From: Lachnospiraceae bacterium
GTDB lineage: Bacteria; Bacillota; Clostridia; Lachnospirales; Lachnospiraceae
Assembly: GCA_022483465.1 (NCBI GenBank)
Contig: JAKVNF010000002.1
Span: 62,001 to 126,000 of the forward strand
Length of the DNA stretch: 64,000 nt
Direction: 5' to 3'
Under the pieces are notes generated by a model, which was not told the origin of the DNA, did no database searches, and saw nothing but the letters and a program-made list of their open reading frames with translations. Positions 1 through 64,000 of this stretch are shown in pieces. A program made the position numbers and the translations under genes. Numbering within the stretch: the first letter of the stretch is position 1; every line of letters begins with the position of its first letter.

Positions 1-1172
1 CTACCGCCCCCTTCAACAAGGTTCGGATGTGCGTCTTCCCGAAGGACTACAGCTACAACAAAAACGAGCCCCCGTACTACCCCTTTGCCAAGAAGGCGGA
101 CGGCAGCTGGGATGTGACAGCGCCGAATCCCGAATTCTTTGACAACCTGGAGGACAAGATCGTAAAGCTCGGGGACATGGGCATCGAGGTGGACCTCATC
201 CTGTTCCACCCCTATGACCGCTGGGGCTTTGCCTCCATGCCCCAGAGGGACAATCTTGTCTATCTGGACTACCTGATGAAGCGCCTTGCGGCGTTCCCGA
301 ACATCTGGTGGAGCCTCTCCAATGAGTATGACTTCACGCCGAAGAAGACGCAGAAAGATTGGGAGGAGATCGAGCAGGCGGTCCATGACCTGGATCCCTA
401 TCACCATCTGGAGTCCTGCCACAACGGCTTCCACTACTGGGATGCCACACGTCCGAACATCACCCACAGCTCCCTCCAGGTCAAGAGCCTTGCGGTTGTC
501 GCCCATGAGCGGGCACGCACCAAAAAGCCCGTCATGATCGATGAGTGCTGCTATGAGGGGAACCTAAACCAGTCCTGGGGCGCCATCTCCGGGGAGGAGA
601 TGACAGCGCGCTTTTGGCAGGCGGTTGCCCAGGGCGGCTACTGCACCCACGGAGAGACCTTCCTCGACCCTGACACAAAGGACGAGGACAGTGCCGTCGT
701 CTACTGGGCAAAGGGCGGAAAACTCATCGGCAAGAGCCCAGAGAGGATCGCATGGCTGCGGAACATCGTGGAGTCCCTTCCAGGGCCGATCGATCCGCAG
801 ACCGGAAGGTTCGGAAACTTCTGCGACCTGACGGACAAGCAGCTTGATGCCTTCATCGATCAGGTGCCGGAGCAGCACAAGTTCTTCTTCGGCTCTATGA
901 GGAGACTGACCGAGTACGAGAAGGGGATTCTCCGCGCCGGGGAGTACAACTATGCCGGCCAGGTCGGAGAGAAGGCATACTTCTGGTATCTGTACCGCCA
1001 GACCAGTGCCCGCTATGAGATCCTCCTCCCGGAGAACCACACGTACAAGGTTGAAGTGCTCGACACCTGGAAGATGACAAGAACCACCTTTGCAGAGCAT
1101 GCAAGCGGCAGCGTGCAGGTGCGCCTTCCCGGGAAGGAGTACATGGCAGTCTTGGCCACCATCGAGGAATAA
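1..1172 (+). CDS. Glycoside hydrolase of the apiosidase-like DUF4038/DUF5605 type, 5' truncated by the window edge
   Basis: The reading frame is already open at the first bases (codon phase starts at position 3) and ends with TAA at 1170-1172, so the true start lies outside the window. The first in-window Met at 27 is internal. Visible features are a TIM-barrel-like segment with WWSLSNEYDF, whose Glu is a likely catalytic acid/base, and MIDECCYEG, whose Glu is a likely nucleophile. A C-terminal beta-rich module with KAYFWYLYR resembles DUF5605. Related enzymes act on plant cell-wall side chains such as pectic polysaccharides. The substrate here is inferred only. The neighbouring esterase and sugar-acid dehydratase fit pectin or glycan use. 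A MITE is inserted directly after the stop codon. Confidence 0.8.
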   Translation, partial: TAPFNKVRMCVFPKDYSYNKNEPPYYPFAKKADGSWDVTAPNPEFFDNLEDKIVKLGDMGIEVDLILFHPYDRWGFASMPQRDNLVYLDYLMKRLAAFPNIWWSLSNEYDFTPKKTQKDWEEIEQAVHDLDPYHHLESCHNGFHYWDATRPNITHSSLQVKSLAVVAHERARTKKPVMIDECCYEGNLNQSWGAISGEEMTARFWQAVAQGGYCTHGETFLDPDTKDEDSAVVYWAKGGKLIGKSPERIAWLRNIVESLPGPIDPQTGRFGNFCDLTDKQLDAFIDQVPEQHKFFFGSMRRLTEYEKGILRAGEYNYAGQVGEKAYFWYLYRQTSARYEILLPENHTYKVEVLDTWKMTRTTFAEHASGSVQVRLPGKEYMAVLATIEE

Positions 1173-1179
1173 TGCGAAA

Positions 1180-1487
1180 GGCGTTAGTTAAGAAACGGGT
1201 TGATAAGCGATCGCCTAGCATGAGACCACTAATCCCTCACTTTGAGCTCGAGCTGGGTACACTCCTATCCGTGCTGTGTTGCATCATGTAACAAAGCATC
1301 ACCTAGATTGCCTAAAAGCATACACCCACTTGCCGAGCATGTGACTATAAATAACAAGATAGGCATTATGCAGAGAAGAAAAGAGCTCCAAATGGGGATT
1401 CTATATCTTCATCAGACATTATCGCGTCGAGAGTTCACCATGGAGGTTGTGGTATGGAACCCGTCAACCCGGTTCTTTACTAACGCC
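1180..1487 (+). mobile_element. MITE copy 1, 308 bp, IS1595-type ends
   Basis: The element is bounded by inverted repeats GGCGTTAG...CGGGTTGA (24 bp, two mismatches between the ends) and flanked by a perfect 8-bp duplication ATGCGAAA at 1172-1179 and 1488-1495. It encodes no transposase. It appears identical to the copy at 42348-42655 by eye. It also matches an inverted copy at 12195-12502 with a few substitutions. Its ends resemble those of the complete IS1595-family element at 40703-41916. It separates the hydrolase stop codon from the hydrolase terminator. Confidence 0.95.
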
Positions 1488-1507
1488 ATGCGAAATCAGC
1501 AGTACAG

Positions 1508-1546
1508 AATCCCCAGAGGTCTTGCGAAAGACCACTGGGGATTTTT
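1508..1546 (+). terminator. Rho-independent terminator of the hydrolase transcript
   Basis: A 16-bp stem AATCCCCAGAGGTCTT with one mismatch closes a GCGA loop and is followed by TTTTT. Before the MITE inserted, it lay about 13 bp after the hydrolase stop codon. Confidence 0.85.
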
Positions 1547-1589
1547 CCATGCGCCAAAGATGCCCACGTCCCGCGATGCAGCAGAGGAT

Positions 1590-1838
1590 GAGTTTTGCCC
1601 CCGCCGCCCGGTACTGCTGCTGCAGGGTCTGGGACAGGGCCGCATCGGTGAAGATCCCGTCAAAGTCCGCAGCGCCTGCAAAGCGCAGGAAGGCAGTGCG
1701 GTTCATCTTTCCGGCATCGCAGAGGAGAAACCCGTGCACGGTGCGGGAGAGGACGGTGCGCTTTTCGGAGGCCTCCGCCTCGTGGGCGCAGGAAACGCCC
1801 ATGGTCGGCGAGCAGGACCCGGTGCCGACAAAGCGGCC
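1590..1838 (-). pseudogene. DeoR-family regulator, C-terminal remnant
   Basis: On the minus strand the frame reads VGTGSC, then MGVSCAHEAEASEKR, then LLCDAGKMNRTAFLRFA and FDGIFTD. This is the pattern of the DeoR sugar-sensing C-terminal domain (a GT/GxSP motif, then D-S-K-x-GRT-like and D-x-I-I-T-D-like motifs). The N-terminal helix-turn-helix is missing. Its truncated 5' end meets the truncated 5' end of the HAD remnant on the opposite strand, which suggests that one deletion removed both N-termini. Family assignment is by motif recognition only. Confidence 0.55.
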
Positions 1839-2051
1839 GGGATCCGAAAGATGGTCAGGATGCTCGGCGGGGATCTCCGGGATGTGGTGGTCTTTGGCGA
1901 TGGAAAAAAGACCTGTCCATGTTTTCCAAGGAGTGGACCTGTGTGGCCATGGAAAACTTGATGCCCGCCCTCAAGGAAAAGGCGGATTAATGCCGCGGAC
2001 GACGGGATCTTCTACGCCTGCCAGGAGCTGGGCCTTTTGGCGGAGCGCTGA
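1827..2051 (+). pseudogene. Cof-type HAD-IIB phosphatase, C-terminal remnant with two frameshifts
   Basis: The plus strand reads DKAAGIRKM and VVVFGDGK, then after a frame change DLSMFSKEWTCVAMEN and LKEKAD, then after another frame change DDGIFYACQELGLL and a stop. The GDGxNDLSMF and VAMxNAxxxLKEKAD motifs are those of the Cof-like HAD hydrolase C-terminus, including the Mg-binding aspartates. Only about 75 codons remain in three frames, so this is a dead gene. It starts where the opposing DeoR remnant ends. Confidence 0.6.
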
Positions 2052-2203
2052 GAGAGCACCCCTTCCGCCAAAGCGCAGCACGCAGTGATCCTTCCCGTTA
2101 AAAATCCTGCTTTTTGGGCGTTTTCGGGCAGGGAAACACCTTCCCAGATCGGTTTTGTTTCGTGTATCATGACAGGGAAGAAGAGGGGAGGTACCGGCAG
2201 GCG

Positions 2204-3391
2204 ATGGGAACGAGGCGGCATTGTAAAACATACATCACAGAGCTGTTTCTTGTGGCCATCTGCCTTCTGGCAGCTTTTCGGGGTACGCCGGTGCAGGCCA
2301 AAGAGGAAGCGCCATCTGACGAGGCGCCGTATGATCTTGTCCTGTTCTTTGGCCAGAGCAACCTGATCGGGAGCGCCAGGATGGACTCGCCCAACCCCTT
2401 TGCGGGCATGGACGCGGAAGCGGCATCGGCCATGACCGGCATCGATCCGGATCTCATTGAGGCAACCGTCAGCGCGACGAAGGTGAACCTCGACATCCCG
2501 GAGGGCGCCGCCCTGGAATACCACCTGCTGTCCGATTCCTTTGCGCCAGTCACCGGAAACTCCCGTTTTGGGGAGTGGGGCGTGGACGACCGCGGCGCCT
2601 ATGCCGGTGTAAAGTTTCAATCAAAGACCGAAGACTTTGGGCCCGTCTACCTGGATGACCCGAATGCCCTCCTGGAAATGGCCTCCTCGGCCTCCGACTC
2701 CACCAATCTCATTCACGCGTTCTGTGCCGAGTGGTATGAAACAACCGGACATCGCGTGCTCGTCGTCTTTGCCGCCGTCGGCGGCGCTCCCATCGAAAAG
2801 TTCCTGCCGGTGGACGACCCGGACTACCTGAACGGGGTGTCCGGCTCGTACCTGTTTGAGTACATCCGCTCCAGTGTCGACGGCGCCGTGAAGAGGGCGG
2901 TCCGGGAGGGCCTTCCCCTCCAGAATGCCTATTTCGTCTCCTTCCAGGGCGAGGGCAATGCAAGGGATCCGAAGTACCGGCGGGTATATCAGAAGGTGGT
3001 GGCCAATCTGAAAGGCCTTGGCATCACGAAGGGGACCCTCATTGAGACCTCGAATAAGATCGGAGATGCCAAACTGGCAGCCGGCGTAAACAGGGTGCAT
3101 CAAGTTCAGGAGGCCATCATCGCGGAGGATCCCGACATCTGCCTCGGGTCCTCTCTGGACTACGACCACTACATCCCGGATCGGAAGACCTACGAGGGAA
3201 AGGATGCAAGGTGGCGGAAGCTTTGGGGGAATCTCCCCTACGAGGAGGCGTACCAGAGGGCGCGCCTTCTCACCGACCCGAACCGGAAGAACCTCGTCCA
3301 TCTCAACAGCACCGCGCTCGCCATGATCGGCCGGCAGACGGCGGATCAGCTGGCGGCATTTACCGGCCTTGCCAAAGGGGAAAACAGGTAG
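2204..3391 (+). CDS. Secreted SASA-type carbohydrate esterase (sialate O-acetylesterase/acetylxylan esterase family)
   Basis: The start at 2204 gives a signal peptide (MGTRRHC..., hydrophobic core LFLVAICLLAAF, cleavage near PVQA) and has GGGGAGG upstream. An upstream ATG at 2114 would place the signal sequence internally. The mature protein opens with DLVLFFGQSNLIG, the nucleophile block of the SASA/DUF303 family, and also has FQGEGNARD and a C-terminal VHLNSTA His block. It probably removes acetyl groups from sialic acid or plant glycans outside the cell. It lies between the glycoside hydrolase and a sugar-acid dehydratase, consistent with glycan degradation. Substrate is not determinable from sequence alone. 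Confidence 0.8.
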   Translation: MGTRRHCKTYITELFLVAICLLAAFRGTPVQAKEEAPSDEAPYDLVLFFGQSNLIGSARMDSPNPFAGMDAEAASAMTGIDPDLIEATVSATKVNLDIPEGAALEYHLLSDSFAPVTGNSRFGEWGVDDRGAYAGVKFQSKTEDFGPVYLDDPNALLEMASSASDSTNLIHAFCAEWYETTGHRVLVVFAAVGGAPIEKFLPVDDPDYLNGVSGSYLFEYIRSSVDGAVKRAVREGLPLQNAYFVSFQGEGNARDPKYRRVYQKVVANLKGLGITKGTLIETSNKIGDAKLAAGVNRVHQVQEAIIAEDPDICLGSSLDYDHYIPDRKTYEGKDARWRKLWGNLPYEEAYQRARLLTDPNRKNLVHLNSTALAMIGRQTADQLAAFTGLAKGENR

Positions 3392-3531
3392 AGCGGGAAA
3401 AGAGAAGCACTGCAGGAAAACCGGTTTTGAAACTTGTTGTCGGACCCTTGCGTTCCGGCCCCTGCTGTGAAAGGATGGATCTGTGCGGGCTTTTGAGTGA
3501 GCACCGCAGAACAAGAAGGAGGAGGAAAAAG

Positions 3532-5289
3532 ATGAACAACGAGGATGCGCTGATCAGCCAAAAGATGCGCACCGCGGCGCCGGAGATGGATCCCCTGCGC
3601 CTTGGCAGCGGCTGGAAGAAGGAGGACCTGGCAAAGCCCCAGATCTTCATTGAGAGCACCTTTGGGGATTCCCACCCGGGGAGTGCCGGGCTCGACAAGC
3701 TGGTGGAGCGCGTGCGGGAAGGTGTCGCCGATGCCGGCGGCCACGGCGCCCGGTACTTTACCACCGACATGTGCGACGGGGAGAGCCAGGGGACGGACGG
3801 CATCAACTACAGCTTAGCCTCCCGGGAGATCATTGCCGACATGATCGAGATCCAGGAGAGCGCAACCCCCTTTGACGGCGGGGTATATCTCGCTTCCTGC
3901 GACAAGGGCCTTCCGGGGAACCTGATGGGCATGGCACGGGTCAACATCCCCTCGATCATGGTGCCGGGCGGCACGATGTCTGCGGGGCCGGAGCTTCTGA
4001 CATTGGAGCAGCTTGGCATGTACAGCGCCGAGTATGAGCGCGGCGAGATCGACGAGAAGAAACTCGACTGGGCAAAGTGCAATGCCTGTCCCTCCTGCGG
4101 TGCCTGCTCGTTCATCGGCACCGCCTCCACGATGCAGATCATGGCGGAGGCCATGGGCCTTGCCCTGCCGGGATCGGCTCTGCTCCCGGCGACGAGCCCG
4201 GACCTTCTGGACTACGCCTACCGGGCGGGAAAGCGCTCGGTGGAGCTTGCCCTGTCCGGCCTTCGCCCCAGGGACATCGTGACGATGGAGAGCTTTGAGA
4301 ACGCGATCCTCGTGCACGCCGCGATCTCCGGCAGCACGAACGCCCTGCTCCACCTGCCCGCCATCGCCCACGAGTACGGCATCACGATCGATGCGGACAC
4401 CTTTGATCGGCTCCACCGCGGCGCCAAGTACCTCCTGGATGTGCGCCCTGCCGGCAGATGGCCTGCGGAGTTCTTCTACTACGCGGGCGGCGTTCCGAGG
4501 ATCATGGAAGAGATCAAAGACGTGCTGCACCTCGACGTTCTGACCGTCACCGGAAAGACCCTCGGCGAAAACCTCGACGGGCTCAGAAAGAGCGGCTTCT
4601 ATGAAAAGTGCCAGAAGTGGCTCGATGCGGCCAATGAAAAGTACGGCCTGCACCTCACCCGGGAGGACATCATCCGCGACAAGGACCACCCGATCGGGGA
4701 GAACGGGAGTATCGCGATCCTCAAGGGAAATCTTGCCCCGGAGGGCGCAGTCATCAAGCACACCGCCTGCCCGAAGGAGATGTTCCGGGCGGTCCTTCGG
4801 GCAAGGCCTTTTGACAGCGAGGAGGAATGCCTCTCCGCGGTCCTCCACCACAAGGTCCAAAAGGGCGATGCGGTGTTTATCCGCTACGAGGGACCCCGTG
4901 GTTCCGGGATGCCGGAGATGTTCTACACGAGCGAGGCGATCAGTTCCGACAAGGAGCTTGGCAGGAGCATCGCCCTCATCACCGACGGCCGGTTTTCCGG
5001 CGCCTCCACCGGCCCCGTCATCGGCCACGTGAGCCCGGAGGCCGCAGCCGGCGGCCCGATTGCCCTGGTGGAGGAGGGAGATCTCATCGAGATCGACATC
5101 GAAAAGCGCCTGCTTGCCATCGTCGGGGTCAAGGGCGAGCGCAAGACCCCGGAGGAAATCGACGCAGTGCTGAGAGAGCGCAGAAAATCCTGGCAGCCGA
5201 AACCCCTTCGCTACAAGAGGGGGGTCCTCCGGCTCTTCTCCGAGCACGCGGTCTCCCCGGCACGGGGCGCCTATCTCGACTTTTCGTAA
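3532..5289 (+). CDS. IlvD/Edd-family sugar-acid dehydratase
   Basis: The start at 3532 follows AAGGAGGAGG; the open frame reaches further upstream but without a ribosome binding site. The 585-residue product shows the family's iron-sulfur and active-site motifs: DMCDGESQGTDG, ASCDKGLPGN, CNACPSCGACSFIGTAST and DGRFSGASTG. The family dehydrates dihydroxy acids: branched-chain intermediates (IlvD), 6-phosphogluconate (Edd) or aldonic acids such as xylonate and arabonate. There is no ilv gene nearby. The glycoside hydrolase and esterase upstream favour an aldonic-acid dehydratase in sugar catabolism. That specificity is inferred. Confidence 0.85.
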   Translation: MNNEDALISQKMRTAAPEMDPLRLGSGWKKEDLAKPQIFIESTFGDSHPGSAGLDKLVERVREGVADAGGHGARYFTTDMCDGESQGTDGINYSLASREIIADMIEIQESATPFDGGVYLASCDKGLPGNLMGMARVNIPSIMVPGGTMSAGPELLTLEQLGMYSAEYERGEIDEKKLDWAKCNACPSCGACSFIGTASTMQIMAEAMGLALPGSALLPATSPDLLDYAYRAGKRSVELALSGLRPRDIVTMESFENAILVHAAISGSTNALLHLPAIAHEYGITIDADTFDRLHRGAKYLLDVRPAGRWPAEFFYYAGGVPRIMEEIKDVLHLDVLTVTGKTLGENLDGLRKSGFYEKCQKWLDAANEKYGLHLTREDIIRDKDHPIGENGSIAILKGNLAPEGAVIKHTACPKEMFRAVLRARPFDSEEECLSAVLHHKVQKGDAVFIRYEGPRGSGMPEMFYTSEAISSDKELGRSIALITDGRFSGASTGPVIGHVSPEAAAGGPIALVEEGDLIEIDIEKRLLAIVGVKGERKTPEEIDAVLRERRKSWQPKPLRYKRGVLRLFSEHAVSPARGAYLDFS

Positions 5290-5394
5290 CGGCTCTTCGG
5301 AGGGGAGTCAGGAAGGGCGAAGAAGCAGCATCGCCGGCCTGCATAAAGGTCAGAAGACGGCAAAGAGGCGGATGAAAGACGGTTTCGGCAGGAC

Positions 5395-5423
5395 TTGTGT
5401 ATCCTCCATATCTGTTGTACAAT
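5395..5423 (+). promoter_or_regulatory. Sigma-A-like promoter for the GGDEF gene
   Basis: TTGTGT at 5395-5400 and TACAAT at 5418-5423 are separated by exactly 17 bp. Transcription would begin near 5430, upstream of the GGDEF start. Confidence 0.55.
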
Positions 5424-5480
5424 CACAACTCGTTAATCGAAATGAGAAATGTGATTGCAAATGATAAATTATTGGTAGGC

Positions 5481-6590
5481 ATGTCTTTCAAAACCCTGTT
5501 TTCGAAAATCCGATCCTTCAGCGACATCGGGATCAGCCGGCAGCAGCTGGAGGAAATCCGGCCGGGCATCGCCGCAGAGAACCACTGGGGGCTGCTGCTC
5601 TCGGTGCGCATCTCCATCCTGTACTACGGGATCCTCTTTGTCCTGTCCCTGTTTGTGGGCTTCATGTTCCCCTTCCAGAGGCTGTACGTGACAGCGGGAG
5701 CTCTGGACATCATCCTGTACCTTCTTGTCCGCAGAACGCCAAAGGAGGATTTTGGGAGAAACCTGATTCTTGTCTATGCGTTCCTCTCCCTGATCCTGGG
5801 CTTCTCGGTGGTTCTTGGCACCTACAGCCGCCGCTCGGAACTTGCCGTTGCCTACGACATGTTCGTGACAGCCCTGCCGATGCTCTTTCTCGACCGCCCC
5901 TCGAGGTTGTCCGCTTTTATCGCGGGCTTCACGGCCTTCTTCTGCGGGATGTCCCTTCTCTTCGACAGCCCGGACGTCATGCCGCACGACATCGGCAATG
6001 CGGTCATCATCAGCACGATCAGCATCATGGTCAACACCTACATGATTCACACCAAGGTTCAGAAGCTCGTGTACGAGCAGCTGCTCTTTTTCCAGTCGGA
6101 GTGGGATGTAATGACCGGCCTCCGGAACCGGAACAGCTATGAGAAGCGCCTGAAGGAGCTCCCGGAGGAGGTTCAGACAGGGCTTGTCGCCGTCTACGCG
6201 GATGCCAACGGCCTCCATGAGCTCAACAACGATCATGGCCATGCTGCCGGGGATCAGCTGCTGCAGGCCGTTGCCAGCACACTGCAGAAGACCTTCGGAC
6301 GGGATGCTGTCTACCGCATCGGCGGGGATGAGTTTGTCGTCCTCCTCCCGGATGCCAGGGAGGAGGATACCACCTGGAAACTGAGTACCGCACAGGAAGC
6401 GCTTCGGTCTGAGGGCTGGGAGATCTCCGCAGGGGTGTCCGCCTCAAAGAAGGAGGGGCTTGACGTGCCGGCCCTCATCCGGACGGCAGAGCAGGAGATG
6501 TACGGGCAGAAGCGGGCTTACTACAGCGAAGCCGGGCACGACAGAAGAGGTGTACGGCAAAGAGACAGGAGACCGGAAGAGAAAAAGTAA
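5481..6590 (+). CDS. Membrane-bound diguanylate cyclase (GGDEF domain)
   Basis: The N-terminal half contains about five to six hydrophobic segments (roughly residues 35-190). The C-terminal GGDEF domain has an intact RIGGDEFVVLL signature near residue 285, plus DVMTGLRNRNSY and YADANGLHELNNDHGHAAGD upstream. It is therefore expected to make cyclic di-GMP at the membrane. The start is uncertain: ATG at 5481 (MSFKTLFSK) and at 5442 are both in frame and neither has a good Shine-Dalgarno. No EAL domain is present. The gene stands alone and ends in a bidirectional terminator. Confidence 0.85.
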   Translation: MSFKTLFSKIRSFSDIGISRQQLEEIRPGIAAENHWGLLLSVRISILYYGILFVLSLFVGFMFPFQRLYVTAGALDIILYLLVRRTPKEDFGRNLILVYAFLSLILGFSVVLGTYSRRSELAVAYDMFVTALPMLFLDRPSRLSAFIAGFTAFFCGMSLLFDSPDVMPHDIGNAVIISTISIMVNTYMIHTKVQKLVYEQLLFFQSEWDVMTGLRNRNSYEKRLKELPEEVQTGLVAVYADANGLHELNNDHGHAAGDQLLQAVASTLQKTFGRDAVYRIGGDEFVVLLPDAREEDTTWKLSTAQEALRSEGWEISAGVSASKKEGLDVPALIRTAEQEMYGQKRAYYSEAGHDRRGVRQRDRRPEEKK

Positions 6591-6631
6591 GAGGAGAGAT
6601 TTCGGGACGCAGCCCGAATCTCTCCTCTTTT
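6590..6631. terminator. Bidirectional terminator between convergent genes
   Basis: GAGGAGAGATTTCGGG pairs with CCCGAATCTCTCCTC across a 6-nt loop, with T-rich tracts on both outer sides. It serves the GGDEF gene on the plus strand and the kinase-like gene on the minus strand. Confidence 0.85.
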
Positions 6632-6655
6632 ATCGTTCCGCCTGCTGATCCCCCA

Positions 6656-7273
6656 TCAGGCGTGCGCCGCGGCGCTCCTTATCATCTCGGCCAGAATCCT
6701 CGCGTTCTCCTCCATCGGGAGCCTTGCCGCATTCAGACAGACATCCAGGCAGGAGACATCGTCGATCGCATGCTTTGTGTAGTAGCGGCAGTAGGTGTCG
6801 CGCTGGGCATCCACCTTCTCGACGTATTTCTTCACATCCATGTCGCCGTACTCGGCAAGTTCTTCCGCCCGCTTTACGCGGAACGCAAGGTCCGCATAGA
6901 GGAAGATGGAGAACACGGGAACCTGTGCCTCCCGGAGGATGAAGTTTGCACAGCGTCCGACGATGATGCAGGGGGAGCCGGCAAGGTCTAAGATGACCTT
7001 CTTCTGTGCCTGAAAGATCCCGTCATGGGAGCTGGCGTAGGCGGCGGAGTTGTTGAGCACGGAATTCCAGAACCGCCCGCCCGCAGAGAGCTGCTCGCCC
7101 TCCCTCTGGATGTCCTCCTCCGAGTACCCCGAGGAAGCTGCCGTTTTTGCCACAAAGTCCCTGTCATACCAGGGGATGTCAAAGCTCTGGGAGAGGGCCT
7201 TTGCAATGGTCCTTCCCCCTGCCCCGTACTGCCTGCTGATCGTGATCACAGGAATCTTCTCAACTGCTGCCAT
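6656..7273 (-). CDS. Cytidylate kinase-like protein
   Basis: The 205-residue protein begins VITISRQYGAGGRTIAKAL, the P-loop variant typical of the cytidylate-kinase-like family common in Clostridia. It continues with WYDRDFV, IIVGRCANFIL and FSIFLYADLAFRVKRAEE. The start is preceded by GGGGAGGAAT. True Cmk proteins are similar in length but differ in these motifs, so the nucleotide substrate is unproven. It is monocistronic and convergent with the GGDEF gene. Confidence 0.75.
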   Translation of the reverse strand: MAAVEKIPVITISRQYGAGGRTIAKALSQSFDIPWYDRDFVAKTAASSGYSEEDIQREGEQLSAGGRFWNSVLNNSAAYASSHDGIFQAQKKVILDLAGSPCIIVGRCANFILREAQVPVFSIFLYADLAFRVKRAEELAEYGDMDVKKYVEKVDAQRDTYCRYYTKHAIDDVSCLDVCLNAARLPMEENARILAEMIRSAAAHA

Positions 7274-7427
7274 TGATTATTCCTCCCCGAAAAATTCCAG
7301 TCTATGTCAATCCTTTTTTATCCGGCTTCAAACGTTAAATCGTCCGGAATCAGTCTACCAGACCCGGGGGCAAATTTCGATGCTGTATTTTCTCCCCCGC
7401 ATCTGGTAAGATCAGAGGGATCGTATC

Positions 7428-7439
7428 ATTGTATACAAT
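7428..7439. promoter_or_regulatory. Palindromic operator ATTGTATACAAT, GntR-like, upstream of the TRAP operon
   Basis: A perfect 12-bp palindrome lies 38 bp before the start of the TAXI receptor gene. The core TTGTATACAA resembles operators of FadR/UxuR-type GntR regulators, which often control TRAP transporters. No such regulator is encoded in the window, so the binding protein is inferred. Confidence 0.5.
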
Positions 7440-7477
7440 ACAAGAAGTCGATCGCAGCATTTTGTGAGGAGGATCGG

Positions 7478-8461
7478 ATGAGAATACAGGGATGGAGAAA
7501 AGCGGCAGCCTGTGTGTGCGCGCTGGCTGCCATATTTCTTACTGGCTGCGGCCAGACGCGGATGATGTTCGGCACCGGCGGAACCGCCGGTACCTACTAT
7601 GCCTACGGGGGCGTGCTCGCCCAGTACATGACCAACTACTCCGACGGAAAGGTGACCGCGGTCAGCTCCGGCGGATCGAAGGTCAACATCCAGTCGATCC
7701 AGGACGGGGACTTCCAGCTCGGATTCACCCAGTCGGACGTGGCGTCCTACGCCTGGAACGGCACCAAGTCCTTTGCACAGGACGGGCCGACCCATGACTT
7801 CCGTGTCTTAGGTGCCCTCTACGACGAGACCGTGCAGCTCTTCTCGATGGATCCGGACATCAAGACCGTGGAGGATCTTCGCGGAAAGAGAGTCTCCATC
7901 GGCGAGGCGGGATCCGGCGTCTATTTCAACGCCCTGGATGTGCTGGAGGCTGCCGGGATGACGATCGATGACATCAAGCCCCAGTACCAGAGCTTTGACG
8001 CGAGCAAGGAGGCCTTGAAGGACGGCATGATCGATGCGGCGTTCATCGTGGCCGGCGCTCCGACGCCCGCGATCACGGAGCTGGCAACGACAAACGGCGT
8101 CTCTTTCGTTCCGATCGACGGAGATCTTCGGGACAAGATGCTGAGCGATCATCCCTACTATGCGGCGCAGGATATCCCCGCAGGGACCTACCCCGGCCAG
8201 GATGAGGATGTCGGCACCATCGCGGTCAAGGCGACGGTGGTGGTCTCGAAGGACCTCTCCGAGGACCTGGCGTACCAGATGACTGCCGCGATCTTCGATC
8301 ACATCGACGACATCGCCGCAGAGAACGCAAAGGGCGCCGAGCTCTCTGTCGAGAACGCGGTGAGCGTTGACGCGGCGCCGTTCCACGAGGGCGCGGCAAA
8401 GTACTATCGGGAGAAGGGGTATGAAGTGACGACCCTGGATCCTTCTGAGGACACCCAGTGA
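7478..8461 (+). CDS. TAXI-family TRAP transporter substrate-binding lipoprotein
   Basis: The start at 7478 follows TGAGGAGGATCGG; the frame is open further upstream but without a signal sequence. The 327-residue product has a lipoprotein signal ending LTGC, then MFGTGGTAGTYYAYGG, the hallmark ligand-pocket start of TAXI receptors. DLRGKRVSIGEAGSG and KDGMIDAAFIVAGAPTPA follow. It should be anchored outside the membrane and deliver a small organic acid or amino acid to the TRAP permease encoded 15 bp downstream. That permease is interrupted, so this receptor is probably orphaned in this genome. Confidence 0.9.
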   Translation: MRIQGWRKAAACVCALAAIFLTGCGQTRMMFGTGGTAGTYYAYGGVLAQYMTNYSDGKVTAVSSGGSKVNIQSIQDGDFQLGFTQSDVASYAWNGTKSFAQDGPTHDFRVLGALYDETVQLFSMDPDIKTVEDLRGKRVSIGEAGSGVYFNALDVLEAAGMTIDDIKPQYQSFDASKEALKDGMIDAAFIVAGAPTPAITELATTNGVSFVPIDGDLRDKMLSDHPYYAAQDIPAGTYPGQDEDVGTIAVKATVVVSKDLSEDLAYQMTAAIFDHIDDIAAENAKGAELSVENAVSVDAAPFHEGAAKYYREKGYEVTTLDPSEDTQ

Positions 8462-8475
8462 GGAGGGAGTGGAAG

Positions 8476-9142
8476 ATGGAAGAGAAAGAAAAGAAGAACC
8501 AGATGACAGATCCCTCTTTGGAGGGATCGCCTTCTGCGCAAAATGAAGCTTCTCAGGCGGCTGCGGATGTCGATGCCGTCATGAAGAAGTACGACCGGGA
8601 GTCGAACACGAGGGTCTGGACCGGCGTCCCCGGCATGATCGTGAAGTGCATCATCATCGCGTTCTCGATCTGGTGCATCTGGGTCACGCTGTTTGCGACC
8701 TTCCTCGAGGAGATCCGGCTGACCTCGTTCCTCGGCCTTGTGATCCTGATGGGATTTCTCGTCTACCCCGCAAAGAAGGGGGAGACGAGGGAGAACTACA
8801 TGCCCTGGTATGACATCCTCATGATGGCAGCCGGCATGGCCTCCTACTTCTACTTTACCTTCAACGCGGAGACGATCATTCAGCAGGGCACGCGCTTTAC
8901 GCCGCTCCAGATCGTGATCGGCATTGTCGGCATCGTGATCCTACTGGAAGTGACAAGGCGGTGCGTCGGCCTTCCGATCCTCCTGGTTGCGCTGTTCTTT
9001 GTGTGCTACGCGCTGTTCTTCGGACTCACGAACCCCTCGTTCTACGGGCGCGTGCGGTACTTTGTCCGAAACGTGTTCTACACCAAGGAGGGCATTTTCT
9101 CGACGCCCGTCAATGTCTGCTCCCGCTACATCGTGATCTTTA
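8476..9142 (+). pseudogene. TRAP transporter fused permease, 5' part (split by ISAzo13-family element)
   Basis: The start at 8476 has AGGAGG nine bases upstream. The N-terminal part contains a cytoplasmic acidic leader and the DctQ-like four-helix region, ending ...SRYIVIF at the insertion point. Joining 9142 to 10664, which drops the element and one copy of the 3-bp duplication TTA, restores a 1995-nt frame of 664 codons reading IVIFIIFGAFLERTG. That is the usual length for a fused DctQM permease of the TAXI type. As it stands, the frame runs a few codons into the element and stops at 9165. Confidence 0.9.
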
Positions 9143-10660
9143 GGGTGTGTCATCCTTTAAATTGATCAATTCACGAGTCCTTTTTCAGCCCATGAATGAT
9201 GTAGTTCCATTTGTTAGATGTCCCGATATTGATCCATTCAATATCAACTTTATCGTACTCTTCCTCAGAAGCCTTCAGACCTGTTTTATAGTCATTGTAA
9301 TCAGGCTGACAGGTTACCTTCAGACCAGTTGTTGTAGTTGTTGATCCGATCAACTGAACTACAGTTTCAACACTGATTAGCGGTTTACCTGCCCAACTTT
9401 TTGATATCTCAGAGAAAAGGCGATGCTCCACCTTGTTCCACTTTGATGTTCCCGGCGGGAAATGAGAGATCTGAATCGGAATCCCGATTTCCTCAACCAG
9501 CTTTGCCAGTTCCGTCTTGAACATTCGCACACGGCTGGAATTGCTTCCGCCTCCATCACACGTGATATAAATCATGGTCGCGTCAGGAAACGTGTTCTTG
9601 CCAACGGTGTACCACCAGGCACGTATACTGGCGACTGCGAACTGGGAGGTGTCATGTGTGGTTCCAAGATTTACAAACCCGGTATTATTGTTGACGACGT
9701 AAACACCATATGGTGCAACCTGACCAAGTTCCTTATCCAGAAAATCGTGGTCAAGCACCGCTCGAGGATCTTTGCTATGTCTGTACTCCTTGCCTTTGTT
9801 GGCATAGTCTCCTATGTTTTCCTTCTTTTTGCAATCGATGGAAATCATGGGATTCCCTGCAGCTAAAACCTCTTTACCCGTTGCATTGATGAATTCAAAC
9901 TGCACATTTCTGTCTGGATGTTCCTTACCGACCTGCTTCAGCTTCTTGTTCTGTTGTTTGCTCCAACCGAGTGCCTTCAGCATTCGGTTGACGACATTTC
10001 TCCCAACTGAATAGCCCTTCTCAGCGAGCATAGCTGAGAGCTTGCGATCACTCAGGTTTGTATAAAGCAGCACGGATTCCGGATTACCATAGGTGTAGTC
10101 GTCAAGGATCTCCATCAATGCCGGAATCAGTTCCGGATTTTTCGCAGCTTCACTTTTTCTGCCACCACCCGCGCGGCGCTGTCTGCTTTCAAGTGAAGAA
10201 AGGCTGACGGAGCCATCATAAAGCCCGACAATCTGCTCTGGAGTTGCTTCCAGCAACATTTCAGAATCCTTATCGGTATCCGTAGTGCCAGAGTCTTCTG
10301 CTTCGTCACTTTTGGTTTCTGTCTCTGTGGAAGTAGAAGTCTCGCCGGCAGCATCAGCGATAATGAGCTTGAACTCTTCGTCGGACTTGCGCACGGTATT
10401 ACGTGCCACACCGCATTTTTCACTGATCGCAGACTTGCCGCCATAACCCAGTGCATCAGAAAGAGCTCCTATAATCAGCCGTCTCTGGCGCTCATTGACA
10501 TAGGGCAAAATGACGGAAATATTGGATAAAATATGATCAACGTGGTCGCTATCATATATTGGTGAAGCCATGAATCGACTGCCTCCGATCCGAGATATAA
10601 GGCTATTATAGCAGTCGATTTATTACGTGCCAACTGATTAATTTATTATGTGTCAATTCC
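9143..10660 (-). mobile_element. ISAzo13-family insertion sequence, complete, 1518 bp
   Basis: The ends form imperfect inverted repeats of about 29 bp with matching blocks GG, TG-CA, TAAATT and ATCA-TT. They are flanked by the duplication TTA at 9140-9142 and 10661-10663. The single transposase gene is on the minus strand. The element splits the TRAP permease gene. Confidence 0.88.
9171..10571 (-). CDS. ISAzo13-family transposase
   Basis: The 466-residue protein has an N-terminal helix-turn-helix region (GGKSAISEKCGVARNTVRK), a Ser/Thr/Glu-rich linker (STSTETETKSDE) and the GGGRKS motif. The DDE domain follows, with SIDCKKKENIGDYANKG, GTTHDTSQFAVASIRAWW, ITCDGGGSNSSR and HFPPGTSKWNKVEHRLFS. 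These are hallmarks of ISAzo13 transposases. The frame is intact, so the element may be active. Confidence 0.93.
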   Translation of the reverse strand: MASPIYDSDHVDHILSNISVILPYVNERQRRLIIGALSDALGYGGKSAISEKCGVARNTVRKSDEEFKLIIADAAGETSTSTETETKSDEAEDSGTTDTDKDSEMLLEATPEQIVGLYDGSVSLSSLESRQRRAGGGRKSEAAKNPELIPALMEILDDYTYGNPESVLLYTNLSDRKLSAMLAEKGYSVGRNVVNRMLKALGWSKQQNKKLKQVGKEHPDRNVQFEFINATGKEVLAAGNPMISIDCKKKENIGDYANKGKEYRHSKDPRAVLDHDFLDKELGQVAPYGVYVVNNNTGFVNLGTTHDTSQFAVASIRAWWYTVGKNTFPDATMIYITCDGGGSNSSRVRMFKTELAKLVEEIGIPIQISHFPPGTSKWNKVEHRLFSEISKSWAGKPLISVETVVQLIGSTTTTTGLKVTCQPDYNDYKTGLKASEEEYDKVDIEWINIGTSNKWNYIIHGLKKDS

Positions 10661-10663
10661 TTA

Positions 10664-11991
10664 TCATCTTCGGCGCCTTCCTGGAGAGAACCGGAATCTC
10701 CCAGTTCTTCATCTCCCTCGCAAACTGCGTCGCGGGCAAGTACTCGGGAGGCCCCGCAAAGGTCTCCGTTATCTCCTCGGCCCTGTGCGGCATGGTCTCC
10801 GGCTCCTCGGTCGGAAACACGGTGACGACAGGATCCGTCACGATCCCGATGATGAAGAAGACAGGCTTTCGCCCCGAGTTTGCGGGCGCCGTCGAGGCGG
10901 CGGCCTCGACGGGCGGCCAGATCATGCCGCCCATCATGGGCGCTGCCGCCTTCCTGATGGCGGACTTTCTCGGCGTTCCCTACTCGAACATCCTGGTCGC
11001 GGCGATTATCCCGGCCATCCTATACTTCACCGGAATCTTCATCTCGGTCCACCTCGAGGCAAAGAAGGAGGGGCTCTCCGGCATTCCGAAGGAGCAGCTC
11101 CCGCATGTCGGAGAACTGGTCAAGAACCTCTACCTGCTCCTGCCCCTCGTCATGCTGATCATCTGGGTCTCCGGCAACTACATGACCATGCAGCGGGCGG
11201 CGGCCTACTCGATCCTGCTCGCCATCATCGTGAGCCTCTTCAACAAGGAGAACCGGATCACCCCGAAGAAGTTCTTTGACGCGCTGGAAGCGGGCGGCAG
11301 GGGAACCATCACCGTCGCGGCAGCCTGCGGCGTCGCCGGCATCATCTCCGGTTCCATCACGATGACGGGCCTTGCCAATGATCTCATCAACGGCATCATC
11401 AAGGTCGCGGGAACGCACCTGATCGTCGCGCTGCTCCTCACGATGCTCTGTTGCATCGTCCTCGGCATGGGCGTTCCGACGACGGCGACCTACTGCATCA
11501 TGGCGGCAACCTGCGCGCCGATTCTGATCCGCATGGGCGTCCCCGCGATTGCTGCCCACTTCTTTGTCTTCTACTTCGGCATCGTCGCGGACGTCACGCC
11601 GCCTGTTGCCCTCGCCGCCTATGCAGGCGCCGCGATCGCGAAGGCAAACCCGATGAAGACCGCCTTCCGTGCGTCGCAGCTTGCGATTGCGGCCTTCATG
11701 GTGCCCTATGTCATCTGCTACAACCCGGCGCTGATCCTTGTGGACACGACGCCTGCGGAGATCCTCGTTGTGACCTGCACGACGCTCATCGGTCTCTTTG
11801 CCCTTGCGGCGGCCTTTGAGGGGTACCTGTTCGCAAAGGTGCCGGTCATCCTCCGCTTTGTGTTTGCAGTGGGCGGGATTCTCCTGATCGCGCCGGAGAC
11901 CGTGACCGATATCGTCGGCCTCCTTCTCGTGGCCCTTGGGGTCGCGCTCCAGTACCAGAGGGGAAGAAGGAAAAAGGTCCAGGCAGCGTAA
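10664..11991 (+). pseudogene. TRAP transporter fused permease, 3' part
   Basis: This is the DctM-like portion: IIFGAFLERTG, then GLSGSSVGNTVTTG-type loops (seen as GMVSGSSVGNTVTTGS), AAASTGGQIMPPIMGAAAFLMA, GMGVPTTATYCIMAA and ADVTPPVALAAYAGAAIA. More than ten hydrophobic segments are visible. It has no start codon or ribosome binding site of its own at the element junction, so it is probably not translated. It is the continuation of the 8476-9142 fragment. Confidence 0.9.
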
Positions 11992-11999
11992 AAAAGAAA

Positions 12000-12034
12000 A
12001 CGCTATCTCCGCCCTATTGAGCGAAATAGCGTTC
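12000..12034 (-). terminator. Terminator of the dinJ-yafQ operon
   Basis: On the minus strand AACGCTAT pairs with ATAGCGTT, followed by TTCTTTTTT. It lies directly after the yafQ stop codon at 12043. Confidence 0.6.
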
Positions 12035-12042
12035 TGCAGCCG

Positions 12043-12186
12043 TTAGAACAAGTCGGAATGACTTCCTGTTCTGGAAGCTGTGAGAATGAGCTCATTGTGA
12101 TTAATCATGTATACGAGCAGCCAGTCTGGTTGGATGTGACATTCGCGGAAGCCAGCGTAATTGCCGGTCAAAGCGTGATCACGATA
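12043..12186 (-). pseudogene. yafQ: YafQ-family mRNA interferase toxin, C-terminal part (split by MITE)
   Basis: On the minus strand this reads YRDHALTGNYAGFRECHIQP and then DWLLVYMI, ending with RTGSHSDLF and a stop. This is the conserved catalytic half of YafQ/RelE-type toxins. It joins in frame to the N-terminal part at 12503-12631 once the MITE and one target duplication are removed, giving a 90-residue toxin (E. coli YafQ has 92). In its present state it lacks a start. Confidence 0.9.
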
Positions 12187-12194
12187 TTTGACAT

Positions 12195-12502
12195 GGCGTT
12201 AGTAAAGAACCGGGTTGATGGGTTCCATACCACAACCTCCATGGTGAACTCTCGACGCGATAATGTCCGATGAAGATATAGAATCCCCATTTGGAGCTCT
12301 TTTCTTCTCCGCATAATGCCTATCTTGTTATTTATAGTCACATACTCGGCAAGTGAGTGTATGTGTTTAGGCAATCTAGGTGATGCTTTGTTACATGATG
12401 CAACACAGCACGGATAGGAGTGTACCCAGCTCGAGCTCAAAGTGAGGTATTAGTGGTCTCATGCTAGGCGATCGCTTATCAACCCGTTTCTTAACTAACG
12501 CC
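12195..12502 (-). mobile_element. MITE copy 2, 308 bp, inserted in the yafQ toxin gene
   Basis: This is an inverted copy of the element at 1180-1487, flanked by the perfect 8-bp duplication TTTGACAT at 12187-12194 and 12503-12510. It differs from copies 1 and 3 by several substitutions. It has the same GGCGTTAG ends. Confidence 0.95.
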
Positions 12503-12631
12503 TTTGACATCAAGCTCATTCTCATCCAGAAGCATCTGCAGCACGTTTTGCAGCAGGTTCAGATCTTTTCCCTGCTTGTGGACGCGCTTCAGGTCTTTCT
12601 TGAATTGGCTTGTAACTACGAGTTCAAGCAT
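12503..12631 (-). pseudogene. yafQ: YafQ-family toxin, N-terminal part
   Basis: The minus strand encodes MLELVVTSQFKKDLKRVHKQ and continues to NVLQMLLDENELDVK, after which the MITE interrupts the frame. The start ATG at 12629-12631 overlaps the antitoxin stop by 8 nt (ATGCTTGA), the usual coupling in dinJ-yafQ operons. The truncated peptide lacks the catalytic half. Confidence 0.88.
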
Positions 12632-12920
12632 TTATGGTATCCTCCGCTAAAACGTCATCGATCATTTCTTTAGCAGAGGAGTATTTCTTTGCGGAGAGGT
12701 TGCCCGCTGCAATCGCACGGGCTTCTTTCATGGCGGCTTCTGTTTCTGCGTTGTATCTTGTCTGACGGACTTCAAAAGGAAGACCGCCCTCCATAACAGA
12801 TACGTGAAGGAAGATGTTGATGGCATCCGTGACGGACATGCCAAACTTGCTATAAAGGCTTTCGACTTCGGATTTGAACTCAGGATCAATCCGGACATTA
12901 ATATTTGCAGTCTTGGACAT
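12624..12920 (-). CDS. dinJ: DinJ/RelB-family antitoxin
   Basis: The start at 12920 (MSKTANINVRIDPEFKSEVE) is preceded by AGGAGGTGATCTTT. The N-terminus is a ribbon-helix-helix domain (NINVRIDPE, MSVTDAINIFLH) that binds the operon operator. The acidic C-terminus (SSAKEMIDDVLAED) would wrap the toxin. The frame is intact at 98 residues although the partner toxin is destroyed, as expected if loss of toxin is tolerated but loss of antitoxin is not. Confidence 0.92.
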   Translation of the reverse strand: MSKTANINVRIDPEFKSEVESLYSKFGMSVTDAINIFLHVSVMEGGLPFEVRQTRYNAETEAAMKEARAIAAGNLSAKKYSSAKEMIDDVLAEDTINA

Positions 12921-13390
12921 AAAGATCACCTCCTGCAACTATTGTAATGCAAATGTGAAACATATGCAACCAATTTTGCGAGACAGGGGGAGGTAAAGAT
13001 CCCTAAAACAGGCAACTTGTGAATTGCTAAACGAAGTTCCACCAGCAAATTTTATAACCGGAAGTTAATCCTTCTGAAGGATGGCGGAAATTTTGCTTAA
13101 ACCGGCAATACGACGTGTTGCACCACATGAGAAAGCCTGTAACCACGGCAGTTGTTCAAGATAAAATTCACTATTTAGAACATTGCCGACCGGTAACGCA
13201 ATAAACAGTGTGTTTATATCGATCACAACCCAGTAAACACAAGGCTTTCATCGAAAAAACGCTTTACCGCTTGTTCGGTAATTACCGGTCTATTGTAAAT
13301 TTCCGGATGGCTGGAACTTAATCCTTCCGAAAAGTCTATAATAGCCACGTTGGTCTCCACCTGTTGCTCCGACCAGAACAGAAGAACCAT

Positions 13391-13526
13391 ATGGACAAGT
13401 ATAAGCATATGAGCAGTGAAGACCGGTTCAGCATAGAGACCGGGCTTAACAACGGGCAGAAATTCAAAGAGATCGGTGAAGCTCTTGGCAAGGACTGCAC
13501 CACTATCTCCAAAGAGGTACGCTCTC
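13391..13526 (+). pseudogene. IS30-family transposase, N-terminal fragment
   Basis: The frame begins MDKYKHMSSEDRFSIETGL and continues to GEALGKDCTTISKEVR. This is the first helix-turn-helix of IS30 transposases. It is cut off immediately afterwards and no DDE domain follows. Confidence 0.75.
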
Positions 13527-13910
13527 AACTGGTATATAACATGGATTCCATAATTTTTACGTAGCAGACAACACGCCCCCCCCAGTGTATCCAGTATTTC
13601 CTGAGTCTCCTTTCTGATATGGGTCAGGTGCTGTGTCCCATTCGGGTCCGTGATCCTGCATATATCCTTCGTCATCAGGATTGCCTCCTTGGGAGTCAGC
13701 TTCTCGGACAGATGATGAACATTGATTGCATTGATCAGCCCATATTGCAGCGCGACGTTTTATTTTTCCCTAAAAGTGGCGATTTACGACGAATTAATAT
13801 CGGCATTCTATGATCATGGATCCTTTAGCGTGTTGCATAATGCGATACGCTTTTTTCAACGGTTGGGATTGACGAATGAGGGACGTTGGAAGATATTTAA
13901 CTGGTTGCAA

Positions 13911-13946
13911 TAAAAAGCCAGAGCTGCTCACGACAGCAGCTCTGGT
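13911..13946 (-). terminator. Minus-strand hairpin terminator in the decayed region
   Basis: A stem CCAGAGCTGCT/AGCAGCTCTGG is followed on the minus strand by TTTTTATT. No intact gene reads into it now. Confidence 0.55.
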
Positions 13947-14272
13947 CAACCGAATGATCCTGATATCCCCTCTACTCCAACAAAGTAAAAGATACCGAGA
14001 ATCAACCAAGACCAATGATACCCGATTACTACTTCGATCGCAATCTCGAAATCGATCCTGCCGGAAGCCTCTACAAAAGATCAGGACCCTTGTCCTTTCT
14101 TTCTCTGTGATAGCTGCCAGAGTAGCTGAGACTCTTCCGGGCCATATAACAGCCTCTGTTAGAGAAAATTGTGTTACGTTGGCCTTTTTCTGTGAGAGGA
14201 TCATCGTGGACAAGACATAATACTATCGGCGGAAATGAGGTAGAGGGCACAGGAACATATGGGGAGACAGAG

Positions 14273-14626
14273 ATGGCAAGGACGATTGCTACGCCGGACG
14301 GAAAGACACATGTGATCATGAATTCGTGGGATCTGCTGGATCTTATCAGTGAATACATGGGCGATGAGATGAAAGAGGCGGTCGTGGAAGAGATGAACGA
14401 GCAGGATCTCCTCCATGCGGATGATGAAGAGTGTATCCGGGAACTGAACGACCTGTGCGGTAAGCTCTCCAAACACCACAGAGAAGTCTGCAAGGAGCTT
14501 AACGAGGCGAAGAAAGAGCTCGCGGATCTGGTCTGCGCCAGGGAACTGGACCGCAAGGCAATCTCAGACACAGCCGGCAAGATCGGCAGGATTGTCTCCC
14601 ACGAAGTTGGAGCAAGCCACGGATGA
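14273..14626 (+). CDS. Small acidic hypothetical protein
   Basis: The 117-residue product (MARTIATPDGKTHVIMNSWD...) is acidic. Its second half is charged and probably a coiled coil (LNDLCGKLSKHHREVCKEL, then NEAKKELADLVCARELDRK). The start at 14273 has GGGGAGA upstream; an open frame extends upstream to 14171 without a ribosome binding site. I do not recognise a family. Its place beside toxin-antitoxin genes, an HNH nuclease and transposase debris suggests a phage or integrative-element origin. Function unknown. Confidence 0.6.
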   Translation: MARTIATPDGKTHVIMNSWDLLDLISEYMGDEMKEAVVEEMNEQDLLHADDEECIRELNDLCGKLSKHHREVCKELNEAKKELADLVCARELDRKAISDTAGKIGRIVSHEVGASHG

Positions 14627-14785
14627 TCAATAATGTAGAAGCAACGTAATGACAACGTAATGATATCACTTGCAGTTTCCTCCAAGAGTGATACAATAAT
14701 GCCGAAGGATAACGCTGAAGGACGAGAAGAAACGCAGTAAAAAGGTCACCTTCGGCATAGTAGTGTTTGGCAAGGAGGTTAAACT

Positions 14786-15040
14786 ATGGCAAGCGTAAAT
14801 GTTAACTTCCGGTTGGATCAGGACGTGAAGGAGAGCATGGAGAAAGCCTGCAATGATATGGGCCTGACGATGAGCGCTGCCTTTACGATCTTTGCAAAGA
14901 CCGTAGCACGGGAGCGTAGAATTCCATTTGCTGTCACTGCAGATCCGTTTATTCAAGACAGCAACATGGACTTCATTCGTCGGGGTGTCGCTGCTCTGGA
15001 TGCCGGAAAGGGATCAGAGCATGAACTCATTGAGGACTGA
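14786..15040 (+). CDS. relB: RelB/DinJ-family antitoxin
   Basis: The start at 14786 follows AAGGAGGTTAAACT. The 84-residue protein has a ribbon-helix-helix N-terminus (VNVNFRLDQDVKESMEKAC, GLTMSAAFTIFAKTV) and a typical central RERRIPFAV segment. It ends five bases before a YoeB-like toxin gene that carries a frameshift. RelB-type antitoxins usually pair with RelE or YafQ and YoeB usually pairs with YefM, so this RelB-YoeB pairing is slightly unusual but known in Firmicutes. Confidence 0.9.
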   Translation: MASVNVNFRLDQDVKESMEKACNDMGLTMSAAFTIFAKTVARERRIPFAVTADPFIQDSNMDFIRRGVAALDAGKGSEHELIED

Positions 15041-15045
15041 TACGG

Positions 15046-15301
15046 ATGCAAAAGATCTGGTTTGATCTTGCCTGGAATGATTACCTGTATTGGCAGTTTC
15101 AGGACAAGAAGACGCTGAAAAGAATCAACCAGCTGATCCGTGATGTGGAGAGGGATCCTTTTAATTGGAAAACCTGAACCACTAAAAGGTGATCTGAGCG
15201 GTTTGTGGAGCAGACGGATAGATCAAGCGAACCGCCTTGTTTACAGGATCAGGGAAGGCAGGCTTGAGATCATATCCTGCAGAGACCATTACGACAACTG
15301 A
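15046..15301 (+). pseudogene. yoeB: YoeB-family toxin, inactivated by a short frameshift
   Basis: The first frame reads MQKIWFDLAWNDYLYWQFQD and continues to RDVERDPFNWKT, with a stop at 15175-15177. The downstream frame reads IGKPEPLKGDLSGLWSRRID and then RLVYRIREGRLEIISCRDHY. Together they are a whole YoeB toxin including the catalytic SRRID...RLVYR...CRxHY block. The frames would join as DPFN-GIGKPEP if five bases were restored within a short repeat (TGGAATTGGAA to TTGGAA), so a 5-nt deletion probably killed the gene. Confidence 0.88.
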
Positions 15302-15384
15302 ATTTTATAAAAGCTATTTTGGGGAGCATCTGCTTGACCGGCAGGTGCTTTTCTTTTGCAAATCAGGAGGCGTGTGAAAAGCCG

Positions 15385-15744
15385 ATGCCATACAAACCAA
15401 TGGTTCCCTGCAGGCACCACGGCTGTGCGGAACTGGTAGAGCCAGGACAGCGGTACTGTGAGAAACACAAGAAGATGCACCCGGAAGAAAACCGGTCGGC
15501 AGCAGCAAGAGGATACAACAGCCGTTGGAGAAGAGAGAGCAAGAAGTTCCTGGAGCTCCATCCACTCTGTGAGGAGTGCCTGAAGCAAGGTATTGCAACT
15601 CCGGCAACGGTTGTGGATCACATCGTACCGCACCGAGGAGACCCGAAGCTCTTCTGGGACAGATCGAACTGGCAGGCGCTGTGCAAGAGATGCCATGACA
15701 GGAAGACGAGGAGAGAGGATAGCAACCCGACGTATCGGTACTGA
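15385..15744 (+). CDS. Small HNH endonuclease
   Basis: The 119-residue protein has an N-terminal CxxxxCxxxxxxGQRYCEKH Cys/His cluster (CRHHGCAELVEPGQRYCEKH). The core HNH fold follows with VVDHIVPHRGD, FWDRSNWQALCKRCHDRKT. This form is typical of phage HNH proteins found near terminase genes. AGGAGG at 15365-15370 lies rather far from the ATG at 15385, so the start is moderately sure. No other phage genes are adjacent. Confidence 0.8.
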   Translation: MPYKPMVPCRHHGCAELVEPGQRYCEKHKKMHPEENRSAAARGYNSRWRRESKKFLELHPLCEECLKQGIATPATVVDHIVPHRGDPKLFWDRSNWQALCKRCHDRKTRREDSNPTYRY

Positions 15745-15771
15745 AGGAAGATGAGTAAGAAAAAGAACTCA

Positions 15772-16149
15772 TTACGCGATGTGCGCAAGAACCCATGCTC
15801 GAAGGATGCGATCATCTGCCTTTCCCGAAGCAATTTTCAGGATTAGATGGATCAGATCTTCGTCCTGATATTGTAGTTCAATACCATTGATATCCAACGT
15901 CACAAGGAGGGCATGTGTTCCAATACGCTTGTTGCCGTCAATAAAAGGGTGATTTGTAATCAGTCCGTACCCAAGGCGGACGGCTTTGTCGACAATGCTG
16001 GGATAAAGCTCTATACCGTCGAATGTCTGAAAGGGCTGGTTAATTGCTGAATCAAGCATTCCCTCATCACGAATGCCATCGGATCCTCCCGATTGTCTGA
16101 TCAGTTGTGAGTGCAACAGAAGAATCTGCTGTTTGGTCAGCATATTCAT
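15772..16149 (-). CDS. doc: Doc-type death-on-curing toxin (Fic fold)
   Basis: The 125-residue protein carries the Fic/Doc motif NHPFIDGNKRIGTHALLV. In Doc proteins this motif phosphorylates elongation factor Tu and stops translation. The start ATG overlaps the antitoxin stop by 4 nt. Length and motif are intact, so this is the only apparently functional toxin among three toxin-antitoxin modules within 4.4 kb. Confidence 0.93.
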   Translation of the reverse strand: MNMLTKQQILLLHSQLIRQSGGSDGIRDEGMLDSAINQPFQTFDGIELYPSIVDKAVRLGYGLITNHPFIDGNKRIGTHALLVTLDINGIELQYQDEDLIHLILKIASGKADDRILRAWVLAHIA

Positions 16150-16388
16150 TTGGCAAGTTCCTCATAAACGTGTTTGTTTCGTTTCAAGAGCTTTTCCGAG
16201 GAGGCAAGCACGTCTTCATCGGCAGCAGCCTTTACAGAATCATCCTGTGGAGCATAGTGGACAGTTAGAAAAACCTTGTTGTTTTTCAGAATAGTGACTT
16301 CACCATATTCCATTGCCATGCGGGCAACCTTGGAGAAGTTCTGATTCGCTTCAGTCATAGAAACCGTTTTATCCGTATCAATAATCAT
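16146..16388 (-). CDS. phd: Phd/YefM-family antitoxin
   Basis: The 80-residue protein begins with the Phd DNA-binding domain (MTEANQNFSKVARMAMEYGE, VTILKNNKVFLTV). Its C-terminal helix (SSEKLLKRNKHVYEELAK) would bind Doc. The start is preceded by AAGGAGG eight bases away. The promoter overlaps two direct repeats that are probable autoregulatory sites. Confidence 0.92.
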   Translation of the reverse strand: MIIDTDKTVSMTEANQNFSKVARMAMEYGEVTILKNNKVFLTVHYAPQDDSVKAAADEDVLASSEKLLKRNKHVYEELAK

Positions 16389-16413
16389 AATGAGTACCTC
16401 CTTTATATTTTTG

Positions 16414-16442
16414 ATTATAGATAAATTCTAGGATAAATTCAA
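16414..16442 (-). promoter_or_regulatory. phd-doc promoter with direct-repeat operator
   Basis: On the minus strand TTGAAT (16437-16442) and TATAAT (16414-16419) are separated by 17 bp. Two direct copies of GATAAATTC (plus strand 16420-16428 and 16432-16440) fill the spacer and overlap the -35 box, 12 bp apart. This fits Phd-Doc autorepression. Confidence 0.65.
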
Positions 16443-16472
16443 TCAATTATTCACGTCATTTGAAAGAAAAGA

Positions 16473-18226
16473 GGCCCTTTCACTTTTTTTGTGGGATGAG
16501 CCCTTCCTGACCGTCTCCGAGGTCCTCTGCCCCCGGTCCTCCACAGGTGCCCTCTGCTCTCCGTGTATCTGTACTCCCGGGCGGACCGTGGGAGCATCGC
16601 CGAGGGGCCCACGGTCTCGGAACAGCGTTCTCCATCAGATCCGCTTGTACGGATTTCTGGATGCATCCATGATCTTTAGGAAAAAGTACTCATCATCTGG
16701 AAGGCCATAGGCTTTCCTGCGGATGACCTTGATGTGTGCGTTGATCCCCTCTATCTTCCCGGAGCTGATCGGACAGAGCCCGTATCCCACAATGCCGTCA
16801 AAGTGGTTCTCAATGAGCCTGGCAAACCAGAGAAAGTGCTCATTTTTCGTGCCCCTGCACCAGTCGATGATATCTGTAAACTTCTCGATCATCGTCGCCT
16901 GATTGGCTGAGGCATATGCTTCCTGCATGGCCTGCTTGATCAGATCACAGGTGAACAGCAGCTTGTTCGAGTTGATGATGTCGTCGTATCGCCGCTCGAA
17001 ATCGTCATGGGTATGCCTGTAATCGGTCGTACCGAAGATCGCAGATCCCTTGCGGCACACCTTGCCCTCACGGGCTTCCTGATCGTGTTTCTGCAGGGAC
17101 TCCCTGCTGGCACAGAGTATCTTCCTTGACCCCTTCAGGATAGCAGCTTCCTCGACCAGGCCTTCCTTCTTCAGGCGGATCTGTTCCTCCTTCCGAACCT
17201 CGGCAATGACCTTCTCGTTGAAGTTCTTGACGATGTGGAAATGATCATAAACGATCTGGATCCAACCGCATTTTGCCTTGAAAGCCTCCTGGAAGTCGCT
17301 GTTCATATCCATGGCAACGGCCTCTACATGATGCATCCAGTCGTCACCCACCAGCTCCATGAATTCTTCTACAACGGCCTTTGTTTTGCCTGCTCGGATG
17401 AACAGCACCGCACCGGTTATCAGGTCTATGATGTGCGTCGCATATTTGTGTCCGTTATGCAGCTTGAACTCGTCAATGGCAAGATACCTTGCATAGGCGG
17501 CAGGCTTTTTGAGCTTGCCATTCTCATCCGCGTAAAGACTCTTCAGACGCTTAAGATCGATCTTCTTGATCGTATTGATGTTGACGCCAGTAATGATTGC
17601 CGTGTCCGTAAGGGTAAATTCATCCATAGAAAGATAGCGAATGATCAGCTGCTCAAGCTCCTTTGTAATCATCGAATCATCTGCCTTGAACGCGACATCC
17701 GGTGTGATGGTCTTGCCACAGAGATTGCATCTCCACTGGTACTTGTCGCACTCAATGATGGTTTGGCATGCCTGAAAGGGAATGTGTTTGATCTTCGTGT
17801 GGTAGGTCTGATTCTTGTACATTCTGCGCCCGCAGCAAGAGCATACAGGATGGTCCAGCTGGTCCAATTTACCGCGCAGAATATAAGCCCTTTTGAAGGT
17901 ATTCTCACTCAGTTTGCTCTTCCGCATGGAGTGGAAGGGCCTGACGTCTCGAATAGGAACCTCTTCAACGCTCTCCTGATGGAACCCCGTCAGGTGGCTT
18001 GGGAACATCAGATAGTCATTTTGAGTCCGGGCAGCAAAAGACATTTGCCCATTCGCCTCGGTGTATGTATAATTCTGATTCATAAGAGGTTTCCTTTTTA
18101 TCCCGTATTGCATATCTTGGTCGACGTGCAATCGAGATGATATCAGGAAATCTCTTTTTGTAAATAGAAGATATTCTCTATAGGCTGCCTTCTTTTAGTG
18201 CATCACACAAGAAAAATGAAAGACCC
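16473..18226 (-). mobile_element. ISL3-family insertion sequence, complete, 1754 bp
   Basis: Imperfect inverted ends of about 27 bp (GGCCCTTTCAC... and GGGTCTTTCAT..., each continuing to TTGTG-GATG) are flanked by the perfect 8-bp duplication AGAAAAGA at 16465-16472 and 18227-18234. Eight-bp duplications are usual for ISL3. The transposase gene is intact on the minus strand. Confidence 0.93.
16635..18131 (-). CDS. ISL3-family transposase
   Basis: The product has an N-terminal zinc-binding region (CSCCGRRMYKNQ, CDKYQWRCNLCGKTI) and a helix-turn-helix (MDEFTLTDTAIITGVNINTI). The DDE core has YLAIDEFKLHNGHKYATHII, AVAMDMNSDFQEAFKAKCG and YDHFHIVKNFNEKV, ending with SSGKIEGINAHIKVIRRKAYG. This is the ISL3/TnpA layout. 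The likely start is the ATG at 18083 (MNQNYTYTE) or the upstream Met at 18131. The coding frame is complete. Confidence 0.93.
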   Translation of the reverse strand: MHVDQDMQYGIKRKPLMNQNYTYTEANGQMSFAARTQNDYLMFPSHLTGFHQESVEEVPIRDVRPFHSMRKSKLSENTFKRAYILRGKLDQLDHPVCSCCGRRMYKNQTYHTKIKHIPFQACQTIIECDKYQWRCNLCGKTITPDVAFKADDSMITKELEQLIIRYLSMDEFTLTDTAIITGVNINTIKKIDLKRLKSLYADENGKLKKPAAYARYLAIDEFKLHNGHKYATHIIDLITGAVLFIRAGKTKAVVEEFMELVGDDWMHHVEAVAMDMNSDFQEAFKAKCGWIQIVYDHFHIVKNFNEKVIAEVRKEEQIRLKKEGLVEEAAILKGSRKILCASRESLQKHDQEAREGKVCRKGSAIFGTTDYRHTHDDFERRYDDIINSNKLLFTCDLIKQAMQEAYASANQATMIEKFTDIIDWCRGTKNEHFLWFARLIENHFDGIVGYGLCPISSGKIEGINAHIKVIRRKAYGLPDDEYFFLKIMDASRNPYKRI

Positions 18227-18402
18227 AGAAAAGAGAGGCGGGGGGAGGTCATGATCTCTAAACCCAGAGGCACAGGAGACCGCCGCCCCCTTCCGTGTGC
18301 GTGGGCGCGAAATTGATACCCCGGTGTCAGCGGGCAGGCAGCCCGATCCCGAAAAATTACATAACCCTTTTCAAACCGCAGTTAAAGCAAGCAAACAAGC
18401 GC
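18227..18402. other. Intergenic stretch after the ISL3 element
   Basis: After the target duplication there is G+C-rich sequence without a convincing gene. At 18376-18419 CCGCAG pairs distantly with CTGCGG followed by TTTTTT, a weak plus-strand terminator candidate. Confidence 0.4.
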
Positions 18403-18750
18403 TTCCGCTGCGGTTTTTTCGTGCGCGTGAATATTCCGGACGTTTGGGCCCAGTCTTCCGCAAGTCAGAGCCACTTTTCCGTTCCTCGTTGAATCGGCGT
18501 TTCCAGATTGACAGAGTCACCTGTCCGATGTTCAGAGCATAGCACTTTCCGCAAATCTGCCAGGCTTCCGCGCTTGGGAGCATACCCAATTCCGCAGACT
18601 GAGCCGATGTTTCACATGCGAGAGCATCTGTTCCGACGGTCAGCGCATTGTTTCCTTCCGCCATTCAGATCATCATCGGTTCCGATCTTCAGAGCAGTTC
18701 TGCTTTCCGCAGTGAGGGCATGAATTCCGAAGATCGGAGCCATTTCTATT
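18403..18750. repeat. Degenerate tandem array with a period of about 23 nt (TTCCG-n-TCAGAGCA units)
   Basis: TTCCG or a one-base variant recurs at 18403, 18434, 18456, 18477, 18501, 18524, 18547, 18566, 18590, 18611, 18631, 18656, 18680, 18705 and 18725. The spacing is 19-25 nt, with one gap of 31. Several units continue with a TCAGAGCA-like block. On the minus strand the units read TGCTCTGA-n-CGGAA. Several contain small inverted repeats, such as AAGT...ACTT around GGCTCTG and TTGGG...CCCAA around TATGCT. No frame gives a recognisable protein. Function unknown. Confidence 0.6.
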
Positions 18751-18792
18751 TCACATCTCAGCTTCCTGTAAACTTCAAAGTGTAGATCGGGT

Positions 18793-18876
18793 TTGACATA
18801 AAAAGATACCTCGCGGTACATTGATACTACTTATCAACCCGGACGGTTATAAGAATCCAATGTACGAGAGGTATCT
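18793..18876 (-). terminator. Long inverted repeat, probable terminator of the AAA/VWA operon
   Basis: AGATACCTC-n2-GTACATTG pairs with CAATGTAC-n2-GAGGTATCT (18804-18822 with 18858-18876). On the minus strand the stem is followed by TTTTTAT. The 35-nt loop is long for a terminator. Overlapping it on the plus strand is a TTGACA (18793) and TACATT (18817) pair, followed at 18880 by an 18-codon frame MNRNAHASKKQTSLHYER. An alternative reading is therefore the 5' end of a lost mobile element. Confidence 0.45.
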
Positions 18877-18949
18877 ACCATGAATCGTAACGCACACGCA
18901 TCAAAAAAGCAAACATCTCTACATTATGAGCGGTAAGCTGATTGTACAG

Positions 18950-20905
18950 TTATTCCATCCCAACGCTTCGCCGAAAGTACTGGCGGAAGACCCCGCCGAT
19001 GTTCTCCCGGAGGGCAGAGAGAAGCGCATCCGGCAGGCGACCGGCGTCCTTTCCCAGGTACAGGCCCCGGTCCCCGTAGACATAGCGGAAGGCGGCGAGG
19101 GCTGCCGCATCCTGCGGGTCCCCGATGCCGATCCCCTGGACCAGGGCTCCGGTCTCCTCCAGGGCCTCCACCGCCTTCTTGGCGGTGCCGGGGAAGGAGG
19201 AGGCGCCGTCCGTCACGACAAAGACGAGGCGGATTCGCCGCCCTGCCTTCTGCTCCCGGATCATCTCCGGTGTGATCTCCGCCATGACCTGTTTCAGGCA
19301 CCCGCCATCATCGGTGGAGCCCCGGCTCCCGTCGAGCCTTGCCAGGGAGAGAATGCGGTCCGCCGCCCGCTTGTCGCCCTGGTCGGAGAAGGAGAGGATC
19401 TTCGTTCCCGCTGTCCCGTAGAGCCAGACCTCGGTGCGCACCGCGCAGGGTTCATGGGTCACCGCTGCGTTCTGCGAAAGGTACCCGGCAAAGTCCTCCA
19501 GGGAGAGGAGGCAGATGACAAGGGCCTGCCTTGCCGGGGCGAGCTTTTCGCCCCGCATGGAACCGGAGCTGTCCATCACAAAGGAGATGTCGAGAAACCT
19601 GGGCAGGACCCGGGAGATCTTCTGAAGGTGCGTGGTGTCGAAGATCAGGAGGTTTTTGTAGTTCTGCTGCCGTTCTGCCTCCACCAGGTCCGGATACCGG
19701 TCGATCAGCGCTTCCACGGAGAGGGTCCCCTTCGGGACCCCGGTGACGGGCACCGAGACCTCCCGGGAGGTGTCCCCCAGGAGTTTTTTCCAGAAAGCCT
19801 TCATCTTCTCCCGCTCGGGCCGCACCAGGCGCTCATAGTGGGCAAAGAGGTTCTGGTCCTCTGCGGTAACTCCAAAGGAGGTGAGGTCGCGCCTTCCGGA
19901 TAAGAGTTCCTTTGCCGCCACCGCCCGCTGGCGCTTGGCCTCATCGAGCTTTTGCAGGAGCTCGTGCATGTTTTTGGCGGAGGGGGCGCCCCGCTTTTTG
20001 CGGGCGGCCTCCCGCTTGGCCTCCCCGTCCTGGAGCTTCACGGTGGCGGAGAGCTCCGTCCTTTGAAGATCCCCGCGAAAGAGCTCCAAAAAGCAGGGAA
20101 GCAGCACCATCCGGATGATGGCGTCCCGCTTTGTCACGGGCTCGCCGCGAAGAAGAGAGGCCGAGAGCTCCTCCCGAAGGCACAAAAAGCGCGCCCTGCC
20201 AAGGACCGGCTCCCGAAACATCCGCTTCACGTCCTCGTTATCCATCTCGTTCTCGCCCCAGAACTCCCTGGTGAGAAGAAGACCCGCAAGGTCCCGGTGG
20301 GTCTCTGTGGGGTTGTCCTCGTGGGGGAGAAGGTCCTCGAGAAGGAGCATTTTTGCCAGGTCCTTCTTCTGTGCCGGGTCCTCATACATCGGCGCCCGCA
20401 AAAAGACCATGAGGAAGGAGGCATAGAGGTCGCACCCCTCGAAAAAGGAGAGAAGCTCAGAAGTCATGTACCGGTAGACGATGTCCTTCTGGTAGGCGGG
20501 ATCGTCCGAAAGGCCAGCTTCCTTCACCTTCTCCAGAAAGGCGTTTGTCAGGATCCCCGCCTCCCTGGCAAAGGCCTCCCCCCGGTGCAGGTACCCCTCC
20601 GGGCAGCGCACCCAGTCCGGGTAGAGGGCAAGGGCCGTGTAGAGGTGGAACAAAAACCGGGACTCCCGGTAAGGGTAGGAGGTGAAAAAGGCAAGGGGCA
20701 CCCGAACCTCTTTCCTTTCGGGATCCAGCACGAACTGCTCCCCGCGCTCGTCCACCGGGTACGTGAGCCGGGAGTCCCCGGAAAAGAGAAGAAGAAGGTC
20801 CGAAACTCTTGCCAGCACCTCCTCCAGGTCCTTTTTCTGCAGGGCCTTCTCGCTCTCCTTCGCCTCGTTCAGGGCATCCAGTTTTTTCCGGTCCGCTTCA
20901 TCCAT
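18950..20905 (-). CDS. VWA-domain protein, ViaA-like, with C-terminal von Willebrand A domain
   Basis: The 651-residue protein has a long, mostly helical, charged N-terminal region and a C-terminal VWA domain. The domain carries a metal-binding MIDAS motif DSSGSMRGE near residue 445, then SRGSTDDGG and FVVTDGASSFP. VWA proteins of this kind act as partners of MoxR/RavA-type AAA+ ATPases. The start overlaps the upstream gene's stop by 8 nt (ATGGATGA), so the two are translationally coupled. The gene stops close to a junction with unrelated sequence, so slight C-terminal truncation cannot be excluded. Confidence 0.85.
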   Translation of the reverse strand: MDEADRKKLDALNEAKESEKALQKKDLEEVLARVSDLLLLFSGDSRLTYPVDERGEQFVLDPERKEVRVPLAFFTSYPYRESRFLFHLYTALALYPDWVRCPEGYLHRGEAFAREAGILTNAFLEKVKEAGLSDDPAYQKDIVYRYMTSELLSFFEGCDLYASFLMVFLRAPMYEDPAQKKDLAKMLLLEDLLPHEDNPTETHRDLAGLLLTREFWGENEMDNEDVKRMFREPVLGRARFLCLREELSASLLRGEPVTKRDAIIRMVLLPCFLELFRGDLQRTELSATVKLQDGEAKREAARKKRGAPSAKNMHELLQKLDEAKRQRAVAAKELLSGRRDLTSFGVTAEDQNLFAHYERLVRPEREKMKAFWKKLLGDTSREVSVPVTGVPKGTLSVEALIDRYPDLVEAERQQNYKNLLIFDTTHLQKISRVLPRFLDISFVMDSSGSMRGEKLAPARQALVICLLSLEDFAGYLSQNAAVTHEPCAVRTEVWLYGTAGTKILSFSDQGDKRAADRILSLARLDGSRGSTDDGGCLKQVMAEITPEMIREQKAGRRIRLVFVVTDGASSFPGTAKKAVEALEETGALVQGIGIGDPQDAAALAAFRYVYGDRGLYLGKDAGRLPDALLSALRENIGGVFRQYFRRSVGME

Positions 20906-21566
20906 ACAAGTTCAGCCTCTCTGCCTTTTGAGGCGCGTCAATCCGGTCATAGGAAAGGCGCACGACCCGCCCGTCCCCGTCCAGGACAAGAATGCGCGCA
21001 TCCCCCTCCGAGACGCCCGCCTGGGCGAGGAGCCCCGTAAACAGGGGCTTTTTTCGGATCTCCCAGCCGCCGTCTTCCTCGGCAAGGTATACCTCCCCCT
21101 CCTCCGTAAAGAGAAACCGCACGCAGTCCGTCCCCGGCGCAAGAAAGACCGCAAGCTCCCGATCCGCGCAGAGCGCCTCCAGTTCCTCCGGGAGTTCGTC
21201 CTCCGGCGCCGTTTTGTCGAGGAGGCTCTGCACCAGGGCGCGCTCGTCTTTTGATAGATCCGCCTCGAGGAGCCGCTCCTTCGAGATCCCGGTGGCGGCG
21301 CTGTCATCTTCCCCGGGGGTCAGAAGGACCTCTGATTTCGCGCCGATGTCCTTTCGATCCAGAAACCGTCTCCGAATCGCGGGGAGGGAACGGGCAAGGA
21401 GCGCCTCCCCCTCCCTCGAAAGCCTTGCCTCCTCATCGAGGAGCGCTTGCGGAAAAATCCCGGTCGAGAGGGCTTTCTCATAGGCGGCGCGGAGAGCTGC
21501 CGTGTCTTTTTGAAAGGCGAGGATCCGCTCCGTGAGGCCCCGGCTCTCACCCCTTGCTGCTGTCAT
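20898..21566 (-). CDS. Unknown middle protein of the AAA+/VWA operon
   Basis: The 222-residue protein has an N-terminal helical part (ILAFQKDTAALRAAYEKAL, LDEEARLSREGEALLARSL). A C-terminal, probably beta-rich part follows (ELAVFLAPGTDCVRFLFTEE, GEVYLAEEDGGWEIRKKPL, ILVLDGDGRVVRLSYDRI). I do not recognise a family. Its start overlaps the AAA+ stop by 20 nt and its stop overlaps the VWA start by 8 nt. It is therefore made with both and may be an adaptor or substrate-recognition subunit. That role is inference from position. Confidence 0.75.
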   Translation of the reverse strand: MTAARGESRGLTERILAFQKDTAALRAAYEKALSTGIFPQALLDEEARLSREGEALLARSLPAIRRRFLDRKDIGAKSEVLLTPGEDDSAATGISKERLLEADLSKDERALVQSLLDKTAPEDELPEELEALCADRELAVFLAPGTDCVRFLFTEEGEVYLAEEDGGWEIRKKPLFTGLLAQAGVSEGDARILVLDGDGRVVRLSYDRIDAPQKAERLNLYG

Positions 21567-23463
21567 CGCCTGTCACCGCGGCGGTCAGAACATCCCCCGC
21601 CTGCTCGAGACCCCGGATCTTCTCATCCAGGGCAAGGCCCTGGTCCCGATCCGCCTGTTTTCCCTCGACAAAGAGGATCTCCTCCCCGAGGTCTTCCTCG
21701 ATTTTCGTCCGCTTCGGCCCCTTGCCAAAAAGGAGCTTGGCCACATCCTCCCGTGAGAGGGTCTCCAGGGGCTGCACCACGTGCCTTGCGGGGTCCGTCC
21801 GGATGTCGTCAAAGGCAAGGGGCGCCTCGCCCCGCTTCTTCGCCTCCACGTGCCAACCCTCCGTCTCCGGGAAAAACCCGCAGCGGACGGAGAGGGCAAG
21901 AAGGAGGTTTCGGTCATCCGCATTCGTCACCGAGGAGAGAAAGCCGTTCCAGAGGGCCATGGAGAGGTCCTCCGCTTCCCCCAGGTTCCAGTGATCCAGG
22001 ACGTGGAAGAGGCCCCGGACGGAGAGCACCGCCTCGTTCAGCACCGGCACCTCGCCGCCGGCAGCCAGGTCCCCGGCGCCCCGCCCCGAGAAGATGTCCT
22101 GGGAGATGCGGGAGAGCTGGGCCAGACGGTAGAGCGCGGGGAGCGTTTCCGCAGGCTTCGGAAGGCAGAGCCTTCCCTCCCGGTCGCAGAGGTGCAGGAG
22201 AAGAAGCCGAAAGAGCTCATTCTTCTCCGGGTGCTCGCAGGTGTTCAGATCCCCCGTCGTCTCCTGGGGCGCGTAGTTGTACTCGATCGTGGTAAACCGG
22301 GACTGGAAGGCGGGGTTTAGGGCATTGGTCCCCTCGTAGGACACGGTGCCCGTGGAGAGGTTTCCAGTACCGATCAGGCAAAAGCCCTCGGCGATCGTCA
22401 GGGACCCCACGCCAGTCACGTAGGCGGTCTGCCCAGCGTGGTGCTGCAGGATGTCGTTTAGGGCGATCAGGTTCCCCATGGCGATCGTGTTGATCTCGTC
22501 GATGATGATGGGCTTTCCCTCCCTAAGGGCAAGAAGCACCTCCTTCTCGATCTTCTCCACCGTGGTGCCGTAGCCCGAGTGCTCGGCGATGTAGAGGTTC
22601 GAGAAGGTCTTCCAGCCCGCCAGCATGAACTCGAGCTGCTGGTCCTTGTCCATGTTTTTGAGGATCTCCGCATTCCCCCGCACAAAGGCGGCAAAGCCGT
22701 CGATGAGAGAGGAGAGCTGGTCCTCGTCGGAGCCCCGGCCCTGGGTCTGGGAGAGCTTTAGGGTCTTCTCAAAAAACATGTCCTGGGCGGTCAGGTCGTG
22801 GGAGCCCGCGATGAAGTAGGGCCGAAGGTGCTCTGCCTGCACGGAGGCATGCACCTCCCTGTAGATCTTTGCAAAGTATCCCTTCGGGTCATCGCCGGCG
22901 CCCTCCATGCGCACCTCGAGGCGCTGCTGGAGAAGCCGCTGCTCCATGAACTCCGTGGCGCACTCGATGGCAAGCTGGGTCTTTCCGGAGCCCAGGTGTC
23001 CCACAAGGTACACCGGGATCCCCGCATCCAGGGAGGCAAAGATCTGTTCCCTGGCCCGCTCCAAGTACGGGACGTGGACGAGCCGCCCCGCCCCCTGGCT
23101 CTCGATATCCGCCAAAACAGTCCGCTCCCCCAGGGCGGCAAAGGCGTCCGGGTCTTTTTGGATCAATTCCTCCCGCTTCTTTCGGATCTGAAAAATGGCG
23201 GCCTGGTGCGCCCTGGACTGCCTCGTGCTTCTTGCCTCGCCGTTTGCAGACAAAAGCCTGCTCTTTTTCCTTGCCTTTCGAAGGAGATAGGTCTCGTAGG
23301 CCTCCTCGATGGCAAGGTCGTCCAGGGCCTTTTCCGCCTCCTTTCTCTTTTTGCCGACGTAGGCAAGGTAGCGGGAGAGGGTGGGATCCTCCGCGGGGTC
23401 CTGTATTGGATTCTCCCGCAACAGCGCCCTGCGGCGCGCTTCGAGTTCCGATAGTCTTCTCAT
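21547..23463 (-). CDS. AAA+ ATPase, MoxR/RavA-like
   Basis: The start at 23463 (MRRLSELEARRR) was chosen because an upstream Met lies beyond a terminator hairpin. AGGA precedes it. The first 120 residues are charged and helical. Walker A is VGHLGSGKTQ near residues 154-163, Walker B is PIIIDEIN, and a sensor-type segment FCLIGTGNLSTGT and an Arg-finger candidate FQSRFTTIEY follow. MoxR-family ATPases work with VWA proteins as chaperone-like remodelling machines. The three-gene overlapping operon fits a RavA-ViaA type complex. The client is unknown. Confidence 0.85.
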   Translation of the reverse strand: MRRLSELEARRRALLRENPIQDPAEDPTLSRYLAYVGKKRKEAEKALDDLAIEEAYETYLLRKARKKSRLLSANGEARSTRQSRAHQAAIFQIRKKREELIQKDPDAFAALGERTVLADIESQGAGRLVHVPYLERAREQIFASLDAGIPVYLVGHLGSGKTQLAIECATEFMEQRLLQQRLEVRMEGAGDDPKGYFAKIYREVHASVQAEHLRPYFIAGSHDLTAQDMFFEKTLKLSQTQGRGSDEDQLSSLIDGFAAFVRGNAEILKNMDKDQQLEFMLAGWKTFSNLYIAEHSGYGTTVEKIEKEVLLALREGKPIIIDEINTIAMGNLIALNDILQHHAGQTAYVTGVGSLTIAEGFCLIGTGNLSTGTVSYEGTNALNPAFQSRFTTIEYNYAPQETTGDLNTCEHPEKNELFRLLLLHLCDREGRLCLPKPAETLPALYRLAQLSRISQDIFSGRGAGDLAAGGEVPVLNEAVLSVRGLFHVLDHWNLGEAEDLSMALWNGFLSSVTNADDRNLLLALSVRCGFFPETEGWHVEAKKRGEAPLAFDDIRTDPARHVVQPLETLSREDVAKLLFGKGPKRTKIEEDLGEEILFVEGKQADRDQGLALDEKIRGLEQAGDVLTAAVTGDDSSKG

Positions 23464-23500
23464 TGCAATTTCCATCCTGAATTGAGTTTGGGACATATAC

Positions 23501-23530
23501 AAAAATGCCGACGAGAACCCTCGCCGGCAC
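23501..23530 (-). terminator. Terminator of the oleate hydratase gene
   Basis: On the minus strand TGCCGGCGAG-GGTT-CTCGTCGGCA is followed by TTTTTG. It lies between the oleate hydratase stop and the AAA+ start and separates the two transcripts. Confidence 0.85.
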
Positions 23531-23566
23531 AGGACGATCATCCTGCCATCTGCAGGGTGAAGCAGT

Positions 23567-25366
23567 TTAGATGATATTGTACTCCTTCAAGAGCAGTTCG
23601 ATGTCCGTTCCCTGAATCTTTTTCTCGAGCTGGTGCCGCACGATCGCCGGGATCTTGATCTGGGGCTTGTTGCCATCGAGGAGGGTGGAGGCACCGTTTA
23701 ACAGGTACCGGATGTCGTAGCGGCTCGCGAAGACCTCCGGGACAGCACGCTCCACGCCGGCCAGGATGTAGACCGCCTCCATGGCGGTGCGGCCGGAGTA
23801 CTCGATGGTGAAGACCGTATCACGGCCGGGCTCATCGAGGGTCTCGGCGAACTGGCCAAGGAAGGCGAAGTTGACCGCGTGATGGGGCACCACATAGGGT
23901 CTGTCGCCGAAAGCGCGAGGCATGAACATCGAGGTGATGAACGGCATCATGACGGGAACCGTGTGGGCGGTGTCCGCCAGCTCATCGATCTGATCGAGAG
24001 GAGCGCCGATGTGGTAGAGCCACTCCTTGGTGATCTCGCGTCCGGTGCAGTCCTTCATGGGCTTCTTCACGTAGTTGCCCGGCACATCCGGGAACAGGCC
24101 GTACACCCAGATCTCGACATCCTTCTCGGGCTGTCCGTAGTACTGCTCCTGCCGGTTGATGGTCCAGCTCATGAGCCAGTCGGAATCCTTTGCCGTGACA
24201 ATGCCGCCGGTGCAGATATGTCCGCCGTAGGGTGTGCGCTGGGTGATGTCCATGATCAGCTTCACGATCCGGGGATCGCTGACCGTGATCGTTGCGGACT
24301 CCCACTTGGACTTCTCGGGATCGCTGCAGAACTTCTCCGGGTGTCCGAACTCCGGGGACTGCTTTGCGATGTTCTTCCACATCTCCCAGCAGCCGCCGAG
24401 CTTGGGCTCCCAGACGGGCGCCGTGTCGTTGGTGCCGTAGCAGGAGCTCTCGGTCATGGAGCCGTTGGTGATGAAGCAGAAGTCGTTGTCGGTGAGCGGG
24501 ATGGAGCAGTCATTGCCGTCGGCATCGTGGGCGACGATCTTTCTGGCCGCCTTCTTCGTGTCGGTGATCTCAAACTCCACGTTGGTGACGGTGACGCCGT
24601 AGCGGAACTTGGCGCCGTGGGACTTCAGGTAGTTGATCATCGGAGTCACGAAGTCGGTGAACTGGTCGCGTCTGCAGAACTGCAGGGCGGAGAGATCGGC
24701 GAGACCTCCCACGTGGTGGATGAAGCGGTTCATGTACAGCTTCATCTCCAGGGCGGAGTGCCAGTTCTCAAAGGCGAACATCGTGCGCCACAGGCACCAG
24801 AAGTCGGAGTTTAAGACCTCATCCGAGAGGACATCCTCGATGGACTTGTCCTGCAGGGATTCGTCGGACATCATCATGAAGTTGGAGAGCTCAAGGGCTG
24901 CCTTCTGGCTTAAGTTGAACTTGCCGTTGTCGTAGCGCTTGCCGCGGTTTGTGGTGATCCGGCACTTGGAGAAGTTCGGGTCATCCTTGTTGACATAGTA
25001 GAGATGATCGAGGACCGAGACGTTCGGATCCTCCACCGACGGAAGGGAGTGGAACAGATCCCAGAGGACCTCGAAGTGGTGGCCCATCTCACGGCCGCCT
25101 CTTGCCACGTAGCCGACGTTCTCGATGATCTTGCCGTCAAGGCACCCGCCGGGCACCGGCAGCTGCTCCAGATAGGTGATCTTCGATCCGTCCATGTGGG
25201 CATCGCGGATCAGGAAGCATCCGGCTGCCAGGTTGGCAATGCCAGTGCCGATCATGTAGGCACTCTTGTCGTCAATTCCTGCGGGCTTTCTCGCGTGCAC
25301 CAGGGCGTCGCAGTCACCGGCGTAAAATTTCAGTCTCGGGTCTTTCGATTTGATGTGGTAATCCAT
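23567..25366 (-). CDS. ohyA: Oleate hydratase (FAD-dependent fatty acid double-bond hydratase)
   Basis: The 599-residue protein has the family's FAD-binding start AYMIGTGIANLAAGCFLIRD and continues EQLPVPGGCLDGK, GGREMGHHFEVLWDLF and MKLYMNRFIHHVGG. FITNGSMTESSCYGTND and the C-terminal FLGQFAETLDEPGRDTVFTI block follow. These proteins, once called myosin-cross-reactive antigens, add water to cis-9 unsaturated fatty acids to form 10-hydroxy acids, often as detoxification in gut bacteria. AAGGAGG precedes the start. The gene is monocistronic with its own promoter, operator and terminator. Confidence 0.95.
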   Translation of the reverse strand: MDYHIKSKDPRLKFYAGDCDALVHARKPAGIDDKSAYMIGTGIANLAAGCFLIRDAHMDGSKITYLEQLPVPGGCLDGKIIENVGYVARGGREMGHHFEVLWDLFHSLPSVEDPNVSVLDHLYYVNKDDPNFSKCRITTNRGKRYDNGKFNLSQKAALELSNFMMMSDESLQDKSIEDVLSDEVLNSDFWCLWRTMFAFENWHSALEMKLYMNRFIHHVGGLADLSALQFCRRDQFTDFVTPMINYLKSHGAKFRYGVTVTNVEFEITDTKKAARKIVAHDADGNDCSIPLTDNDFCFITNGSMTESSCYGTNDTAPVWEPKLGGCWEMWKNIAKQSPEFGHPEKFCSDPEKSKWESATITVSDPRIVKLIMDITQRTPYGGHICTGGIVTAKDSDWLMSWTINRQEQYYGQPEKDVEIWVYGLFPDVPGNYVKKPMKDCTGREITKEWLYHIGAPLDQIDELADTAHTVPVMMPFITSMFMPRAFGDRPYVVPHHAVNFAFLGQFAETLDEPGRDTVFTIEYSGRTAMEAVYILAGVERAVPEVFASRYDIRYLLNGASTLLDGNKPQIKIPAIVRHQLEKKIQGTDIELLLKEYNII

Positions 25367-25409
25367 GCCAAACCTCCTTGTGTGCGCTGCGGGCCTCCCC
25401 CGTGAATAT

Positions 25410-25465
25410 ATGACCCGCGGTCATTTATCAGGAATCATTGTACAGCACAGACCCCGGAAATGCAA
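25410..25465 (-). promoter_or_regulatory. Oleate hydratase promoter with downstream operator
   Basis: On the minus strand TTGCAT (25460-25465) and TACAAT (25437-25442) are spaced 17 bp. A perfect inverted repeat ATGACC-CGC-GGTCAT at 25410-25424 lies just downstream of the predicted transcription start (about 25430), where a bound repressor would block elongation or opening. The motif is TetR-like in form. The regulator is not in the window. Confidence 0.65.
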
Positions 25466-25534
25466 CCGGCCCGGCCTGACGGAATCCTAAACATTTGATG
25501 AAATTCTTTGGGTTAACGCGAATTGCCAGGACCC

Positions 25535-25563
25535 TTGTCAAATAGATATCATTATGATATCAT
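25535..25563 (+). promoter_or_regulatory. Efflux-operon promoter with operator in the spacer
   Basis: TTGTCA (25535-25540) and TATCAT (25558-25563) are spaced 17 bp. A perfect 17-bp palindrome GATATCAT-T-ATGATATC (25545-25561) fills the spacer and enters the -10 box, a position typical of strong repression by a TetR, PadR or MarR-type regulator. The regulator is not encoded nearby. The leader to the first start is about 280 nt. Confidence 0.65.
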
Positions 25564-25844
25564 TTCAACATCAGATGACAGATTGGGACAAATGTCAGAA
25601 GTGTTAAATTTGTCTGAAGTATCTTTACCATTCCCCTCTTTTTGGGAGGCCTATGGTAAACTGAGCTTATTGTGGGCGGAGCGTCTTTGCCGCCGCGCGG
25701 TTTCGCGCAGGCGGAATGGTTTTGGAAAGGACGGGCCCCGGCCCGTCTTATTTTTATGCCTGCGGGGCGAAAGACGAACGTACCCTCAGCAGACGGGAAG
25801 AAGACGGCACACCTCCATCAAGGAGAGAAGACAGGAAGGCAGAC

Positions 25845-27770
25845 ATGGCAGACGAAATCAAAAAAGGCAGGAAAAAGAAGAAGTGGGTGAAGTGGGTCGT
25901 TATCCTCGTCATCGTGGCGGTGGTCTTTTGCGCGCTGCGGATCGCGGGGCAGAACGCCCAGAAGGCGTCCTATACGGAGGACGTGGCCGAAAAGCGCGAC
26001 ATCCAGAACGCCCACAACTTCACCGGGACCGTGGCCCCGGTGAATGAGTCCGACGTCTACTCCACCGTGACCGGCGTGCGGGTCAAAGAGGTGAAGGTCA
26101 AGAAGGGAGACGAGGTCAAAAAGGGCGATGTGATCGCCGTCCTCGACGCCTCCGACGTCGAGAGCCAGATCGCCCAGAACGAGGCGACCTTGAAGAAGAC
26201 CAAGGAGGCGAACGCGGAGTCCGTCGAGAGCGCGCAGGAAGCGCTGGACAATGCAAAGAGCAACGCGGCCTCCGGCCTCGACAGCTCGGTGCAGAGCGCA
26301 AAGTCGAGCCTGACCAGTGCCCAGAAGTCCTATGACGATGCCAAGAGCAACGTCGAGGATGGCACCGACTCGAGTCTTCTCTCCGCCAAGACGAGCCTCG
26401 ACAACGCGGCGGACCAGTACAGCAACTTAAAGTCCAACATCGAGAACAACCTGGATCCCAACCTGCAGAGCGCCCAGTACCAGATGACAACGGCCTACCA
26501 GCAGCTTCTGACCGCCCAGGAGAACTACAACAACGAGGTGCGCCTCAACAACCAGCATCTCTCCGCCACGACCCTGGCCGCGATGCAGCAGGTGGGCACC
26601 GCCTACCAGTCCGTCATCAGCGCCCAGAACCAGGTGGCAACGGCCCAGAACTCCCTGCAGCAGTACGACGAGTCCGAGGCTTCTGAATTGAAGAAAAAGA
26701 GCGACACGATCCGGGACAGCTATGTCCTGCAGGTGGATGCGGCCAACAACGCCGTGACCTCGGCCTGGCAGAACTACAGCAACGCCCAGGACAGCTACAA
26801 GGCGGCGAAGATCAGCGAGGAGAACAACCTGACCACCCTCTACGACACCCTGCTCTCCGCCCAGGACGCCTACCTGCACGCGGTGGACAGCTACAACGCG
26901 ACGGTGACCTCCCTGGTGCAGCAGCTGAATTCCTATCAGAAGGCCTACGTCCAGGCCCAGACCGCCTATGACGCGGCGGTGAAGGCTGCCAACCAGCAGC
27001 TGGGAACCTTGAAGAACACCCTGGACTCCGCCAAGGACAGCTACGCCGCGGCGGTGACCGGCCAGAGCCAGCAGATCGAGACCTACAAGAACCAGCTGGA
27101 CCAGGCCAAGACGAACAGCGACACCACCACCAGCGAGCTCCAGATCGCCCAGCAGAAGGACACCCTCTCGGACTACACGCTGACCGCCCCGATGGACGGG
27201 GAGATCACAGCCCTGAACGTGGAGGCGGGGGATCTTGTCTCCGGGACCACGGCGGCCGCCACAGTCACCTCCTTTGACAAGATGAAGATCAACATCAAGA
27301 TCGGCGAGTACGACATCGTCTCCACCGGCGAGGGGGACAAGGTCAGCGTCACCCTGGACGCGGTGGACGGCAAGACCTATGAGGGCACCATCGTCTACGT
27401 GGCAAGAACCGCCACCGTGGACAACGGCGTCTCCTACTTCGAGTCCGAGGTGGACTTCGATGCGGATGAGGACGTCCGCTCCGGCATGAGCGCCGAGGTC
27501 AAGCTGATCGTCCAGGAGAAGAAGGACGCCGTCAGCATCCGCTCCGACGCGGTGCAGACCGCGGACGACGGGACCAACTGCGTTTTGGTCTACGCGGACA
27601 ACGGCCGGGACCTCGTGCAGAAGACCGTGACCTGCGGCATCTCCGACGGCACCTATACCGAGATCACCGACGGCCTCTCCGCAGGGGACAAGGTCTACTA
27701 CATCCCGACCTCGGCCGCCCAGTCCCTGATGGAAGCCGACATGGGTGACACGTCGGCGGATGAGGAATGA
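25845..27770 (+). CDS. Efflux membrane-fusion (adaptor) protein with very long coiled-coil hairpin
   Basis: The start at 25845 follows AGGAAGG; upstream frame is open but reads into the leader. A basic N-terminus and one membrane segment (VVILVIVAVVFCAL) anchor the protein. The first lipoyl half is near residues 60-105 (VKVKKGDEVKKGDVIAVLDA) and the second near 445-470 (APMDGEITALNVEAGDLV). Between them are more than 300 residues rich in Ala, Gln, Ser and Asn with heptad character. A beta-barrel/MP domain follows. MacA hairpins are much shorter, so this 641-residue adaptor is unusual. It is followed 3 bp later by its ABC ATPase. Confidence 0.9.
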   Translation: MADEIKKGRKKKKWVKWVVILVIVAVVFCALRIAGQNAQKASYTEDVAEKRDIQNAHNFTGTVAPVNESDVYSTVTGVRVKEVKVKKGDEVKKGDVIAVLDASDVESQIAQNEATLKKTKEANAESVESAQEALDNAKSNAASGLDSSVQSAKSSLTSAQKSYDDAKSNVEDGTDSSLLSAKTSLDNAADQYSNLKSNIENNLDPNLQSAQYQMTTAYQQLLTAQENYNNEVRLNNQHLSATTLAAMQQVGTAYQSVISAQNQVATAQNSLQQYDESEASELKKKSDTIRDSYVLQVDAANNAVTSAWQNYSNAQDSYKAAKISEENNLTTLYDTLLSAQDAYLHAVDSYNATVTSLVQQLNSYQKAYVQAQTAYDAAVKAANQQLGTLKNTLDSAKDSYAAAVTGQSQQIETYKNQLDQAKTNSDTTTSELQIAQQKDTLSDYTLTAPMDGEITALNVEAGDLVSGTTAAATVTSFDKMKINIKIGEYDIVSTGEGDKVSVTLDAVDGKTYEGTIVYVARTATVDNGVSYFESEVDFDADEDVRSGMSAEVKLIVQEKKDAVSIRSDAVQTADDGTNCVLVYADNGRDLVQKTVTCGISDGTYTEITDGLSAGDKVYYIPTSAAQSLMEADMGDTSADEE

Positions 27771-27773
27771 CGC

Positions 27774-28610
27774 ATGGAAGAAGAGAACAAGACGGAAGAG
27801 AACAAGATCGAAGAAAGCAAGACAGAAGAGAAGAAGCCGGAAGCGGACGGGGCCGAAATCGAAAAGGCGAAAGAGCCGGCTGCCCCGGCACCGAATCAGG
27901 AGGAGCCCAGGGAGGACACCGGCGATGAGATCCTCCGCATGAAGGACATCTGCAAGGACTACGACATGGGAAACGAGGTGCTGCACGTGTTAAAGAGCGT
28001 GTGCCTGAGCGTGCGCCGCGGGGAGTTCCTCGCGATCCTCGGGCCCTCCGGTTCCGGCAAGTCCACCCTGATGAACATTATCGGGTGCCTGGACGTGCCC
28101 ACCTCCGGGGACTACTGGCTGGACGGGCGGCACATCGCGGACGAGGACGAGACGAGCCTTGCCAGGATCCGGAGCCGAGAGATCGGCTTCGTGTTTCAGT
28201 CCTTCAACCTCCTGCAGCGGCAGAACGCCTTTGAGAACGTGGAGCTCCCGCTGATCTACGCCAACGTCCCGGAGAAGGAGCGGCGCCAGCGGGTGGACGA
28301 GGTGCTCGAGCTCGTCGGCCTCTCCGACAAGCGGGAAAACATGCCGAACCAGCTCTCCGGCGGACAGCAGCAGCGGGTCGCGATCGCGCGGGCGATTGCA
28401 AACCGCCCGGCGATCCTCCTCGCCGATGAGCCCACCGGCGCCCTGGACCAGCACACCGGCGCCCAGGTCATGGAGCTGTTCCACCAGCTCAACGAGGAGG
28501 GCAACACCATCATCATGATCACCCACGATCCCAAGATCGCCTCTCACGCAAAGCGCATCGTGCGGATCCTGGACGGCGAGATCAGCGAGGGGGCGCTTGA
28601 AGATGCATAA
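27774..28610 (+). CDS. ABC transporter ATP-binding protein, MacB/LolD type
   Basis: The 278-residue protein carries an unusual Glu/Lys-rich leader of about 45 residues before the ATPase domain (RMKDICKDYDMGNEV). Walker A is LGPSGSGKSTLMN, the Q-loop is VFQSFNLL, the signature is LSGGQQQRVAIARAI, and Walker B is ILLADEPTGALD with the H-loop ITHDPK. It energises the permease encoded next, with which it overlaps, and works with the adaptor upstream in export of drugs, peptides or other small molecules. Confidence 0.95.
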   Translation: MEEENKTEENKIEESKTEEKKPEADGAEIEKAKEPAAPAPNQEEPREDTGDEILRMKDICKDYDMGNEVLHVLKSVCLSVRRGEFLAILGPSGSGKSTLMNIIGCLDVPTSGDYWLDGRHIADEDETSLARIRSREIGFVFQSFNLLQRQNAFENVELPLIYANVPEKERRQRVDEVLELVGLSDKRENMPNQLSGGQQQRVAIARAIANRPAILLADEPTGALDQHTGAQVMELFHQLNEEGNTIIMITHDPKIASHAKRIVRILDGEISEGALEDA

Positions 28611-29805
28611 CTTTTCGATTGTCCGGCAGAGCGTGCGCATGGCGCTCACCAACATCCGGCACAACAAACTCCGGTCCTTTCTGACGATGCTGGGCATCAT
28701 GATCGGCGTCGCAGCGGTGATCGGCCTGGTCACCATCGTGCAGAGCGTGACCACCTCCATCATGGACCAGTTCTCGGGCCTGGGCGCGGGAACCCTCTCG
28801 ATCACGGCAAACGGCACGAGCCTCAAGCAGGGTCTCTCGAACTCCGACCTGGCAAGCCTCTCCGAGATCGACGGCGTCGATGCGGTCTGCCCCAGCGCCA
28901 GCGTCACCACCTATGCGGTGGCCAATGCCGAGATCTACAAGCACGTGACCCTGGACGGGGAGGACTTCTCCTACTTCCAGCGCAACAAGAACCAGATCCA
29001 GCAGGGCAGGACCTTCCTCGAGAATGAGACCGACGGGTACACGGACGTGTGCCTCGTGGACAAGACGTTTGCCACCAAGGTCCTCTCGGGCCAGAACCCG
29101 ATCGGGGCCACCGTGACGGTGAACGGCTACCAGTTCCAGGTGATCGGCCTCTACAGCGACAGCGACTCCCTGACCGGCCAGATGACGGACACGAGCTCGA
29201 GCAACGGCACCGTGATGATCCCCTATAAGAACATCCAGCGCATGACGGGATTCTACAACACCACGTTTCTCACGGTGTTCCTGAAGGAGAATGCGGACCA
29301 GAACGAGGCGGAGCACGAGATCCGCGCGGTGTTAAACAACGCCTTCAACGACGCGGACAACAGCTTCTCCATCATCAACCTGTCATCGCTCTTGGACACC
29401 ATGAACTCCATCAAGGGCATGCTCTCCACGATGCTCGGCGGCATCGCGGCGATCTCCCTGGTGGTCGGCGGCATCGGCATCATGAACATGATGCTGGTGT
29501 CCGTCTCGGAGCGGACGAAGGAGATCGGCCTGCGCAAGGCCCTCGGCGCTGAGCCCGTTCGGATCCAGATGCAGTTTTTGATTGAGTCCATCACCCTGTC
29601 CCTGATCGGCGGCGCCATCGGCATCGTCCTGGGACTGGTCATCGCGGCGATCGGCGCGGCGGCGCTGAACACCACCTTCCACATCTCAACCGGCGCGATC
29701 CTTCTGGGCGCGGGCTTCTCCGCCGGGGTCGGCATCCTCTTTGGCTGGATGCCGGCACGACGTGCCAGTGAGCTCAACCCGATTGATGCCCTCCGGGCAG
29801 AGTAG
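28603..29805 (+). CDS. ABC transporter permease, MacB/FtsX type
   Basis: The start ATG at 28603 overlaps the ATPase stop by 8 nt and has GAGGGGG upstream; a TTG six bases earlier is an alternative. The first membrane helix is followed by a large external MacB-type domain (about residues 45-270). Three C-terminal helices carry GGIGIMNMMLVSVSERTKEI and RKALGA, the coupling-helix motif of the FtsX/MacB family. It ends with PARRASELNPIDALRAE. With the preceding genes it forms a MacAB-like exporter. Confidence 0.93.
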   Translation: MHNFSIVRQSVRMALTNIRHNKLRSFLTMLGIMIGVAAVIGLVTIVQSVTTSIMDQFSGLGAGTLSITANGTSLKQGLSNSDLASLSEIDGVDAVCPSASVTTYAVANAEIYKHVTLDGEDFSYFQRNKNQIQQGRTFLENETDGYTDVCLVDKTFATKVLSGQNPIGATVTVNGYQFQVIGLYSDSDSLTGQMTDTSSSNGTVMIPYKNIQRMTGFYNTTFLTVFLKENADQNEAEHEIRAVLNNAFNDADNSFSIINLSSLLDTMNSIKGMLSTMLGGIAAISLVVGGIGIMNMMLVSVSERTKEIGLRKALGAEPVRIQMQFLIESITLSLIGGAIGIVLGLVIAAIGAAALNTTFHISTGAILLGAGFSAGVGILFGWMPARRASELNPIDALRAE

Positions 29806-29830
29806 TGAGAGATCGAAAGAGGAGACAAAC

Positions 29831-30463
29831 ATGAAGAACGGAAAAAATCAGTGGATGGCGCGGCTGATTGCGGCGGCTGCAGCGGCAGGACTCTTCCTAT
29901 CCCCGCTCCCCGTAAGCGCAGCCACTTCCCATACGCAGCAGGTGGACATGGTGGATCTCATCGCCCCGGCCCTTTTCAAAAACACGGATCCGGTGGGGGT
30001 TGCCCTGCAGCTCTCCACCGCGATGCGCTACGGCCAGCTCACCCAGGGCGATATCTGGGAGATGATGCAGCAGGGCTATGCGATCCCGGCGGAGGCGCTG
30101 AAGGTCCTTGCAGACGGCGGGCAGATCTCGGGCTTTCTCTACAAGCAGGCGGCAAAGCTCGCGCCCACCTGCAGCGACCTCTCCCCGATCCTGGACATGG
30201 ACTACTACGTCAACCACAACCCGGAGGTTCTGGCAAGGGTGCAGAGCGGGGCGCTTCCCCTCACCGATGAGGCGGTTGCGGCGGACTTTATGACCGTCGG
30301 CATGCAGGAGGGCCTTCCCGGGAGCGAGGACTTCCAGCTGGACATCTTGAAGGCCAACTACCCGGCACTTGCCCAGAAGATCGGCAGCAACGCCGACTGC
30401 TACCTGTACTTCCTGATCTACGGGAAGGAGCAGGGGCTCGTGGCGGATCACCTCCTGAAGTAA
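29831..30463 (+). CDS. Secreted hypothetical protein downstream of the efflux operon
   Basis: The 210-residue product has a clear signal peptide (LIAAAAAAGLFLSPLPVSA). The mature protein contains a segment DMDYYVNHNPEVLARVQSG and then VAADFMTVGMQEGLPG, resembling the short DYYLxNNPDV...FxxxGxxEG repeats found in many exported proteins of Firmicutes. A similar partial repeat follows (LDILKANYPALAQKIG, YLYFLIYGKEQG). It starts 25 bp after the permease and may be co-transcribed. Function unknown. Confidence 0.7.
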   Translation: MKNGKNQWMARLIAAAAAAGLFLSPLPVSAATSHTQQVDMVDLIAPALFKNTDPVGVALQLSTAMRYGQLTQGDIWEMMQQGYAIPAEALKVLADGGQISGFLYKQAAKLAPTCSDLSPILDMDYYVNHNPEVLARVQSGALPLTDEAVAADFMTVGMQEGLPGSEDFQLDILKANYPALAQKIGSNADCYLYFLIYGKEQGLVADHLLK

Positions 30464-30534
30464 GAAAGGACCGGCAGGATATCCGGGGAAGCGCAGTTTC
30501 TCCCATAGCTTTCAAATCCGATTGGAACGAAGCA

Positions 30535-30580
30535 AAAAATAGCTTCGACAGTGCTTAAGCGCTGCCGAAGCTATTTTTGG
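30535..30580. terminator. Bidirectional terminator
   Basis: AAAAATAGCTTCG pairs with CGAAGCTATTTTT across an 18-nt loop. Poly-T follows on both strands. It separates the convergent efflux and SIMPL transcripts. Confidence 0.85.
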
Positions 30581-30626
30581 TTTCCTGTAACAATCCAGAA
30601 GCCATAAGGCTGGAGGAAACAGTGGA

Positions 30627-31355
30627 TTAATTCATGTCGTAGACCGCAGTCACATCCGCCTCAATCGCAAGCTCCCCGGGCATGACGTTCATGGAGCTGG
30701 AGTCCGAGGCGGTGGTGGAGGCAGCCTTCAGGCTCACCGTGTCGTACCGGGCGGAGGTGTTGGGCGCCTCTTCGGTGACCGAGCTCACCTTTGCAATCGT
30801 GCGCCCCGCGGCGCCCGCGATGGCAGCGGCCTTTCCCTGGGCGGTCTGCATCGCCTGCTGCAGGGCCTGCTGATACACCGCGTCGTAGTTGCTGCAGTAG
30901 TAGGAGACATCGCTCACCTGGTTGATGCCCGCCTGCACGCAGGCCGTCAGGATGGTCCCAAGATCCAGGACCGGGATGTCCTTCACCGTCAGGGTGGTCC
31001 GGACCCGGTACCCGGAGACGGTGCCGTCATTGTCGTAGACGGGATAGAGGTAGTAGTCCGAGGTGGTGATGCTCTTGGCAGAGCTGCCAAGTTTTGTCAG
31101 GACCGCAAGGATCTTGTTGACGTCGTTTGTGTTTTCCTGCTGGGTGCCGGCGGCATCTGTCCCGCTGCTCTCCACCGTGAAGGTGAGCTCTGCCATGTCG
31201 GGCGAGACCTTCACTGTGCTCGATGCCGTGACGCTGATCTGGTCGGCATCCGATTCCGTCTCCTTTGCCTCCACCCCTGCGGGAACGCCTGCCGCAAGAG
31301 CTGCGGCGAGGATCAGGGAGCCACCGAGTGCTGCTGCTTTCCGAAAACCGTTCAT
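30627..31355 (-). CDS. Secreted SIMPL-domain (DUF541) protein
   Basis: The start at 31355 follows AAAGGGGGG. A signal peptide (LGGSLILAAALAAGVPAGVEA) is followed by the SIMPL/DUF541 domain: ISVTASSTVKVSPDMAELTF, NDVNKILAVL, YRVRTTLTVK and ALQQAMQTAQGKAAAIAGAA. The family is periplasmic or extracellular and linked to stress or outer-surface maintenance. Its molecular role is not defined. Length of 242 residues is normal. Confidence 0.85.
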   Translation of the reverse strand: MNGFRKAAALGGSLILAAALAAGVPAGVEAKETESDADQISVTASSTVKVSPDMAELTFTVESSGTDAAGTQQENTNDVNKILAVLTKLGSSAKSITTSDYYLYPVYDNDGTVSGYRVRTTLTVKDIPVLDLGTILTACVQAGINQVSDVSYYCSNYDAVYQQALQQAMQTAQGKAAAIAGAAGRTIAKVSSVTEEAPNTSARYDTVSLKAASTTASDSSSMNVMPGELAIEADVTAVYDMN

Positions 31356-31400
31356 TTCTTCCCCCCCTTTATAAATGATGTAAATCAACACGCTGCATGT

Positions 31401-32186
31401 TTACTGCGCGGCGGCATCTTGGCAGATGCCGTAGATCTCGAGGTTCGTGTCATCGTGGTAGTGCAGGTCGTCCTTGAAGTCGATGTGATCCCGGATCCGG
31501 CTGTTGGTGTCCAGGTACGAGATCCCCTCCGGGAGCCCCGCCTGCATCGCCTCATTCCAGGCGTCGATCTTCTCGTTGGTGATGCCGTTCACCTCCTGCC
31601 GCACCGGGTTGACGGAAACATAGATCACCGAGGCGCCGGTCCCCGTCCAGGAGGAGACCTCCTGGTCCAGATAGAAGAGGTAGTCCTCGGTGGTGATGGT
31701 GCCCGCCATGTCGTTGACGCCCATGAGGAGATAGAGGGTGGTGCCGGGGCCGAGGTACCCTACGGCATCCGGGATGCCGGTGCTCTTCATCCAGTCAAGG
31801 CCGATGCCCACCCGGGCATCCCAGTAGTTGCCTTCCTCGTCTGCAAGATGCACCTCGTCCAAAGAGTCATCCCCGGAGAGCGCCCAGTACATGCCGACGG
31901 TCCGGGAGTCCCCCACAAAGATCCGGGTTGGAGAGAAAGAGGACGCTGCCTGCTGGGATGTTTCCCGCTGCGCAGAATTTTGCTCCGCAGTTTCTGCCGA
32001 AGGGGCTGAACTTTCGGTGCTTTGTTCTCCGGTGGTTTCTTCGCTCTCCCCGGCCGGGATGTCCTCCCAGCCGCTCGCTGTCTGGGGGGAGGTCCCAGCG
32101 CTGCCGCAACCAGCAAGCCCCGCGGCAAGAAGCAAAAGGAGCGCTCCGGGAAGCAAGCGGTATGGATGATGATGGTTTGGTCTCAT
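31401..32186 (-). CDS. SGNH/GDSL-hydrolase lipoprotein
   Basis: The start at 32186 has GGGAGGGGG upstream. The lipobox is LAGC. A Ser/Thr/Glu-rich linker precedes the catalytic domain, which has IFVGDSRTVGM (nucleophile Ser), LLMGVNDM (Asn block) and DDLHYHDDTNLEIY (Asp/His pair). Such proteins hydrolyse esters, commonly O-acetyl groups on cell-wall or secreted polymers. Substrate unknown. It is next to two other secreted proteins, SIMPL and CAP, on the same strand. Confidence 0.85.
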   Translation of the reverse strand: MRPNHHHPYRLLPGALLLLLAAGLAGCGSAGTSPQTASGWEDIPAGESEETTGEQSTESSAPSAETAEQNSAQRETSQQAASSFSPTRIFVGDSRTVGMYWALSGDDSLDEVHLADEEGNYWDARVGIGLDWMKSTGIPDAVGYLGPGTTLYLLMGVNDMAGTITTEDYLFYLDQEVSSWTGTGASVIYVSVNPVRQEVNGITNEKIDAWNEAMQAGLPEGISYLDTNSRIRDHIDFKDDLHYHDDTNLEIYGICQDAAAQ

Positions 32187-32337
32187 GATCCCCCTCCCTG
32201 GGGCCCGTTCAGGCGGCCCCTTTCGTACCAGCTTCAGCGTAGCAGACCGGGCCGGTTTTGCAAGTCCAACCTGCGGGGCGGGAGAGAAGACCAGCATGGA
32301 CAGTAAGGAATGTGCCGCCCCTTCCAGGTGCAGGGCA

Positions 32338-32367
32338 CAAAAAAAGACAGGGCTGAAGCCCTGTCCC
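32338..32367 (-). terminator. Terminator of the CAP-domain gene
   Basis: GACAGGGCT-GA-AGCCCTGTC is followed on the minus strand by TTTTTTT. It separates the CAP gene from the downstream SGNH gene. Confidence 0.85.
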
Positions 32368-32397
32368 ACTCATATGGAAGACAGCTACGACATAGAG

Positions 32398-32991
32398 TCA
32401 ATAGCCGAACTCCTCCGCCCAGTAGATGTCGCCGCTGTCGGTGGTGTAGGTGGCGAGACCGATGGTCTCATAGCCGCTGTTCATGATGTTGGCCTTGTGT
32501 GCCGGAGAGGCCATCCAGGCATTCACCACGGACGAAGCTGTGGTGTAGTTGGAGGCAAGGTTTTCTCCGTACATCAGGTCACTGTTGACGGTCCACCAGT
32601 CACTGCCATCGGGGCGCGTGTGCGAATAGCTCGTCGCGCACTCCACGGCGCGGACCTCTGCGCACTGCTCGAGGCCCTTGTTCACAGTCAGCTCGGAGAG
32701 ACCTGCGTCGGTCCGCTCCTGGTTGACCAGTGCAATCGCCTGATCGACCAACTGGGAGTTGTCAGTATCGGCCACCTCCCCGGCCTTTGCGATCGCCTCA
32801 TCATCGATATAGGTGTAATCAGATTTCTCATCCTGAGAACGGCTTGCGGCATCCTCGAGGAGGGTTCCGTTATCCGCGCTCTTGGCACAGCCAGCCGCCG
32901 CCAGCATAGCGGCGACAAGTACCGCACCCATCGCGGATTTCGTGATGATACTTCTCTTGTTGATACAATGCTTTACGGTGTGGTTCTTCAT
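32398..32991 (-). CDS. CAP-domain (SCP/PR1-like) lipoprotein
   Basis: The 197-residue protein has a lipoprotein signal ending AAGC and an acidic linker. The CAP domain contains VNQERTDAGLSELTVNKGL, YSHTRPDGSDWW, GENLASNY, VNAWMASPAHKANIMN and a C-terminal YWAEEFGY. This is the bacterial YkwD-like form. Some CAP proteins bind or cleave wall components, but activity is not established for this type. Confidence 0.88.
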   Translation of the reverse strand: MKNHTVKHCINKRSIITKSAMGAVLVAAMLAAAGCAKSADNGTLLEDAASRSQDEKSDYTYIDDEAIAKAGEVADTDNSQLVDQAIALVNQERTDAGLSELTVNKGLEQCAEVRAVECATSYSHTRPDGSDWWTVNSDLMYGENLASNYTTASSVVNAWMASPAHKANIMNSGYETIGLATYTTDSGDIYWAEEFGY

Positions 32992-33312
32992 GTCAGTTAC
33001 CCCCGGCCTCCTGCGGCCAAGTATGTTTCTCCTCCCGCCGTGGCGGGGGGATCGGTTCTTCTATGGGTATCATATCATAGGTTGTTAAAAATGTAATCAT
33101 GAAATCTCACATATTTTAAAATTAATAGATTGATATGATTTCGTACGACCGCACCCTGGTCGATGCACGGACCTGCGGCGCCTCCCCCGGGCTGTTATCT
33201 CCCCCGCGGGGCGGCTATAATGACACATGTGGCGTGAGAATCGAAAAGGATCAAACAGATCCTTTCGGGATCTGTCTGCTGCCAATCATACAGGAAGAAC
33301 AAGGAGGGGAAC
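32992..33312. other. Divergent intergenic region between the CAP gene and sbcD
   Basis: A TATAAT at 33216-33221 on the plus strand is a probable -10 box for sbcDC, with no strong -35. A short hairpin ACAGATCC-TTT-GGGATCTGT follows at 33258-33277. I see no gene in this stretch. Confidence 0.4.
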
Positions 33313-34470
33313 ATGAAAATTCTGCACACCGCAGACCTGCACCTGGGAAAGACCGTCAATGAGGTAGACCTTCTGTCGGACCAGAGGGACATGCTGCAGC
33401 AGCTCCTTTCTGTGATCGACAGAAAGAAGCCAGACGTCCTTTTGCTCTCCGGGGACATCTACGACAGGAGCGTGCCGCCGGAGAAGGCGGTGGAGCTTCT
33501 CGATGCCTTTTTGACAGACCTCTCCTCCCGGAAGATCCCGACCCTTGTCATCAGCGGCAACCACGACTCCGAGGAGCGCCTTGCCTACGGCTCCGCCCTC
33601 TTTGCAAAGAGCGGGATCCACATCGCGGGAAAGTTTGCCGGCGCGATGGAGGAGGTGACCCTGGAGGATGCCTACGGCCCGGTCCACTTTTACCTCCTCC
33701 CCTTCGTCAAGGCCTCCACGGTCCGGTACTATTTCCCGGAGGCCGAGATCCCGGACTACGAGGCCGCGGTGCGCACCGTCATCGGGGCGGCAGCGCCGGA
33801 CCCTGCCGCCCGGAACGTCTGCCTTGCCCACCAGTTTGTGACCTTCTCGGGGAAGGACCCGGCCCTTGCCGGGTCCGAGTCCGGCGGCGCCCTGGAGGTG
33901 GGCGCCGTGGAGCGGGTGGGAAGCGGGGTGTTTGCCCCCTTTGACTACACCGCCCTCGGCCACATCCACGGGTATCAGGAGATGGAGGAGGGAAGGGTCG
34001 TCTACAGCGGCTCTCCGCTCAAGTACTCCCTCCGGGAGATCGGCCAGGACAAGTTCTTTGTCCTGGTGGACCTCGGGGAAAAGCGGGGCGAAAATGCGGA
34101 CCTTTCCATCCAGCGGATTCCGGTCAAACCCCTCCACGAGATGCGCCGCATCAAGGGAAAGCTCACGGACCTTCTCTCCCACGCGGTGGACACGCAGGAC
34201 TACATCTACGCAACCCTCACCGACGAGGAGCCGATCCCGGATGCGATGGCGGCCCTGCAGGGCGTCTATCCCAACGCGATGAAGCTCGACTACGAGAACG
34301 CAAGGACCCGGGCCCTGGAGGAGGGACCGGAAGACAGGGCGGAAAAGGAGAAGAGCTTTGGCGAGATCGCAGAGGACTTTGCAAGACAGGTGACGGGGCA
34401 GGAACTTTCGGATGCGGAGCGGGCGCTCCTTTTGGACTGCGCCAAAGAGGCGGGCATACTCGAAGCCTGA
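33313..34470 (+). CDS. sbcD: SbcD nuclease subunit of the SbcCD complex
   Basis: AAGGAGGGG precedes the start. The 385-residue protein has the calcineurin-like phosphoesterase motifs ILHTADLHLGK, LLLSGDIYDRS, VISGNHDSEERL and TALGHIHGYQ. These bind two Mn ions and cut DNA hairpins and ends. It forms an operon with sbcC 13 bp downstream. Confidence 0.96.
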   Translation: MKILHTADLHLGKTVNEVDLLSDQRDMLQQLLSVIDRKKPDVLLLSGDIYDRSVPPEKAVELLDAFLTDLSSRKIPTLVISGNHDSEERLAYGSALFAKSGIHIAGKFAGAMEEVTLEDAYGPVHFYLLPFVKASTVRYYFPEAEIPDYEAAVRTVIGAAAPDPAARNVCLAHQFVTFSGKDPALAGSESGGALEVGAVERVGSGVFAPFDYTALGHIHGYQEMEEGRVVYSGSPLKYSLREIGQDKFFVLVDLGEKRGENADLSIQRIPVKPLHEMRRIKGKLTDLLSHAVDTQDYIYATLTDEEPIPDAMAALQGVYPNAMKLDYENARTRALEEGPEDRAEKEKSFGEIAEDFARQVTGQELSDAERALLLDCAKEAGILEA

Positions 34471-34483
34471 GGAGGGAGAAGCG

Positions 34484-37400
34484 ATGAGACCGGAAAAACT
34501 GATCATGCAGGCCTTTGGACCCTATGCGGGGACCCAGGAGGTGGACTTTACGGCCCTCGGGACGAGCGGCCTCTACCTCATCACCGGACCCACCGGGGCG
34601 GGAAAGACCACAATCTTCGATGCGATCACCTATGCGCTCTACGGGCAGACGAGCGGGGAGGAGCGAAGCGCCACCTCCATGCGCTCGGACTATGCCAAGG
34701 ACGCGGTGGAGACCCAGGTGGAGCTCTTTTTTGCCCACCGGGGCACAAACTACCACGTGGTCCGAAAGCCGGGCTATGAGAAGAAAACCCGCACCGGCAC
34801 CACCCGGAACATCTCCGAGAAGGCTTCCCTCGAGATCCCAGGGGAGGCGCCGATCTCCGGCGCTAAGGATGTGACCCGGGCGATCCAGGACGACATCCTG
34901 CACCTTGACTACAACCAGTTCCGTCAGATCGCGATGATCGCCCAGGGGGAATTCCGAAAACTTCTCACCGCCAGCACGGACGAGCGGACCAAGATCCTGC
35001 AGAAGATCTTCCTGACGCAAAAGTATGCGCGGCTCGAGGAGATCGTGAAGGATAAGGCCCAGAAGGCAAGGGATGCCTACCAGGTCCGGGACGGCGCGGT
35101 CCGGAGCCTCTTCTCCGGGGTCGCCTGCCCGGAGGAGGGCCCGGGACGGGAGGCCGTGGAGGCCCTGCGGGAGGCAAACAGCCTCCGAGCTGGGGAGATG
35201 GCAGAAGCCATCCAGACCGTGATGCAGGAGGATGCCAAGCTCCTTGCGGACCTCAAAGTCCAGCAGGAGCAGGTCCAAAATGCGGGCACGCAGCTTGCCG
35301 CCCAGATCGCCGTGGCAAGAAGGGACAATGAGGCACTGGACCGGGTGCTGACCCTTACAGGTGAAAAGGAGCGCCTTGAAAAGGCAGCTCCCGAGATCGA
35401 GAACGAGCGGGCGCTCTACAAAAAGCGCCAGGACGCCCTGACCTACGGAAAGCCAGCCTTCGATGCGGCGCTTTCTGCCGGGAAGGAGAGGGAACGGGCG
35501 CAGGCCGCGGCTGCCCTCCAGGAGGGCGCGGTGGAGACCGCAAGGGCCCAGGAGGCCGCCGCCAAGGAACAGGAGCAGGCAGCCCTTGCCAAAAAGGCGG
35601 AGGCGGATGCGGACCGGGCAAGGGCGGAGCAGCTCAAAAAGGAGGAGCCGACCTACGGGACCAGGGATGCCCTGCGGGTGAAGTCAGCTGCCCTCCAGCA
35701 AAAGGTGACGGATGCCACCGAGACGCTCCAACAGGAGCAGGAGACCTTTGCCAAAAACCAGAAGATCCTGGTCGAGTATGATGGGAAGATCGCGGCCCTC
35801 CAGAGCGCGCCGGAAGGCTATGAGAAGGCCCACGCGAGGGCCCAGCGCATGGAGGAGAGAAGGAAGGAGAGCCGGCAGCTCCTGGAGGAGGCCCTGCCCC
35901 GCTTCCAGGGCGCCCACCGGAACTGGGCGCTTCTGGCAGGGCAGTATCAGCTGGCAAGGCGAAAGGAGGATGCTGCCTCCGCCGCCTACCGGGATGCCAA
36001 AAAGCGTCTCGAGGACAGCCGGGCGGGACTTCTCGCACAGCTTCTCCAGGAGGGCGAGCCCTGCCCCGTCTGCGGTGCAACAGTGCATCCCCATCCCGCA
36101 AGCCTTCCCGAGAAGGCCGCCACCGAGGAAGAGGTGCGGGACCTCGAGCAGAAGGAGAACGAGGCGGCAGCCGTCCTCACCAAGGCGGCCAGCGCCGCGG
36201 CTTCCTCCAACACCGCAAGACAGAAGGAGCGGGAGCGCCTTTTGGCCTCCCTCCAGGAGCTCCTCTTATCCCTCGCCCAGGAGGAACCCCTGTTCCCCGA
36301 GGGGGAGGCCCAGACCGCGGCAGCGCTCTCCGATGATGCGCTCCCCGGATATCTTGCAGACCTTGCGGGGAAGATCCAGGCGCAGTGTGAGACCGTGAAT
36401 GCCAAAGAGGCTGCCCGCCTTGCGGACAAGAACCGCCTTGAGAAGCTCACCGACCAGTACCGGAAGGGACAGAAGCTCCAGGAGGGCCATCAGAAGAACA
36501 TCGATGCTGCCCGGGATGCCCTGGCAAAGGCCCAGCAGGAGAAGGCCGTCACCGACGGCGCCCTGCAGTCCCTGCCCGCGCTCCCCTACGAGAATCAGAA
36601 CCAGGCGGTGGCGGCAAGGCAGTCCCTCGAGCAGGCGGCAAAGGCCATCGATGCCGCCATCGAGGCGGCAAGGGGAGCCTACCTCACGGCCATCAGCAGG
36701 CGCTCCGCTGCAGAGAGCGATCTTGCCGCCAAAAAGGAGGCCCTGACACAGGCCAGAAAGAAGGAAGAGGAGACAGCCGCCGCTTTTGCCAAGGCCCTCT
36801 CGGAACATGGCTTTGCCGGGGAAACCGCGCAGACCTTTCCCCGCTACCTGGTATCTGAGGAGGAGCTTGCCGCCCAGAAGGCGAAGATCCGAAACCACGA
36901 CGATGCGGTGACGTCCAACGCCTCCCTCCTTGCGGAGGCCAAAAAGAACGCCGCAGATAAGACGAGGCAGGACGAGAAGGTCTTGCTCGCAGAGGCCCAG
37001 GCAAACCGGGACGCGGCGGGTAAGATCCAGGAGCGCCTCTCCGCGGTGCAGGGGCGGACCCTGAACAACGGGGAGCTCCTCAAAAAGCTCCAGGCCGCGG
37101 CAAAGGAGGCGGACAAGGCGCGGAAGGCGGCCGCCACAGCAAACGGCCTCGACCAGCTCCTCAACGGGAAAGTCGCCGGCCAGAACAAGATCACCCTGGA
37201 GCAGTTCGTGCAGACCGACGGGTTCGACCGGATCCTCGCCGCGGCCAACCGCCGGCTCCTCCCGATGAGCGGCGGCCAGTACGAGCTCTGCCGCCACCAG
37301 GAGGGCGGCTCGCTCCGCTCCAAGAGCGCCTTGAACCTGGACATCCTGGACAACTACACCGGGAAGAAGCGGGACGTGGCAACGCTCTCCGGGGGCGAGA

Positions 37401-37681
37401 GCTTCAAGGCATCCCTGTCCCTGGCCCTTGGCCTCTCCGATCGGATCACCTCGAAGAACGGCGGCATCACGGTGGACACCCTGTTCATTGACGAGGGCTT
37501 CGGAACCCTGGATGAGACCTCCCTCCAGGAGGCCTTGAACACCCTGACCTCCATCACAACCGGCGGGAAGCTCGTTGGGATCATCAGCCACCGGGAGGAG
37601 CTCCGAGAGCGGATCGGGCGGCAGATCATCGTGGACCGCACCCGGGAGGGGAGCTCCATCCGGATCGACCCCGGGGACTGA
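34484..37681 (+). CDS. sbcC: SbcC ATPase subunit of the SbcCD complex
   Basis: The start at 34484 follows GGAGGGAGAAGCG; upstream frame overlaps sbcD and lacks a site. The 1065-residue SMC-like protein has Walker A ITGPTGAGKTTIFDAI, and the Q-loop at FRQIAMIAQGEFRKLL. Long coiled coils flank a zinc hook GEPCPVCGATVHP (CxxC near residue 530). The C-terminal ABC signature is LSGGESFKASLSLALGL with Walker B TLFIDEGFGTLD. It processes double-strand breaks and hairpins with SbcD. Confidence 0.96.
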   Translation: MRPEKLIMQAFGPYAGTQEVDFTALGTSGLYLITGPTGAGKTTIFDAITYALYGQTSGEERSATSMRSDYAKDAVETQVELFFAHRGTNYHVVRKPGYEKKTRTGTTRNISEKASLEIPGEAPISGAKDVTRAIQDDILHLDYNQFRQIAMIAQGEFRKLLTASTDERTKILQKIFLTQKYARLEEIVKDKAQKARDAYQVRDGAVRSLFSGVACPEEGPGREAVEALREANSLRAGEMAEAIQTVMQEDAKLLADLKVQQEQVQNAGTQLAAQIAVARRDNEALDRVLTLTGEKERLEKAAPEIENERALYKKRQDALTYGKPAFDAALSAGKERERAQAAAALQEGAVETARAQEAAAKEQEQAALAKKAEADADRARAEQLKKEEPTYGTRDALRVKSAALQQKVTDATETLQQEQETFAKNQKILVEYDGKIAALQSAPEGYEKAHARAQRMEERRKESRQLLEEALPRFQGAHRNWALLAGQYQLARRKEDAASAAYRDAKKRLEDSRAGLLAQLLQEGEPCPVCGATVHPHPASLPEKAATEEEVRDLEQKENEAAAVLTKAASAAASSNTARQKERERLLASLQELLLSLAQEEPLFPEGEAQTAAALSDDALPGYLADLAGKIQAQCETVNAKEAARLADKNRLEKLTDQYRKGQKLQEGHQKNIDAARDALAKAQQEKAVTDGALQSLPALPYENQNQAVAARQSLEQAAKAIDAAIEAARGAYLTAISRRSAAESDLAAKKEALTQARKKEEETAAAFAKALSEHGFAGETAQTFPRYLVSEEELAAQKAKIRNHDDAVTSNASLLAEAKKNAADKTRQDEKVLLAEAQANRDAAGKIQERLSAVQGRTLNNGELLKKLQAAAKEADKARKAAATANGLDQLLNGKVAGQNKITLEQFVQTDGFDRILAAANRRLLPMSGGQYELCRHQEGGSLRSKSALNLDILDNYTGKKRDVATLSGGESFKASLSLALGLSDRITSKNGGITVDTLFIDEGFGTLDETSLQEALNTLTSITTGGKLVGIISHREELRERIGRQIIVDRTREGSSIRIDPGD

Positions 37682-37705
37682 CGGGCAATAATCCAGAACA
37701 GTACA

Positions 37706-37748
37706 AAAGGCGTGCCCTGCAGGCTTGTTTCCTGCGGGGCACGCCTTC
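37706..37748 (-). terminator. Terminator of pyrBI
   Basis: AAGGCGTGCCC-TGCAGG pairs with CCTGC-GGGGCACGCCTT. The T-tract (TTTTGT) is on the minus strand, so it ends the pyrBI transcript. It lies between convergent sbcC and pyrI. Confidence 0.75.
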
Positions 37749-37821
37749 GTGATGCAAGCAAAACAATTAGGATAACAAAACGAAACCGAAATCCCGTCTC
37801 ACAGCATCTGGGGATTCACCA

Positions 37822-38259
37822 TTATCGGTCCGAGATCTCCTGATACTTCTCATCGCAGTACTTGCAGCGGTAGATCCTGCGGTTGGGATCTGCGAGATAG
37901 AAGATGTGGGGAAGGGAGGTCTCCACGGAGGTGATGCAGCGGGGGTTGGTGCAGCGGATCACGTTGACGAGCTCCTTGGGGAGCTCCACCTTCTTCTTCT
38001 CCATGATCTCGCCGCCGCGGATCACGTTGACGGTGATGTTGGGGTCGATGAAGGCGAGCACATCCAGGTTCAGGGAGTCCACCGGGCACTCCACCTTGAG
38101 GATGTCCTTGCGGCCCATCGCATTGCTTCTCGCGTTCTTGATGATGGCCACGGTCCAGTCGACCTTGTCCAGTCCCAGGTGGTGGTAGATCAGCATCGCT
38201 CTGCCCGCCTGGATGTGGTCCAGCACATATCCCTCTTCAATCTTTCCTACGTTCAGCAT
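37822..38259 (-). CDS. pyrI: Aspartate carbamoyltransferase regulatory subunit
   Basis: The 145-residue protein has the N-terminal allosteric domain (IEEGYVLDHIQAGRA) and the C-terminal zinc domain with four cysteines in CTNPRC and CKYCDEKY. It binds the catalytic PyrB trimers and gives feedback control of pyrimidine synthesis. AGGAGGG precedes the start, 15 bp after pyrB. Confidence 0.96.
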   Translation of the reverse strand: MLNVGKIEEGYVLDHIQAGRAMLIYHHLGLDKVDWTVAIIKNARSNAMGRKDILKVECPVDSLNLDVLAFIDPNITVNVIRGGEIMEKKKVELPKELVNVIRCTNPRCITSVETSLPHIFYLADPNRRIYRCKYCDEKYQEISDR

Positions 38260-38274
38260 GGCTTTCCCTCCTTC

Positions 38275-39204
38275 TCAGAGCTTGTCGACGTCGATGTTCA
38301 GGAGCTTTAAGATCAGCGCCTCGCGCACGTAGACGCCGTACTGCACCTGCTTGAAGTAGGCCGCCCTTGGGTCATCATCCACATCCGCCGCAATCTCGTT
38401 GACGCGCGGCAGCGGGTGCAGGATGTACATGTCGGGCTTGGCTCGCTTTAACTTTGCCTTGTTCAGCACGTAGAAATCTTTCAGACGGACGTAGTCCTCC
38501 TCGTTGAAGAAGCGCTCCTTCTGGACACGGGTCATGTACAGGATGTCGAGCTTGGGGATCACGTCCTCGAGGCGGATGCACTCCTCGTAGGGGATGCCCT
38601 TGTCGTTTAACATGTCGGTGATGTAGTCCGGGACCTTCAGCTCCTCCGGGGAGATGAAGACGAACCGGACGTTCTCATAGCGCACCAGGGCGTTGATCAG
38701 GGAGTGGACCGTGCGGCCGAACTTCAGATCGCCGCAGAGGCCGATGGTGAAGTTGTCCAGGCTCCCCCGGAGCGAGCGGATGGTCAGAAGGTCTGTCAGC
38801 GTCTGGGTGGGATGCTGATGGCCGCCGTCGCCCGCGTTGATGACCGGGATCGAGGCGTAGTGGGCCGCGACCGCCGCCGCGCCCTCCTTCGGGTGGCGGA
38901 TCACCATGATATCCGCGAAGCAGGAGATGACCCGGGCGGTGTCCGCCACGGTCTCCCCCTTGGTCGCAGAGGAGACGCTCCCGGAGGGGAAGCCCATCAC
39001 CTTGCCGCCCAGGTTCAGCATGGCCGTCTCGTGGGAGAGTCTTGTCCTCGTGGAGGGCTCAAAGAAGCAGGTGGCCATCTTTTTGCCCTCGCAGGCGTGG
39101 GCATACTTTTCCGGGTGCTGCCGGATGTCGTCCGCCCGATCAAACAGCTCGTCCAGCTCCTCCTTGGAGAAATCCAGCGGTGTCAGAAGATCTCTTTTTT
39201 TCAT
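38275..39204 (-). CDS. pyrB: Aspartate carbamoyltransferase catalytic subunit
   Basis: The 309-residue protein carries [20 protein letters not shown] (carbamoyl-phosphate site), the [10 protein letters not shown] loop, [19 protein letters not shown] and HPLPRVNEI. It makes carbamoyl aspartate in pyrimidine synthesis. AAGGAGGATGG precedes the start. It forms an operon with pyrI. No PyrR attenuator was noticed upstream, where a DUF5721-like gene ends 24 bp away. Confidence 0.96.
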
Positions 39205-39228
39205 CCATCCTCCTTTGTTCGTTCTGCC

Positions 39229-39729
39229 TTACTCGACATCGTAGTCCATTTCCTTTGCGGTCAGGAAATGCTGCATCGTCCTGTCCCAGACTTTCTCCGC
39301 ACTCTTGTCCGGAACGAAGGTGTTCATGGCGACTCCGGTGACTACGTGGATCCCGGACGCATCAAGCCGTATGGAGAGCCCCAGGGCCTCCACCGCCTCT
39401 TTCGTGGAGGCGGGAACCGTCTCCAGGGTTTTGTCCAGGTAGTCGGGCCTCAGGTGTAAAACAAAGCGAAATGCGGAAGGAGCTGTCTTACCTTTAATAA
39501 AGTCCCGACAGCAGCCCCGCATTTCGCTCCATGTGGCATATTCATATGGTCTTTGTTTGGGATCCTTCCAGACGTCTTCAGAAAAGAACGCCCGGTTGAG
39601 ATGCCCGTCGAGATGAAGCGTCGCCGCCATCTCAATCGTTGCCTCCTCCAGCAAAAAGGAGTCAAACATGCTGGAGGAGAGAAGTCCCGACATGAATGCG
39701 CCCTTGTTTTTGATCCGAAGTGAAATCAT
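39229..39729 (-). CDS. DUF5721-like conserved protein
   Basis: The 166-residue protein starts MISLRIKNKGAFMSGLLSSS and then has MFDSFLLEEATIEMA, TWSEMRGCCRDFIKGKTAPS and RFVLHLRPDYLDKTL. It resembles a Lachnospiraceae-restricted family usually labelled DUF5721. That recall should be checked. GAGGAAA precedes the start. It lies upstream of pyrB on the same strand and may be co-transcribed. Function unknown. Confidence 0.7.
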   Translation of the reverse strand: MISLRIKNKGAFMSGLLSSSMFDSFLLEEATIEMAATLHLDGHLNRAFFSEDVWKDPKQRPYEYATWSEMRGCCRDFIKGKTAPSAFRFVLHLRPDYLDKTLETVPASTKEAVEALGLSIRLDASGIHVVTGVAMNTFVPDKSAEKVWDRTMQHFLTAKEMDYDVE

Positions 39730-39770
39730 CTGTTTTCCTCAAGTCCGGCATATCGCCGAGGGCCAGTATA

Positions 39771-40103
39771 TCATAAAAAGAAGATCTGTCCAGACGCGAA
39801 AATCGTCAGTACGAAGGCGGCCTGCGCGAGCGGGATCAGAATCATCGCAAGGAGAAACCGCAGGGTCAGCGTGGCAGACCGCAGCCGAAAGCACAAGAGC
39901 CCGACGAGGTTCCCAATGCTCCCTCCCATGAGGGAGAGGGTGACAAAGACGGCCGGGGGCGTCCGAAAGACCCGGTTTTTGGCCCGCACCAGGTCCAGCC
40001 ACATGAGGATGAACGTCAGGAGATTGAGTCCCACAAGGTACCAGAGGAGGATCCCGAAAGATCCCGAGAGGTGGTCCAGGACGGCGGAAACAAGCTGCTG
40101 CAA
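39771..40103 (-). CDS. DUF1294 small membrane protein
   Basis: The protein has YLVGLNLLTFILMWLDLVRA, LSLMGGSIGNLVGLLCF and two further hydrophobic stretches (LRFLLAMILIPLAQA, AFVLTIFAS), matching DUF1294. A TTG start at 40103 is chosen because GGAAAGGAA lies at the right distance; ATG at 40136 and 40208 have no nearby site. The family is an uncharacterised membrane protein, sometimes fused to a cold-shock domain. That domain is absent here. Confidence 0.65.
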   Translation of the reverse strand: MQQLVSAVLDHLSGSFGILLWYLVGLNLLTFILMWLDLVRAKNRVFRTPPAVFVTLSLMGGSIGNLVGLLCFRLRSATLTLRFLLAMILIPLAQAAFVLTIFASGQIFFL

Positions 40104-40406
40104 GGGAGTTCCTTTCCGGAGGGAACAAACGATCATAAACGTCGTTTCGCGCCCCAGGTCCCTCCCGGCGCGGCAAATTCTATCAAAAACGGCAGAGTTC
40201 CATGCCATTGATCAAATGGGCGTGGATGAATGCCGTCACGGATTTGAAAGTACGTTTTGATATTAGACAGGCTGCCATGTTCACAAAAGTGAGCACGTGA
40301 ACGCGCCGAACCGCGATCGCGTGATCGGCCCGCTGTCGGCAAAGCCTTTCATGCCAGTCTGGCAGCGAAAAAAACAAAACAACGATACCGCGGCTTCTAC
40401 CGCGAG
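40104..40406. other. Intergenic stretch, including a minus-strand terminator
   Basis: I see no gene here. At about 40374-40405 the minus strand reads CGCGG-TAGAAG-CCGCG followed by a T-rich tract (GTTTTGTTTTT), a likely terminator for the split alpha/beta hydrolase gene. Confidence 0.45.
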
Positions 40407-40694
40407 TCAATTCCGGTACTGACAGGAGCCTTCGTTCCGCCCATTTTTTTCGGTGAACTGAAGAATGATTTCCGCCAGTCTGTTGCTGTGGACCACATAG
40501 CTTGTGTGGGTCGCGCGCTTTACGATGATTTCACGTGCGCCCCTGATACTGGAGGCGATGTGGTCCGTTTCTTCTTTCCGGATCAGATCATGCTGGCCGG
40601 CTGTGATCAGCGTTCTCGCGGTGATGCTGCGCAGTTCCTCGTCTTTGATGTCTGGTTCTTCTATCATCAGACGAAAGAGCGGACTCCGGGTGAG
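40407..40694 (-). pseudogene. Alpha/beta hydrolase, C-terminal part (split by IS1595-family element)
   Basis: The fragment reads FRLMIEEPDIKDEELRSIT, TLITAGQHDLIRKEET and then TSYVVHSNRLAEIILQF. It contains the acid-residue block (GQHDLI) and a C-terminal region where HTSYVVHS holds the likely catalytic His. It joins in frame to the N-terminal part at 41917-42318 when the element and one AAAGTAAA copy are removed, giving a 229-residue protein. Confidence 0.88.
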
Positions 40695-40702
40695 AAAGTA
40701 AA

Positions 40703-41916
40703 GGCGTTAGTAAGAAAACGGGTTGATAAGCAATAAGTGCATCTTGTAGTCATCAAATTGCAAGCAGATTGAGCTCCTTAACATCTCCATAATGGTGTAC
40801 CTTCTTGGGATTCCTGGATGCAAAGAGAGCGTCCGCAAGTTCCCCAATCGTGGTCCTCTGCCTGTACGCTGCCCGGAATACGAGGTTGTAACGGTTCAAA
40901 TACTTGGTAGCCACGCCGCGATATTCGATATAGCGGTGCTTGATAAAGGAGTGAAGGTTGTTCACAGTGTTCAGATTGAAGAAACTTGCCGACTCCTTCT
41001 TCACATTCATGAACGTGATTCCCAGGATCTTGCCCAGTCTTGGATACACATTCATGCCGTCCGTCAGGAAAAGTGTTCCCTTCTGGACATGACCAGTATA
41101 GATATCAACAACATCCGCACTGGAAGGCCTTGCCCGGTTCTCGGATTTCACGATCAGATCGCCAGTCTTGCGCTGTACTGCGGTGCAGATACAGATCTGC
41201 TCGTCTGAAAGGCCGCGTTTGGATGCGGGAGTGCCACGCTTGCGGGGCTTTCGACTGGCATCAGGGCCAAATTTCGTACCTTTTTTGGACTCCGGAACGT
41301 AGGTTTCATCCGCTTCCACGACATCTTCCACCGTGGCTGGCTGCTCCACCTGCATGTCCTCGAGAGCAAGCATGATCTTATGCCGCATGAAGAACAGACT
41401 GCTATGGCTGATCTTGCATCCATGGCTGGCAAGTGACTTGACCGTCTTATCCAGAGAGGTCCCCCTGAGCGTCTCTTCCAGAACCTTGGTCCAGATCTCA
41501 GTACCAAAGTGTGAGCCTGAGAGCAAAGTGTTGCTCGTTGTAACAAATGACGTTCCACATTGCCTGCAGATGTATGCCTGTTTTCCATGTTTGTGTCCAT
41601 TCCTAACAACATGAGCATTGGAATGGCAGATCGGACAATCCAAACGGGGAGCAATCATCTTCTTCGGAGAAGAGGTTGCACTCTCATGGGAGAAGCCCTC
41701 CATGAGCTTGTTAACAAGAAGAATCAGGTCGTCCCTGGAAAGATCTCTGGCTTCGGTCAGTATGCGCTCAATGCAGCTCATAGTCTTGCCCTCCTGGCAA
41801 GACTATTGTAGTTCAAGTTAGAGAAGGCCGTTGTACAGCAGAATGTACAAAACGGCATATTTTATACTTCTGCTAAAATGCTTTGGAGCTTATCAACCCG
41901 TTTTCTTACTAACGCC
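40703..41916 (-). mobile_element. IS1595-family insertion sequence, complete, 1214 bp
   Basis: The 29-bp terminal inverted repeats are perfect, beginning GGCGTTAGTAAG and ending CGGGTTGATAAGC. They are flanked by the perfect 8-bp duplication AAAGTAAA at 40695-40702 and 41917-41924. The ends closely match those of the three MITEs in this window, so this element is their probable autonomous partner. Confidence 0.96.
40753..41781 (-). CDS. IS1595-family transposase
   Basis: The 342-residue protein has an N-terminal zinc ribbon (CPICHSNAHVVRNG, YICRQCGTSF). The DDE-type core has VVEADETYVPESKKG, TLFLTDGMNVYP and NNLHSFIKHRYIEYRGVATK, ending LNRYNLVFRAAY. This is the IS1595 (ISXO2-like) layout. 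The frame is intact, so the enzyme may be active in cis and on the MITEs in trans. Confidence 0.94.
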   Translation of the reverse strand: MSCIERILTEARDLSRDDLILLVNKLMEGFSHESATSSPKKMIAPRLDCPICHSNAHVVRNGHKHGKQAYICRQCGTSFVTTSNTLLSGSHFGTEIWTKVLEETLRGTSLDKTVKSLASHGCKISHSSLFFMRHKIMLALEDMQVEQPATVEDVVEADETYVPESKKGTKFGPDASRKPRKRGTPASKRGLSDEQICICTAVQRKTGDLIVKSENRARPSSADVVDIYTGHVQKGTLFLTDGMNVYPRLGKILGITFMNVKKESASFFNLNTVNNLHSFIKHRYIEYRGVATKYLNRYNLVFRAAYRQRTTIGELADALFASRNPKKVHHYGDVKELNLLAI

Positions 41917-42318
41917 AAAGTAAATCACATGATTTAGCATCCGGAACGGAAGGATCAGGCCGTCCGGTTTCGCGTTTGCCCCGCAGGCGATCAGCGTCGA
42001 GATGCGGTCCGTCTGCGACGCTGCGAGAAGACCGATGATTCCGCCGTCGGAAAAGCCGGCGAGTGTAACATGATCGAGATGAAGCCGGCGGATGAATTCG
42101 AGAATATCCGCGGCCATCTCGCGGTAGTGAAGCTCCGCAATACGCGTACTTCTTCCGTGCCCCCGTGTGTCGATGAGATAGCACGAAAAATGCGGTTCCA
42201 GAAGCTTTGTGCTGAAGATCCTGTGGTCCTCGCCGTTCCCATGGAGAAGAATCAGAGGATCGCCGTGTCCCCGGACCTCATAGCAGAGCGTAATCCCGTT
42301 TACAGACAGCTCTATCAA
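41917..42318 (-). pseudogene. Alpha/beta hydrolase, N-terminal part
   Basis: The fragment begins MIELSVNGITLCYEVRGHGD and has the oxyanion block LILLHGNGED, DTRGHGRS and the nucleophile elbow LAGFSDGGIIG. It breaks at VIYF, where the IS1595-family element is inserted. The remaining frame runs a few codons into the element and stops. Without the C-terminal part, the catalytic triad is incomplete. Confidence 0.88.
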
Positions 42319-42347
42319 GATTCTGAACCTTCTTTCTGATTCTTCAT

Positions 42348-42655
42348 GGCGTTAGTTAAGAAACGGGTTGATAAGCGATCGCCTAGCATGAGACCACTAA
42401 TCCCTCACTTTGAGCTCGAGCTGGGTACACTCCTATCCGTGCTGTGTTGCATCATGTAACAAAGCATCACCTAGATTGCCTAAAAGCATACACCCACTTG
42501 CCGAGCATGTGACTATAAATAACAAGATAGGCATTATGCAGAGAAGAAAAGAGCTCCAAATGGGGATTCTATATCTTCATCAGACATTATCGCGTCGAGA
42601 GTTCACCATGGAGGTTGTGGTATGGAACCCGTCAACCCGGTTCTTTACTAACGCC
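42348..42655 (+). mobile_element. MITE copy 3, 308 bp
   Basis: It appears identical to copy 1 by eye and is flanked by the perfect 8-bp duplication TTCTTCAT at 42340-42347 and 42656-42663. One flank overlaps the stop codon of the DUF2156 gene, which remains intact. The other lies just upstream of the split hydrolase start at 42318, so it may have separated that gene from its promoter. Confidence 0.95.
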
Positions 42656-42659
42656 TTCT

Positions 42660-43904
42660 TCATTTCTGTGGACTCTTCGATCTGTCTTCGCGTTTCTCCG
42701 CTTTCTTGCTTCTACGTTCTTCGGCCTTTTTTTCGCGTTCCTCTATTTTATCTTCTTTGCGCTCCTCGGCCTTCTCCTTTCGCTCTTCAACCTTTTCTTT
42801 GTGTTCTTCGACTTTCTCCTTGTGCTCTTCCGCGAGCATATCCGCAAATGCACGGACATAGTCAGAGAAGCCGGCAGAGTCCAGCACGGTACACATGTCC
42901 TTGTCCATGAGAAGGGACATATGGCGGGGGCTGCAGGCGATATATACATTTTTCCACGTTGGATTGAACTTGTTCTTGGCCTCATACAGAGACTTGAATC
43001 CGTATATATAGTTCATGTTCTCGAAGACGTAGTGTTCCTCTTTTTCAAATGCGGCCGGATGAGGCTCATCTTCCGTGTTGAAGAGCGGGGCAATCCCGAA
43101 ACTTGCTTCCACTGCACCCTCTTTTTTCAACACATCCATCTCGTCGTGGAACAGGAGTTCCATGACCCCGTGCGGGCAGCCGTCGCGCCGGCGCATGATG
43201 TCGATGATCCAGCCCTTTCCGGATCGATACGGATTGAGGACGTGGAAGCCCTGTATGACACCAGCTTTGTCTACGGCGTAGAAATAGCGCTTGTCGCAGT
43301 CTCTGTCCAGCATCATTGTGCCGACTGCGAACTGAAGCCGGCTCGTGTGCTTCTCGTCAAACCACTGGGCGGAGATTTCCTTCATTTCCCGCTCAATCTC
43401 TGGGTCACGCTTTTCGTATGGCCTGTACTCCCGGACTGTCAGTCCGTGATGCACGGCGGTGTGGTAATTTGACCGGACCTTCGCGCATTTTCCGCCGGAC
43501 ATGGACCAGGAAGGCACAGAGAAGACAGCTTCCTCGCCGCTTTTATAAATTCCGAATCCGGCTTCGCGGTAGGCGGCGAGATAGTCCTCCAGCGCAAACA
43601 GAAAAATGAGATGCCTGTGCGTGTTTTCTGCGTATTCCAGGATTTCGCTGATAAAGATCGGAAGGTCCTCCGGACGGCACACCGGGTCCCCGCAAACGAC
43701 CATGGTGCGGCCGGATACAGCATAAGAGGCAACGCCCTCCACCTTTTTTGAGAAAAACCACTGCTTGTCGTCCTCGAGGGAGAGATAAGCGAGGGAGTTG
43801 AATGCGTAGGTTCGAAGGAGTGACCGCACGCGGAGCCAGTCCGCTTCGCGGCTCCTTGCGGGAGTTTCGTTTTTCGTATGTATTGTTTCACTTGAAGTAT
43901 TCAT
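42660..43904 (-). CDS. DUF2156 (phosphatidylglycerol lysyltransferase C-terminal-like) protein with charged tail
   Basis: The start at 43904 (MNTSSETIHTKNE) is chosen over the longer frame, which has no site. The body has a GNAT-like double domain: SLAYLSLEDDKQWFFSKKVEG, MVVCGDPVCRPED, LIFLFALEDYLAAYREAGFG, VRSNYHTAVHHGLTVREY and FNPTWKNVYIAC. MprF-type relatives transfer amino acids to lipids, but this soluble form lacks the membrane half. The last 55 or so residues are a Glu/Lys/Arg repeat (EEHKEKVEEHKEKVEERKEK). Function uncertain. Confidence 0.8.
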   Translation of the reverse strand: MNTSSETIHTKNETPARSREADWLRVRSLLRTYAFNSLAYLSLEDDKQWFFSKKVEGVASYAVSGRTMVVCGDPVCRPEDLPIFISEILEYAENTHRHLIFLFALEDYLAAYREAGFGIYKSGEEAVFSVPSWSMSGGKCAKVRSNYHTAVHHGLTVREYRPYEKRDPEIEREMKEISAQWFDEKHTSRLQFAVGTMMLDRDCDKRYFYAVDKAGVIQGFHVLNPYRSGKGWIIDIMRRRDGCPHGVMELLFHDEMDVLKKEGAVEASFGIAPLFNTEDEPHPAAFEKEEHYVFENMNYIYGFKSLYEAKNKFNPTWKNVYIACSPRHMSLLMDKDMCTVLDSAGFSDYVRAFADMLAEEHKEKVEEHKEKVEERKEKAEERKEDKIEEREKKAEERRSKKAEKREDRSKSPQK

Positions 43905-44200
43905 GAGCTCGGATCCCAATGCCTTTCCGGAATCGCTGTAAATTCCAAGACGCAAACTTCCACTTTGGATGAGCTGCAAAAATGCCGATCAATAAGGCTA
44001 TTTCGAGCTTCGATGCATCCCCTTGACGATACAAAACACCAGTCCCCTCGTGCAATAGGGTTCGCTCGTAAAACCAATGTATGGAGAAGGATGCTAATCA
44101 TATGGTATCGCAAAATATCTCTCATGGAAACAGAAACTTCAGCACAGAATTCGCCTTTGGAGAAGCAATCCGAGAGTGAAGAGAAAGCCAATTGCGGAGG
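43905..44200. other. Lower-G+C intergenic stretch upstream of the DUF2156 gene
   Basis: No gene is recognised. The sequence is more A+T rich than its surroundings and leads into a transposase fragment, suggesting old insertion debris. Confidence 0.4.
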
Positions 44201-44340
44201 GCCTCCCATATCACATCGCCAATGACGTATTCCAGTTTCTGCGATATATGGTGTTTTCGAGGTGCAATCTGTATCACTTCCGCAACGCCAGGAAGAAGGA
44301 CACCGCATTCGGTGACAATACGTATTACCGCTTCCTGAAG
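44201..44340 (+). pseudogene. Transposase N-terminal fragment, IS4-like
   Basis: The frame reads HIANDVFQFLRYMVFSRCNL, then HFRNARKKDTAFGDNTYYRF. This resembles the start of some IS4-family transposases, recognised by the FGDNTYYRFL pattern. It is cut off at a terminator after about 50 codons. Confidence 0.45.
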
Positions 44341-44380
44341 AAAAAAAGTCCAGACGGCAGAACTGCCGTCTGGACTTTTT
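44341..44380. terminator. Terminator of argG, bidirectional form
   Basis: GTCCAGACGGCAG-AA-CTGCCGTCTGGAC is a perfect 13-bp stem with A7 on the left and T5 on the right. It works on the minus strand for argG. Confidence 0.85.
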
Positions 44381-44449
44381 ATGGCCCTGGATCATCTGTC
44401 CCTTATTGAAATGACTTTTGTTTCCCCTGTCTTGGTTTTGCGGGAGCAC

Positions 44450-45703
44450 TTACAGGAGATTCTGCCAGTCCTTGATGCCCTGCTTCTTGGCGACTTCCTG
44501 GAGTTTCATGGCGCGGACCTTGGTGGAGAGACCGAACAGCGTGATGAAGCCGGCCGCATCGTGGTGGTCGTACTGGTCGCCGGTCTTGAAGGAGGCGATG
44601 CTCTCGTTGTACATGCTGTACGGAGAGGTGGTGCCCGCCTTGATGATGTTGCCCTTGTAGAGGGCGAGCTTCACGGTGCCGGTGACATAGCGTTGGGTGG
44701 ACTCGATGAAGGCCTGCAGTGCCTCACGAAGAGGAGAGAACCACTTGCCCTCATAGATCGTGCTGGCGAACTTGGAGGCAACCTCGATCTTCATGGCCGT
44801 GGTCTCGCGGTCGAGGCAGAGCTCCTCGAGCTGCTGATGTGCCTCGTAGAGGATGGTTCCGCCAGGCGTCTCATACACGCCGCGGCTCTTCATGCCGACC
44901 ACACGGTTCTCGACGATGTCAACGATGCCGATGCCGTTCTCGCCGCCGAGCTTGTTGCAGGTGCGGATGATGTCGGAGAGCTTCATCTTCTGACCATTGA
45001 TGGCGACCGGGATGCCCTTCTCAAAGTCGATGGTGATGTAGGTCTTTTTGTCGGGTGCCTTCTCCGGCGGAGTGGTCAGAACCAGCAGGTGGTCGTAGTT
45101 GGGCTCGAGAGACGGATCCTCGAGCTCGAGTCCCTCGTGGGAGATGTGCCAGATGTTCCGGTCGCGGCTGTAGGAGTTGTCCTTGGAGCCGAAGGCGAGG
45201 TGGATGCCATGGGCCTCGGCATAGGCGATCTCGGACTCACGGGAATCCAGCTTCCAGAGGGGATCCCGCCATGCGGCGATGATCTTCAGATCCGGTGCCA
45301 GGGCTTTGATGCCCAGCTCGAAGCGGATCTGGTCATTGCCCTTGCCGGTGGCACCGTGGCAGATGGCAACGGCATTCTCCTTGCGGGCGATCTCCACCAG
45401 CTTCTTGGCGATCAAAGGACGCGCCATGGAGGTACCGATCAGATACTTGTTCTCATAGACCGCGTGGGCCTGGATGCAGGGAGCGATGTACTCATCGCAG
45501 AACTCATCGATCACGTCCAGGATGTAGAGCTTGTCGGCGCCGCAGTACTTGGCCCGCTCCTCGAGTCCGGAGAGCTCCTCCTCCTGGCCCACGTCGATGC
45601 AGACGCAGACGACGTCGTAGTTGTAGTTCTCCTTGAGCCAGGGAATGATGCAGGTGGTGTCGAGACCGCCCGAGTACGCCAGGATGACTTTTTCTTTTGC
45701 CAT
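44450..45703 (-). CDS. argG: Argininosuccinate synthase
   Basis: The 417-residue protein starts [19 protein letters not shown], the PP-loop ATP-binding site of the family. It continues [54 protein letters not shown] and [13 protein letters not shown]. It joins citrulline and aspartate in arginine synthesis. AAGGAGAAGATC precedes the start. It is divergent from the GNAT-argJBD operon and shares its control region. Confidence 0.97.
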
Positions 45704-45765
45704 GATCTTCTCCTTTATAAGTGCTGCGGCGGCGAGAGCCGCCGGTTCCTTCCGACAACAGGTTG

Positions 45766-45794
45766 ACTATACAACACCCCCATCCCGTTTGCAA
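45766..45794 (-). promoter_or_regulatory. argG promoter
   Basis: On the minus strand TTGCAA (45789-45794) and TATAGT (45766-45771) are spaced 17 bp, placing transcription start near 45759. Confidence 0.65.
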
Positions 45795-45826
45795 GGGGAG
45801 AAATATACATTCTTCATGCAGGAAAG

Positions 45827-46020
45827 CGAATAATAATTCAGTTTAATGTATAATTACTTTGATATATGCATTGAATATGCATATCGCCGCCTGCCAAATG
45901 CGCGAGATTCTGCAGGAAACGCCTCCCGCAGGGCCGAGAGTATGCATAATCATGATAGCTTTATGCATGATATATTCATATCTATGCATATATAATCCGG
46001 AAGATGCATAATATGTGAAT
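45827..46020. promoter_or_regulatory. Arginine repressor (ArgR) control region with phased ARG-box-like sites
   Basis: A near-canonical ARG box CGAAT-AATA-ATTCA lies at 45827-45840, about 35 bp upstream of the argG -35 box. A palindromic block with two ATGCAT half-sites follows at 45861-45885. Four further ATGCAT half-sites start at 45942, 45963, 45984 and 46004, spaced 21, 21 and 20 bp. ArgR hexamers bind pairs of 18-bp boxes with about 21 bp between centres, so this looks like a shared operator for argG and the divergent operon. The ArgR gene is not in the window. Confidence 0.7.
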
Positions 46021-46082
46021 TTCCCGTTGCAAACCGGGCGGACCGGGCGTATCATGTTGCCATGTGTCACAGGAAATGTGCG

Positions 46083-46110
46083 TTGCAGGGCCCCCATTTC
46101 GCGCTATAAT
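46083..46110 (+). promoter_or_regulatory. Promoter of the GNAT-argJBD operon
   Basis: TTGCAG (46083-46088) and TATAAT (46105-46110) are spaced 16 bp. Transcription would begin at about 46117, which decides against an ATG start exactly there for the GNAT gene. Confidence 0.7.
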
Positions 46111-46167
46111 TCTTTCATGCGCAAAAACGCAGGTCCCCTGCAAAAAGAGAGAGAGGAACAAGTTCAA

Positions 46168-46650
46168 TTGGAAGGATCCGTGATCCTGCGCCCGATGACG
46201 CCGCAGGACTTTGATGAAGTACATGACCTCTGGATGACGATCCAGGGCTTCGGAATAAGAAGCCTGGACGACGGGAAAGAGGATGTCACCCGTTTTATTA
46301 AGAGAAACCCCACCACCTCGGTGGTGGCAGTCAGCGACGGCAGGATCGTCGGCTCGATCCTGTGCGGAAACGACGGGCGGCAGGGCTGCCTCTACCACGT
46401 GTGCGTGGAAAAGCAGTTTCGGCGCATGGGCATCGGCACCCAGATGGTGGGCTACTGCATGCGCGAGCTCCGGGAGCTTGGCATCAACAAGGTGACGCTG
46501 GTTGCCTTCAAGCGGAACGATGGCGGGAACGCCTTCTGGAGAAAGATCGGCTGGAAGAAGCGCGAGGACTTCAACTACTATGAGTTTGTCCTGAATGAGA
46601 AGAACATCACGAAGTTCATCGGGGCGGACCAGAGCACAATGGTTCAATAA
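46168..46650 (+). CDS. GNAT-family acetyltransferase, possibly N-acetylglutamate synthase
   Basis: The TTG start at 46168 is chosen because AGAGAGGAAC lies upstream and the ATG at 46117 coincides with the predicted transcription start. The 160-residue protein has the GNAT acetyl-CoA site (VEKQFRRMGIGTQMVGYCMREL) and NAFWRKIGWKKRED near the end. It is the first gene of the argJBD operon, 10 bp before argJ. It may make N-acetylglutamate to prime the ArgJ cycle. That role is inferred from position. Confidence 0.75.
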   Translation: MEGSVILRPMTPQDFDEVHDLWMTIQGFGIRSLDDGKEDVTRFIKRNPTTSVVAVSDGRIVGSILCGNDGRQGCLYHVCVEKQFRRMGIGTQMVGYCMRELRELGINKVTLVAFKRNDGGNAFWRKIGWKKREDFNYYEFVLNEKNITKFIGADQSTMVQ

Positions 46651-46660
46651 GGAGGATGGG

Positions 46661-47896
46661 ATGGCACAGTATCATAAGATCGCCGGCGGCGTGACCGCGG
46701 CAAAGGGCTTTGCGGCGGCCTCTGCGGCAGCCGGAATCAAGTATCAGAACCGCACGGACATGGCGCTCATCTGCAGCAGCGTCCCCTGCACCGCAGCGGG
46801 CACCTTCACCTCCAACGTGGTGAAGGCGGCGCCGGTCGTCTGGGACCGGGAGATCGTGAGAAAGTCCGACGGCCCCGTCCAGGCCATCGTCGCAAACTCC
46901 GGCATCGCAAACGCCTGCACCGGGGAGCTGGGCCTCTCCGTCTGCGAGAAGACCGCAGAGGCTGCTGGAGAGGCCCTCGGGATCCCCACAAAGAGCGTCC
47001 TCCTTGGTTCCACCGGCGTCATCGGCATGCAGATCCCGGTGGATAAGATCACGGCCGGGGTGAAGGCCCTCGCCGCCGCAAAGGAGGAGACCCTGGAAGC
47101 AGGAACCCGGGCTGCCAAGGCCATCATGACCACCGACACCCACCACAAGGAGATTGCCTACGAGTTCACCGTGGGCGGCAAGAAGGTGACCCTTGGCGGC
47201 TGCGCCAAGGGATCCGGCATGATCCATCCCAACATGTGCACGATGCTCGCGTACCTCACCACCGACCTTTCCATCTCCAAGCACCTTCTGCAGAAGGCCC
47301 TCTCGGACACCGTGACCGAGACCTTCAACATGATCTCCGTGGACGGGGACATGTCCACCAACGACACGCTCCTCATCCTTGCGAACGGCCTGGCAGGCAA
47401 CCCCGAGATCACCGAGGAAAATGAAGATTACCACCTCTTCTGCGAGGTTCTGATGGAGGTCTGCAAATTCCTTGCCATGCAGATGGCGGGGGACGGCGAG
47501 GGCGCCCAGCACCTCATCGAGGCAAAGGTTGTCGGGTGCGACACGAAGGACCACGCAAGGCTCCTTGCCAAGAGCGTCATCCAGTCCAATCTGACCAAGG
47601 CCGCGATCTTCGGAAAGGACGCCAACTGGGGTCGGGTTCTCTGCGCCCTGGGCTATGCCGGCGCGCCCTTTGATCCCGAAAACGTGGACCTGTACTTTGC
47701 AGCAGACGGAGAGAAGATGCTGATCTTCACGAAGGGGTCCGCGGCGGACTACTCCGAGGAGAAGGCGGCAAAGCTCCTCTCGAATCCTGCGGTCCAGATC
47801 ATTGCCGACATGCACCTTGGCGAGGAGGAGGCCACGGCCTGGGGATGCGATCTCACCTATGACTATGTGAAGATCAACGCGGACTACCGGTCCTGA
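46661..47896 (+). CDS. argJ: Bifunctional ornithine acetyltransferase/N-acetylglutamate synthase
   Basis: AAGGAGGATGG precedes the start. The 411-residue precursor has GGVTAAKGF, AAGTFTSNVVKAAPV, SGIANACTG and the self-cleavage region GGCAKGSGMIHPNMCTMLAYL. The nucleophile Thr is preceded by Cys rather than the usual Ala. It moves the acetyl group from N-acetylornithine to glutamate, closing the acetyl cycle of arginine synthesis. Confidence 0.96.
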   Translation: MAQYHKIAGGVTAAKGFAAASAAAGIKYQNRTDMALICSSVPCTAAGTFTSNVVKAAPVVWDREIVRKSDGPVQAIVANSGIANACTGELGLSVCEKTAEAAGEALGIPTKSVLLGSTGVIGMQIPVDKITAGVKALAAAKEETLEAGTRAAKAIMTTDTHHKEIAYEFTVGGKKVTLGGCAKGSGMIHPNMCTMLAYLTTDLSISKHLLQKALSDTVTETFNMISVDGDMSTNDTLLILANGLAGNPEITEENEDYHLFCEVLMEVCKFLAMQMAGDGEGAQHLIEAKVVGCDTKDHARLLAKSVIQSNLTKAAIFGKDANWGRVLCALGYAGAPFDPENVDLYFAADGEKMLIFTKGSAADYSEEKAAKLLSNPAVQIIADMHLGEEEATAWGCDLTYDYVKINADYRS

Positions 47897-47956
47897 AGAA
47901 ACCAACCAGTATAGAGAGAAGAGCAAAGAGGAGAGAGCACAGCCCGGGAGGCAGTG

Positions 47957-48847
47957 ATGCAGGAGTATCAGATCGAAGCACAGAAGAAGGCGGAGGTCCT
48001 CATTGAGGCCCTCCCCTATATCCAGAAGTTCAACCGCAAGATCATTGTGGTCAAGTACGGGGGATCCGCGATGACGGACGAGACCCTGGAATCCAACGTC
48101 ATCAAGGACGTGACGCTCTTAAAGCTCGTCGGTTTTAAGCCGATCATCGTCCACGGCGGCGGCAAGGCCATCTCCTCCTGGGTGAAAAAGACCGGGAAGG
48201 AGGCCAAGTTCGTCAACGGCCTGCGGGTCACCGACGCGGACACGATGGAGATCGCGGAGATGGTGCTGGGGCGCCTGTCCAAGAAGCTCGTCACCATGGT
48301 GGAACAGCTCGGCAGCAAGGCGGTCGGCATCTCCGGCAAGGACGGAAGACTCCTGGAGGTGACCAAGAAGTACGCGGGCGGAGAGGACATCGGCTATGTC
48401 GGGGAGATCACCAAGGTGAACCCCAAGATCCTCTTTGACCTTCTCGATGACGACTACCTGCCCATCGTTGCCCCGATCGGCCTCGATGAGAACTTTGCCA
48501 CCTACAACATCAACGCGGACGAGGCGGCCTGCCAGATCGCCAAGGCGGTGGGCGCCGACAAGCTGGTCTACCTGACGGACGTGGAGGGCCTCTACCGGGA
48601 CTTCAACGACAAGTCCTCGTTCATCTCCCGCATCAGCGTGGAGGACGCGGACAAGCTCATCGCCGACGGCCTCATCGGCGGCGGCATGCTCCCGAAGCTC
48701 TCCAACTGCACCGATGCGGTGCGGGGCGGCGTGAAGCGCGTCCACATCCTGGACGGGCGGATTCCCCACAGCCTGCTGTTGGAGATCTTCACGGACAAAG
48801 GTAACGGAACCATGTTTTATGAGAATGAGAAGAGCCTTGCACAGTGA
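47957..48847 (+). CDS. argB: Acetylglutamate kinase
   Basis: ATG at 47957 is chosen, with GGGAGG upstream; the GTG just before is an alternative. The 296-residue protein has [50 protein letters not shown] and [11 protein letters not shown]. The N-terminal helix before the fold ([20 protein letters not shown]) is typical of the arginine-inhibited form. It phosphorylates N-acetylglutamate. Confidence 0.96.
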
Positions 48848-48870
48848 GGGCTGCCACGGAGGAACGACAG

Positions 48871-50076
48871 ATGAGCATGACGATGGAAGAACTGATCGCG
48901 CAGGGAGAACAGGACCTGCTGCACACCTACAACCGGTACCCGATCGTGCTGGACCACGGCGAGGGCGTCTACCTGTACGATCTCAACGGAAAGAAGTACC
49001 TGGACTTCATGGCGGGCATCGCGGTTTTTGCCTTCGGCTACGGCAATCGGGAGTACAATGACGCCCTAAAGCTCCAGATCGACAAGATCCTGCACACCTC
49101 CAACTACTTCTACAACGAGCCCGCGATCCGGGCGGCGCACCTCTTAAAGCAGGCCTCCGGCATGGACCGGGTCTTCTTTACGAACAGCGGCGCCGAGTCC
49201 AACGAGGGCGCCCTGAAGGCGGCGGAGAAGTACGCTTCCTTAAAGGACGGCACCAACGGCCACGAGATCATCGCGATGGAGAACTCCTTCCACGGAAGGA
49301 CCTACGGCGCCCTCTCGGTGACGGGCAATGCCCACTACCGGGAGTCCTTCGGCACCCTCCCCTGTGACGTGAAGTTTGCCAAGTTCAACGACCTCGACTC
49401 CGTGGCATCCCTTGTCACCGACCGGACCGCCGCGGTGATCTTAGAGCCCGTCCAGGGCGAGGGCGGTCTCAATCCCGCCACCCGCGAGTTTCTCGAGGGC
49501 GTCCGCAAACTCTGCGACGAGAAGGGCCTGCTTCTCATCTTCGATGAGGTCCAGTGCGGCATGGGCCGGACCGGCTCCATGTTTGCCTGGCAGAAGTTCG
49601 GGGTGCGCCCCGACATCATGACCTGCGCCAAGGCCCTTGGCTGCGGCGTCCCGGTGGGCGCCTTCCTCATGACCGAGGAGGTAGCAGCCCACAGCCTCTC
49701 TGCCGGCGATCACGGCACCACCTACGGCGGCAATCCCTTTGCCTGCGCCGCGGTCTGCAAGGTGCTGGAGATGTACGAGAAGACCCACCTCGTCGAGCAC
49801 GTGCAGCAGATCACCCCGTACTTCACCGACGCACTGGAGAAGATGAAGGCGCGCCATCCCCAGATCCTGGAGCGGCGCGGGGCAGGCCTGATGCAGGGCC
49901 TTGTCTTTGACCGCCCCGTTGCCCCCATCATCAAGGAGGCGATGGACAACGGCCTCATCCTGATCAACGCGGGCGCCAACATCATCCGCTTTGTGCCGCC
50001 CCTTGTCATCGACGAGGGGAACATCGACGAGATGGTGGGGATCCTGGATCCCGCCATCTCCAAGGTCTGCGGCTGA
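48871..50076 (+). CDS. argD: Acetylornithine aminotransferase
   Basis: GGAGGAACGAC precedes the start at 48871. The 401-residue class III PLP enzyme has DLNGKKYLDFMAGIAV, FTNSGAESNEGALKAA, SFHGRTYGALSVTG, LIFDEVQCGMGRTG and CAKALGCGVPVGAF (PLP lysine). It converts N-acetylglutamate semialdehyde to N-acetylornithine. It is the last arginine gene of the operon. argC and argF are not in the window. Confidence 0.96.
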   Translation: MSMTMEELIAQGEQDLLHTYNRYPIVLDHGEGVYLYDLNGKKYLDFMAGIAVFAFGYGNREYNDALKLQIDKILHTSNYFYNEPAIRAAHLLKQASGMDRVFFTNSGAESNEGALKAAEKYASLKDGTNGHEIIAMENSFHGRTYGALSVTGNAHYRESFGTLPCDVKFAKFNDLDSVASLVTDRTAAVILEPVQGEGGLNPATREFLEGVRKLCDEKGLLLIFDEVQCGMGRTGSMFAWQKFGVRPDIMTCAKALGCGVPVGAFLMTEEVAAHSLSAGDHGTTYGGNPFACAAVCKVLEMYEKTHLVEHVQQITPYFTDALEKMKARHPQILERRGAGLMQGLVFDRPVAPIIKEAMDNGLILINAGANIIRFVPPLVIDEGNIDEMVGILDPAISKVCG

Positions 50077-50106
50077 GCCCCGGACCTGGAAAGGAATGTA
50101 TATTTG

Positions 50107-51591
50107 ATGAACCGGAAAGCCAGGCTCTTTGGCGCGGCGGCAGTGTTCCTTCTGCTGGCCGCGCTGGTTGTCGTTGCCCTTCGCCCAAGCCCCGCCCAGG
50201 ACTCCTCGGAGCCCCTCTTCTCCACCCGGACCACCATCCGGCTCTGGTACCAGGATGACAGCCTGACGGACTTCTTTTCGGACGCGGCGGCAGCCTACAA
50301 CCAGTCCCACCGGCAGGCCAGGGTGGTGCCCACCCTCGTCACCGACACCGACTATGTCCAGAAGCTCTACGACGCCTCGGTGGAGGGGGACGAGTTCCCA
50401 GACGTCTTCGTCGCGGAGAACGGGGATCTGGGGCGGCTCTACAAGGCGGGCCTTGCCGCCGAGGTGACCGGCACCCAGTACTTTGCCAACACGAACACCT
50501 TCCCGCAGAGCGCCATCGACGCGGTGACCTGCAACGACCTGGTCGTCGCCTACCCGCTCTGCTTCGAGACCTCGGCCTTTCTCTACAACACCGACTACCT
50601 CCAGTCCATGGCGGACAGCCTGGGCCAGAGCCTTACCGACACGGTCCCGAAGACCATGCTGGACGTGATCCGGCTCGCCAACGGCTACGATGCCCCGGAG
50701 GGCGTCAGCGCGGTCATGAAGTGGGACGTGTCCGACATCTTTTACAACTACTGCTTCGTCGGCGCCTACCTGGATGTGGGGGGCCCCGACGGGGACGACC
50801 CGGACTCCCTGGAGCTCTACAACTCCCAGCTCATCCAGTGCCTGCAGGTCTACCAGCAGATGAACCAGTACTTCGCCATCGACTCGAAGACCGACGACTA
50901 CGACAGCGTGCTGCAGAGCTTTGAGGACGGAAGCCTCGTCTTCATGCTGGCAACGACCGGCGCGGTGCAGGACATCCGGGACAAGATCGCGGACGGCTCG
51001 AGCACCATCCACTACGGCGTTGCCGCGATCCCGGACTCCACGGACAGCCTGCAGACAAAGACCATGTCCGTCACCGACTGCCTTGTCGTCAACGGCTACA
51101 GCGAGCATCAGGACCTGGCGGAGGACTTTATCCAGTACGTCCTCGACAGCCAGATGGACAGCTTCTATGACACCACCGGGATGCCGGCGGCAAAGAGCGG
51201 GATCACCTACTCCGACGAGCACATGGACGGCTTTGTGCAGGCCTACGCGGACTCGGTCCCGGTGACAAAGCTTCGGGAGGCCTCCAACTTCTGGATGCTC
51301 CTGGAGGAGACCTTCCAGGATGTCTGGGACGGGACGGACTGCAATGATGCCCTGCACGACCTTGCCCAGAAGGTGATGATTCAGATCTCCGGCACCGAGA
51401 ACTACAAGGTGGACAAGATCGCAGATCCGGAGCCCATCGACATCACCGCGGATCTCTCCTATGATGCCGACTCGGACGGCGGGGACACCACCGCCTCGAC
51501 GGAATCCTCCACGGAAGCCGCCACCGAGTCAGCCACAGAAGCGGCCACGGAAGCCACGACCGAGGATGCCGCCGCGGTTGATACAAAGTAA
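50107..51591 (+). CDS. Membrane-anchored extracellular solute-binding protein, family 1
   Basis: ATG at 50107 is preceded by GGAAAGGAA. One N-terminal membrane segment (AAAVFLLLAALVVVAL) anchors it; no lipobox Cys is present. The body matches bacterial sugar-type binding proteins (TTIRLWYQDDSLTDFFSDAA, EFPDVFVAENGDLGRLY, FLYNTDYLQSM, QSFEDGSLVFMLATTGAVQD, DFIQYVLDSQ). It ends with a low-complexity Thr/Glu/Ala tail. No ABC permease or ATPase is adjacent, so it is an orphan receptor or serves a distant transporter. Confidence 0.8.
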   Translation: MNRKARLFGAAAVFLLLAALVVVALRPSPAQDSSEPLFSTRTTIRLWYQDDSLTDFFSDAAAAYNQSHRQARVVPTLVTDTDYVQKLYDASVEGDEFPDVFVAENGDLGRLYKAGLAAEVTGTQYFANTNTFPQSAIDAVTCNDLVVAYPLCFETSAFLYNTDYLQSMADSLGQSLTDTVPKTMLDVIRLANGYDAPEGVSAVMKWDVSDIFYNYCFVGAYLDVGGPDGDDPDSLELYNSQLIQCLQVYQQMNQYFAIDSKTDDYDSVLQSFEDGSLVFMLATTGAVQDIRDKIADGSSTIHYGVAAIPDSTDSLQTKTMSVTDCLVVNGYSEHQDLAEDFIQYVLDSQMDSFYDTTGMPAAKSGITYSDEHMDGFVQAYADSVPVTKLREASNFWMLLEETFQDVWDGTDCNDALHDLAQKVMIQISGTENYKVDKIADPEPIDITADLSYDADSDGGDTTASTESSTEAATESATEAATEATTEDAAAVDTK

Positions 51592-51715
51592 AACACCGTC
51601 GGACACGACGCCTGAACAAAAACGCATCCGGCTGATCCCGGTCAGCCAAAGACCCTACGGCAGGACGAAGTCCTGAAAAACCATCAGACTAACCATTTGT
51701 GAGTCAGATGGTAAA

Positions 51716-51755
51716 ACCCATCAGATCGGCTTTCGCCGATCTGATGGGTTTGGCA
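51716..51755 (+). terminator. Terminator after the solute-binding protein gene
   Basis: AACCCATCAGATCGGC pairs perfectly with GCCGATCTGATGGGTT over a TTTC loop. The T-tract is short. A second weaker hairpin (ACCATC...GATGGT) lies just upstream at 51679-51712. Confidence 0.7.
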
Positions 51756-51831
51756 TCTTGGACATAATTTCCCCGATTTTCCCCAAATCCTGCCGCAGAA
51801 GGACGAATGTTACATAATTATTACGGGAATG

Positions 51832-51861
51832 TTGCAATCGGGGCCCGGGTTACGTTACAAT
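51832..51861 (+). promoter_or_regulatory. Promoter of the ComEA-like gene
   Basis: TTGCAA (51832-51837) and TACAAT (51856-51861) are spaced 18 bp, about 70 bp before the start codon. Confidence 0.6.
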
Positions 51862-51933
51862 CATTCCATGCACAGCGGGATTCCTCACAAGAAAGGGCTG
51901 CCCACCCGCAGGGCGGCCCGGGATGAGGAGACT

Positions 51934-52614
51934 ATGCAGAACAAGACGAAACGAAACCTTTGGCGCGGCGCATTACTCGCCGCAGCGGTGATTGCGGTGG
52001 ATTTGTTTCTCCCCGCCTGCGGGGGAGGGGAGACAAGTTCCCTCCTTCTGACGCAGGAGGAGGTGGCGACATCCTCTACGGAGGAAGCGGCAGTGGAAGT
52101 GACAAGTGCCGCAGAAGAGAAGACCACTTCCAAAGAGGAAGAAGAGGAGAGCACGCCCACGATCTGCGTGGACGTCGTCGGCGCCGTCGAGAACGAGGGC
52201 GTTGTCTACCTCCCCGAGGGCGCAAGGGTCTACGAGGCCGTTGCGGCGGCCGGGGGCTTTTCGGAGGATGCGGATCAAAGGGCCGTGAACCAGGCGGCGG
52301 TTCTCTCCGACGGGGTGCAGCTTGTGATCCCCACAAAGGAGGAGACAGAAGCGGGCACGGGATCGGTGTACGGGATCGTCGGGAACACCCCGGCAGCCTC
52401 CGCAGCCTCCGAAGAGACCGGCCTCGTCAACATCAACACCGCAGACGAGGCCACACTCCAGACCCTCCCCGGGATCGGGGAGACGAAGGCGGCCGCGATC
52501 GTCCGTTACCGGGAGGAAAACGGCGCCTTTGCAGCGATTGAGGACATCAAAAACGTGCCGGGCATCAAGGACGCGGGTTTTGAGAAGATCCGGGACCGGA
52601 TCACCTGCGGCTAG
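51934..52614 (+). CDS. comEA: ComEA-like DNA-binding lipoprotein (SLBB plus helix-hairpin-helix)
   Basis: The start at 51934 follows GATGAGGAG. A signal sequence ending LPAC gives a lipoprotein. After an acidic Ser/Glu linker come an SLBB domain (ICVDVVGAVENEGVVYLPEG, VYEAVAAAGGFSEDAD) and a double helix-hairpin-helix (LVNINTADEATLQTLPGIGE, FAAIEDIKNVPGIKDAGF). This is the domain order of ComEA, the surface DNA receptor of natural transformation. comEC does not follow, so a competence role is inferred. Confidence 0.85.
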   Translation: MQNKTKRNLWRGALLAAAVIAVDLFLPACGGGETSSLLLTQEEVATSSTEEAAVEVTSAAEEKTTSKEEEEESTPTICVDVVGAVENEGVVYLPEGARVYEAVAAAGGFSEDADQRAVNQAAVLSDGVQLVIPTKEETEAGTGSVYGIVGNTPAASAASEETGLVNINTADEATLQTLPGIGETKAAAIVRYREENGAFAAIEDIKNVPGIKDAGFEKIRDRITCG

Positions 52615-52643
52615 ACCCCGGCGGAACGGGATATGGGACAGAT

Positions 52644-53348
52644 ATGGCAAAGAAGATACTTGTTGTGGATGACGAGAAGCTCATTGTGAAGGGAATCCGG
52701 TTTTCCCTGGAGCAGGACAGCTATGAGGTGGATGCCGCCTATGACGGCGAGGAGGCCCTGCAGAAGGCCAAGACAAACCAGTACGACCTCATCATGCTGG
52801 ACCTGATGCTCCCCAAGATGTCGGGGCTGGACGTTTGCCGGGAGATCCGGGAGTTTTCCGACGTCCCGATCATCATGCTGACCGCCAAGGGCGAGGACAT
52901 GGACAAGATCCTGGGCCTGGAGTACGGCGCGGATGACTACATCACAAAGCCCTTCAACATCCTGGAGGTGAAGGCGAGGATCAAGGCGATCCTTCGAAGA
53001 ACCGAGTCCCACGCCCCGAGAAAAGAGGAGGACCCCTCGGTGGTCGTCTCCGGCGATCTTCGCCTGGACAAGGACAACCGCAGGGTCACGGTACAGGGCC
53101 GGGAGGTGAACCTGACCTCGAAGGAGTTTGAACTTCTGGACTTTCTCGTCTCCCACCCGGGGAAGGTGTACACAAGGGACAGTCTGCTCACCCTGATCTG
53201 GGGCAAGGACTACCCGGGCGACGAGCGCACGGTGGACGTGCATGTTCGAAGGCTTCGGGAGAAGATCGAGCCCAACCCCTCCGAGCCCGTCTATGTGCGG
53301 ACCAAGTGGGGCAGGGGGTACTACTACTATGAGAAGAAAGCAGTCTGA
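52644..53348 (+). CDS. OmpR-family response regulator
   Basis: The 234-residue protein has a receiver domain (KKILVVDDEKLIV, phosphoacceptor Asp in LIMLDLMLP, PIIMLTAKG, ADDYITKPFN). A winged-helix DNA-binding domain follows (NLTSKEFELLDFLVSHPGKV, ERTVDVHVRRLREKIE, VRTKWGRGYYY). It forms an operon with a kinase and a GerMN lipoprotein. The spacing to the ComEA-like gene is only 29 bp, so they may be co-transcribed. Confidence 0.95.
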   Translation: MAKKILVVDDEKLIVKGIRFSLEQDSYEVDAAYDGEEALQKAKTNQYDLIMLDLMLPKMSGLDVCREIREFSDVPIIMLTAKGEDMDKILGLEYGADDYITKPFNILEVKARIKAILRRTESHAPRKEEDPSVVVSGDLRLDKDNRRVTVQGREVNLTSKEFELLDFLVSHPGKVYTRDSLLTLIWGKDYPGDERTVDVHVRRLREKIEPNPSEPVYVRTKWGRGYYYYEKKAV

Positions 53349-53360
53349 TAGGATGCGCCT

Positions 53361-54908
53361 GTGAAGAACGTAGGTAAATTCTTTCAAACCATCGGGAAGA
53401 AACTCCCCTTCCTGAAGAGCCTCAAGTTCCGGATCTTCCTCCTGTGCTTTCTGATGAGCATCATCCCGAGCCTGGTGCTGTACTACTCGGTGCTGAAGAA
53501 CTACGAGAAGCGGGTGGTGAGCGTTAGGGAGAGCGAGGCGCAGACGCAGCTTCGGGTCCTCGCCAACCACCTGATCCTCTACGGGTACCTGGAGGACCCG
53601 GCCTCCGAGATCGTCAATGCGGAGCTCGCCCAGTTCTCCTCCTTCTACGACGGCCGGGTTCTGGTCATCGACTCGAACCTGAAAGTCATCAAGGACACCT
53701 ATGACATGTCCACGGGAAAGACCGCAGTCTCCGAGGACATCGTGAACTGCCTCTTAAAGGGTTCCAAGGCCGCGACCGCGCGGTACGACCGGCAGGACTC
53801 CTACATCGAGGTCATCATGCCGATCTCCGAGACCGCCTCCCTCGAGGATGCGGACTACTCCGGGGAGGACGTGCAGGAGACCGTCCACGGCGTCCTCCTT
53901 GCCTCCGTCTCCACGGAGACGGTGCGGACGACCCTGGAACTGTTGCGAAGACGGGCAGAGCTTCTCAACATCATCATGGGGCTTGTGTGCTTTACACTCT
54001 CCCTTCTTCTCTCGGAGCTTCTTGTGCGGCCCTTTGAAAAGCTCACCACCAAGATCTCGGCGGTTCGGGCGGGCTACAGTTCCGACCCGGTGGAGGTCCA
54101 CGACTACCTGGAGACCGAGCACATCGTGGACGCCTTCAACGAGGTCCTCGGCAGGATGCGGGCCTTGGACGAGTCGAGACAGGAGTTTGTCTCCAACGTC
54201 TCCCATGAGCTCAAGACCCCGATGACCTCCATGAAGGTTCTCGCGGACTCGCTCCTTGCGGATCCCAACACCCCGCCGGAGATGTACCGGGAGTTCCTGA
54301 CCGACATCGACAACGAGATCGATCGGGAGAACAAGATCATCGCGGAGCTCTTAAATCTTGCCAAGATGGACCGGCGCCAGGTGCCGATGAACATCTCCAC
54401 CGTCAACATCAACGCGCTCCTCGAGATCATCATGAAGCGGGTGCGGCCCCTTGCCCAGCAGCGTGACATCGAGCTCACCCTGATCTCCGAGCGGGACGTG
54501 ACGGCGGAGGTGGATGAGGTGAAGATGACCATGGTGTTCACGAATCTCATCGAGAACGCGGTCAAGTACAACAAGGAGCACGGGACCGTCAAGGTCACGA
54601 TCAACAGCGATGCGAGAAACTTCATCCTGACGGTGGAGGACACCGGCATCGGCATCCCGGAGGAGTCCCAGGGGCGTGTCTTCGAGCGCTTCTACCGCGT
54701 GGACAAGTCCCGCTCTCGGGAGGTGGGCGGCACCGGCCTTGGCCTTTCCATCACCAAGAGCGCCGTGCTCCTGCACCGGGGAACCATCGAGTTAACCAGC
54801 AAAGTCGGGGAGGGCTCCACCTTCAAGGTCACCATCCCCTTGAGCTATATCCGTGTCCCGGACCAGGACACGGCGGCAGGACAACAACATGCCAATCCGA
54901 TCCATTAA
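53361..54908 (+). CDS. Sensor histidine kinase
   Basis: GTG start at 53361, with AGGA upstream. Two membrane segments (IFLLCFLMSIIPSLVLYYSV; IIMGLVCFTLSLLLSELLV) enclose an extracellular sensor of about 165 residues. A HAMP-like linker and the H-box SNVSHELKTPMTSMKVLAD, N-box TNLIENAVKYN and G-boxes DTGIGIPEES and GGTGLGLSI follow. It should phosphorylate the regulator encoded 12 bp upstream. It overlaps the following lipoprotein gene by 20 bp. Confidence 0.94.
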   Translation: MKNVGKFFQTIGKKLPFLKSLKFRIFLLCFLMSIIPSLVLYYSVLKNYEKRVVSVRESEAQTQLRVLANHLILYGYLEDPASEIVNAELAQFSSFYDGRVLVIDSNLKVIKDTYDMSTGKTAVSEDIVNCLLKGSKAATARYDRQDSYIEVIMPISETASLEDADYSGEDVQETVHGVLLASVSTETVRTTLELLRRRAELLNIIMGLVCFTLSLLLSELLVRPFEKLTTKISAVRAGYSSDPVEVHDYLETEHIVDAFNEVLGRMRALDESRQEFVSNVSHELKTPMTSMKVLADSLLADPNTPPEMYREFLTDIDNEIDRENKIIAELLNLAKMDRRQVPMNISTVNINALLEIIMKRVRPLAQQRDIELTLISERDVTAEVDEVKMTMVFTNLIENAVKYNKEHGTVKVTINSDARNFILTVEDTGIGIPEESQGRVFERFYRVDKSRSREVGGTGLGLSITKSAVLLHRGTIELTSKVGEGSTFKVTIPLSYIRVPDQDTAAGQQHANPIH

Positions 54909-55941
54909 ACCAAAAAGACGGGCAGGGATGGGGCTTCTCTCCCTGCTCCTTGCGGCCGCCCTCCTTCTCTGCGGCTGCCGCCAGAGCGGGAGCACTGCCG
55001 CGCAGGATGCTGCGGCGGGGTACCGAATCTTCTACCTGAACCAGGACGAGACCGCGGTAACCGCAAAGACCTATGTGCCGTATACGCACTTTGCAAGCGA
55101 GGACACGGGCTCCACAGACACCGAGAACCTCTCCGAGGAGAGCACAGCTGAAGATACCAGCAGCATGGAGACCGAGGACTACATCAGCGACATGCTGCGG
55201 CAGCTCGCCAATTCGGATGAGGTCCAGTACGGAGCGCCCCTCAAGGGGATCACCGTCCTCTCGAGGAACCTCGTCAGCGGGAACCTGACCCTCAACCTCT
55301 CCGAGGACTACGCGAAACTTGACAGCATCAAGCAGATCCTGGTGCGGGCGGCCATCGTCCTGACCCTATGTCAGCTGGACGACGTGTCCACGGTGACCCT
55401 CCTCCTCGAGGGCCAGCCCGTGGAGGATGCGGACGGGAAGGAGATCGGCGCTGAGAGCGCCGACGACTTCATCTCGAGCTCCGGCTCCGAGATCCAGAAC
55501 TACCAGAGAGAGCGGCTCCACCTGTACTTTGCCAACGAGACCGGCGACAAGCTGGTGGACACCTACCGAAACGTCGTCTACAACAGCAACATCTCCACCG
55601 AGCGGGTGGTGGTGGAGCAGGTGATCAAGGGGCCCAACTCCGACGTGGTCTACCCCACGGTGAACCCGGACACCAAGGTCATCGGCGTCACCACGAGAGA
55701 CCGGGTCTGCTACGTCAACCTGGACGAGACCTTCCTCACGGATCCCTACAACGTGACCTCCCAGGTGGCGGTCTACTCCATCGTCAACGCCCTGACCCAG
55801 CTCCCCACCGTGAACCAGGTGCAGTTCTCGATCAACGGTGAGACCAACATCTCCTTCATGGAGAACCAGAAGTTCACCAGCGTCTACACCTTCAACGGCG
55901 ACGTGGTGGCAAGCACCGAGAGCACCCCATCCCAGAACTAA
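54889..55941 (+). CDS. GerMN-domain lipoprotein
   Basis: The start at 54889 lies inside the kinase gene and has GCAGGAC upstream, so the two are coupled. A lipobox LLCGC follows the signal. Two GerMN-type domains are visible (about residues 45-195 and 205-340: ITVLSRNLVSGNLTLNLSED; VVEQVIKGP, CYVNLDETFLTD, QVAVYSIVNALTQLPTVNQV). GerMN proteins include sporulation GerM and actinobacterial LpqB. It may modulate the kinase at the membrane. Confidence 0.85.
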   Translation: MPIRSIKPKRRAGMGLLSLLLAAALLLCGCRQSGSTAAQDAAAGYRIFYLNQDETAVTAKTYVPYTHFASEDTGSTDTENLSEESTAEDTSSMETEDYISDMLRQLANSDEVQYGAPLKGITVLSRNLVSGNLTLNLSEDYAKLDSIKQILVRAAIVLTLCQLDDVSTVTLLLEGQPVEDADGKEIGAESADDFISSSGSEIQNYQRERLHLYFANETGDKLVDTYRNVVYNSNISTERVVVEQVIKGPNSDVVYPTVNPDTKVIGVTTRDRVCYVNLDETFLTDPYNVTSQVAVYSIVNALTQLPTVNQVQFSINGETNISFMENQKFTSVYTFNGDVVASTESTPSQN

Positions 55942-55956
55942 ATTTCAACTTCTAAC

Positions 55957-55998
55957 CTCCCCCGGAAGGGCCACAGCCCCCTCCGGGGGAGCTTTTTT
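55957..55998 (+). terminator. Terminator of the regulator-kinase-GerMN operon
   Basis: CTCCCCCGG pairs with CCGGGGGAG followed by CTTTTTT. Confidence 0.85.
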
Positions 55999-56189
55999 GC
56001 GCACGGAAGAGCCGGAAAGCAACAGCGGAAATGACAGGTTGCTGAAGTTTGCCGGTATGATTTCGCGTCGGATATGTTAAAATTTATCTGGAACGCGGAA
56101 AAACATGCCGCCTTCGCGTGACGAACCTGTCGCGAAAGCGGTTAGAATGTATAGAGAAGACTGACACCGAACAGGAGAGGCAGGGAAAG

Positions 56190-56753
56190 ATGGAAGATGA
56201 AAAAATTCTGGATCTGTACTTTGCGCGCAACCAGCGGGCGATCAACGAGACCCAGGACAAGTACGGGACATTCTGCGGATCCATCGCAAAGCGGATTCTG
56301 CGCAATCCGGAGGACGCGGAGGAGTGCGTGAACGACACCTGGTACCGGGCCTGGAACGCCATTCCGCCGGCAAGGCCCACGCGCTTTTCGGCATATCTGG
56401 CAAAGATCACAAGAAACCTCTCCCTGAATCTCCTCACCAGGGAGAACGCAAAAAAGCGCGGGAGCGATACCTATGAGGCCTGCGCGGAGGAGCTCGAAGA
56501 AGCGCTGCCCGCCCGGGACGGCAATGTCGAGGAGACCGTGGACGCGGTGGCCCTCGGCAAGATTGTCAGCGGGTTTTTAAGGGAGCAGAACGAGACCGCA
56601 AGGCGGGTCTTTGTGCAGCGCTACTTCTACTTTGAGACCGTGGAGAAGATCGCGGCGGACAGCCAGCTCTCCGAGTCGGGGGTGCGCATGAGCCTTCTGC
56701 GAAGCAGAAAGGCCCTGCGGGATGTCCTCATAAGGGAGGGCTTGACACTATGA
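56190..56753 (+). CDS. ECF-like sigma-70 family RNA polymerase sigma factor
   Basis: The start at 56190 follows GGAGAGGCAGGG. The 187-residue protein has region 2 (LDLYFARNQRAINETQDKYG, RNPEDAEECVNDTWYRAWNA) and region 4 (FVQRYFYFETVEKIAADSQL, SESGVRMSLLRSRKALRDVL). The early part resembles a Firmicutes ECF group often followed by a membrane anti-sigma factor. Its stop overlaps the next start (ATGA). Confidence 0.88.
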   Translation: MEDEKILDLYFARNQRAINETQDKYGTFCGSIAKRILRNPEDAEECVNDTWYRAWNAIPPARPTRFSAYLAKITRNLSLNLLTRENAKKRGSDTYEACAEELEEALPARDGNVEETVDAVALGKIVSGFLREQNETARRVFVQRYFYFETVEKIAADSQLSESGVRMSLLRSRKALRDVLIREGLTL

Positions 56754-57160
56754 TGCGGGCGGTACTTCGAACCGGCGCGGTGCTCCTTGCGGCCCTCCTC
56801 CCGGGGGCTTCCGTCTGCGCCTGCGCCAAGGCAGAACCAAAGGCGCAGACCGCGCAGACGGCAGCTGCGGAAGACATGGAGGAGACGAGTGCCGGCCCGG
56901 TGGTCCTTCTCTGGACCGACGGAAAGCTCACGGACAAGGAGCTTCAAGACCTTCTTTCCCGGTACGACCTTTCTCTTGTCTACGACTACGAGAACTTTGA
57001 CGCCTATGCGCTGCAGGCGAACAATGCCCTGACCGATGCGGAGACGGACAAGCTCCTTTCCGATCTTTCCAAGGAGCCCTGCGTCCTGCAGGCGCTCCCG
57101 GATGAGGTGGTTACCCTCGACGGGATGGGCGATACCATGGACCTGGAAGAAGCGCAGTGA
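56750..57160 (+). CDS. Small exported protein in the sigma/anti-sigma operon
   Basis: The 136-residue product has a signal sequence (TGAVLLAALLPGASVCAC), possibly a lipoprotein. It then has a Thr/Ala linker and a compact domain (LSRYDLSLVYDYENFDAYAL, NALTDAETDKLLSDLSKEPC, VLQALPDEVVTLD). That domain resembles a peptidase-propeptide or I9-inhibitor fold by pattern only. Translational coupling to the sigma gene suggests a role in sensing or controlling it. No family is certain. Confidence 0.7.
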   Translation: MMRAVLRTGAVLLAALLPGASVCACAKAEPKAQTAQTAAAEDMEETSAGPVVLLWTDGKLTDKELQDLLSRYDLSLVYDYENFDAYALQANNALTDAETDKLLSDLSKEPCVLQALPDEVVTLDGMGDTMDLEEAQ

Positions 57161-57187
57161 GAAGCACGGCAGTTGGGAGGGAATATC

Positions 57188-57889
57188 ATGGCAGATGAGG
57201 AGAAGACAAAAAAGACCGAGCGCCTGCTTCTTGGCATCGGGGAGATCGATGAGGACCTGGTCGATCTGGAACAGCCCGGCGCCCCGAAGGAGATGGAGCA
57301 GGAGAAGAACCGGGAGGAGAAGGAGAGCCGGCGCTTCCGGGCCCAGTACTTTATCGGCTTTGCCGCGGCGGCGATCATTCTCGCCGTCGTGATCCCGGTG
57401 GTCATGTCCCACCGGCACCTGGCAACGAAGCAGATCGCTGCGGGCACCGAGGCGACGATCGAGGCAGAGTACCAGACGGCCGCAGCAGATATGGCGACCA
57501 AGGAGGCCGCCGTCGCCGCGGCGACGGAAGTCACGGGCCTGTCTGACGCAGAACAATCGTCTGGCATCACCTTTGCCGCGCCCACCCCGGAGGAGGTGGC
57601 AGCGCTCTCCGACAGCACAGCGCTCAAGGACGTTGTCACCGCCAAGGCGGAGGGGACCGATGGCACCATCACGGTGACCTATCTCGATGCCGATGGAAAC
57701 ACCATCATGAGCCTTAGTAAGACCACCAGGACCAGCGCGGTGGGGAGCAAGGCGCAGACCGAGGCCGACACAGTCCATGGCTGGACCGAAGGCAGCGCCT
57801 CCTACCACATCGAGGCAAATGAGGACACCGTCACGCTCCGGGATCTCACAAGGATCCGGGACCTGGTGGAGGACAGTGAAGCACAGTAA
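57188..57889 (+). CDS. Putative membrane anti-sigma factor
   Basis: GGGAGGG precedes the start at 57188. The 233-residue protein has an acidic/charged cytoplasmic N-terminus (about 57 residues, ERLLLGIGEIDEDLVDLEQ). One membrane helix (FIGFAAAAIILAVVIPVVM) and an extracellular domain (ITVTYLDADGNTIMSLSKTT) follow. This topology and position after a sigma gene fit an anti-sigma factor, the cytoplasmic part holding the sigma factor. No zinc motif is present. Confidence 0.7.
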   Translation: MADEEKTKKTERLLLGIGEIDEDLVDLEQPGAPKEMEQEKNREEKESRRFRAQYFIGFAAAAIILAVVIPVVMSHRHLATKQIAAGTEATIEAEYQTAAADMATKEAAVAAATEVTGLSDAEQSSGITFAAPTPEEVAALSDSTALKDVVTAKAEGTDGTITVTYLDADGNTIMSLSKTTRTSAVGSKAQTEADTVHGWTEGSASYHIEANEDTVTLRDLTRIRDLVEDSEAQ

Positions 57890-57922
57890 CCAAAGAACAG
57901 TTAGTTAGGAGCATATACAAGC

Positions 57923-60900
57923 ATGCAGCAGAATAACGGATCCCTTGTCACGGCAGCACAGTTGGAGAAAAGCGGCGCCTACCGGGTAGAGCGCACCCAG
58001 TTTCTCCCGGACATCAACACGACAGGGTATCTGCTCCGGCACAAGAAGACCGGAGCAAGGGTGATCCTCCTTCCCTGTGAGGATCCCAACAAGGTCTTTT
58101 ACATCGGGTTCCGCACCCCGCCGAAGGATTCCACCGGCGTGGCCCACATCATTGAGCACACGGTGCTGTGCGGGTCCGAGCACTTCCCGGTCCGGGATCC
58201 CTTCCTGGAGGTGGTGAAGGGCTCGATGAACACCTTCTTAAACGCCATGACCTACCCGGACAAGACCGTGTACCCGGTGGCCTCGACCAACGAGAGGGAC
58301 TTTGAAAACCTGATGCACATCTACTGCGATGCGGTGTTTCACCCCAACATCTACCGGGAGCAGAACATCTTCCGGCAGGAGGGCTGGCACATCGAGGCGC
58401 TCCCTCACACGCCCGGCGGGGAGGACATCGACACCGACTCGGAGCTGACGATCAACGGCGTCGTGTACAACGAGATGCGGGGCGCCATGAGCAGCGCCGA
58501 TGATGTCCTAAACGACAAGATCCTGCAGAGCCTCTACCCGGATACCACCTATGCGAACGTCTCGGGCGGAGACCCGGAGAGAATCCCGGACCTCACCTAT
58601 GAGAAGTACCTGGATTTCCACAGGACTTTCTACCATCCCTCCAACAGCTATCTCTTCCTCTACGGCGACATGGACATGGAAGAGCGCCTCGACTGGCTCG
58701 ATAGAAACTACCTGGGCAAGTACGAGAAGCGGGATGTGGACTCTGCGATCAACCTGCAGGCGCCCTTTGCGGCCCCGGTCAGAAAGGCCTTCCCGGTGGC
58801 CATCCTCGACGGGGAGGATCCCGCCGGCAAGGCGGTCCTCTCCTGGAACGTGTCCATCCCCACCCGGAATGAGGAGGAGAACCTCGCCTTCAAGGTGCTC
58901 GACTACACGTTGGTCGACGCCGAGGGCGCCCCGGTGAAGGAGGCCCTTCGCAAAAAGAACATCGGCGCCTCGGTGTCGAGCCTCTACGAGTCCGGCATCC
59001 GGCAGCCCTACTACAGCATCAGCGCCCGCTTTGCGGATGTCAAAGATGAGGCGGAGTTTGTCAAAACCATTGAGGACACCCTGCGGAGCCTCGCAGAGCA
59101 CGGGATCGACGAGAAGGCCCTTCTTGCCGGCATCAACTTCTACGAGTTCCACTACCGGGAGGCGGACTTTGGGAGCTTCCCGAGAGGTATCGCCTTCGGC
59201 CTCGACATCCTGGACGACTGGCTCTATGACGATGACCATGCCTTCCTTGCCCTGGACGATGGGAAGTACTTTGATGCCCTGAAGGAGAAGGTGGGCACCG
59301 AGTACTTCACCTCCCTGATCCAGCGGTTCCTCCTCGACAACTGCCACAAGGCGGTGGTGACCCTGACCCCGGAGCCGGGACTCCAGACAAGGCAGGACGC
59401 AGCCCTCAAGGAGAAGATGGCGGCCTACCGGGCCTCCCTCTCCGAGAAGGAGCGGAAGAGGATCGTCGACGAGACCATCGCCCTCAAGACCTGGCAGACG
59501 ACGCCCGACACCGAGGAGGCTCTCCAGAGCATCCCGGTCCTTGCAAGGAGCGATCTCAAGAGGGAGGCGCTGCTTCCCGTCAACGTCCTCCTTTCCCCGG
59601 ACGGGAAGCAGTTGTCTTCCCTTCCCGAGAGAGGACCGGTTGTCATTTCCCACCCGGTCTTTACCTCCGGCATCGACTACGTCAACTTCCAGTTTGACTT
59701 CTCAAAGATCCCGGCGCGGCTCTTCCCCTGCGTGGCGATCCTGCGGACCGTCCTGGGGGCCCTGGATACGGAGCACTACGGGTATGCGGCCCTGGACCAG
59801 GAGGTCACGATCCGGACCGGCGGCATCTACCCCAACACCTCGATGTTCCCGTCTGCAAAGAAGGAGGGGGTCTGCACCCTGCGCTTTGAGGTCACGATGA
59901 AGGTGCTGGATCGGAACCTCGAAGCCGGCATGGACCTTGCCGCAGAGATCATCCGAAACACGAAGTACACAGATGTCAAGCGGATCATCGAGGTCCTCGA
60001 GGAGGAGGTCTCCGAGATGAAGGCCTCCCTCCCGGAGAGCGGCCACGCCACTGCGGCCTGCCGGGCAAGGAGCCAGTGCGACGAATCGGCGAAGATCCAG
60101 GACCAGCTCTCCGGAATCGACGCCTACCGCTCGATGTCGAAGATCCTGGAGGATCTGAAGGCCGGGACGGACGTCGAGGGCTTCCTGGAAAAGCTGAAGG
60201 AAACCGCGGCCTTCCTGTTCCGCAGGGAGAACCTCTTCCTCGACATCACGGCGGATGCAAAGACGACGGGGAAAGCGCTTCCTCTGCTTGCGGCCTTTGC
60301 CGACGCCCTGCCGGAAACGGGAGAAACTGCTCCCGCCGACTGGGATCTTGCCCCCTATGCGCCGGATCTCACGAAGGGCTCCGAGGGCTTTGCCACCGCG
60401 GGAAGTGTCCAGTACGTGGCGGCCGCCGGAAACTTTGTGCGGGCGGGCTACCGCTACACCGGCGCGATGGACGTGCTGCGGGTGATTCTCGGCTATGACT
60501 ATCTCTGGCAGCGCATCCGGGTGCTGGGCGGCGCCTATGGCTGCATGAGCGGTTTTGGGCGGACCGGCGGTGCCTTCTTTGTCACCTACCGGGATCCCCA
60601 CCTTCTGGACTCGCTGTTTGTCTTTGCCCAGGCGGCAGAGTACCTGGAGCACTACGACTGCGACGAGCGGGCGATGACAAAGTCCGTCATCGGCGCCGTG
60701 TCCGCCCTGGACCGGCCCCTCTCGCCCCGGCAGATGGGACGCTACTCCCTGCAGGCACTCCTCACCGGGGTCACCGGCGAGGACCTGCAGCGGGAGCGGG
60801 ATGAGGTGCTCACCTGCACCAAAGAGGATATCCGGGCGCTGGCCGGTCCCGTCCGGGCGTTTTTGAGCCAGAGCTGCATCTGCGTCATCGGCTCGAAGGA

Positions 60901-60952
60901 CCGGATTGATGAGACTGGCTACGTGTTTGACCGCATCGAGCAGCTGATCTGA
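57923..60952 (+). CDS. M16C-family zinc metalloprotease (presequence protease-like)
   Basis: The 1009-residue protein has the inverted zinc motif in VAHIIEHTVLCGSEHFP (HxxEH) and the downstream Glu region NTFLNAMTYPDKTVYPVAS. It is followed by the M16C-associated domain and a second M16 half. This is the layout of PreP/insulinase-like peptidases that degrade peptides in a closed chamber. TTAGGAGC precedes the start. It is followed by DUF4349, era and recO with short gaps. Confidence 0.93.
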   Translation: MQQNNGSLVTAAQLEKSGAYRVERTQFLPDINTTGYLLRHKKTGARVILLPCEDPNKVFYIGFRTPPKDSTGVAHIIEHTVLCGSEHFPVRDPFLEVVKGSMNTFLNAMTYPDKTVYPVASTNERDFENLMHIYCDAVFHPNIYREQNIFRQEGWHIEALPHTPGGEDIDTDSELTINGVVYNEMRGAMSSADDVLNDKILQSLYPDTTYANVSGGDPERIPDLTYEKYLDFHRTFYHPSNSYLFLYGDMDMEERLDWLDRNYLGKYEKRDVDSAINLQAPFAAPVRKAFPVAILDGEDPAGKAVLSWNVSIPTRNEEENLAFKVLDYTLVDAEGAPVKEALRKKNIGASVSSLYESGIRQPYYSISARFADVKDEAEFVKTIEDTLRSLAEHGIDEKALLAGINFYEFHYREADFGSFPRGIAFGLDILDDWLYDDDHAFLALDDGKYFDALKEKVGTEYFTSLIQRFLLDNCHKAVVTLTPEPGLQTRQDAALKEKMAAYRASLSEKERKRIVDETIALKTWQTTPDTEEALQSIPVLARSDLKREALLPVNVLLSPDGKQLSSLPERGPVVISHPVFTSGIDYVNFQFDFSKIPARLFPCVAILRTVLGALDTEHYGYAALDQEVTIRTGGIYPNTSMFPSAKKEGVCTLRFEVTMKVLDRNLEAGMDLAAEIIRNTKYTDVKRIIEVLEEEVSEMKASLPESGHATAACRARSQCDESAKIQDQLSGIDAYRSMSKILEDLKAGTDVEGFLEKLKETAAFLFRRENLFLDITADAKTTGKALPLLAAFADALPETGETAPADWDLAPYAPDLTKGSEGFATAGSVQYVAAAGNFVRAGYRYTGAMDVLRVILGYDYLWQRIRVLGGAYGCMSGFGRTGGAFFVTYRDPHLLDSLFVFAQAAEYLEHYDCDERAMTKSVIGAVSALDRPLSPRQMGRYSLQALLTGVTGEDLQRERDEVLTCTKEDIRALAGPVRAFLSQSCICVIGSKDRIDETGYVFDRIEQLI

Positions 60953-60989
60953 AACGCGCGCGGCGGTGCGGGGAAATAGGAGGAGCGAT

Positions 60990-62111
60990 ATGAGACGACA
61001 CACCCTGACTCTGCTTGCCGCCGTTTTGACCGGCTCCCTGGCACTTTCTGCCTGCGGCGCGGCAACGACGAGCAGTGCAGGACCAAGTTCCGACGGCTAT
61101 GCGGAGAGTTATCTCGCAGACAACGCCGTCGCCGACAAGGCCTCTGTCAACGAGGACCCCTCCCTCTCCTGGGACAGCGCCTCCCTGGCGGCAACGGATG
61201 CCGGCGGGCAGGATACCGGGGAGACAGACGGGGCCGTTGCCACTGACACCGCCTCTGGGCAAAAGCTCGTTGTGACTTTGAACTACAGCGTGGAGACCAA
61301 GGACCTGGACGCCCTGGAACAGAGCATCCTGGAGGAGACCAAGAAGCTTGGCGGGTACGTGGAGGCCTCCAGCAAGGACGGCGCGAACGATTCGGACGAC
61401 TCCTGGTACGGCCGCTATGCGACCTACACGCTGCGCATCCCGAGCGGGAAGCTTGACGAGTTTGCCACCGCCCTGGAGGGGGAGTCCAGCGTCACCAGTA
61501 AGTCTACGGACACCCAGGACATCACCCTGCAGTACATCGACACGGACTCGCGAAAGACCGCCCTGGAGACGGAGCAGAAGCGCCTCGAGGAGATGTTAAA
61601 GGAAGCGGAGTCCGTTGACGACCTGATCCAGATCGAGAACGCCCTGACCGATGTCAGGAGTGAGCTCCAGGAGCTGGAGACGACCCTTCGCCACTACGAC
61701 AACCAGGTCTCCTACAGCACCGTCAACATCTCGGTGACGGAGACCAAGGAGTACACGGTGGTGACCGAGTCAAGGACCATGGCAGAGCGGATCCGGGACG
61801 GCTTTTCGAGCTCCGTCGAGGAGCTCCGGGACCACGTGGAGAACCTTGCCGTGGACCTTGTCTCCAACGCGCCGATGATCCTCTACTACCTGGCCCTTGC
61901 CATCATCGTGATTCTTCTGATCCGCCTTGCGGTGGCGATCCTCGTCGCCATCTTTGCATCCAGGGAGTGGAAGGAAAAGCGCAGGGCCAAAAAGAGAGCG
62001 CGCAAAGAAGCGAAGGAAAAGAAGAAAGAGGACCGGGCCCGGGAAAAGCAGCTCGAGCGGGAAGAGGAGAAAAAGCTCCTGCAAGAGGATAAGAAAAAAA
62101 CCAGCAAGTGA
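60990..62111 (+). CDS. DUF4349-domain lipoprotein
   Basis: The start at 60990 follows AGGAGG. The lipobox is LSAC. The DUF4349 domain has LVVTLNYSVETKDLDALEQS, GGYVEASSKDG, YTLRIPSGKLDEFATAL, YIDTDSRKTALETEQKRLEE and NQVSYSTVNISVTE. A membrane helix (LALAIIVILLIRLAVAILVA) and a highly basic, Glu/Lys-rich cytoplasmic tail (KKRARKEAKEKKKEDRAREK) follow. Function unknown. It is 12 bp upstream of era. Confidence 0.85.
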   Translation: MRRHTLTLLAAVLTGSLALSACGAATTSSAGPSSDGYAESYLADNAVADKASVNEDPSLSWDSASLAATDAGGQDTGETDGAVATDTASGQKLVVTLNYSVETKDLDALEQSILEETKKLGGYVEASSKDGANDSDDSWYGRYATYTLRIPSGKLDEFATALEGESSVTSKSTDTQDITLQYIDTDSRKTALETEQKRLEEMLKEAESVDDLIQIENALTDVRSELQELETTLRHYDNQVSYSTVNISVTETKEYTVVTESRTMAERIRDGFSSSVEELRDHVENLAVDLVSNAPMILYYLALAIIVILLIRLAVAILVAIFASREWKEKRRAKKRARKEAKEKKKEDRAREKQLEREEEKKLLQEDKKKTSK

Positions 62112-62123
62112 TAAGGAGTACGT

Positions 62124-63059
62124 ATGGCAAAGGCAGGTTTTGCAGCCATCATCGGCAAGCCCAATGTTGGCAAGTCGACCCTGATGAATACCCTGATCGG
62201 GCAGAAGATCGCAATCACGTCCTACAAGCCCCAGACGACGAGAAATCAGATCCGGACGATCTACACGGATGAGAACGGGCAGGTCGTCTTTCTGGACACT
62301 CCGGGCATCTTTACCGCAAAGGACCGGCTCGGCCGGTACATGGAGAAGTCCGCAGAGAACGCGATCCAGGACGTGGACGTCGTCCTCTGGCTCGTGGAGC
62401 CAAAGGACAAGCTCAAGGAGGAGGACCTGGCGGTCCTATCTCTTGTTGCCAAGTCCGGTTCCCCGGTCATTATCGTGATCACCAAGACCGATACCGTGAA
62501 GAAGGAGGTCGTCCTCGCCGTCATCGCCGCCTATGCGAACGCCTGGCAGAAGGAGACCGGAAAGGATCTGCCTGACATCATTCCGGTGTCCGCAAGGACA
62601 AGGAACGGGATGGAGGAGCTCAAATCCCTCATCTTTGACAAGCTCCCGGAGGGGGAGCCCTTCTACGACCCGGAGGAGGTCACCACCCAGACCCAGCGGG
62701 AGATCGCAGCGGAGATCATAAGGGAGAAGGCCCTTCGCCTTCTGCAGGAGGAGGTGCCCCACGGCATCGCCGTGGAGATCCGCACGATGCACCAAAGGAA
62801 GGCAAAGGGCGGCGCCGGTGAGATCTGGGACATCGACGCGGACGTCTTCTGCGAGCGGGAGTCCCACAAGGGCATCATCATCGGCAAGGGCGGCGCGATG
62901 CTCAAGAAGATCGGCACCGCGGCCCGGATCGACATGGAAAACATGCTGCAGAGCAAGGTCAACCTCCACCTGTTCGTGAAGGTGCGCCCGGGCTGGAAGG
63001 ATGACGCCGGGACCCTTCGGGGCCTTGGCTACGACGAGAAAAAGCTCCGGAAGGAGTAA
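62124..63059 (+). CDS. era: GTPase Era
   Basis: AAGGAGTACGT precedes the start. The 311-residue protein has G1 GKPNVGKSTLMN, a G2 region TTRNQI, G3 DTPGI, G4 TKTD and G5 VSART. The C-terminal KH domain contains HKGIIIGKGGAMLKKIG. Era binds 16S rRNA late in 30S subunit maturation and is essential in most bacteria. Confidence 0.97.
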   Translation: MAKAGFAAIIGKPNVGKSTLMNTLIGQKIAITSYKPQTTRNQIRTIYTDENGQVVFLDTPGIFTAKDRLGRYMEKSAENAIQDVDVVLWLVEPKDKLKEEDLAVLSLVAKSGSPVIIVITKTDTVKKEVVLAVIAAYANAWQKETGKDLPDIIPVSARTRNGMEELKSLIFDKLPEGEPFYDPEEVTTQTQREIAAEIIREKALRLLQEEVPHGIAVEIRTMHQRKAKGGAGEIWDIDADVFCERESHKGIIIGKGGAMLKKIGTAARIDMENMLQSKVNLHLFVKVRPGWKDDAGTLRGLGYDEKKLRKE

Positions 63060-63080
63060 CAAAGAAGGAGGTGTTCGCCC

Positions 63081-63785
63081 ATGGCAGAGGGTGTGGATCC
63101 CGAGGCACTGGACAATCCCTACTTCGAGGTCACCGGGATGGTGATCGAGGTGCGCCCCATCGGGGAGTACGACAGGAGAGTGGTGCTCCTCACGAGAGAG
63201 CGGGGCAAGATCAGCGCCTTTGCCAAGAGCGCCAGAAAGCCCACCGCCCCGCTCCACGGGACGACCGATCTCTTTGCCTTCGGGACCTTCCGACTCTTTG
63301 CGGGCAAGAGCTCCTACACCCTGACCGAGGCCTCGATTCTGAACTACTTCGAGAGCTTCCGCACGGACATCGAGGGCGCCATGTACGGCGCCTACTTCTG
63401 CGAGGTGCTGGAGTACGCGACCCGGGAGAACAACGACGAGGCGCTGCTCCTTTTACTTGCCTACCAGTCCCTCCGGGCCCTGGAATCCAAGACCTTCCCG
63501 GACCGGTTCGTTAGGGCGGTCTTTGAGATCAAGCTGATTTGCCTCGAGGGCGAGTACCCGGGGCTTCCGAAGGAGGAATCCGTCTCCCCCGCCTGCATCA
63601 AGGCGGTGGACACGATCGCGAACGCCTCCATCGGAAAGCTCTACTCGTTCCTTCTGGACGAGAAGGCGGAGAGGGAGCTGGAGGGCGTTGCGAGGAGCAT
63701 GATGCACCGCGCCTTCGGGCCCCACATCTTCAAGAGCCTCCTGGTTCTGGAGTCGATGGGGATCGGAGAGGACAAGAAAACTTGA
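63081..63785 (+). CDS. recO: DNA repair protein RecO
   Basis: AAGGAGGTG precedes the start. The 234-residue protein has the N-terminal OB fold (VTGMVIEVRPIGEYDRRVVL, RGKISAFAKSARKP) and the helical C-terminal domain (RFVRAVFEIKLICLEGEYPG). The Cys-rich zinc site of many RecO proteins is mostly absent; only single cysteines remain. RecO loads RecA with RecR. The era-recO order is common in Firmicutes. Confidence 0.93.
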   Translation: MAEGVDPEALDNPYFEVTGMVIEVRPIGEYDRRVVLLTRERGKISAFAKSARKPTAPLHGTTDLFAFGTFRLFAGKSSYTLTEASILNYFESFRTDIEGAMYGAYFCEVLEYATRENNDEALLLLLAYQSLRALESKTFPDRFVRAVFEIKLICLEGEYPGLPKEESVSPACIKAVDTIANASIGKLYSFLLDEKAERELEGVARSMMHRAFGPHIFKSLLVLESMGIGEDKKT

Positions 63786-63810
63786 AATATCGCAACAGAG
63801 AGGGTAGAGC

Positions 63811-64000
63811 GTGAACGAAAGGAAGCCCCCGGAAAATTTCAAAAAGAGAAAAAAGCAGGACCCGGCGGGACTAGTGGCAGCAGGCATGCTGGCAGCCGGG
63901 TTTCTGTTTTTTTGCGTTCCGACGGCAAGGCGTCTGGTGCAGGCCAAGGTGCAGGATAAGGAAAGCGCCCCCATCGAAGACGCAGCCGAGGAGATGGAAC
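63811..64000 (+). CDS. Membrane protein of unknown function, 3' truncated by the window edge
   Basis: A GTG start at 63811 has AGAGGGTAGAGC upstream. The first 63 codons encode a basic N-terminus (NERKPPENFKKRKKQ), a membrane helix (LVAAGMLAAGFLFFCVPTAR) and an acidic continuation. The frame is open to the window end. It is probably co-transcribed with recO. No family can be assigned from this part. Confidence 0.6.
   Translation, partial: MNERKPPENFKKRKKQDPAGLVAAGMLAAGFLFFCVPTARRLVQAKVQDKESAPIEDAAEEME

Follow-up and report, generated by a model that had tools for sequence, protein, structure and literature searches.

A high-copy 308-bp MITE in a Lachnospiraceae genome follows the same target rule as a resident IS1595-family insertion sequence

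Insertion sequences of the IS1595 family are marked by 8-bp target duplications, a zinc finger and kinship with the Merlin transposons, according to the accessible part of PMC8101967. Merlin elements, as described in the same part of that source, are eukaryotic transposons with a related transposase domain, ends beginning with GG and duplications of 8 or 9 bp. In Haloquadratum walsbyi, a MITE of 165 bp with 7 copies, inverted repeats of 25 bp and direct repeats of 8 bp has been tied to ISHwa6, a member of the IS1595 family (PMC3852290 Table 4). MITEAba12 of Acinetobacter is 111-114 bp long, has ISAba12 as its partner and generates 9-bp duplications for which the accessible part of PMC6382973 gives no sequence rule. 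MITEs of the IS1595 family are already known, and the 308-bp MITE of a Lachnospiraceae bacterium reported here is a further example, its novelty being set by the literature rather than by comparison with ISfinder. Set beside the H. walsbyi element by description, it is likewise non-autonomous, with a probable resident IS1595-family partner, inverted terminal repeats and 8-bp duplications, and it differs in its length, in its abundance (113 ends versus 7 copies) and in residing in a bacterium instead of an archaeon. With MITEAba12, as far as that partial source goes, it shares a high copy number in a bacterial genome and a partner deduced from ends and duplication length, whereas MITEAba12 is shorter, belongs to ISAba12 and has only 9-bp duplications without a rule such as the WW rule described below (W, A or T). 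The likeness to Merlin lies in the related transposase domain, the GG-starting ends and the 8- or 9-bp duplications that the accessible text reports; Merlin has eukaryotic hosts, and we treat this as a resemblance only, drawn from descriptions and not from a comparison of proteins.

The window, a stretch of 64,000 nucleotides that was analysed as a whole, contains three copies of the MITE and one complete IS of 1,214 bp, hereafter IS1214 (Table 1). An initial annotation of this DNA had described three 308-bp elements, the middle one inverted, next to an IS with perfect 29-bp ends, and had noted perfect 8-bp duplications at all four insertions as well as the apparent identity of two MITE copies. 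Reading of the window bore this out: the two ends of IS1214 are identical over 29 bp, the four duplications are present, and the outer MITE copies have the same sequence, to which the inverted copy is 97.4% identical. The interiors of MITE and IS had likewise been regarded as unrelated, and BLASTN with 7-base words found no similarity between them past the terminal 24-33 bp. The end pattern GGCGTTAGTWARRAAMCGGGTTGA occurs eight times in the window and in none of 100 shuffles, so that chance is ruled out. The MITE at 1180-1487 follows an apiosidase-like gene (27-1172) immediately after its stop codon, and IS1214, on its 3' side as read on the neighbour's minus strand, splits an alpha/beta-hydrolase-like frame (41917-42318). 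The window also carries transposase genes of the ISL3 family and of the DDE_Tnp_ISAZ013 type (9171-10571), and hence at least three IS families.

Table 1. Mobile-element features of the window, with positions counted from its first nucleotide
Feature	Position	Strand	Remarks
MITE copy, subfamily B	1180..1487	+	duplication ATGCGAAA at 1172-1179 and 1488-1495
MITE copy, subfamily A	12195..12502	- (inverted)	duplication TTTGACAT
Unoccupied target octamer TTCTGATT	18073..18080	+	beside ISL3-family transposase gene 16635-18131
IS1595-family IS, IS1214 (1,214 bp)	40703..41916	-	duplication AAAGTAAA
IS1214 terminal inverted repeat, 29 bp	40703..40731	+	
IS1214 transposase gene, 342 aa	40753..41781	-	N-terminal zinc ribbon and IS1595 DDE domain
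IS1214 terminal inverted repeat, 29 bp	41888..41916	-	
MITE copy, subfamily B	42348..42655	+	duplication TTCTTCAT; sequence as in the copy at 1180

The proposed assignment of the IS to the IS1595 family was confirmed by its transposase, which scored above the NCBIfam and Pfam cut-offs, with 112.7 bits for NF033547 (transpos_IS1595, cut-off 75), 43.9 bits for PF12762 (DDE_Tnp_IS1595, cut-off 27) and, at the N-terminus, 42.5 bits for NF050000 (IS1_IS1595_Zn, cut-off 28). IS1214 combines a DDE transposase, an N-terminal zinc-binding domain and an 8-bp duplication, as the family does. Part of the duplications in this genome are 9 bp long, and no feature alien to the family was seen. The 308-bp repeat is short and lacks a transposase (in its three commonest haplotypes, no stop-free stretch exceeds 85 codons), is dispersed in copies with duplications, and has 24-bp ends, left and right, that each show 3 mismatches to those of the resident IS1214. 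It appears very improbable that this repeat is kept for a cellular role, as an RNA element, terminator or promoter, and is not simply a transposon. Its whole strand does fold better than shuffled sequences (z of -4.3 and -4.8), but this is due to the terminal repeats, since interior windows without them remain near the shuffles (z of -0.1, 1.4 and 0.3, no better) except for one with a weak effect (z of -2.0). Furthermore, neither a promoter- or terminator-like site in 42250-42760 nor an Rfam match in the window was found, and the complete copies read genome-wide occur in both orientations (55 minus, 48 plus).

The abundance of both elements was assessed in the whole genome, which comprises 4,300,133 bases in 4 contigs. 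When up to 2 mismatches were allowed, 170 forward and 167 reverse ends were found (337), and the reversed control pattern gave no match on either strand. A pattern specific for the left end of the MITE matched 113 times in the 4.30 Mb (55 forward, 58 reverse). About 53 copies of IS1214 follow by subtraction and not by counting (337 ends less 226 of the MITE and 4 of a second, 1,187-bp IS1595 element leave 107), a figure blurred by truncated copies. BLAST-type searches located at least 43 MITE places and at least 40 IS places. The genome-wide search for 308-bp copies that the initial annotation had proposed was carried out by reading 126 stretches in addition to the window; the stretch repeating a window copy (L159) was left out, and seven MITE left ends of contig 4 lie outside this sample. 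It yielded 103 complete MITEs, 41 complete copies of IS1214 and 2 of the 1,187-bp element, besides truncated or split ones. The complete MITEs represent six sequences with 59, 22, 16, 4, 1 and 1 copies, 101 of them falling into four haplotypes and two being singletons. Subfamily A is the commonest type (59 of 103); subfamilies A, B and C are 4 to 10 bases apart, and a single copy (L173) differs by 18. The IS1214 copies form two groups 17 bases apart, each represented by 16 exact copies, alongside nine single variants, and the transposase frame is open in all 41. The small number of MITE haplotypes and singletons, together with the uniform IS1214 groups and their open frames, speaks for a very recent spread of both elements, barring an evening-out of copies by assembly polishing or gene conversion; in an assembly, repeat copies may appear more alike than they are.

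A duplication flanks 101 of the 103 complete MITEs, of 8 bp in 92 cases and of 9 bp in nine; the two without one are L089 and L105, the latter as the MITE part of a 340-bp hybrid that is itself flanked by TTTTTATA. For IS1214 the corresponding numbers are 31 with 8 bp, six with 9 bp and four with none, and one of the two copies of the 1,187-bp element has an 8-bp duplication, TTCTCGAA, that also fits the rule found at these sites. After removal of nine copies with an already seen flank (each of the two tandem arrays still contributing two sites), the duplication reads WWN4WW when 8 bp long or WWN5WW when 9 bp long at 91 of the 92 sites of the MITE and at 36 of the 37 of IS1214. At either end of the duplication, the two outermost bases consist of A or T in 82 of 83 octamers and all nine nonamers of the MITE, and in 30 of 31 octamers and all six nonamers of IS1214; the exceptions are one site each (L165, ACCGGGAA, and L096, TACTGAGA). 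In a first sample, C or G at positions 1, 2, 7 and 8 was never found in MITE octamers (68 sites) and once in IS octamers (31 sites). As a background, 3.7% of the octamers of the window fit WWN4WW and 2.8% of its nonamers fit WWN5WW. The joined flanks themselves provide a fairer control, the window having 58% G+C versus about 48-52% in the element flanks: when they are shifted by 3 to 30 bases, between 4 and 33 of 100 sites fit, and in register 99 of 100. Thus, the MITE and IS1214 follow one common target rule. The 9-bp duplications retain the WW at either end, a hint that the two strand-transfer steps each have a WW of their own as anchor. Open frames of at least 600 bases span 37% of 75 MITE sites and 43% of 37 IS sites, compared with 55% of 168 rule-fitting sites and 78% of 4,000 random sites of the window; by this crude measure, whose control is one window of higher G+C, fewer insertions of either element appear to lie in genes.

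In our view, the 308-bp repeat is very probably a non-autonomous MITE that an IS1595-family transposase from a resident element moves in trans, with IS1214 as the likely main supplier. The common target rule and the 340-bp hybrid support such a mobilisation indirectly. According to this proposal, the MITE, whose interior is unrelated to any resident IS and which has no transposase of its own, would be bound at its ends of about 24 bp (GGCGTTAGT-N7-CGGGTTGA) by an IS1595-family transposase from the same cell and moved by it. Strand transfer would join the element beside a WW dinucleotide on each target strand, and two WW pairs that together span 8 bp, or more rarely 9 bp, would give rise to the WWN4WW or WWN5WW duplications. 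Most of the transposase would come from IS1214, with its roughly 53 copies and a frame open in every copy read, and the 1,187-bp relative would be the likely source of the MITE ends and a possible second supplier.

The hybrid at L105 consists of the first 32 bases of IS1214 and a C-type MITE, 340 bp in total, with perfect copies of TTTTTATA abutting both outer ends and no remaining IS1214 sequence between them. In the simplest account, a MITE entered the IS end, as it did in L059, and the outer IS end and the far MITE end were then paired by the transposase, which moved the piece between them. Alternatively, a deletion between the nine terminal bases common to MITE and IS ends could have produced it. 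A comparable question is posed by a 624-bp unit in which a C-type MITE contains an A-type MITE at AATAACAA and which is present in identical form at L082:4301-4924 and L174:379-1002. If hybrid and unit had both formed in place by recombination or deletion, they would be uninformative as to which ends cooperate. The common terminal bases would allow for this, and IS1214 copies with unmatched flanks that pair with one another, as recombination between IS copies would leave them (L043:501-1714, L103:501-1714 and L049:1556-3963), show that such recombination occurs here. Formation in place is nevertheless rather improbable, as the perfect WWN4WW octamer sits exactly at the two outermost bases of the hybrid, and as the 624-bp unit has a different duplication of its own at each place, TTCAAAAA in L082 and TTTTCGAAA in L174. 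This nested pair appears to have been moved as a single piece.

Two independent tandem arrays were also found. At L059 (501-2978), an IS1214 with the duplication TCAGGAAA contains, at its bases 25-32, four MITEs in the order C', C, C', C with TAAGCAAT between neighbours, and at L169 (512-1135) two MITE units lie in tandem; in both arrays, neighbouring units share a single 8-bp duplication. By rough arithmetic, 113 copies among some 160,000 fitting octamers (3.7% of 4.3 Mb) would by chance give about 0.1 re-entries into an existing duplication, fewer than the arrays require. The shared octamers could stem from re-targeting of the elements' own duplications or from slippage between them.

The search for empty sites suggested in the initial annotation was carried out among the loci read. 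Of the 139 insertions that have a duplication, 26 gave an uninterrupted match to the joined flanks. Six of them belong to arrays and match the array in which they lie, a further two are MITEs in a MITE, and for the remaining 18 (11 MITE and 7 IS insertions) the match is an empty copy of other repeated DNA, all in this same genome. In one such repeat, the ISL3 element, the octamer TTCTGATT is occupied by a minus-oriented MITE in L121, by a plus-oriented one in L183, and by an IS1214 with its two flanks now found in L103 and L043, and it is unoccupied in the copy of the window. The 340-bp hybrid and this octamer, struck by two MITEs and an IS, tie the MITE and IS1214 systems together. A strain pair differing by a single MITE insertion was not found. 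The viral-classed contig L011 (IMG/VR 3300044558_000057) had been considered as a strain-level empty site and was rejected, being identical to L099 of this genome over 624 bp (8315-8938) including the IS1214 junction; by inspection, a Vsr-like and a restriction-like gene lie beside this region. Six MITE copies (L052, L054, L070, L073, L166 and L176, each at about position 501) have a common flank and the duplication TAAACGAT; a comparison of three of them showed identity over 500 bp on the left side, and these copies are carried within another repeated element.

With regard to the source of the transposase, the initial annotation had named the IS at 40703 as the probable autonomous partner of the MITE. 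Ends, target rule and duplications agree with an IS1595 partner in the window, and the hybrid is the best link between the two; the designation of this particular element as the partner is weakened by the 1,187-bp element, whose left end is closer to the MITE. The latter IS occurs in two identical copies (L075:2734-3920 and L049:2777-3963), both on contig 1, for which alone the count is near complete; it is 72.4% identical to IS1214 and has an intact frame for a transposase of 336 aa. In L049 it lies seven bases from an IS1214. Its left end has 1 mismatch in 24 bases to each MITE end, its right end 5 and 3, so that in the best pairing of both ends 4 of 48 bases differ, versus 6 for IS1214, and the BLAST match of its end to the MITE is 96.4% over 28 bp versus 87.5% over 32 bp. 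A better match of the MITE ends to another transposase, which the initial annotation had said would speak against the pairing, is therefore present in part, in the form of a close relative whose right end matches no better. We consider it unlikely, though a reading with some weight, that this relative and not IS1214 mobilises the MITE and that IS1214 spread in a burst of its own: the closer left end, the intact frame and the one clean, rule-obeying duplication argue for it, but only two copies stand against about 53 of IS1214, its right end is no closer, and the hybrid joins the MITE to an end of IS1214, not of the 1,187-bp element. Because of its abundance and the hybrid, IS1214 is favoured as the present supplier of transposase. 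The ends of the MITE may stem from the lineage of the 1,187-bp element, whose left end is only 1 mismatch away, and use of the MITE by both transposases is possible.

The MITE was found in no other genome searched. Its 241-bp interior is present in one of 62 genomes of the genus, its own, and in none of the 61 congeners; the whole MITE is present in its own and in none of the 396 others of 397 genomes of the family, and the interior has no match in plasmid and phage sequences. The occurrence of the MITE in genomes lacking a matching IS1595 element, which had been named as evidence against the proposed pairing, was thus not observed. In viral contigs, one match to a 19-mer of the interior extends over only 21 matching bases and was taken as chance. 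IS1214 was detected in three of the 62 genomes of the genus, namely its own and two with weak short matches, and its transposase at E 1e-60 in two of 397 family genomes, its own and one with a 42% relative. The end pattern with 1 mismatch occurs in one of 392 genomes of the order. With 3 mismatches it occurs in 48 of the 62 genomes of the genus, the reversed control being as frequent or more so, and these matches were dismissed as chance except for one diverged pair of ends, GGTGTTAGTCAGGAA, about 1,128 bp apart in a congener (G399 contig 98, 1892-3019), which probably marks a distant IS of the same group. Another candidate (L012) lies inside a reading frame, shows no similarity to the other loci and was dismissed as a chance match. 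Among the matches listed, IS1214 occurs once, with 99.8% identity, in the MAG Eubacterium sp. UW_Xyl_LCO2, and a relative of the 1,187-bp element once, with 82.6% identity and a frame of only 230 aa, in Fusobacterium naviforme ATCC 25832; the MITE interior is absent from both records.

Overall, most bacterial MITEs have been linked to a partner IS by similar ends alone; here, some 170 insertions in one genome yield a target rule precise enough for a site-by-site comparison of MITE and IS. In the IS1595 literature found, available mostly at listing level, a WW-type target motif was not seen. The 340-bp hybrid and the 624-bp unit lead us to propose, tentatively, that new non-autonomous elements are arising now, and that the transposase reads two independent WW half-sites with a reach of 8 or 9 bp, can use ends of different elements as a pair and has a tendency to insert again into the duplication next to an existing copy, which would produce the tandem arrays. 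With the target rule, the natural empty sites and the hybrids with one end of each element, cross-mobilisation between the two sister ISs and the MITE can be tested directly. The WW rule provides an IS1595-family target motif to look for in other members of the family and in Merlin.
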